Origin: Syntrophomonadaceae bacterium
Lineage (GTDB): Bacteria; Bacillota_B; Syntrophomonadia; Syntrophomonadales; Syntrophomonadaceae
Direction: 5' to 3'
NCBI GenBank assembly: GCA_030627145.1
Contig: DAOUSQ010000054.1
Span: forward strand, 1-6,994
Length of the DNA: 6,994 bases
Shown here: piece by piece, positions 1-6,994 of the stretch
How positions within the stretch are numbered: the first letter of the stretch is position 1
How the letters are laid out: each line of letters opens with the position of its first letter
The notes under the pieces: generated by a model
Told to the model about the DNA's origin: nothing
The model's input: the letters and a program-made list of their open reading frames with translations, nothing else
Databases searched by the model: none
Program-made: the position numbers and the translations under genes

Positions 1-829
1 AAAAGATTTTGTCATTTAATACAGCCAGTCTTTTTATATCTTTTGTCAGATCACTAAAAAGCTGAGGCTGTAAAGATTGGGGTCCGTCAGACAGAGCCTG
101 TTCAGGTTGCTGATGAACCTCTATCATTAAACCGTCGGCTCCTGCCGCGACTGCAGCCCTGGCAACCGGTGCAACCAGGGCACGCCTTCCTGTCGCATGG
201 CTAGGATCCACAATTACCGGTAAATGTGATAACTCTTTTACCAGAGCAGCTGCCCCGATATCAACTGTGTTGCGTGTCATTTCCTCAAAAGTACGTATAC
301 CACGCTCACATAATATAACTCTTTCATTACCGGCATTAAGTATATATTCGCTGGCTAATAACCATTCTTCTATAGTAGCAGCAAAACCTCTTTTAAGGAT
401 AACCGGCTTGCCTGATCTTCCTGCTTCCTTTAACAGGGTAAAGTTTTGCATATTACGGCTTCCTATTTGAATAATATCACTGTAATAACAAACATTATCC
501 ATATCCCTTACATCAACAACTTCAGTAACTACCGGTAAACCCGTAAGTTCACGAGCTTCCGCCAGTATTTTTAAACCTTCTAACCCTAATCCAGCAAAAG
601 AGTACGGAGAAGTTCGTGGTTTATATGCTCCGCCGCGTAATATATGCACACCCATATCCTTTATCAACATAACTATTTCCAGATACTTATCTCGTGATTC
701 AACAGCACGGGGTCCGGCTATCATCGTACAATAACCTTCCCCAATTTTAATAACCTTTGATTTACAATTAATATCAATTACAGTATTCAAAGATTTTTCC
801 TGCCGGGCCGCCAACTTATATACATACAT
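1..829 (-). CDS. aroF: 3-deoxy-D-arabino-heptulosonate 7-phosphate (DAHP) synthase, type I-beta, short form; 3' end cut by window edge
   Basis: This enzyme condenses phosphoenolpyruvate and erythrose 4-phosphate to DAHP, the first step of the shikimate pathway, in the cytoplasm. 276 codons are visible and no stop is reached. Family motifs are clear: RGGAYKPRTSPYSF (65-78), TEVVD (102-106), QIGSRNMQNF (121-130), KPVILKRG (141-148), CERGIRTFE (174-182), VDPSHATGRR (207-216), IEVH (236-239) and LSDGPQSL (246-253). The start at 829 follows AGGAGG with a 7-nt spacer, and an in-frame TAA lies just upstream (848-850). The N-terminal ferredoxin-like/ACT-type domain of the Thermotoga enzyme is therefore absent, as in the short Pyrococcus form, which suggests little or no feedback inhibition. 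From the family length, the end should lie within a residue or so beyond the window. Oddity: residue 41 is Arg in AGPRAVES, where AGPC is expected; that Cys is a metal ligand. The other ligands, His211, Glu237 and Asp248, are present. The gene follows trpF by 101 bp on the same strand and probably belongs to the trp operon. Identity is sure; activity is in doubt. Confidence 0.95.
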   Translation of the reverse strand, partial: MYVYKLAARQEKSLNTVIDINCKSKVIKIGEGYCTMIAGPRAVESRDKYLEIVMLIKDMGVHILRGGAYKPRTSPYSFAGLGLEGLKILAEARELTGLPVVTEVVDVRDMDNVCYYSDIIQIGSRNMQNFTLLKEAGRSGKPVILKRGFAATIEEWLLASEYILNAGNERVILCERGIRTFEEMTRNTVDIGAAALVKELSHLPVIVDPSHATGRRALVAPVARAAVAAGADGLMIEVHQQPEQALSDGPQSLQPQLFSDLTKDIKRLAVLNDKIF

Positions 830-930
830 AACAAATCCTCCTCTAGCTTAATTAAGCAGCTCTCTTTAATCTTTTAACGGCATGCTCCTTTTGTTTGCTT
901 TTTTACTCCTGTTTTTAGCCGCATATAATA
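830..930 (-). other. trpF-aroF intergenic spacer with aroF ribosome-binding site and a 12-bp palindrome
   Basis: This is the longest gap inside the biosynthetic cluster. It contains the strong aroF Shine-Dalgarno AGGAGG at 842-837. Just upstream is a perfect 12-bp palindrome, GCTTAATTAAGC, at 857-846. As RNA the palindrome could form only a 4-bp stem with an AAUU loop, so it is not a terminator; as DNA it could be an operator, but nothing ties it to a known regulator. Two further GGAG motifs lie near 909 and 886 without a plausible gene behind them. I see no intrinsic terminator and no convincing -35/-10 pair, so transcription probably reads through from trpF. Confidence 0.5.
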
Positions 931-1560
931 CTATAATTTGAATATATCGGCTTCTGCTTTCTGAACCGCGTTTACAAACATCTCAACTTTCAAAGGATCT
1001 TTTCCTCTTTGAGGAAATTCAACTCCACTGGAAACATCTACTGCCATAGGCCGAACATTTCTTACGACTGTAGCTACGTTCTCATGATTAAGCCCTCCAG
1101 CCAGTATTATCCGTTCCAGTTCTTTTATTTTTTCAAGCCACTGCCAGTCAAAGCTGATTCCACTCCCGCCTCGCACAGCAGGACTAAATGTATCAAAAAG
1201 ATAAGCCCAGGGATGCCACTGCTTCACATAGTCAGGGTCAACTGGACCGGTAACACTAAAGCTTTTTATAACCGGAATATTTAATTCTTCCACATACTCA
1301 GGAGACTCATCACCATGCAGCTGTACAATATCCAGAGAACATGTCTGTGCTATATATTTAACAGAATCTATTTTTTCATTTACAAATACACCGATTTTAA
1401 AAACACCTGTATCCAACTGGTGGTTTATTTCAGCAGCCTTTTCCACCTCTATTTGCCGGGGAGAAGCAGCAAAAACTTCTCCAATAGCCCAAACCCCAAA
1501 GCTGCTTACCATTTTTGCTTCTTCTAAAGTTCTTATCCCGCATATCTTAATTCTCGTCAT
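931..1560 (-). CDS. trpF: phosphoribosylanthranilate isomerase
   Basis: TrpF performs the Amadori rearrangement of N-(5-phosphoribosyl)anthranilate to CdRP, the third step of tryptophan synthesis, in a single TIM-barrel domain. The 209-residue length is normal. KICGIR (5-10) carries the catalytic Cys7. VQLHGDE (79-85), LFDTFSP (121-127, catalytic Asp123), SFDW (136-139), ILAGGLNHENV (152-162) and VDVSSGVE (174-181) match the family and its phosphate-binding loops. The start codon shares an ATGA with the trpC stop, so translation is probably coupled; GAGGGG sits 5 nt upstream of the ATG. Slight oddities are Trp24 and Glu28 in GVWAIGEVF, where relatives usually have GADALGFVF. These residues lie outside the catalytic pair and the frame is intact, so I take it as functional. 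Confidence 0.97.
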   Translation of the reverse strand: MTRIKICGIRTLEEAKMVSSFGVWAIGEVFAASPRQIEVEKAAEINHQLDTGVFKIGVFVNEKIDSVKYIAQTCSLDIVQLHGDESPEYVEELNIPVIKSFSVTGPVDPDYVKQWHPWAYLFDTFSPAVRGGSGISFDWQWLEKIKELERIILAGGLNHENVATVVRNVRPMAVDVSSGVEFPQRGKDPLKVEMFVNAVQKAEADIFKL

Positions 1561-2339
1561 ATTTTCCCCTCTTCCCGGTAATGTACTAATTCCCTCAGTT
1601 TCTCGCCAGGATTAGAGGCCCTTACCAGGGTTTCCCCAATCAGGGCAGCACTAAATCCATTCTCTTCTAATAATTTTAAGTCCTGGACTGACTTTATCCC
1701 GCTTTCACTAACCTTAATTAAAGAATCCGGTATCGATTCTCCAAGTTCCAGACTGTTATTGATATCAACAGTAAAATCTTTAAGATTGCGGTTATTTATA
1801 CCTATCATACGAACGGGTAAATCCAGGGCAAGTTGTAACTCTGTAGGATCATGAACCTCCACCAGCGGCTCAAGCCTAATTTCCAGACTTTTTTCACTAA
1901 GGTACAGTAATTTTTCATAGTCAAATAAAGCAGCAATCAACAAAACCAGGTCCGCACCCAGCTGTAATGATTCATATAACTGCAGTTCATGAATAATAAA
2001 ATCTTTGCGTAACAGCGGGATATTAACTTCCTTCCTCACCTCTTGCAGATATTCCCTGCTGCCTTCAAAAAAATTTTTCTCGGTTATTACTGAAATTATG
2101 GAAGCTCCATTATCAACATAATCGTGAGCTCTTGTCCGCGGATCAAATTCTTCACATAACATTCCCTTTATCGGGGAGGCTTTCTTAAGTTCAGCTATAA
2201 CTGCTACCTCCCCATTTTTTTCTTTAAAAAATTTATAAGGTTCAAAACATTGAATTTTAGGTTCAATGTTATCTATATTCAGTGAAGCTATTAACTCTTT
2301 TATCTCAGGCTTTTTCGCTTCTACAATACGATTTAACAT
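1557..2339 (-). CDS. trpC: indole-3-glycerol-phosphate synthase
   Basis: TrpC closes the ring of CdRP to give indole-3-glycerol phosphate, releasing CO2 and water. At 260 residues it is a normal-length, single-function enzyme, not the fused TrpC-TrpF of enterobacteria. The catalytic set is visible: Glu50 and Lys52 in IAELKKASPIKG (48-59), Lys112 in RKDF (111-114), Glu161 in LVEVHD, the asparagines of GINNRN (180-185), Glu212 in VSESGIKS (210-217) and the phosphate-binding IGETLVRA (234-241). The usual KxSPSKG loop reads KASPIKG here, a mild change. The gene overlaps the end of trpD by 7 bp in another frame and overlaps trpF by 4 bp. AAGGTG lies 5 nt before its ATG, inside trpD. Confidence 0.97.
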   Translation of the reverse strand: MLNRIVEAKKPEIKELIASLNIDNIEPKIQCFEPYKFFKEKNGEVAVIAELKKASPIKGMLCEEFDPRTRAHDYVDNGASIISVITEKNFFEGSREYLQEVRKEVNIPLLRKDFIIHELQLYESLQLGADLVLLIAALFDYEKLLYLSEKSLEIRLEPLVEVHDPTELQLALDLPVRMIGINNRNLKDFTVDINNSLELGESIPDSLIKVSESGIKSVQDLKLLEENGFSAALIGETLVRASNPGEKLRELVHYREEGKI

Positions 2340-3355
2340 TTTAACACCTTATCTCTGCTGTAGCTTATTAAATTCAGTAAAGTAGCCTTTGCTTTTCCAG
2401 AATCTATAGCCTCACAAGCCATTTCCATTCCCTCTTCCATGTCTTTGACCCGACCTGCAGTCATCAAAGCTGCAGCAGCATTCAAGACAACAGTATCCCT
2501 GTATGGTCCGGTTTTTCCCTCCAATACCTGCTGTATTATTCCGGCATTCGTTTGAATTTCCCCGCCTTTGATTGAATCCAGAGAAAAAGGAGTAATACCT
2601 AACTGCAGCGGGTCAATATCATAAATACTTAAACCCTCGGTCTTTATATCATAAACCCTGGTACCGCAAATAGGGCTAATTTCATCCATGCCATTTTCAG
2701 CATAAACTACCATGGACCTCTTGCGTCCCAAATGAAGAAGTGTTTCGGCAAGCGCTTCCTGCAGAGTAGGATCAGCAATCCCTACAACCTGATAAGAAAG
2801 CTTAAATGGATTTAATAAAGGCCCTAAAAAATTGAATATAGTTGCAACTCCTATTTGACGCCGCAATTTGCCAACCTGCTTGAGAATAGGATGATAATTA
2901 GGTGCAAAAAGAAAAGTAATTCCGACTTTATCCAGCAAATGCCGTGCCTCATCAGGACTGAGTTGAATATTAACACCTAACGCTTCCAGGACATCTGCGC
3001 TGCCTACTTTGCTCGTAGCAGCCCGGTTGCCGTGTTTAGCCACCGGCACTCCACAACTTGCAACAACCAGAGCTGCTGCAGTAGATATATTAAAAGTGCT
3101 TAAACCATCTCCACCTGTACCACAGGTATCAATAAGCTCTAAATCAGTATCAATTGTTATAGCCTCTTCATACAGTGCTTGAACAAAACCACCTATTTCT
3201 TCAGCTTTTTCTTTTCGTGTGCGCATCGCACTTACAAAAGCAGCTGCTTTTACTTCAAGAATATTATCATGTAAAAGCATTTTTGCTGCTGAATACGCCT
3301 CTTCAATATTTAAACTTTCTCCCCCTACTACTTTCTTTAAATAATTTTCAAACAT
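2333..3355 (-). CDS. trpD: anthranilate phosphoribosyltransferase
   Basis: TrpD transfers the phosphoribosyl group of PRPP to anthranilate, the second committed step of tryptophan synthesis. The 340-residue protein is the stand-alone form, not fused to TrpG. The N-terminal helical region is followed by the PRPP-binding DTCGTGGDGLSTFNIST (76-92), the KHGNRAATSKVGSADVLE block (107-124) and the anthranilate-site region FAPNYHP...GKLRRQIGVATIFNFLGPLLNP (150-183). GMDEIS (222-227) is the family's conserved acidic segment. The start at 3355 is preceded by AGGAG with an 8-nt spacer. That Shine-Dalgarno is the last element of a run of GAG/UAG triplets, so initiation of this gene in particular may be blocked by a TRAP-like protein. 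It is the only trp gene here, apart from trpE, with a real upstream gap (56 bp). Confidence 0.97.
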   Translation of the reverse strand: MFENYLKKVVGGESLNIEEAYSAAKMLLHDNILEVKAAAFVSAMRTRKEKAEEIGGFVQALYEEAITIDTDLELIDTCGTGGDGLSTFNISTAAALVVASCGVPVAKHGNRAATSKVGSADVLEALGVNIQLSPDEARHLLDKVGITFLFAPNYHPILKQVGKLRRQIGVATIFNFLGPLLNPFKLSYQVVGIADPTLQEALAETLLHLGRKRSMVVYAENGMDEISPICGTRVYDIKTEGLSIYDIDPLQLGITPFSLDSIKGGEIQTNAGIIQQVLEGKTGPYRDTVVLNAAAALMTAGRVKDMEEGMEMACEAIDSGKAKATLLNLISYSRDKVLKC

Positions 3356-3363
3356 TTAAAATT

Positions 3364-3391
3364 CTCCTCTCATCTAATCTCTTCTCATCTC
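3364..3391 (-). promoter_or_regulatory. TRAP-like RNA-binding site over the trpD ribosome-binding site
   Basis: Read on the minus strand, six triplets follow one another with exactly two bases between each: GAG (3391-3389), GAG (3386-3384), GAG (3381-3379), UAG (3376-3374), GAG (3371-3369) and GAG (3366-3364). The spacers are AU, AA, AU, AU and AG. The last GAG, with the preceding AG, forms the trpD Shine-Dalgarno AGGAG. TRAP (MtrB), the tryptophan-activated 11-subunit ring of Bacillus, binds GAG/UAG triplets spaced 2-3 nt apart, and in B. subtilis it represses translation of trpG and trpP by covering their ribosome sites this way. The layout is seen directly; binding by an MtrB homologue is inferred, since mtrB is not in the window. 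Six triplets are fewer than the 9-11 of the Bacillus sites. Confidence 0.7.
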
Positions 3392-3393
3392 CA

Positions 3394-3411
3394 GTTCTGC
3401 TTAACAGGAAC
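3394..3411 (-). other. possible small RNA hairpin upstream of the trpD triplet array
   Basis: Directly after the trpG stop, the minus-strand RNA GUUCCUGUUAAGCAGAAC can fold into a six-pair stem (GUUC-UG with CAGAAC) with one bulged C and a 5-nt loop. It ends three bases before the first GAG triplet. It has no U-tract and is not a terminator. In the B. subtilis trp leader a 5' stem-loop next to the triplets helps TRAP bind, so the position is suggestive, but a stem this short could be chance. Confidence 0.3.
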
Positions 3412-4005
3412 TTATGAAACACTCTGTCCTTTCCACTGGTCTTTTAGACCTAAGAAATTACTGAGCAGCTTCTTTCCTTCAACAGTCATAATCGATTCAG
3501 GATGAAATTGAACTCCTTCAACAGGTAAATACCGGTGTCTAACCCCCATAATTTCCCCTTCCTCACTACGGGCGCTTATTTCCAAACAAGGGGGGAGAAA
3601 TTCCTCTTCAACAGCCAGGGAATGGTAACGGGTAGCAGTAAAGGGTTCACTGAGGCCTTTATAAACAGTACGTCCATCATGATATATTGGCGAAACTTTC
3701 CCATGCATTAAGCGATAATTTATTACAATTCGACCACCAAATGCATAAGCTATTGCTTGATGTCCCAAACACACACCAAGAATTGGTATTCTACCGGAAA
3801 ACTTCTTTATAATCGGCACCGAAATACCAGCCTCCCGAGGACTGCAGGGTCCAGGTGAAATAACAATAGCAGTAGGGCCAAGTTTGGTAATTTCATCTGT
3901 GCTTACAGCATCATTCTTCACCACCAGCACTTCTTCCCCGAGTTCTTCAAAATATTGGACAAGGTTATAGGTAAATGAATCATAGTTATCTAACATTAAA
4001 ATCAC
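3412..4005 (-). CDS. trpG: anthranilate synthase component II (glutamine amidotransferase)
   Basis: TrpG hydrolyses glutamine and channels ammonia to TrpE for anthranilate formation. It is a class I amidotransferase of 197 residues, the usual length. The triad is present: Cys79 in GVCLGHQ (77-83), and His168 and Glu170 in VQFHPES (165-171). The oxyanion-hole loop SPGPCSP (50-56) and MHGKVSPI (100-107) are also intact. The start is GTG at 4005: the protein then begins MILMLDNYDSFTYN, as its relatives do, and GGAGG of the trpE 3' end lies 7 nt upstream. An ATG three codons later is the weaker alternative. Only two bases separate it from the trpE stop, so the two subunits are probably translationally coupled. 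No separate pab genes are seen, so a dual PabA role in folate synthesis is possible, as in B. subtilis. Confidence 0.97.
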   Translation of the reverse strand: MILMLDNYDSFTYNLVQYFEELGEEVLVVKNDAVSTDEITKLGPTAIVISPGPCSPREAGISVPIIKKFSGRIPILGVCLGHQAIAYAFGGRIVINYRLMHGKVSPIYHDGRTVYKGLSEPFTATRYHSLAVEEEFLPPCLEISARSEEGEIMGVRHRYLPVEGVQFHPESIMTVEGKKLLSNFLGLKDQWKGQSVS

Positions 4006-4007
4006 TT

Positions 4008-5501
4008 TTACTCCTCCGCCTTCTTTATCGCCAGCATAAGTGCCCGGGCCTTATTCAAAGTTTCTGCATGTTCATTTTCGGGAACAGAATCGGCAACAAT
4101 TCCAGCACCACTTTGCAGGTAATAAGTACCATTTTTATATAAAATTGACCTGATAGTTATACATGAATCCAGGAACCCATCAAAGGAAACAAAACCTGCC
4201 GCGCCTCCATAAGGTCCCCGGGGAACATTTTCCAGTTTATCTATAATTTCCATCGCCTTACGTTTGGGCGCCCCGGAAAGAGTACCCGCTGGGAAACAAG
4301 CCTTAAATGCTTCCAGAGCATCCATCTCTGGTTTAAGCTCACCCTCTACACCAGAAACTATGTGTACTACATGTGAATATTGTTCAAGCGTCATAAATTC
4401 ACTTATTGTCACTGTTCCCGCCCGACTTACCCGGCCCACATCATTACGACTTAAATCAACCAGCATAAGGTGCTCCGCTTTCTCCTTTTCATCTGCCAGT
4501 AATTCTTCTCCCATGATCTTATCAACATTTTTATCGCCCGTAATTTTACGGGTACCGGCTATAGGTCTGCTTTTAATACGACCATTTTCTATCTTAACCT
4601 GCATCTCAGGGGAAGCCCCCATTAGAACAGAATCGGGCAGCATATAATAAAACATATAAGGAGAAGGATTTAAACTGCGCAAATTCAGGTATACCTGCCA
4701 GGGATCAGCTTCACTTCTCTTCTTCCATCGTCTTGACAAAACAACCTGGAAAATATCGCCCTGCCTGATATGCTCCCGGGCCTGCTTTACCAGATTACAG
4801 AATTCTTCTTTTGTAACATTCACTTCAAATTCATCATCTAAATGCTTTTCATTCCTGCTATAGCTGTATTTTTTATCTTCCCCCTGATAATTCGAAGCCT
4901 GAAGTAACAGACTATCCAGCCGCTGATAGGCGTTCTTGTATACTATTTCTTCTGCCGCTTTACAAGTTCTAACCCATAAGATAGCAGTAAGCAGATGATT
5001 ATACCGGTCATAAACCAGAATTTCTCCAGGCATGAAAAAATATTGTCCTAAAAGACTGTTTTTTTGGCTGATAAGATTCTGATAATTTAGTCCGGCTTCA
5101 TATGTCCAGTAACCTATGAGCCCTCCACTGAAGAAGGGAAATTTAAGAAAAGGAACACGTGTTACCCTCAAAAATTCTTGAAATTTATCTTTATCCTGGG
5201 GATTATCTAGATATGAAGTGAGTTCAAGCAATGAATTAGAGGCAATAATAGAATAGCGCCCGTTTTCATGGCCGCTTAGGCTTTCCAGTAGACAGGAAGG
5301 CTTTGATGGATTCATTGATTTAAATAAATCGACTATATTTAAATCCTTCAGCCTGATCTGGGCGTAAAGAGGCACATAATCATAATTTTGGGACATAGCA
5401 ATGAATGTATCCCGGTTTGGAAAAACTACTGCCCCGGAAACAGGCAAACAAAAACCAGCACGATTCAATATGCTGGTATGGTGAAATTCACACCTGCTCA
5501 T
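4008..5501 (-). CDS. trpE: anthranilate synthase component I
   Basis: TrpE converts chorismate and ammonia to anthranilate, the first committed step to tryptophan. Counted from the start chosen here it has 497 residues. LLESLSG (71-77) is the tryptophan feedback-site motif. The chorismate-utilising domain carries RQGDIFQVVLSRRW (246-259), NPSPYMFYY (278-286), GASPEM (295-300), RPIAGTRK (312-319), LVDLSRND (347-354), YSHVVHIVSGVEG (375-387), FPAGTLSGAPK (403-413) and QSGAGIVADS (463-472). All are conserved, so it should be active and feedback-sensitive. The start is uncertain: the ATG at 5501 has AAAGGAG 11 nt upstream, while an in-frame ATG at 5525 would add eight residues encoded by the GAG-repeat leader and lacks a proper Shine-Dalgarno. 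Either way there is a 25-30 residue N-terminal extension before the segment (VVFPNRDTF) where most TrpE proteins begin. Confidence 0.96.
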   Translation of the reverse strand: MSRCEFHHTSILNRAGFCLPVSGAVVFPNRDTFIAMSQNYDYVPLYAQIRLKDLNIVDLFKSMNPSKPSCLLESLSGHENGRYSIIASNSLLELTSYLDNPQDKDKFQEFLRVTRVPFLKFPFFSGGLIGYWTYEAGLNYQNLISQKNSLLGQYFFMPGEILVYDRYNHLLTAILWVRTCKAAEEIVYKNAYQRLDSLLLQASNYQGEDKKYSYSRNEKHLDDEFEVNVTKEEFCNLVKQAREHIRQGDIFQVVLSRRWKKRSEADPWQVYLNLRSLNPSPYMFYYMLPDSVLMGASPEMQVKIENGRIKSRPIAGTRKITGDKNVDKIMGEELLADEKEKAEHLMLVDLSRNDVGRVSRAGTVTISEFMTLEQYSHVVHIVSGVEGELKPEMDALEAFKACFPAGTLSGAPKRKAMEIIDKLENVPRGPYGGAAGFVSFDGFLDSCITIRSILYKNGTYYLQSGAGIVADSVPENEHAETLNKARALMLAIKKAEE

Positions 5502-5538
5502 CTCATCATTCTCTCCTTTACTCATCTCATCTCATCTC
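5497..5538 (-). promoter_or_regulatory. TRAP-like GAG-repeat site over the trpE ribosome-binding site and start
   Basis: The minus-strand RNA contains GAGAUGAGAUGAGAUGAG (5538-5521), the idealised TRAP ligand pattern of GAG triplets with AU spacers. The period of five continues through AAG (5518-5516) to GAG (5513-5511). After a 6-nt gap come GAG (5504-5502) and GAG (5499-5497). That is seven GAG and one weaker AAG. The array contains the AAAGGAG Shine-Dalgarno (5519-5513) and the ATG at 5501, so a protein bound here would shut off trpE initiation. On the plus strand the core reads as a tandem CTCAT repeat. The repeat is certain; its role as a TRAP site is inferred from pattern and position. 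Confidence 0.7.
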
Positions 5539-5571
5539 GTCATATTAAATTTTACCTTCTACAATATGGCT

Positions 5572-5600
5572 ACTATAACTTAAATCAAATTTTCTGTCAA
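5572..5600 (-). promoter_or_regulatory. sigma-A-type promoter of the trp operon
   Basis: A consensus -35 TTGACA (5600-5595) is followed after exactly 17 bp by TATAGT (5577-5572), one base off TATAAT. Transcription would begin near 5565-5567, giving a leader of about 65 nt to the trpE ATG at 5501. No other comparably good promoter is seen ahead of trpE. The surrounding bases are very AT-rich, as expected for an UP-like region. Confidence 0.85.
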
Positions 5601-5647
5601 TATATTATGGTATAATTTATTTGCCAGTATTTGGTAGGCGTAAGTCT

Positions 5648-5818
5648 CTACAAATTATTCCCTCCAGCCAATAACACTATCAACCCAGAAAAAATCAGCA
5701 TGACACCCAGGAAAGAAAATATTGACAGTCTTTCCCCACGAACTATGAACCCGAGCATAGCCCCGGTTAAAGGTTCAGCCAGAGTAAGTGTAACTGCATT
5801 GGAAGCAGGAATTTTCTT
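5648..5818 (-). pseudogene. C-terminal remnant of an EamA/DMT-family membrane transporter
   Basis: The minus strand encodes about 56 residues ending at a TAG (5650-5648). They begin KKIPASNAVTLTLAEPLT, continue through GAMLGFIVRGERLS and end in a hydrophobic helix LGVMLIFSGLIVLLAGG. The pattern 'IPAS-A-TL-L-EPL-A-LG---GE-LS' followed by a last membrane helix is characteristic of the end of the second EamA domain (drug/metabolite exporters of about 300 residues with 10 helices). The other nine helices are missing. The frame stays open upstream to a TAA at 5923-5921, but that part is lysine-rich, AT-biased and unlike the family, and it has no start codon. I read this as the tail of a transporter gene lost by deletion just upstream of the trp promoter. 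Confidence 0.75.
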
Positions 5819-5851
5819 CGCAGATGCAAGGGAGCGTTCTTTTTGCTTCTT

Positions 5852-5875
5852 TTTTTCTATATATTTTTCTATATA
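5852..5875. repeat. 12-bp tandem repeat, two copies, AT-rich
   Basis: TTTTTCTATATA occurs twice back to back (5852-5863 and 5864-5875), followed by further TATA. It lies in the non-coding scar between the transporter remnant and the hypothetical fragment. It is probably slippage-generated low-complexity sequence; no function is evident. Confidence 0.7.
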
Positions 5876-5944
5876 TAATGAAGCAAGGTTATAATGCTGG
5901 AACTTCTCCTGATAATCCTTTTAAACTTTCTATTTTAAACCTTT

Positions 5945-6232
5945 TCATCTTCTATAAATCAATTTTTTCACAACTTCAAAAGCTTCAAAATACTGGGTTT
6001 CACCGCTTGTCCTCCAGCGGTTTAAAGTAAAAACCAGATAGTCTTTATTGAATAATGCAGAATCCAACTGACCTGGTGGCAATTCCATGGTCTTTTGCTC
6101 CACAATTTTCCCTGCTTGACTGTTATACAGATAAACCTGTGAGTTATCCTTCAGTGAAGCATCCTGTCTTACTACCACAAATTTATCCAGGCTTACCCTT
6201 TTTAATGGGCTGTAGCCATGTCTCATCAACAT
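5945..6232 (-). pseudogene. hypothetical protein fragment, probably frameshifted and 5'-truncated
   Basis: I do not recognise this product. The open frame gives 95 soluble, mixed-charge residues with alternating hydrophobic stretches (KFVVVRQD, QVYLYNSQAG, KDYLVFTLNRW) that suggest beta-strands; there is no signal peptide or membrane helix. The ATG at 6232 has no Shine-Dalgarno and directly follows an in-frame TAA. The overlapping frame from an ATG at 6251 encodes VNVDETWLQPIKK before stopping at 6183. Joining it by a single-base shift near the A-run at about 6200 to VSLDKFVVVRQD in the main frame makes a smoother protein. This points to a decayed gene whose 5' part is lost. It could also be a genuine small protein, but the missing ribosome site argues against that. 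Confidence 0.4.
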
Positions 6233-6326
6233 TTACTGTATACAATGGCATTCACTTTTTATGCGGTGTTAAAGCGAAGGGAAAATGTTCCTGTCCGTAT
6301 GAAAGCAATCTATGTAGCTTAATCAG

Positions 6327-6653
6327 TCAATTATTTCTTTCCATATTGGCAATTAAAGAAGGTAAATCTTCTTGAATCGTTTTCCAGATAATATCTAAAT
6401 CTACCCCCCAGTATTCGTGAATTAATATATTCCTAATCCCACGCATTGCATTCCATGGAATACCGGGATACTGTTCCTGAATTTCATCTGAAACATGCGT
6501 CGCTGCCTCTCCAATGATTTCCAAATTTCGAAGCACTGCATCAACAACTTGTTCATTATTTATAAACTCATCATAAGTTAAATTATCAGTATAGCGAATA
6601 ATTTTTATGGTAGATTCCCTGATATCATCAAAGTATAGGAGATGGTCTCTCAT
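6327..6653 (-). CDS. hepT: HepT-like HEPN-domain ribonuclease toxin (DUF86 family)
   Basis: At 108 residues this is a typical all-helical HepT/DUF86 protein. HEPN toxins cut RNA using an R-X4-6-H-X-Y motif; here it is RNILIHEY, with Arg74, His79 and Tyr81. Family hallmarks around it are also present: AVLRNLEIIGEAA (39-51), PGIPWNAMRGIRN (63-75) and WKTI followed by LPSL (97-100). In the characterised Shewanella pair the antitoxin MntA adds AMP units to the Tyr of this motif and so silences the nuclease; the intact Tyr81 fits that mechanism. The start overlaps the mntA stop by four bases (ATGA), the usual order of antitoxin first. The protein appears complete. A toxin role is inferred from family and partner. 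Confidence 0.88.
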   Translation of the reverse strand: MRDHLLYFDDIRESTIKIIRYTDNLTYDEFINNEQVVDAVLRNLEIIGEAATHVSDEIQEQYPGIPWNAMRGIRNILIHEYWGVDLDIIWKTIQEDLPSLIANMERNN

Positions 6654-6931
6654 ATATCAACCACTTCCTTAAGTATGCGCTCCCTTATTCTTGGTTTCAC
6701 AGCTTTTTCAGTAACTAAATCCACCTTGCGATGTAATATTTTTTCTAAGGTTTCCTTCAGTTCCACAAATGCAAAAAGGCTAACAGGTTCTAAAAATTCG
6801 ACCAGCAAGTCAACATCACTGTCCTCATTTTCCTCACCACGAGCAAAGGAACCAAAAACTCCAATTTTTTTCACTTTATATGTTTCACCCAGTTCTGATA
6901 AATGCGGTCTGATAGTCTCGATTGGGTTCAT
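6650..6931 (-). CDS. mntA: MntA-like minimal nucleotidyltransferase antitoxin
   Basis: This 93-residue protein belongs to the DNA polymerase beta-like minimal nucleotidyltransferases. The signature G-S-X10-D-X-D is visible as GSFARGEENEDSDVDLLVEF, with Gly27, Ser28, Asp39 and Asp41. A third acidic residue, Asp71, sits in RKVDLVT. It should use ATP to AMPylate the partner HepT toxin and neutralise it. The start at 6931 has AAGGGGG 7 nt upstream, a strong ribosome site. It overlaps hepT by 4 bp, so the two are co-translated. The 63 bp upstream to the window end are AT-rich without a convincing promoter, so the promoter may lie outside. Confidence 0.88.
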   Translation of the reverse strand: MNPIETIRPHLSELGETYKVKKIGVFGSFARGEENEDSDVDLLVEFLEPVSLFAFVELKETLEKILHRKVDLVTEKAVKPRIRERILKEVVDI

Positions 6932-6994
6932 AATTTAACCCCCTTTTTATCAAATCAACAGAATAATAATTCCTTTTAGTATCTTTTCTTAAAA

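Follow-up and report, generated by a model that had tools for sequence, protein, structure and literature searches.

In the trp operon analysed here, six (G/U)AG triplets lying just ahead of trpD very probably form a site at which TRAP, activated by tryptophan, binds the polycistronic trp mRNA; this would repress the translation of trpD, trpC and trpF in addition to the attenuator predicted at the 5' end of the same transcript. This reading draws on observations of the array itself, of its position over the trpD Shine-Dalgarno sequence, of its recurrence in relatives, of its association with a TRAP gene and of its rarity elsewhere. From them we infer that TRAP binds the trpD array and represses translation there, with trpC and trpF coupled to trpD. 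TRAP itself is presumed in the organism of the window because it is in relatives that the protein has been shown.

The trpD array in the window

The window, that is, the whole stretch of 6,994 nucleotides that was analysed, encodes on its minus strand trpE, trpG, trpD, trpC and trpF, followed by a DAHP synthase gene truncated by the end of the contig. Its TrpD shows up to 78% identity to other proteins, and the nearest named one (74%) comes from a Syntrophomonadaceae bacterium. The features that the argument needs are the following:

5572..5600, minus strand: operon promoter, TTGACA-17-TATAGT (11/12), the best promoter-like match in the window
5497..5538, minus strand: TRAP-like array of the trpE leader, with 4 strict GAG triplets (5538..5521) and more GAGs over the trpE Shine-Dalgarno sequence and start
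5467..5502, minus strand: predicted antiterminator, whose 5' arm includes the final GAG of the trpE leader array
5454..5477, minus strand: intrinsic-terminator-like hairpin, within the first trpE codons if trpE starts at 5501
4008..5501, minus strand: trpE (Pfam), with the start placed by eye at ATG 5501 (MSR...) by comparison with close relatives; the ORF as listed runs from 5525
3412..4005, minus strand: trpG, glutamine amidotransferase (ORF list, Pfam), ending 56 nt before trpD
3364..3391, minus strand: array of six (G/U)AG triplets, predicted internal TRAP site (chain scan, shuffles, counterparts in relatives)
3364..3371, minus strand: trpD Shine-Dalgarno sequence GAGAGGAG, read from the sequence, equal to the last two array triplets and 8 nt before the ATG at 3355
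2333..3355, minus strand: trpD, anthranilate phosphoribosyltransferase (Pfam; TIGR01245)
1557..2339, minus strand: trpC, overlapping the end of trpD (ORF list, Pfam)
931..1560, minus strand: trpF, overlapping the end of trpC (ORF list, Pfam)

Elsewhere on the minus strand of the window, a HepT-like gene is paired with a nucleotidyltransferase gene at 6327-6931 (Pfam), presumably a HepT/MNT toxin-antitoxin module, and at about 5630-5900 there is an open frame (...AEPLTGAMLGFIVRGERLSIFSFLGVMLIFSGLIVLLAGGNNL) that is hydrophobic, lacks a clear start and, as we take it, resembles the tail of a drug/metabolite transporter.

A preliminary description of this DNA had claimed six GAG/UAG triplets with perfect two-base spacers that end in the trpD Shine-Dalgarno sequence. 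Both the reading of the sequence and a chain scan confirm them on the minus strand from 3391 to 3364 (GAG-AT-GAG-AA-GAG-AT-TAG-AT-GAG-AG-GAG), every spacer being exactly 2 nt; the array is followed by AATTTTAA and then by the trpD ATG at 3355. The number of triplets stays at six when any NAG is allowed. Only one other chain of at least four triplets with spacers of 2-3 nt occurs on either strand of the window, namely GAGATGAGATGAGATGAG at 5538..5521, before trpE. Dinucleotide shuffling of the window (1000 rounds, both strands scanned) never produced strict chains of at least five triplets, and those of at least four averaged 0.01. When the 56-nt gap between trpG and trpD was itself shuffled 20,000 times by dinucleotides, nine chains of five and none of six resulted. 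The same description had held that such a periodic design at both trpE and trpD was unlikely to arise by chance, and the shuffles of window and gap, which never gave six triplets, bear this out.

TRAP targets are described as GAG/UAG repeats separated by 2 or 3 spacer nucleotides (PMC3913778), and the trpD array, with six triplets all 2 nt apart, shows this spacing. It does not reach the 9-11 repeats quoted for TRAP sites of Bacillus subtilis (PMC4347634), so that it is to be regarded as a short site of the TRAP type and not as one of the canonical long kind; given six triplets here, and mostly 3-6 in relatives, against 9-11 in B. subtilis, its affinity may be low. The triplets overlap the Shine-Dalgarno sequence, as they do in the trpG-type sites that block the ribosome directly. 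When 66 nt around the array were folded, the array stayed mostly unpaired (z +0.92), and in a 131-nt fold it was largely paired (z -0.20). No terminator was found around the array, either in the fold of the region or in the terminator listing, and Rfam yielded a single match, below threshold and to an unrelated family.

Distribution of the arrays and of TRAP among relatives

The phylum of Desulfotruncus alcoholivorax supplied 398 genomes for a TrpD search, of which 309 matched, and the best 92 of these 309 matches were read for chains of (G/T)AG with 2-3 nt spacers between -70 and +15 of the aligned trpD start. The TRAP gene, searched for with PF02081 over the same 398 genomes, was found in 200. 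Results on periodicity, gaps, tree, gene starts and leader length refer to the first 90 genomes (without G158 and G389) or to parts of them.

Among the best 92 of 309, chains of at least three triplets precede trpD in 52/73 genomes with TRAP and in 0/19 without a found TRAP gene, the latter being few and partly akin, with the gene possibly missing from an incomplete assembly. The corresponding figures are 42/73 against 0/19 for at least four triplets and 22/73 against 0/19 for at least five; the remaining 21/73 TRAP genomes have two triplets or fewer. Relatives with chains of at least three mostly hold three to six triplets (one holds nine), and six or more are present in 8 of the 92, which places the six strict triplets of the window among the longest. 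The 12 genomes closest by TrpD all possess TRAP (10 of these were found again in a second look) and all have three to six triplets before trpD. The association between TRAP and the array is not phylogenetically independent, since tree contrasts yield one independent case on well-supported branches and seven on the whole tree, with none in the opposite direction, numbers with which significance cannot be reached.

In the TRAP proteins of 14 genomes, the motifs EKLD(K/R)G and K(I/V)RG, which include RNA-contacting residues, are conserved, and the one that was compared with structures matches solved TRAPs, including the sequence of 1c9s. In 24 of the 41 TRAP genomes measured that have at least four triplets, the distance from the end of the array to the aligned trpD start is 0 to 5 nt. 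The preliminary description had placed a TRAP-like site on the trpD ribosome site, and this placement is supported by an array that goes with the TRAP gene, has a 5-nt period, is rare elsewhere and recurs in 12/12 of the closest relatives.

Among the 80 named loci that were listed, none of which is titled Syntrophomonad, 4 show a chain of at least three triplets: Desulfotruncus (5), Firmicutes UBA2598 (5), Paenibacillus camelliae (4) and Gorillibacterium timonense (3), TRAP status among these four being covered for Desulfotruncus alone. In Desulfotruncus alcoholivorax, five triplets precede trpD and TRAP is present. The four-triplet chain at the trpD start of P. camelliae includes two spacers of 3 nt. 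Paenibacillus mesophilus and Neobacillus niacini possess the TRAP gene, and no chain of at least three was found in their trpD regions; because of the chains in P. camelliae and G. timonense, the Bacilli may not be wholly devoid of such sites.

The arrangement of the genes also differs with TRAP. Counting gaps between -60 and 400 nt from aligned, not annotated, starts, the median distance from trpG to trpD is 43.5 nt in 50 TRAP genomes versus 10 nt in 15 without, and that from trpD to trpC is -1 in 71 TRAP genomes versus 17 in 17 without. This places the internal site where coupling to trpG would be broken, ahead of genes that are often coupled to trpD.

The periodicity expected from such repeats is observed in 72 TRAP genomes, in which pairs of triplets at offsets of 5, 10 and 15 number 208, 145 and 98, against 37.5, 34.8 and 32.1 in shuffles. 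The shuffles are exceeded at offsets 3, 7 and 12 as well (69 vs 26.0, 84 vs 36.5 and 60 vs 34.0), as GAGAG and GAGGAG cores would produce. In 18 genomes without TRAP, three pairs at offset 5 compare with 1.3 in shuffles, and the triplets are too few for judging.

Other gene starts of TRAP genomes rarely carry chains of at least three: trpG in 4/55, trpC in 1/55, trpF in 1/69 and DAHP synthase in 2/14, compared with 14/26 at the listed trpE start. Arrays at DAHP synthase (aroF) starts were seen in two TRAP genomes (L155:7442-7464 and L162:3456-3473). It had been proposed that arrays at many unrelated Shine-Dalgarno sites would mark the trpD array as purine-rich background, and that a genome scan should see whether they cluster at tryptophan genes and transporters. 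In the TRAP genomes among the relatives, arrays at unrelated starts proved rare: 7 of 347 other ORF starts show at least three triplets and 2 of 347 at least four. The scan, done in the 12 closest relatives, placed 24 of 25 strict five-triplet sites at trp genes by hand collation, the remaining one lying inside a phosphoglucomutase-like gene; G244 and G268, scanned among these 12, have no strict site. Of the 24, some lie at trpD, some in trpE-type or trpBA leaders, and others at a TrpB-like gene of 453 aa or ahead of a second trpD operon, in its leader. Family models covered one trpB-trpA pair, the second trpD and two of the four TrpB-like genes, the rest being named by likeness; one site, truncated by its contig end (G219), is assigned to trpE by resemblance only. 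Such arrays are found at tryptophan genes both in the window (trpD, trpE) and in relatives (trpE, trpD, trpBA, the TrpB-like gene and the second trpD).

Over all 398 genomes, strict five-triplet arrays occur anywhere in 154/200 genomes with TRAP (a count that includes one genome added by hand) versus 21/198 without a found TRAP gene, part of the matches being simple repeats in both groups alike; in the 18 genomes without TRAP, the strict pattern appears at one site in one genome. A reversed-pattern control is not independent, since GAG reversed is again GAG; its counts were often similar, and no claim is based on it.

Several of the additional loci deserve description on their own. Arrays of five to seven triplets lie over the start of the stand-alone 453-aa TrpB-like gene in L254, L255, L257 and L259 (identified by NF009057 in L255 and L257 and by sequence likeness in L254 and L259). 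In L256, L258, L261 and L262, trpBA operons come after arrays and a terminator-like sequence (family models for L258 only), and these leader arrays are apparently further TRAP attenuators. A second trpD operon with a leader array of its own is present in G335 (L260), where the downstream ORFs resemble trpC and trpF.

The trpE leader

The antiterminator predicted at 5502-5467 is an alternative hairpin that shares the 5' arm of the terminator. In seven leaders, the antiterminator and terminator pairings, both of them predictions, are kept in 96.1% and 100% of cells, with covariation not above shuffles for either pairing. Folding the upstream part alone gave the antiterminator in six of the seven sequences (all but G169), and folding the full stretch gave the exact terminator hairpin in four (window, G066, G194 and G335) and not in G139, G020 and G169. 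Many shuffles fold as well as the whole window leader (z -0.97); the terminator-like hairpin taken alone does better (z -2.97).

A trpE start downstream of the terminator was considered and dropped, because the frames of close relatives speak for a start at the final GAG of the array, from which trpE would continue in frame across the hairpin. Of fifteen sequences tried, seven (G066, G194, G335, G244, G268, G314 and G105) have a trpE frame of 490 to 501 codons whose start lies at the array or immediately downstream of it and which reads across the hairpin; G139 and G020 yielded a 96-codon frame but no trpE. The window and G169 have an in-frame trpE ATG 5 nt further on (by eye, the frame of the window being taken from the ORF list), G007, G241 and G265 showed no long trpE frame, and G192 gave no match. 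In the close relatives, to which this reading applies, the final GAG of the leader array is the most likely place for trpE to begin (MSR...). There the array covers the predicted trpE start and precedes an attenuator-like pair and, since an antiterminator/terminator-like pair comes after it, it is probably more than a translational site.

Both the leader array with its hairpin and the trpD array are kept in G139 and G020 (L147 and L148), in whose fetched 11 kb trpE and trpG were not found. In these two loci some 480 nt separate the leader array and hairpin from trpD (L148:5540-6100), and a short trpE-like N-terminal frame of 96 codons (MSRYKNLY...) accompanies them. Over 25 TRAP genomes the leader array is longer than the trpD array in 16, equal in 3 and shorter in 6 (median 5 vs 4, p 0.03), so that longer leader arrays are weakly supported.

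Proposed mechanism, alternatives and known TRAP systems

At high tryptophan, TRAP would wrap the six triplets, cover the trpD Shine-Dalgarno sequence and block ribosomes. As each start overlaps the preceding gene, trpC and trpF would fall along with trpD via translational coupling. The internal site would act on mRNA that has escaped the TRAP site of the trpE leader, which is predicted to work by attenuation through the antiterminator and terminator, probably together with covering of the trpE start. The trpG-trpD gap and the overlap with the Shine-Dalgarno sequence make it a sound inference that trpE(G) and trpD(CF) are under separate translational control.

A TRAP-bound site acting mainly on transcription, by TRAP-induced termination or Rho-dependent polarity within the operon and not by ribosome blocking, appears unlikely. 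B. subtilis TRAP is reported to be able to terminate transcription even when the attenuator is mutated or deleted, and an A+U-rich region just 3' of the TRAP site is mentioned in the same source (PMC3913778); here AATTTTAA comes after the array, and polarity could ensue if trpD translation were blocked. However, the array sits on the Shine-Dalgarno sequence, and neither the fold of the region nor the terminator listing contains a terminator. Very little probability is given to a relic, a site that once worked in an organism now lacking TRAP: for the organism of the window TRAP is presumed from relatives, but all 12 nearest relatives possess it, and few relatives (8 of the 92) have as many triplets before trpD as the window.

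GA-rich stretches can help translation initiation, and the array could be a ribosome standby or enhancer site, or be read by another triplet- or purine-binding RNA protein. This is just as improbable as a relic, since trpD is not preceded by such an array in any of the 19 genomes without a found TRAP gene and the 5-nt phase fits the 2 or 3 spacer nucleotides between the repeats of TRAP targets (PMC3913778). As for a purine-rich Shine-Dalgarno background that is periodic by chance, GAG-rich Shine-Dalgarno sequences do exist in these genomes, as the few chains at other ORF starts illustrate; yet the gap shuffles without six triplets, the 5-nt periodicity with its TRAP association, and the near absence of chains at trpC, trpF and other starts leave this explanation largely refuted and extremely improbable.

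Tentatively, repression by TRAP at trpD may be extended to two TRAP rings per trp mRNA, a longer, attenuating leader array and a short, weaker trpD array filled only at higher tryptophan, an extension that we regard as possible though rather doubtful. It would imply a two-step response in a large group of Firmicutes, with TrpE and TrpG set apart from TrpD, TrpC and TrpF, TrpG perhaps serving in folate synthesis too. If the internal site is real, TRAP control would not be limited to leaders and single genes, and an RNA-binding ring could divide up an operon internally. With 52/73 TRAP genomes among the best 92 of 309 showing it, the trait is frequent enough to be tested in reporters, and the natural series of short sites, from three to six triplets and one with nine, would tell how few triplets repress a ribosome site.

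The control of trpD in B. subtilis is explained by coupling to trpE. TRAP of this species is also stated to repress the translation of trpE, trpD and trpG by covering the Shine-Dalgarno sequence (PMC13170310, from 2026, citing a 2005 review). The listings and abstracts of the open-access literature that were searched mention no TRAP site at an internal trpD start. At trpG, trpP (yhaG) and ycbK of B. subtilis, TRAP sites lie in the translation initiation region, where ribosome binding is directly impeded (PMC11255114). The trpD array resembles them in also lying in the initiation region, and it differs in standing within the trp operon, at trpD, with six triplets, and in sharing its mRNA with a 5' leader site. 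TRAP is common to the window's relatives and to the Bacilli P. mesophilus and N. niacini, whereas chains of at least three were not found in the trpD regions of these two Bacilli. The leader of B. subtilis trpEDCFBA, with its 11 triplets and its antiterminator and terminator, is paralleled in the window by the order of promoter, array, antiterminator-like hairpin and terminator-like hairpin; in contrast to that leader, the array of the window extends across the trpE start as inferred, and its terminator-like hairpin falls within trpE codons.
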